A stretch of 16,535 nucleotides of DNA. Origin: Gemmatimonadota bacterium. GTDB lineage: Bacteria; JBHIER01; G020348925. The translations under genes and the position numbers were made by a program. Position 1 is the stretch's first letter; each line of letters begins with the position of its first letter. Below the pieces are notes generated by a model. It searched no databases and was not told where the DNA came from. It worked only from the letters and a program-made list of their open reading frames with translations. Positions 1 to 16,535 of this stretch are shown in pieces. Where the stretch lies: contig CP070758.1 of the NCBI GenBank assembly GCA_020348925.1, positions 1,356,971 through 1,373,505 of the forward strand, given 5' to 3'.

Positions 1-30
1 CCCCCCCCGCCCCCCCCCCCCCCCCCCCCC
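1..30. other. Poly-C stretch at the contig edge, probable artefact
   Basis: Twenty-nine of the first thirty bases are C, with one G at position 9. The adjoining gene is a membrane pyrophosphatase, and the segment just before its DTKAADMGADLVGK sequence normally encodes a glycine-rich stretch (GGGIF/Y in the family), not polyproline. The homopolymer therefore does not fit the gene. A sequencing or assembly end artefact is the simplest reading. Confidence 0.8.
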
Positions 31-32
31 TC

Positions 33-1520
33 GACACGAAGGCCGCCGATATGGGGGCCGATCTGGTGGGCAAGGTGGAACAGGGTATCCCGGAGGATGA
101 TCCCCGGAATGCGGCCGTTATCGCCGATTTTGTCGGAGACAACGTGGGTGACGTTGCCGGTATGGGAGCCGACCTCTTCGAGTCCTACGTCGACTCCATC
201 ATCGCGACAATGGCCCTGGCCACAATCGCCATGAGCAAGTCGCTGGTTCCCTTTGAAATGGGGCAGAGTGTTGCCTGGTTCTTGCCACTTATGGTGGCCG
301 CGGGGGGTATTCTTGCCTCCATAATCGGGGCTTTCTTCGTCCGCGTCGGAGAGAAGCCGGAGATGGAGGCACTCCTTTCAGCTCTGCGTCGGGGTATTTT
401 CATTGCGTCTGTCTTGACGGCCGTCTTTTCGTTGATTTCGGTGATGGTGCTCAAGGCGAACTTGGGTGTCTTCTGGGCCGTTCTGGCAGGTTTGATATCT
501 GGAATCCTGATCGGAGAGAGTACAAACTATTTTACATCGTACGCCTATAAACCGACCCAAAGAATGTCGGAAGCGTCACAAACAGGAGCCGGGACGACAA
601 TTGTTGCCGGCTTTGCGAATGGTTTGATGAGCACATTGCCACCGATTCTTTTTGTCGCCGTTGCCATCTGGGTCGCCTATCACTTTGCCGATGTCTATGG
701 TGTGGCCATTGCCGGTATCGGCATGCTCTCGACTCTGGGTATCACGTTGGCCACGGATGCGTACGGTCCTGTTGCGGATAATTCAGGCGGTATCGTGGAG
801 ATGTCCGGATTGCCGCCGGAGATTCGAGCGCGAACCGATGCTCTCGATTCCTTAGGGAATACAACGGCTGCAACGGGCAAAGGATTTGCCATCGGGGCAG
901 CGGGTTTGACGGCCTTGGCCCTCATGCTCTCATACTCAGAGGCGGTTGGATTGAAGGAGATGGGCATCAATCTCTTGGATGCCAGGGTTATTATCGGGCT
1001 CTTTCTGGGCGGAATGCTGCCGGCTGTTTTTTGCGCTCTGACGCTTACGGCTGTGGGCAAAACCTCTTTTTCAATCATCAATGAAGTTCGCCGTCAGTTC
1101 CGTGAGATCAAAGGATTGATGGAAGGAGAAGCCCGACCCGAATATAGTCGTTGTGTGGACATCTGCACAAAGGATGCCCTCAAGGAGATGCTTATTCCGG
1201 GGATAATGACGGTTTTAGCTCCTGTTCTCATAGGTTTTATCCTGGGGCCTGTGGCACTGGGTGGTTTTCTGATCGGAGCTATTGTGACGGGATTCATCTT
1301 GGCCGTCACCATGGCCAACGCAGGCGGTTCTTGGGACAACGCCAAGAAGTGGATTGAAGCCGGTCATTACGGAGGGAAAGGATCCCTTGCCCATAAAGCC
1401 AGTGTCGTGGGAGATACCGTCGGTGATCCTATGAAAGACACCTCGGGGCCTTCCCTCAATATTTTAATTAAACTTATGTCTATTATTGCCTTGGTTCTTG
1501 CGCCACTCTTTGTTAAATGA
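33..1520 (+). CDS. hppA: Membrane-bound ion-translocating pyrophosphatase, C-terminal part (5' partial)
   Basis: Integral membrane enzyme that hydrolyses pyrophosphate and pumps H+ or Na+ across the cytoplasmic membrane. About 495 residues are present; the family is usually 650-800, so the N-terminal helices are missing. The frame is open back to position 33 and is lost in poly-C. Visible family motifs: the acidic substrate-binding block EDDPRN ... GDNVGDVAGMGADLFESY near the start, multiple hydrophobic helices, GNTTAATGKGFAIG near codon 270, and the C-terminal acidic block GGSWDNAKKWIE ... GDTVGDPMKDTSGPS. Ala in GNTTAA (codon at 867-869) is the K+-dependent type; K+-independent enzymes carry Lys there. 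The Glu of DLFESY is retained. Which ion is pumped cannot be settled here. It ends in TGA, 30 bases before rpsF, suggesting co-transcription. Confidence 0.95.
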   Translation, partial: DTKAADMGADLVGKVEQGIPEDDPRNAAVIADFVGDNVGDVAGMGADLFESYVDSIIATMALATIAMSKSLVPFEMGQSVAWFLPLMVAAGGILASIIGAFFVRVGEKPEMEALLSALRRGIFIASVLTAVFSLISVMVLKANLGVFWAVLAGLISGILIGESTNYFTSYAYKPTQRMSEASQTGAGTTIVAGFANGLMSTLPPILFVAVAIWVAYHFADVYGVAIAGIGMLSTLGITLATDAYGPVADNSGGIVEMSGLPPEIRARTDALDSLGNTTAATGKGFAIGAAGLTALALMLSYSEAVGLKEMGINLLDARVIIGLFLGGMLPAVFCALTLTAVGKTSFSIINEVRRQFREIKGLMEGEARPEYSRCVDICTKDALKEMLIPGIMTVLAPVLIGFILGPVALGGFLIGAIVTGFILAVTMANAGGSWDNAKKWIEAGHYGGKGSLAHKASVVGDTVGDPMKDTSGPSLNILIKLMSIIALVLAPLFVK

Positions 1521-1536
1521 AGGTAAAACTTTTTTT

Positions 1537-1546
1537 AAGGAGGTGA
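1537..1546 (+). promoter_or_regulatory. Strong ribosome binding site deciding the TTG start of rpsF
   Basis: The sequence AAGGAGGTGA is a near-perfect complement of the 16S rRNA 3' end. It lies four bases before TTG at 1551, and no ATG competes nearby, so the TTG start is well supported. Confidence 0.8.
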
Positions 1547-1550
1547 GATT

Positions 1551-1862
1551 TTGAAATACTACGAAGAGACCATCGTAATTGATGGTTCCCTGGAGAACGA
1601 GCAGATTGACACTGAGGTTAAGAAGATCGAAGAACTCATTCAGACTCGTGGTGGGAAAATTCATGATATCAATAGATGGGGTCGAAAGAAGCTGGCCTAT
1701 CCCATTCGCAAAAAGGAACAGGGATATTATATTGTTATCACCTTTGAGGCGGAAGGTTCATCAATTGTCGAGTTCGAGCATGAACTGGAACTGAATGAGA
1801 CTGTTCTGAGATATTTGAGTATCTCCGCCAGTCAGGAATCTGCCGCGAAGGAGAAAAAGTAA
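1551..1862 (+). CDS. rpsF: 30S ribosomal protein bS6
   Basis: Component of the small subunit platform that binds with bS18 to the central domain of 16S rRNA. The 103-residue product has the usual length and the family pattern: [11 protein letters not shown] at the start, then [19 protein letters not shown] and the [10 protein letters not shown] strand, and a charged tail ending AAKEKK. The start codon is TTG, chosen because of the strong Shine-Dalgarno at 1537-1546. It follows the pyrophosphatase gene closely and precedes rpsR and rplI, the classical order, but ssb, often between rpsF and rpsR, is absent. Confidence 0.97.
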
Positions 1863-1918
1863 ACGTATATATCTTTCATGGTCAGTCCGTGTCCACGAAG
1901 AGATCAATTCGAAAAAAT

Positions 1919-1942
1919 TGTCCGCTTCAAAATGGGCGAACA
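1919..1942 (+). promoter_or_regulatory. Hairpin in the rpsF-rpsR spacer, upstream of rpsR
   Basis: TGTCCGC at 1919-1925 pairs with GCGAACA at 1936-1942, with one C-A mismatch and two possible G-U pairs closing a short loop. It sits about a dozen bases before the rpsR ribosome binding site (GGGGA, 1956-1960). The S6:S18 complex binds a CCG-containing stem in many rpsF leaders, and CCG occurs in this stem, but the position (before rpsR, not rpsF) is unusual. A regulatory role is speculative. Confidence 0.25.
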
Positions 1943-1965
1943 TTCATGTATCAAAGGGGATTAAA

Positions 1966-2238
1966 ATGAGGCAAACGAGAATTAGAGAGAGAAGGGAAAA
2001 AATAGGGGTTCATGAGAGACGGGGTCGCCGGAAGCCGTGTAGATTTTGCAACGATAAAATTGAGCACATTGATTACAAGGATGAACGTCGTCTGCGCGGC
2101 TTTATTACCGACAGAGGAAAAATCATTCCCCGTCGCATCACAGGCACGTGCGCCAAACACCAGAGGCAATTGACGACGGCGATAAAAAGGGCCCGCCATC
2201 TGGCTCTTTTACCCTATGTAGCAGAGACATACCATTAA
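1966..2238 (+). CDS. rpsR: 30S ribosomal protein bS18, zinc-ribbon (C+) form
   Basis: Small-subunit protein that pairs with bS6 on the platform. The product is 90 residues and shows the family core [28 protein letters not shown] followed by [22 protein letters not shown] (two blocks split here only for reading). Cysteines in KPCRFCNDK plus Cys and His in TGTCAKHQ form a likely zinc site; many bS18 proteins lack these residues. ATG at 1966 has AAAGGGGA six bases upstream. A longer frame opens from a TTG at 1918 but has no ribosome binding site and adds residues foreign to the family. rplI follows after 21 bases. Confidence 0.97.
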
Positions 2239-2259
2239 CACAGCCTGATAGGAGGAGAC

Positions 2260-2703
2260 GTGAAGATTATACTCAGAGAGGATGTCCCACCTTTGGGAGC
2301 AAAAGGTGATACTGTTGATGTGGCTGCAGGATACGCCCGCAATTTCCTCATTCCAAGAAACCTGGCTTTTGCAGCGACACCGTCGTACCTCAAGATTTAC
2401 GATGAGGAGCAGAAACAGAAGAATGTGAGAGCGAATAAGGAAAAGCGGCTGGCCCAAAAAATGGCTCATGATTTGGAAAAAATCTCCTGCACTGCCACCG
2501 TTGCGGTAGGAGAGGAGGACAGGATTTTTGGCTCAGTAACAGCTCAGAATATAGCCGATTCATTGAAGGAACAGGGATTCGATATCGACAAGCGAAAGAT
2601 AGTTCTGGAAGAACCTCTCAAAGCTCTAGGGGTTTATACGGTGCCCATCAAGCTCCACCCCGATGTTGAAGCAACGGTGAAGGTCTGGGTGGTGAAGGAA
2701 TAG
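2260..2703 (+). CDS. rplI: 50S ribosomal protein bL9
   Basis: Large-subunit protein at the base of the L1 stalk, important for reading-frame maintenance. The product is 147 residues, the usual length. The N-terminal rRNA-binding domain is clear: MKIILREDVPPLGAKGDTV, then GYARNFLIPRNLA. A charged connecting helix (roughly residues 45-75) and a C-terminal domain with GSVTAQNIAD follow. The start is GTG at 2260 with GGAGGAG three bases upstream. It is the last gene of the rpsF-rpsR-rplI set. No convincing terminator was seen in the 292-base gap that follows. Confidence 0.97.
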   Translation: MKIILREDVPPLGAKGDTVDVAAGYARNFLIPRNLAFAATPSYLKIYDEEQKQKNVRANKEKRLAQKMAHDLEKISCTATVAVGEEDRIFGSVTAQNIADSLKEQGFDIDKRKIVLEEPLKALGVYTVPIKLHPDVEATVKVWVVKE

Positions 2704-2995
2704 TCATTGTAATAGACACAAGGATCATTGTCATTGAGTGTGCTGTCATTGGAGGAACAGTCGTCCGGCATTCGAACTTACTCCCCGTGCTCGGTTTCCA
2801 CTCTCTTTTTCACTACCGCTGCCCTCATGTACTATCCGCGACTCCGTTCGTTCTTATCACCCTCTGTTTTATTATTGATGTTACCTTGAAAAGAGCATGC
2901 CCAAAAAGCTGTGTTTGTCTTAACATAATCCGTTTCGAAGTCCTCGCGAATCCCATGAAAATTTCGTTTACCATGTCTCGAAAAGGAGAAGTGTC

Positions 2996-5065
2996 GTGAA
3001 TCGCATTCGTTTCCTTATCGTGTTAGCAGGCGTTCTGTGCTGTTCAGGAACGGTGGGAGCCCAGGAGAAAAAACCTTTCACCCCTGAAGATCTCTGGCGT
3101 TTCAAAGGTGTGAGCGAACCTCAGCTCTCGCCGGACGGAAAGTGGGCGACCTTTGTGGTCAGTGTAACGGATAGAGAGGAGAACAAGAAAGATTCGGATA
3201 TTTGGGTTGTGTCATCGCGGGGCGGTGAGCCGAGGCAATTGACCACAAGCCCAAAGGGTGATACCTCTCCGAGATGGTCACCGGATGGAAAGACCATAGC
3301 CTTTGTTTCAGCAAGGGAGGAGGACGATCAGATCTGGCTGCTCCCATTCGAGGGGGGGGAGGCGAAAAAATTGACGGATTTTCCGGGGGGGGTGAGCGAG
3401 ATTCATTGGACCCCGGATGGCACGTCCCTCATCTTCGTCGGGCGTGTCTATCATGAATGTGAGGATATCGAATGCACCAGGGAACGGGATGAGGAGAAGA
3501 AAGAGAACAAAGTGAAGGCCATGGTCCATGACCATCTCCTCTATCGCCACTGGTCCACGTACGAGGATGGGAAGGCCGACCATCTGTTCATCATTTCAGC
3601 CGATGGCGGTGCACCGAGGGATCTCACGCCTGATCTGAAATTCGATGCTCTGACCTACTGGTTGGCATCGGCCGGCCGCGAATACGATATCTCACCCGAC
3701 GGACAGTATGTTTATTTTGCCGGAAACCAGGATGAGGATCAGGCGGTTTCCTACAACACGGAAGTGTATCGAATTCATTCAGGCGGTGGCGAGATTGAGA
3801 AGCTGACGCACAATCCTGCGGCCGATAACCAACCCCGTCTGTCACCTGACGGCAAACGGCTTGCTTATCGTGCGACACGACGTCCGGGGTACGAATCGGA
3901 CCGGTACGAACTGATGGTTATGGATCTCACCACGAGAGAGACGGAAAGTCTCACGGGGAACGTCGATCTTAGTGTCGGGGCTCTTTTTTGGGCTCCCGAT
4001 GGGAAGGCCATCTATTTCGAGGCGGAGGATAGAGGAGATGCGAACCTGTTTGCCATTTCCGCCGAAGGAGGGGAGGTCCGGACCGTCATCGGTGGTGACG
4101 GACCGACAGGACGTGGATACCACTTTGATTGTCAGCTCTCTCGGGATGGTTCATTTTTCATTTACAGTTTCAGAGACATGCCACATTTGTACGAAATCTA
4201 CCGCTGCGACAGGAATGGCCAAAAAGTGAGCGCGATTACCCGTGTCAATCAGGAGCTTTACGACACCTACCATTTTCCGGATGCTGAAGAGATTTGGTTC
4301 GAGGGCGACGGCGGAACGAAGGTCCATGGATTTCTGGTGAAACCTTTCGATTTTGATGCGGATAAAAAGTATCCCATGATGGTGCGAATTCACGGCGGCC
4401 CCCAACAGATGTTCGGCTACGCATTTCGATATGAGTATGCCATTTTTTCCGGAGCGGGTTATGTCGTTTTCTTCTGCAATCCTCGCGGCTCAACCGGGTA
4501 TGGTCAGGAGTTCTGCGATCAGATTCGGGGCGACTGGAGCGGTCGGTGTTTTCGTGACCTCAAGGCTGGGGTTCGGTACGTTCTGGATCGATATCCCTAT
4601 GTCGATGCCAAGAGAGTCGGAGCCTGGGGCGGTTCCTTCGGTGGTTTCATGGTCAACTGGATTGAGGGGCACAATGAAGATAATATGTTCGCCGCCCTCG
4701 TCTCCCACGCCGGCGATGCCGATCAGTGGAGCGCGTACGGATCGACTGAGGAGCTGTGGTTTCCCGAGTGGGATATGTTGGGGACGCCGTGGGACAATCC
4801 CGGTTTGTACGATGAGCTGTCACCGATTCGGTATGCCAAGAACTTTCGGACACCCATGCTCATTACCCACGGTGAGCTGGACTACCGGGTGCCGATTACG
4901 GGTGGGGAGCAGATGTTCACTGCCCTCCAGCGCCTGGGCGTGCCGTCGAAGATGATCCGCTTCCCCGACGAAGACCACTGGATCATGAAACCTCAGAACA
5001 GAGAGTTCTGGTACAGATCAATATTGAACTGGTTCGACCAGTGGCTCAAGGCGGATACGGAATGA
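2996..5065 (+). CDS. Secreted S9-family peptidase (prolyl oligopeptidase / acylaminoacyl-peptidase type)
   Basis: Serine peptidase predicted to be exported and to trim short peptides. The 689-residue product begins with a signal peptide (MNRIRFLIVLAGVLCCSG, likely cleaved after VGA). A seven-bladed TolB/WD40-like beta-propeller follows, recognisable by repeats such as LSPDGKWATFV, WSPDGKTIAFVS, WTPDGTSLIFV, ISPDGQYVYFAG, LSPDGKRLAYRA and WAPDGKAIYFEA over residues 40-400. The C-terminal alpha/beta hydrolase domain carries the triad: Ser547 in GGSFGG, Asp629 in HGELDYRVP, His661 in DEDHWI. HGGP near residue 466 fits an oxyanion-hole motif. The start is GTG at 2996 with AAAAGGAGAA upstream. It stands alone and ends 27 bases before a terminator. 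The exact substrate is unknown. Confidence 0.93.
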   Translation: MNRIRFLIVLAGVLCCSGTVGAQEKKPFTPEDLWRFKGVSEPQLSPDGKWATFVVSVTDREENKKDSDIWVVSSRGGEPRQLTTSPKGDTSPRWSPDGKTIAFVSAREEDDQIWLLPFEGGEAKKLTDFPGGVSEIHWTPDGTSLIFVGRVYHECEDIECTRERDEEKKENKVKAMVHDHLLYRHWSTYEDGKADHLFIISADGGAPRDLTPDLKFDALTYWLASAGREYDISPDGQYVYFAGNQDEDQAVSYNTEVYRIHSGGGEIEKLTHNPAADNQPRLSPDGKRLAYRATRRPGYESDRYELMVMDLTTRETESLTGNVDLSVGALFWAPDGKAIYFEAEDRGDANLFAISAEGGEVRTVIGGDGPTGRGYHFDCQLSRDGSFFIYSFRDMPHLYEIYRCDRNGQKVSAITRVNQELYDTYHFPDAEEIWFEGDGGTKVHGFLVKPFDFDADKKYPMMVRIHGGPQQMFGYAFRYEYAIFSGAGYVVFFCNPRGSTGYGQEFCDQIRGDWSGRCFRDLKAGVRYVLDRYPYVDAKRVGAWGGSFGGFMVNWIEGHNEDNMFAALVSHAGDADQWSAYGSTEELWFPEWDMLGTPWDNPGLYDELSPIRYAKNFRTPMLITHGELDYRVPITGGEQMFTALQRLGVPSKMIRFPDEDHWIMKPQNREFWYRSILNWFDQWLKADTE

Positions 5066-5092
5066 TACTGGAAAACTCAAGTTGACTCGATC

Positions 5093-5125
5093 AAAGGGGG
5101 GATATTTTTCCTCCCTTTTTATTTC
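5093..5125 (+). terminator. Rho-independent terminator after the S9 peptidase gene
   Basis: AAAGGGGGG (5093-5101) pairs with CCTCCCTTT (5110-5118), nine pairs with one G-U, around an eight-base loop. The run TTTTTATTT follows. Confidence 0.75.
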
Positions 5126-5249
5126 GAAAATACGGGCAATCTATACCTCCCATTGAAAAATAAGTTGCCAGAGTGCACAAAAAGCATAATATTGAGGAAA
5201 GCCAAATTCCTGAAGTAAAAGAATAAAAATCGCTGAAAGGAGGAATGTC

Positions 5250-5732
5250 ATGGAGTTGAAAGTGGTGGCTATCGAAAAGCCTGCGGAGATGAACTTTATC
5301 CTGGGTATGTCCCATTTTATTAAAACCGTTGAGGACTTACACGAAGTTCTCGTTTCGACCGTTCCGAACATCAAATTTGGCCTGGCCTTCTGCGAGGCTT
5401 CAGGTCCACGCCTGGTGCGGATCAGCGGCAATGATGAGAAACTCATTGATATTGCGAAGAAGAATGCCCTGAACATTGGCGCCGGCCACAGCTTTATTAT
5501 TTTCCTGGAGAATGCTTTTCCGGTGAATGTCCTGCGATTGGTCAGCTCTGTTCCGGAGGTCTGCAAGATCTTTTGCGCGACCGCTAATCCGGTTGAAGTC
5601 ATCGTTGCCGAGACCGGGGGCGGCAGGGGGATACTGGGCGTCATCGATGGGAGCAGCCCTCTGGGTGTGGAATCAGAATCGGACGTAGAGGAGAGGAAAT
5701 CCCTCCTGAGAAAATTCGGATATAAGCTCTAA
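5250..5732 (+). CDS. Adenosine-specific kinase family protein (PF04008-like)
   Basis: Small cytoplasmic protein of the family named from an archaeal structure as adenosine-specific kinase; its physiological role in bacteria is poorly defined. The 160-residue product matches the family length. It shows the hallmark segments: KFGLAFCEASGPRLVRISGN, then IGAGHSFIIFLENAFPVNVL, then VCKIFCATANPVEVIVAET and GRGILGVIDGSSP. The start is ATG at 5250, with GAAAGGAGG at 5235-5243. It lies beyond the S9 peptidase terminator, so it probably has its own promoter in 5126-5230, though I see no strong -35/-10 pair there. A decayed nuclease gene follows. Identification rests on remembered family motifs. Confidence 0.88.
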   Translation: MELKVVAIEKPAEMNFILGMSHFIKTVEDLHEVLVSTVPNIKFGLAFCEASGPRLVRISGNDEKLIDIAKKNALNIGAGHSFIIFLENAFPVNVLRLVSSVPEVCKIFCATANPVEVIVAETGGGRGILGVIDGSSPLGVESESDVEERKSLLRKFGYKL

Positions 5733-5749
5733 TACCAAAAGAATACAAT

Positions 5750-6263
5750 AATAATCGTATTTCTGTATTTTGCTGTATCGCCCTCACTCTTGCCTATGTA
5801 CTTTCCTGCATTTTTCAAGGGCTTGCCCGGGCTCAAAAAGCTACCGAGGCCTATTTCAACCCCGGTGGTGAGGTTCAGCAAGCTATTATCGAAAGACTTG
5901 AATCGGCCAGAGCTGATATTGAACCGACCAAGTTCATTTTTCCCAATCGGGAATTGGCCGATGCTCCGATCTCTGCTCATAGAAAGGGCGTAAGGTTCGG
6001 AGCGCTCCCTGAGGGATCGGAGGACGAGCACTGTTATTCCAGAGGGAGATAGTTATGGTGTACAGGTTAGAGTTGATCGCAGCCATCTGTTGTTTCCTGG
6101 CGAGTCTCAGGGTACTATGCGCAATAAATTCGCAATCATCGACAGCACCACCGTTATTGCTGGATCTTACAATTGGACGAATGAGGATCGAACTGTGCGG
6201 AATAATTGTCGATCATCCCAAGTACGGTACTGGAAATTATTGTCGAGGATCCTGTTCAGATGA
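5750..6263 (+). pseudogene. Decayed secreted phospholipase-D-like (HKD) nuclease
   Basis: Two frames together read as one PLD-type protein of about 170 residues. From about 5750 to 6052: a signal-peptide-like stretch (RISVFCCIALTLAYVLSCIF, then QGLARAQ), then AYFNPGGEVQQAIIERLESA and NRELADAPISAHRKGVR, ending at TAG 6050-6052. From 6045 to TGA at 6261, in another frame: YGVQVRVDRSHLLFPGESQG, then MRNKFAIIDSTTVIAGSYNW. Functional relatives typically read H-x-K-(4)-D here; His is Arg in this copy. No start codon or ribosome binding site remains, and the last part seems to shift frame again (IIVDHPK in a third frame at about 6201-6221). The gene is almost certainly non-functional unless the sequence contains errors. 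Confidence 0.8.
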
Positions 6264-6319
6264 GGGAGTTGGCAACGAAAGAGTAATCTATTTACTGCTG
6301 ATTTGAAGGAGAGACCGCT

Positions 6320-6739
6320 GTGGGATTTCTGAAGAGAATATTTTCATCCGGAAGCGAACCCAAATCCGGTAAGGTCACAGCAATGTATGATGATAACTTC
6401 GAGGCCGAAGTGCTGAAAAGCGATCTCCCCGTTGTGGTCGATTTCTGGGCCACTTGGTGCAGGCCCTGTCAGGTGATGAGTGGCTTGATGAGTGAGCTGG
6501 CCAAAGAGTACGCGGGACGGGTCAATGTTTATAAGATGAATGTCGATCAGTGCAGAGGGACTGCTCAGGCATTCGGGATTCGCAGCATCCCGACAGTCAT
6601 CTTGTTCAAAAGTGGAGCAGCAGTTGATCGGGTGGTGGGATTGATGCCGAAGGATGAGCTGGCGAAAAAATTTGATGCATTATGCGGTTTGAGGGAAGGA
6701 GTGAAAACATCTTCCTCGAAGACTGAAACAAATATTTAA
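6320..6739 (+). CDS. Thioredoxin
   Basis: Cytoplasmic thiol-disulfide oxidoreductase that reduces protein disulfides. The 139-residue product has one thioredoxin fold with the active site WCRPC (Cys47, Cys50) inside VVVDFWATWCRPC and the cis-proline at SIPT (Pro91). Compared with a standard thioredoxin of about 105-110 residues it has an N-terminal extension of about 20 residues (MGFLKRIFSSGSEPKSGK) and a short Ser/Lys-rich tail. The start is GTG at 6320, with GAAGGAGAG ending eight bases upstream; the next Met (6383) would lose only the extension. CRPC replaces the commoner CGPC, which may alter redox potential. It follows the decayed nuclease gene. Confidence 0.93.
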   Translation: MGFLKRIFSSGSEPKSGKVTAMYDDNFEAEVLKSDLPVVVDFWATWCRPCQVMSGLMSELAKEYAGRVNVYKMNVDQCRGTAQAFGIRSIPTVILFKSGAAVDRVVGLMPKDELAKKFDALCGLREGVKTSSSKTETNI

Positions 6740-6794
6740 CCTGGATTATTCATAAAATGGTCATGATAGAATTTAACATATTTCTTTTATGAGA

Positions 6795-6811
6795 CTCATG
6801 AAAGTCATGAG
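6795..6811. repeat. Perfect 7-bp inverted repeat downstream of the thioredoxin gene
   Basis: CTCATGA and TCATGAG are separated by three bases (6802-6804), upstream of the small interrupted frame at 6853. No T-run follows, so it is not a terminator. It could be an operator, or chance. Confidence 0.35.
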
Positions 6812-6852
6812 CTTTGAACTTCGTGTGTGTATGATTTCCATAGGAGCACTGC

Positions 6853-7050
6853 ATGTCATTCCGGCACGGCGTTTACCTTGTATTCTATTAGGGAGACGGA
6901 ATAACAGCTTGGATTAAAGCATATTATACATCAGATGTGTCCTCCGGTGATAGTGGAGATATTTTTTCCCCTCCATTTTCAAAGGAGGAGTGGGACGGAC
7001 TGATCAAAGGGATGACAGAACTCAATCACAACAAAAAGCCGCAACCCTAA
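6853..7050 (+). pseudogene. Small open frame (65 codons) interrupted by in-frame TAG
   Basis: ATG at 6853 has TAGGAG at 6841-6846, seven bases upstream, a good ribosome binding site. The frame reads MSFRHGVYLVFY, then TAG (6889-6891), then continues in the same frame for 52 codons (GDGITAWIKAYYTSDVSSGD ... KEEWDGLIKGMTELNHN) to TAA at 7048-7050. The stop lies in the loop of the terminator at 7033-7069, as expected for the end of a transcribed gene. I do not recognise the family. It may be a small gene killed by one nonsense mutation, a sequencing error, or a chance open frame. The remaining spacer between the thioredoxin gene and this frame (6740-6852) holds only the inverted repeat at 6795. 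Confidence 0.4.
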
Positions 7051-7069
7051 GGCTGCGGCTTATTTTTTT
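7033..7069. terminator. Bidirectional Rho-independent terminator
   Basis: AAGCCGCA (7036-7043) pairs with TGCGGCTT (7054-7061). On the plus strand TATTTTTTT follows; on the minus strand TTTTT follows. It can end plus-strand transcription from the thioredoxin region and minus-strand transcription that has passed ftsH and the initiator tRNA. Confidence 0.8.
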
Positions 7070-7072
7070 ATT

Positions 7073-7149
7073 TGGTAGCGGGGGGTGGATTCGAACCACC
7101 GACCTTTGGGTTATGAGCCCAACGAGCTAACAGACTGCTCCACCCCGCG
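7073..7149 (-). tRNA. Initiator tRNA-fMet (CAU), CCA encoded
   Basis: The reverse complement folds as a 77-base cloverleaf starting CGCGGGGTGGAGCAG and ending CCCCGCTACCA. The anticodon arm is TTGGG-CTCATAA-CCCAA with anticodon CAU. Initiator marks are present: C1 faces U72, so no Watson-Crick pair forms at 1-72, and three consecutive G-C pairs close the anticodon stem. The 3' CCA is encoded. It begins 35 bases after the ftsH stop on the same strand and runs into the terminator at 7033-7069, so it may be processed from the ftsH transcript. Confidence 0.93.
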
Positions 7150-7184
7150 TCGAACCTATAAATATAAGAAAAATTCTCTCATTG

Positions 7185-9284
7185 TCAAGATTCTTTTGGG
7201 AACACTCTTTCCCTCTGATTTGATTCCGGGCGCTGGGGAAGGGGGGATTTTGCTTTCGACTGTTTTGATGGAAAGCGTCGGCGCGGGAATCTTCTCCTCG
7301 TAGGCCTGCTCGCAGAAAGTTTCTCCCCTTTTATGATCTTGTCGATTTGGTCACCGTCCAAAATTTCGCGCTGCAGCAGCGCTTGAGAGAGTGTATGAAG
7401 TTTATCGACGTTATTCCTTAAAATGTTTTCAGCTCTTTTTTCCGCACCTTCTACGAGACGTCTCACCTCTTCGTCAATAAGGACGGCGGTCCGCTCGCTG
7501 TAGTCCCTGTGTTTGGCAATCTCCCGGCCTAAAAAGATCTCTTCCTCCTTCTTCCCAAAAGTGATGGGTCCGAGACTTTCGCTCATACCCCAATCGCAGA
7601 CCATCTTTCTGGCCAGTTCGGTCGCCTGCTCGATGTCATTGCCGGCACCTGTGGTGAGCTGTTTCAGGACGATTTTCTCCGCGGCACGACCGCCGAGCAT
7701 ATGGGCCAAAAGGCCAAGGCAATACTCCCTTGAATGAATGCGGCGCTCGTCAATGGGCAGATAACTGGTCAGACCGAGAGCCCGACCACGGGGGATGATG
7801 GTCACCTTGTGAACCGGGTCGCTTCCGGGAATCATCTTTGAGACGAGTGCATGACCGGATTCATGATAGGCTATGCTTTTCTTCTCCTCATCGGTGATGA
7901 CGAGGCTCTTCCGCTCCGCCCCCATCATAACCTTGTCCTTGGCCTCTTCAAAATCGATCATGGTCACTTTCGGTCTTTCCCGGCGAGCGGCCAAAAGTGC
8001 GGCTTCATTGACCAGATTCGCCAGATCGGCCCCGGAAAGGCCCGGCGTACCCCGGGCCAGAATGGAGAGTTTAACGTTTTTGGCCAGAGGAATTTTCCGT
8101 GTGTGGACTTTTAGGATGCCCTCCCGTCCTTTGATATCAGGTCGATCGACGACGATCTGACGGTCAAACCGTCCCGGTCGCAGCAGGGCCGGATCGAGGA
8201 CGTCGGGCCGGTTCGTAGCGGCCAACAGGATGACGCCTTCGTTCGATTCAAACCCGTCCATCTCCACAAGAAGCTGGTTCAGAGTCTGTTCCCGTTCGTC
8301 ATGGCCGCCTCCCAAACCTGCACCCCGGTGTCGCCCTACGGCGTCCAGTTCGTCAATGAAGATAATACACGGGGCGCTTCTTTTCCCCTGCTCGAAAAGG
8401 TCACGCACGCGCGAGGCCCCGACCCCCACGAACATCTCCACGAAATCCGAGCCACTCATGCTGAAGAAAGGTACTTCTGCTTCACCTGCCACTGCTTTGG
8501 CCAGTAATGTTTTTCCTGTTCCCGGGGGGCCCAGCAGAAGAGCGCCCTTGGGAATTTTCCCGCCCAACTTGACGAACTTCTCCGGACCTTTGAGGAACTC
8601 GATGATCTCTTGCAGCTCCTGCTTGGCCTCGTCAGCTCCTGCAACGTCTTTGAAAGTCACCTTGGGCTTGTCCTCGGTGAGCAATTTCGCCTTGCTTTTT
8701 CCGAAGGTGAAAACTCCTTTCGGCCCTCCCTGCATCTGTCGCAAGAGGAAAATCCAGAAGACGCCGACCAGGAGCCAGGGTAAAACGCCAAAAAGGATAC
8801 CCATCCAATTGGATGGTTTTGCCTTGAAATTGTACTCGAGTCCTTTCTCGTCCCACTCTTTGATCATATCCGAGTCGATGAAAGGAAGGATGACTTTGAA
8901 TTTCTGGAATTCTCTGTTATCCTGAGGTCTGATGATCGGTGAGCGGAGATCCCCCTGGAGCTCGGTATCGATAATGAGAGCCTTGGTCACATTTCCGGCT
9001 TCGAGCTGCTTTTTAAACTCGGTATAGGTAATCATCTCTTCACCGGACCTGGCGCGGGAGAAGAACTGAACACCGGCGATGGACAAAAGTATGAGGATGA
9101 TCCAGAAAGCCAGGGTCCTGGGCGTCCTTCTCCAGAGTGGGCCTCTGCGTTCGGGTTCGGGAGCCTGTCTCCTTTGATTTGAGTCACCGGGATACGGATT
9201 TCTTGGGGGGCGTCTTCTGCTTCCTTGTTGGTTCTCTTTTTTCTCTTCTTTCTGGTTCAATGTATTGTTACCTCTCTGAGACAA
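7185..9284 (-). CDS. ftsH: ATP-dependent zinc metalloprotease FtsH
   Basis: Membrane-anchored AAA+ protease that forms hexamers and degrades damaged membrane proteins and regulatory proteins. The 699-residue product has a basic, proline-rich N-terminal extension of about 55 residues, a first membrane helix ([18 protein letters not shown], about 58-75), a periplasmic segment, and a second helix (about 160-181). The AAA domain has Walker A GPPGTGKT (252-259), Walker B IIFIDE (307-312) and LLRPGRFDR (367-375). The peptidase domain has HESGH (474-478), with the third zinc ligand probably Asp550 in GAGNDIEQA. The tail is Arg/Lys-rich. The start appears to be TTG at 9284, nine bases after the tilS stop, with only a weak purine-rich site (GAGCGGG); no in-frame ATG precedes the first helix. 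Confidence 0.96.
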
Positions 9285-9293
9285 ATGTCCCGC

Positions 9294-10688
9294 TCAATAA
9301 TGATGGACAAAGTCTACTCTTAAAATGTCACGGCTTCGATCCGTAATTTTAAACTTCTCCGCCGGCCTCCATCCGACGACCCAGGCAATCTCATCGTTAA
9401 CAGTCAGGAGCGGAATTTCCTGCCGTTCCAGCCGGGGAATTTTCTCGTCGACGAAGAAGTCCTGCAGTTTTTTCCTTCCTTTCATTCCTAACGGTTGAAA
9501 GGTGTCTCCCGGTCGTTTTGTTCTGACCCGGAGGTCTCCGTTCATAACGGACAGATCAAAGAGACCGGTCCTCTTTCCCACTCCCTTCAAATTCGTCTGA
9601 ATCTCATGTGCGGACAAGTGTTCTGTTACCAAAGCACTTTCGATTTCCGGCAGTTCCGTTCTTCCCTGGATGGCAACCTCCCTGTCATAACGAATCTCTT
9701 TACCCCTTCTGAGGAGCAGTCTATCGAGGGTCCGCTCTGCCACCAGTTGTCCGGGCAGATGGATAATCAGGCCTGTTTTCTTCGAATCGAGCGCCTCCAG
9801 GAGCATCTGGATATGTTTGAAATGAACATCCTGAAGATTGGACTTCAACAGAAGAATAACATGGCGTAAAATCCGTCGCCGTAATCCTATATGATACATC
9901 ACGAGCCCTTGAACATCAAGGATTATTTTGTTCGTGCTCGTCTGTTTGACGAGTTTCGGCAGAATCCGTTTCACTTCCTCGGCGAAAAAATCCTCCTCCT
10001 CCTCCGTGAGTTCTGCCAAATGGCCGGCGTGTAGCGTGAAATGTGGGCTGTATTCGTTCCTGACCAAAGGGAGCAGCTCGTTGCGGATCTTATTTCGAAA
10101 ATGGCGGATGTCCAGGTTCGAGGCGTCCTGCCGCCAGGGCAGGTTGTGCTCCCTGATGTATTCTTTGATCTCGTCTCGTGTCACCTCAATGAGGGGCCTC
10201 ACGATGTATCCATCTCGAACAGAGGGGATGCCTCGAAGACCGGTGGGACCCGTACCCCGCAGCAGCCACATCATAAGTGTTTCGGCCCGGTCGTCGGCGT
10301 TGTGACCTGTGGCGATTTTTGTTGCCCCGACGTCCTGAGCAACCTTTGTGAGAAAGGCGTACCGGACCACCCGGGCCTTTTCTTCGAGGGACCCGCCTTC
10401 TTCTTCGATGAGCCGGGTCACATTGACGGATTCGACGGTGAGAGGGCAGGTCAGTTTGTCAGCGAGATGCGAGACACATTCGCTGTCTTTGTGAGCCTCT
10501 GCACCTCTGATTCCATGGTTGAGGTGCGCTACGTGTAAGTGAAGGTTCAGTAAGCCTTTTAACCGCCAGAGTAGGTGGAGGAGAGCGACGGAATCCGGTC
10601 CACCGGAAACGGCCACAACGACTCTCTCACCCTCTTTGAACATGTGAAGGCGGTCAATGGTTGCTTTCACTTTATCGATGATATCCAA
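9294..10688 (-). CDS. tilS: tRNA(Ile)-lysidine synthetase TilS
   Basis: Cytoplasmic enzyme that attaches lysine to C34 of tRNA-Ile(CAU), changing its reading from AUG to AUA and its charging from Met to Ile; essential in most bacteria. The 464-residue product has the PP-loop SGGPDS at residues 28-33, then HLNHGIRG and GHNADDRAETLMMWLLRGTG, typical of the N-terminal ATPase domain. A central helical domain follows, and a complete C-terminal domain (RTKRPGDTFQPLGMKGRKKL, then DFFVDEKIPRLERQEIPLL). The start is TTG at 10688 with GAGGA seven bases upstream (10696-10700). ftsH follows after nine bases, so the two are co-transcribed; hpt, often between them, is missing. A CAU tRNA gene lies just upstream. 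Confidence 0.96.
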   Translation of the reverse strand: MDIIDKVKATIDRLHMFKEGERVVVAVSGGPDSVALLHLLWRLKGLLNLHLHVAHLNHGIRGAEAHKDSECVSHLADKLTCPLTVESVNVTRLIEEEGGSLEEKARVVRYAFLTKVAQDVGATKIATGHNADDRAETLMMWLLRGTGPTGLRGIPSVRDGYIVRPLIEVTRDEIKEYIREHNLPWRQDASNLDIRHFRNKIRNELLPLVRNEYSPHFTLHAGHLAELTEEEEDFFAEEVKRILPKLVKQTSTNKIILDVQGLVMYHIGLRRRILRHVILLLKSNLQDVHFKHIQMLLEALDSKKTGLIIHLPGQLVAERTLDRLLLRRGKEIRYDREVAIQGRTELPEIESALVTEHLSAHEIQTNLKGVGKRTGLFDLSVMNGDLRVRTKRPGDTFQPLGMKGRKKLQDFFVDEKIPRLERQEIPLLTVNDEIAWVVGWRPAEKFKITDRSRDILRVDFVHHY

Positions 10689-10810
10689 TGAAAAATCCTC
10701 GAACTGGAGATTCAGAGCTGCCGAATCCTCTCATGAGTCACCGAGTACGCAGAGCATGTGTTTTATATGTCTTTCATTGATTTCTGTGACTCTGTGTCTC
10801 ATGAGCTGTT

Positions 10811-10849
10811 AAAATGAAAACGACCTTTCGTCCTCCGGTCGGAAAGGTC
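10811..10849 (-). terminator. Terminator downstream of the CAU tRNA gene
   Basis: Read on the minus strand, GACCTTTC (10849-10842) pairs with GAAAGGTC (10829-10822) and is followed by GTTTTCATTTT (10821-10811). It ends transcripts of the tRNA before tilS, perhaps only partly. The gap between it and tilS (10689-10810) shows no strong promoter. Confidence 0.65.
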
Positions 10850-10881
10850 TGGCTTCAGTCAAATGAATCACCTGTTGTGAA

Positions 10882-10955
10882 TAGCGGTGGAGGGATTCGA
10901 ACCCCCGACACGCGGATTATGATTCCGCTGCTCTAACCAACTGAGCTACACCGCC
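10882..10955 (-). tRNA. tRNA with CAU anticodon (elongator Met more likely, Ile2 possible)
   Basis: The reverse complement is a 74-base cloverleaf starting GGCGGTGTAGCTCAGTTGG and ending CCACCGCT plus discriminator A. The anticodon arm is GCGGA-ATCATAA-TCCGC, anticodon CAU. The T arm has GGTTCGAATCC. The 1-72 pair is G-U and the next six acceptor pairs are Watson-Crick, so it is not an initiator. CCA is not encoded (TTC follows), unlike the initiator tRNA at 7073. The sequence resembles elongator tRNA-Met, but anticodon CAU also fits the tRNA-Ile2 that TilS modifies, and tilS lies directly downstream. Confidence 0.85.
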
Positions 10956-11018
10956 GTAACGACTTACAAATATACAGCTTTGACACGCCGTGCCACATCT
11001 GTGCCCAGATAGACAATA

Positions 11019-11047
11019 AAAATAACACTATTGTTAAATATTGTCAA
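11019..11047 (-). promoter_or_regulatory. Sigma-70-type promoter for the CAU tRNA (and perhaps tilS-ftsH)
   Basis: On the minus strand, a perfect -35 TTGACA (11047-11042) is followed after 17 bases by TATTTT (11024-11019), four of six matches to the -10 consensus. The predicted start is about 55-60 bases before the mature tRNA 5' end. Confidence 0.5.
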
Positions 11048-11373
11048 GCATTTTCAAGCATTTCTTTGGAGACGGCATTCTATCGGGAGATCATTCGAAG
11101 AATGGTAAGACTTTAGGATATGTACAAGATAAGGGGATAGAAGTCGAATGATGTTAGAAAGATATATGAGGTTTGATCGAATTGATGAATTTCAGCGTGA
11201 TGGGCAACAATGAGAAACCCCACTTTGATTTTGTCAAACAAGTGAGTGTTTCAACAGGCTTGCGGGACTACAAACTCCACCCGCCTTTCTGAAATTGGTA
11301 GAATTTTCAATAGGTTTATGGTAAAAGACTCCCAACAGAGACCAAGGTAGTTTCCCCCAAAAGTTATCTTCCC
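11048..11373. other. Intergenic region with no recognisable gene
   Basis: Convergence-free spacer between the 3' end of the surface-protein gene and the tRNA promoter, both on the minus strand. All frames are broken by stops and no conserved protein segment was recognised. It contains the imperfect inverted repeat at 11249-11294. No clear terminator with a T-run follows the surface-protein stop. Confidence 0.5.
11249..11294. repeat. Imperfect inverted repeat, possible dispersed intergenic element
   Basis: TTTCA (11249-11253) and TGAAA (11290-11294) flank inner arms CAGGC-tt-GCGGG and ACCCGCCT around a loop of about a dozen bases. The symmetry is interrupted by short unpaired stretches. No T-run makes it a standard terminator. 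The shape recalls REP-like intergenic repeats, but only one copy is visible here. Confidence 0.35.
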
Positions 11374-14300
11374 CTACTTCAGAAGAACCAGTTTCTTGGT
11401 GGCCGTGAAAGCATTGGCATGAATTCGATAGAAATAGACGCCGCTTGCCACATGGGATGCATCCCATGTGGTCTTATAAAAACCGGCTTCCTGGGTGTCG
11501 TCAACCAGGATATCGATCTCTTGTCCGAGTAAATTACATACGTCTAATTTCACTTTGGCTGCCTCTGGTAAAGCATACTCAATGGAGGTCAGCGGATTGA
11601 ATGGATTCGGATAATTTTGAGCCAGGTTATACTCGGTGGGGACGGGGACAATCTTTGCTGTCGCGGTCAGGACCCGTCTCTCATTAACCAAGGCCGACAC
11701 GTCCAATGTCTTGGGCGACATGTCGGTAAATGTGACCTTCACTTCCGTCACGCTCCCGATTCCAGCAACAGCTACGCGAAGCACATCATCTTCAACAGCC
11801 CATTCGACCAGATCGCCACCGGCGGCACGAACTGCCGTTGGCTCCAAGTCGTCACATTTCAAGATCAAATCAACGGCGTAGGTTTCGGGATCAAAGGTGA
11901 ACACTATGGTATTCCCTCTGACTTGATAAGCCAGGTCACCACCCACACTTTTTGGAATGGTTGGCAGCCAGTTCTGGGTCACATCACCGATGATTACCGT
12001 TTCAAACAACTCGTAGAGATGTTCATTCACCAAATCTGAGTAGCATGCACAAGACTGACCATGTTGCTGTCCCAGATCGCCGTTATATTCAAAGATCCAC
12101 TCACCGATATGCTCAGAGGGTAGGAGGGGCGTACCGCTGTTATTGCTGACCACCCACTTCACGATGGTTGAGGCATCAAAAGCAGAGACCGTTCCATCGC
12201 CGGTCACGTCAGCCGCCAGGGAATAGTTGTGACTCAGGGTGATCTGACCGCACAGGGCCCGCAGAATCATGACCGCGTCGAAAGATGTGACAATCTGATC
12301 TTCGACCGTCAGGTCGTTCTCTCTGGACGGCTCAAGACAGAAAGCACTGCATCCAGGCCAGGCCGCGGATGAAAACCATCCACTTGCATCGGTCACAACA
12401 GCCGATGAGGCTTCTGCGCCGCATTCCCAAACCGTTGTCACAGACACGCCAGGCACCCACAAGGTATCAGTATCACTGTAGAAGATCCTGCCAGTTACGG
12501 CGAAATCCCTGACGTGCAGGTACTGGTGATCAACCCAGCAGCTCGTCAGATCACCTTCGTTCACCTTGACATACTCGATACTCAAATCCAGAATAGTGGA
12601 AGTCTCCAGATTATGGGGAACCTTAAAACCCACGTAAGCCATGGCGTACCAAGGACAGACCTCATATTCTCCATAGAAGAAGTTTTCCAGGGTATCGTTA
12701 AAGGCCATGGCGATTTGAATCTTGTCATCGTCCACGCGGCAGGTCATAATCCCGGCCTGCTCGGTGTCCAGTCCTTCGTTGCCTATCTCAAGAAGCTCAA
12801 GCCTGGTATCATAGTCCACTTCAAAGTACAGAGCCCAGATCGGCGGGATTAATGCAGCTTCATAGTCAAAGTGAATGGCAATGGGGAATTCGTACTCACC
12901 GCATGCATGGACATCCGTGGTATCAAAAGGCAGATCAACATAACCGTGTTCGTAGGGTGCTGATGGATCGCCTGGATCCGGGCCGTCATCCGGAGGTGGA
13001 AGCGCCCAGGCTCCCATAATATCACAATTATCCACGATGAAATGAACCGAGAGGGTATCGAAGAGCGGCTGGTCCGTCTCCCATGTGGAGGAAGCAATAA
13101 AATCGATCCAAATATCATCGCAGGTCCCCAGTTTGGGTGGATGCCACTCAAAGAGAGCCACCGCATCGCCACAGCCGACCACCGTATCACTGACACCGGC
13201 CACAGCGCCTTGACCTGCAAAGGTGGCCCTGTCCATCCAGGGGCATAGCGAAAAGGTTTCGGCCCAGAGCCGAATGCTGTCACCGCAGGGATGGTGAGTG
13301 TCGATGTCATGATCGCTGGCATGGACAAGGGCGCTGAAATCGTGTGACTCCTGCAGGAAAATGGTGTCGATGGTATCAGGTGCCGTCTCACCGTTCCAGG
13401 TTATCACCGGCGGAGAATTGACCTGAAAGAGTCCATGTGTCACTTCCACGCACGGCCAGCCCTCATTCATTATCGCTTCATTGAGGATAATGGGTGAATC
13501 ATCACCAGGAGCAGCAGAGCCATTCACGTGAAATTGCAGTATGACCAGGCAGCTATCGCACGATACCACACTCGCGGCTTCACCTCCGCTTATCAACCAC
13601 GCTTGTACGATACTCCGGTTTCCGCCCGGATGTTTCCACTTCAGATCCCATCCTGTCGAATCCAGGCATGTGTTCTCAAGGGTAAATGTCGAGTCGAACC
13701 AAATCACCGTTGTATCAAACTCCAGGCTGAAAAAGAGGGAATTCACATACTCCTCATCGAGACTGTGAAATCTTGAATCTGTCTGACAAATACAAACCTG
13801 GAAGACTGAATCTGGCTTAGCGATTGCCTTTTTTGGACAGATACCCATTGAGAGAAGGGGACAGTTCAACAGAGTGACTGTGAAATCATCTTTTTGGACA
13901 GTGCCAGGATCGTCGGTGACGATATCCGGAACCTCGTTGCTGGTCACAGTTCCTTGATTCATAACCTCCGTGATACCGGGAGGTAGGGGATCACGAATGG
14001 TTACGACGAACGTTATGGTCACAGTACCACCGGGCGGCACAAGCCCAATGCTTACACCGACGACCGAGTCTCCAGCTTGGTTACCGTTCGTAACAGTTCC
14101 CTGGGATGTTGAGACGCTACCGGAGACTAAAGACGTGTTCACATCAGGTGCATCGATAAAGGTAACGCCTGTGATCGGAGTCAAACCCGTGTTGGAAACT
14201 TTAACAAGGTACAGAATGTCATCTCCGGGGCTGAATGGATTGACGCCGTCACGCTCGGCATATAATAAGGCCGACTTCACCGCAGACAGTCTCATAGGAG

Positions 14301-14424
14301 CCCCACAAATTACAGTGGCCTCGTCTGCATCCGGCGGTAGCTGAACGCCAAATTCGTCAACGGCCTGATCCACAAGAGCAAAATTCGTAGCAGGATCACA
14401 AGGATTATCCGCATGGAACGTCAC
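11374..14424 (-). CDS. C-terminal part of a giant secreted surface protein: DUF11, cohesin-like, dockerin-like and FlgD-like sorting domains
   Basis: This is the distal part of one coding frame shared with the frame at 14473-16535; only an in-frame TGA (14470-14472) separates them. The GTG at 14424 is just the first possible start and has no good ribosome binding site, so independent translation is doubtful. Domains by residue from 14424: end of a DUF11-type repeat (1-40); canonical DUF11 repeat (45-175, with GDDILYLVKVSNTGLTPITG); cohesin-like beta domain (200-335, SLEFDTTVIWFDSTFTLE ... LQFHVNG); Ig-like segment (338-465); second cohesin-like domain (485-640); short carboxypeptidase-regulatory-like domain (642-690); dockerin-like pair (703-760, with ADVTGDGTVSAFDASTIVKW); beta-rich segment (770-925); FlgD-like/type IX sorting tail (931-1016, YNLAQNYPNPFNP ... 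GVYFYRIHA). It likely served as an exported adhesin or scaffold. Several cysteine pairs suggest an extracellular fold. Confidence 0.8.
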   Translation of the reverse strand: MTFHADNPCDPATNFALVDQAVDEFGVQLPPDADEATVICGAPMRLSAVKSALLYAERDGVNPFSPGDDILYLVKVSNTGLTPITGVTFIDAPDVNTSLVSGSVSTSQGTVTNGNQAGDSVVGVSIGLVPPGGTVTITFVVTIRDPLPPGITEVMNQGTVTSNEVPDIVTDDPGTVQKDDFTVTLLNCPLLSMGICPKKAIAKPDSVFQVCICQTDSRFHSLDEEYVNSLFFSLEFDTTVIWFDSTFTLENTCLDSTGWDLKWKHPGGNRSIVQAWLISGGEAASVVSCDSCLVILQFHVNGSAAPGDDSPIILNEAIMNEGWPCVEVTHGLFQVNSPPVITWNGETAPDTIDTIFLQESHDFSALVHASDHDIDTHHPCGDSIRLWAETFSLCPWMDRATFAGQGAVAGVSDTVVGCGDAVALFEWHPPKLGTCDDIWIDFIASSTWETDQPLFDTLSVHFIVDNCDIMGAWALPPPDDGPDPGDPSAPYEHGYVDLPFDTTDVHACGEYEFPIAIHFDYEAALIPPIWALYFEVDYDTRLELLEIGNEGLDTEQAGIMTCRVDDDKIQIAMAFNDTLENFFYGEYEVCPWYAMAYVGFKVPHNLETSTILDLSIEYVKVNEGDLTSCWVDHQYLHVRDFAVTGRIFYSDTDTLWVPGVSVTTVWECGAEASSAVVTDASGWFSSAAWPGCSAFCLEPSRENDLTVEDQIVTSFDAVMILRALCGQITLSHNYSLAADVTGDGTVSAFDASTIVKWVVSNNSGTPLLPSEHIGEWIFEYNGDLGQQHGQSCACYSDLVNEHLYELFETVIIGDVTQNWLPTIPKSVGGDLAYQVRGNTIVFTFDPETYAVDLILKCDDLEPTAVRAAGGDLVEWAVEDDVLRVAVAGIGSVTEVKVTFTDMSPKTLDVSALVNERRVLTATAKIVPVPTEYNLAQNYPNPFNPLTSIEYALPEAAKVKLDVCNLLGQEIDILVDDTQEAGFYKTTWDASHVASGVYFYRIHANAFTATKKLVLLK

Positions 14425-16209
14425 ATCAACAATGACACTGGCGTTTGGGCCAAGAGGACCCAGATTATCTCAGGCAAGTTTTGAACCATCATTATCATTC
14501 CACGGTATTGTAGCCTCCACTGGAGAAATACATCCCTCCGGATAGTCGTCAGTCAAAGGCAACAATGGGAGGCTCGTTGTCCCAGTATTCAGAATTTTGG
14601 TCCGAAAAATGAGATTGTTACATACAGTGACAATTCCGCTTGGTGGATCGATCAGTGTTTTCGTAACCTGTAAAAAGGATTCAACCAATTCCACGTTGGC
14701 CGTGTCTGAGTTATCAGGGACATGAAATCCGTATTCATCTTGAGCCCCCCCGACCGTCACCCTATTAACCGTCAGCCCGCAAGCATTCATTACGATGAAT
14801 TCTGTCTTCACGTCTATGAAGGAACCGGTGTATATTGTTGGATCCAGGGATCCCAGATTATTCCAGACAATTGTTCCGCTCACATGAGTATCCGGAGCTG
14901 GCTCAGCCTTCAGAAAGGAGAGGCATCCTGGATCGTATATATCTTCGAGAGGTAGAATGGCTATGATCGTGTTGCCCGAGTTGAAAATGGTAGTGTGAAA
15001 AGCAATTGTATCACCTACCTGCGCGAAGCCCAAAAATGGATCAGTAAGGTTTTTAGTGATCTGCACTTCAGGCTGCAACAGATTCGCCGTAGTAATCCAA
15101 GAGTCGTCGGGCACCGGCATGCCAAACTCGTTCTCAGCCCCTATTACTGATACAGTATCTGCCGTGTTACCGCACGGGGCAAGAGCCTGAAATGTCACCT
15201 CTACCGTATCAAAAGCTCCAGTCCACAAAGGACCAATATTGTCCCAAGTAACCCGACCGGATATTGATGCATCCTCCGCCGGAGTGGAGGAGACGAAACT
15301 GAGACATGCCGGATCGTAATGATCGTGCAGAGGTAAAAGCGTAATGATCGAGGACCCCGTGTTTTCAATTACAATCCGAAAAATCACCGTATCTCCCACT
15401 AGAACTGCACCGCTTATCGGCTTTATTGCACCCTTCTCCACATGAACACCCGTCTCATCAATATCCACATCGGCCGTATTCTGGGCGTCCGGAACAGGGA
15501 AACCATATTCATCCTCAGCCCCGCTGACAGTGGCCGTGTTGATAACCGAGTGACACGCAGCAAGCGCCGTGAAGCTGACTGTTGCAGTCTTGGAACCTCC
15601 GACACCCAATGGGCCAATATTGTTCCAGGTAAGCTGCCCTCCTGTCAGGCCATCCGGGGAGGGTGACGCTGATTCAAAACTGAGACAGACGGGATTGTAA
15701 GAATCCTCCAGGGGCAGTAGCGTGATCTCTGTCGTACCCGTATTTAGTATCTCAATCTCAAAGATGACCGGATCACCAACTTTGACCGTTGGTGCAGAAA
15801 TCCGGTTTTTGATCACCACAAGCCCTTGCTGAACCAGCTCCACAAAAGCCGTGTCCGACTGATCCGGCACCGGTGTACCAAACACGTCCTCCACACCGAT
15901 CACCCCGGCCGTGTCAATAGTCACTCCGCACGGCGCAAGGGCCGTGAAATTGACAGTCACAATCATAGTATCACCGGCTTCTAGGAGACCGAGATTCTCC
16001 CAGATTATGGTCCCCTCTACATGGTCTGTCTGCACGGGACTGGCCCATAAGAAACGGAGACAAGCTTGATTATAGCTGTCAACGAGAGACGTCATGGTCA
16101 AAGTCGTGCATCCGCTGTTCTGAAGCACAATCTCAAACACTATGAGATCCCCGACAGTGGCAGCAGCATTAGTAGGCATCGTTCTTTTCTTCTTCACCAT
16201 CAGATCCGG
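14305..16209 (-). repeat. Five tandem DUF11-type protein repeats of about 125 residues
   Basis: Five units share the order V-GD-(I/V)-F-x3-(I/L)-x-N-(T/S)-G, then D-x-Y-(N/D)-x2-C-(L/I)-S-F, then W-(D/N/E)-N-(I/L)-G-x-L, then A-C/P-C-G, then DE(Y/F)G-x-PVPD. The unit starts are near 16209, 15828, 15450, 15072 and 14679. The fifth unit is split by the TGA at 14470, yet its second half (DNLGPLGPNASV ... VDEFGVQLPPDADEATV) aligns with the others in the same frame. Confidence 0.85.
14470..14472 (-). other. In-frame TGA at the position of a conserved Trp
   Basis: The codon sits in ...SKLA-TGA-DNLGPLGP... where the four preceding repeats read IIWENLGLL, LTWNNIGPL, VTWDNIGPL and IVWNNLGSL. A single base (plus-strand T instead of C at 14470) converts TGG to TGA. 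The frame is open for about 690 codons upstream and 1031 codons downstream. Confidence 0.9.
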
Positions 16210-16535
16210 TTGGGCAAACCCCACAGAACCCGTGGCACTGGCCGTGCATCCACCGTTGTTGCAGCTCACCGTATAGGTGCCGTTCCCGTTGTCGGTGATC
16301 GTTTCCGTGCCGATATTACACCCGCCGCCGGCAGCATGAACCGCATTCACCAGATCGGTCTGCGTATAGCCGCTGCACACTGTCACAGGCGGGGCATTCG
16401 GCGTTGGCCTTTGGATGAGGGTGATGTTGCCCGTGGCACTGGACGTGCATCCACCGTTGTTGCAGCTCACCGTATAGGTGCCGTTGCCGTTGTCGGTGAT
16501 CGTCTCCGTGCCGATATTACACCCGCCGCCGGCAG
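14470..16535 (-). CDS. N-terminal-side part of the giant surface protein: Cys-rich repeats and DUF11 repeats (5' partial)
   Basis: The frame is open to the window edge, so the true start lies beyond 16535. The GTG at 16470 is internal to a repeat and is not a start. The visible part begins with about one and a half copies of a 67-residue Cys-rich repeat (CNIGTETITDNGNGTYTVSC, NNGGCTSSATG, then PPVTVCSGYTQTDLVNAVHA). It continues with DUF11-type repeats of about 125 residues. Such repeats occur in large adhesins and S-layer-like proteins that stack beta-sandwich domains outside the cell. As sequenced, translation stops at TGA 14470, inside the fifth repeat. The product would lack the cohesin-like, dockerin-like and sorting domains, so it should not be retained at the surface by the usual route. 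It is probably one gene with the downstream frame. Confidence 0.85.
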   Translation of the reverse strand, partial: AGGGCNIGTETITDNGNGTYTVSCNNGGCTSSATGNITLIQRPTPNAPPVTVCSGYTQTDLVNAVHAAGGGCNIGTETITDNGNGTYTVSCNNGGCTASATGSVGFAQPDLMVKKKRTMPTNAAATVGDLIVFEIVLQNSGCTTLTMTSLVDSYNQACLRFLWASPVQTDHVEGTIIWENLGLLEAGDTMIVTVNFTALAPCGVTIDTAGVIGVEDVFGTPVPDQSDTAFVELVQQGLVVIKNRISAPTVKVGDPVIFEIEILNTGTTEITLLPLEDSYNPVCLSFESASPSPDGLTGGQLTWNNIGPLGVGGSKTATVSFTALAACHSVINTATVSGAEDEYGFPVPDAQNTADVDIDETGVHVEKGAIKPISGAVLVGDTVIFRIVIENTGSSIITLLPLHDHYDPACLSFVSSTPAEDASISGRVTWDNIGPLWTGAFDTVEVTFQALAPCGNTADTVSVIGAENEFGMPVPDDSWITTANLLQPEVQITKNLTDPFLGFAQVGDTIAFHTTIFNSGNTIIAILPLEDIYDPGCLSFLKAEPAPDTHVSGTIVWNNLGSLDPTIYTGSFIDVKTEFIVMNACGLTVNRVTVGGAQDEYGFHVPDNSDTANVELVESFLQVTKTLIDPPSGIVTVCNNLIFRTKILNTGTTSLPLLPLTDDYPEGCISPVEATIPWNDNDGSKLA
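16229..16535 (-). repeat. Tandem 201-bp (67-residue) Cys-rich repeats, nearly identical in DNA
   Basis: The segments 16229-16334 and 16430-16535 differ at only about three of 106 bases, with an exact 201-base period. Each copy encodes four cysteines in its visible core. The second copy is cut by the window edge, so the full copy number is unknown. Near identity at the DNA level suggests recent duplication or ongoing recombination. Confidence 0.9.

Follow-up and report, generated by a model that had tools for sequence, protein, structure and literature searches.

We found that a giant surface-protein gene in the analysed window (the whole stretch of 16,535 nucleotides), which belongs to the assembled genome of an uncultured bacterium, is interrupted by a single in-frame TGA. 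It is probably one T9SS cargo gene in which a single-base change, whether fixed or polymorphic, has recently turned a conserved tryptophan codon into a stop. On the minus strand, the upstream part of the frame (16533-14473; 687 aa, carrying DUF11 repeats, its 5' end cut off where the contig ends) and the downstream part (14469-11374; 1031 aa, terminating in TAG) are in phase, and the TGA at 14472-14470 is all that separates them. The residues at the break read ...DNDGSKLA*DNLGPLGPNAS..., the asterisk marking the stop, and the column that the stop occupies is Trp in all sister repeats. In the repeat alignment, the four sister repeats upstream of the TGA have WENLG (Trp codon at 16000-16002, minus strand like all features given here), WNNIG (15625-15627), WDNIG (15244-15246) and WNNLG (14863-14865) at this place. 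In a search with the broken repeat across 0.88 Mb of this genome, Trp occupied the column in 23 of the 23 other true sister repeats, which come from the giant gene and its sampled paralogues; two extra weak matches (E > 0.2) were left out of this count as not being repeats. No gap is needed to align the nearest paralogue (G000:C1, about 3.323 Mb) across the stop, and identity is 68% in the 40 residues that precede the stop and 75% in the 40 that follow it. Because of the invariant Trp and this gap-free alignment, the two frames are, as judged from the alignments, one interrupted gene, and chance juxtaposition is excluded. The original prediction had described, without naming a strand, two in-phase frames of a single gene split only by TGA, a Trp expected at that codon, and a repeat whose second half continues past the stop; all of this is borne out, with the minus strand now added.

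DUF11 repeats above the Pfam cut-off lie on both sides of the stop, at 15514-15816 (40.7 bits) and 15139-15408 (30.7 bits) upstream and at 13912-14232 (32.9 bits) downstream. The downstream part also holds a dockerin type I-like segment (PF00404, 12163-12303, 30.7 bits against a cut-off of 22.9) and a T9SS type A C-terminal sorting tail (Por_Secre_tail, 11386-11613), which is recognized by both the Pfam model (37.5 bits against a cut-off of 27) and the NCBIfam model (37.6 against 23). The TGA precedes this tail by about 950 residues, and the tail is lost if translation stops there. The genome codes for the SprA translocon (TIGR04189, 708 bits within one frame, cut-off 200), and the sorting tail should therefore function in this organism. 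Given SprA and the roughly 150 T9SS sorting tails found genome-wide, the giant gene, by its domain content, encodes one of this organism's many T9SS cargo proteins. Its true 5' end, including the signal peptide, lies beyond the contig end and a gap of 100 N; an apparent in-frame join to an upstream HdrA-like gene was rejected as an artefact of this gap. As an observation in its own right, about 150 sorting tails and SprA occur here in a lineage for which the collections searched contain no relative closer than the same domain.

In the sequence of events that we favour, a single-base change would have turned the conserved Trp codon into TGA, and it may be fixed in the strain or be one allele among several. 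Translation would end at the TGA, yielding a product without the last DUF11 domain, the dockerin-like part and the sorting tail. Since the sorting tail follows the stop, such a truncated protein would presumably be neither exported to nor anchored at the cell surface, and the downstream half, without an export signal of its own, would be silent. The downstream half also bears on the age of the stop. Its 1031 codons contain no further stop and no frameshift, which bounds the neutral divergence since the stop arose at about 0.01-0.03 substitutions per site (95%), a bound that depends on the assumed indel rate; between the paralogues, which are about 50-60% identical, dN/dS would be saturated. 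Under a leave-one-out HMM the sorting tail reaches 123.6 bits, in the middle of the 47-146 bits spanned by 69 intact tails from this genome; by contrast, conserved residues have visibly been lost from the tails at L139:8940 and L144:7628. Because the downstream half shows no decay, the stop is either recent or absent from the cell. A recent nonsense change fits the picture drawn by a published survey, in which in-frame stops in bacterial genes are widespread but mostly short-lived, lasting about as long as polymorphisms within a population (PMC7918605).

The base at the stop rests on the assembly consensus of one genome, and a scan of GTDB contigs with TilS found no close relative (best identity 41%). 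The TGA could be wrong, introduced by sequencing or in the consensus of a draft metagenome assembly, with an intact gene in the cell; we consider this reading unlikely but still a serious one. The genome record is a single sequence of 5.04 Mb, of which we sampled 1.28 Mb in stretches, and it is a scaffold: 62 N gaps were seen in the sampled part, and all 53 gaps that were measured (in 0.88 Mb) are exactly 100 N each. The window is exactly one such contig between two 100-N gaps. Its first 30 bases are almost pure C and are fused to a truncated HppA frame, and its other end carries two direct repeats of 106 bases (16229-16334 and 16430-16535; 97% identical, 201 bases apart). The presence of a nearly identical copy of the terminal repeat would explain why the assembly breaks at that end. 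An absence of decay downstream of the stop is what a consensus error would leave as well. Against an error, the window's other genes are intact, the poly-C contig end excepted. A mis-assembly that drew in a paralogue is also unlikely, as the next best match anywhere in the genome reaches 72% identity and the 300 bases around the stop have no exact 18-mer in common with the sampled remainder.

Interrupted frames elsewhere in the genome bear on an error from both sides. They were sought by paralogue tblastn over the sampled genome, and the many stops backed by a single query that are antisense artefacts were not counted; this search replaced an earlier codon-usage scan, which had missed the TGA site and returned mostly antisense artefacts. 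A Ser/Thr kinase gene (L163:9466, minus strand) has a single in-frame TAG between otherwise intact flanks, with eight supporting alignments, and an ABC transporter ATPase gene (L186, G000:C1:4599278-4599703) has an in-frame TAG in its Q-loop motif (IGVAP*TLAIYEEL). Isolated stops of this kind in otherwise good genes are in line with consensus errors. Further interrupted frames are those of a TPR protein (TAG) and a transposase-like frame (TGA), and decayed copies of sorting tails or kinases are interrupted by TGA or TAA. We discarded a dockerin-like candidate (L178:9263), in which a TGA lies close to a column that is Trp in part, because that column is mostly gap and a frameshift lies nearby. 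Most conserved domains scanned genome-wide are clean, which speaks against an error: one TAG was found in 25 near-complete kinase domains and one TAG in 33 strong ABC ATPase domains, and no stop in 53 response-regulator or 50 DUF11 matches. The nearest paralogue of the giant gene (53% identical) has itself lost its sorting tail through a small frameshift inside it (L006:6880-7150; G000:C1, about 3,322,880-3,323,150), at a place with no long homopolymer. Because TAG, TAA and TGA stops and this frameshift interrupt other genes, such lesions are a background of the assembly or the organism that extends over all three stop codons and is not specific to TGA, a point that counts in favour of an ordinary nonsense change.

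Programmed or tolerated readthrough, in which an amino acid would be inserted at the UGA part of the time and a little full-length surface protein made, is quite improbable. The downstream frame is intact and the residue expected at the stop is Trp, which is the classical near-cognate insertion at UGA. Moreover, in-frame stops in bacterial genes under purifying selection have been reported (PMC7918605). But with so young a lesion, an unbroken frame downstream is neither evidence for readthrough nor a sign of selection. TGA is also a common normal stop in this genome, closing 85 of 201 long frames sampled (TAA closes 78 and TAG 38), and RF2 is present and intact. Among the 39 tRNAs read, the sole tRNA-Trp has the anticodon CCA, the sole TCA anticodon belongs to a tRNA-Sec, and no tRNA-Trp(UCA) was found. 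Changes that let tRNA-Trp(CCA) read UGA have been described, namely a 4-bp anticodon stem, A9C and G24A (PMC13092985). The present case has in common with that system a UGA at a Trp position, but none of these features was seen in the tRNA-Trp of this genome, which has the canonical 5-bp stem, A9 and G24. The RNA past the stop is not unusually structured either: no SECIS-like stable hairpin was found directly after the TGA, where 48-61 bases fold no better than shuffles (z of -0.15 and -1.2).

It is slightly more doubtful still that the TGA belongs to an on/off polymorphism, with recurrent small lesions in the population cutting the sorting tails off giant surface proteins, so that surface display would vary between cells. 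This reading draws on the stop found here together with the frameshift that disrupts the nearest paralogue's tail.

That there are two separate genes, with a normal gene end at the TGA and a separate downstream start, is hardly credible. A GTG start is available 15 codons past the stop, but the stop falls within a single repeat that runs on gap-free beyond it, and starting at this GTG would cut into the repeat. Furthermore, the first residues from the GTG, MTFHADNPCDPATNFALVDQ, do not resemble a signal peptide, and a protein that began with them could therefore not reach the T9SS. Insertion of selenocysteine at the TGA deserves equally little credence. The genome does have a real tRNA-Sec (65.8 bits, anticodon TCA, G000:C1:405376-405470) and SelB (396.5 bits, G000:C1:2518263-2520152), yet the column is Trp and never Cys in the sister repeats, the hairpin that a SECIS would provide is missing from the position directly 3' of the TGA, and we know of no DUF11 or T9SS selenoprotein. 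Quite apart from this gene, the tRNA-Sec and SelB indicate that the lineage probably makes selenoproteins. A code in which TGA is read as Trp throughout the organism has nothing in its favour beyond a TGA at a Trp column and is refuted by RF2, by a tRNA set in which TCA occurs only on SelC, by the many frames that end in TGA and by the interruptions through TAG and TAA.

Recoding is, in all these forms, poorly supported. The original prediction had already called a TGA=Trp code unlikely, a judgement that RF2, the tRNA-Trp with anticodon CCA and the frequent use of TGA as a normal stop uphold. It had also offered a nonsense mutation, a read error, programmed readthrough or a population mixture as explanations; readthrough has found no positive support, whereas the other three are kept, and the assembly alone does not tell them apart. 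The observation is sound, and its explanation is most likely an ordinary one that involves no novel use of the genetic code. If the stop is real, the gene is a further instance of turnover among the very numerous T9SS surface proteins of this lineage (about 150 sorting tails). More generally, an isolated in-frame stop in a metagenome scaffold whose contigs are joined across gaps should be backed by reads before recoding is invoked.

The recent nonsense change that we favour can be set beside three known systems. As in the survey of bacterial in-frame stops (PMC7918605), a single in-frame stop lies in an otherwise intact frame; the survey used stops common to at least two species, whereas the present one comes from one genome with no relative. 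With T9SS type A cargo proteins (TIGR04183 / PF18962), the giant gene has in common a repeat-rich architecture, a C-terminal sorting tail above both cut-offs and SprA in the same genome, but its frame is closed by a TGA before the tail is reached. With DUF11 / B_ant_repeat surface proteins (PF01345, TIGR01451), it has in common the tandem DUF11 repeats, found here on both sides of the stop, and it differs from them in that one repeat is broken at its conserved Trp.
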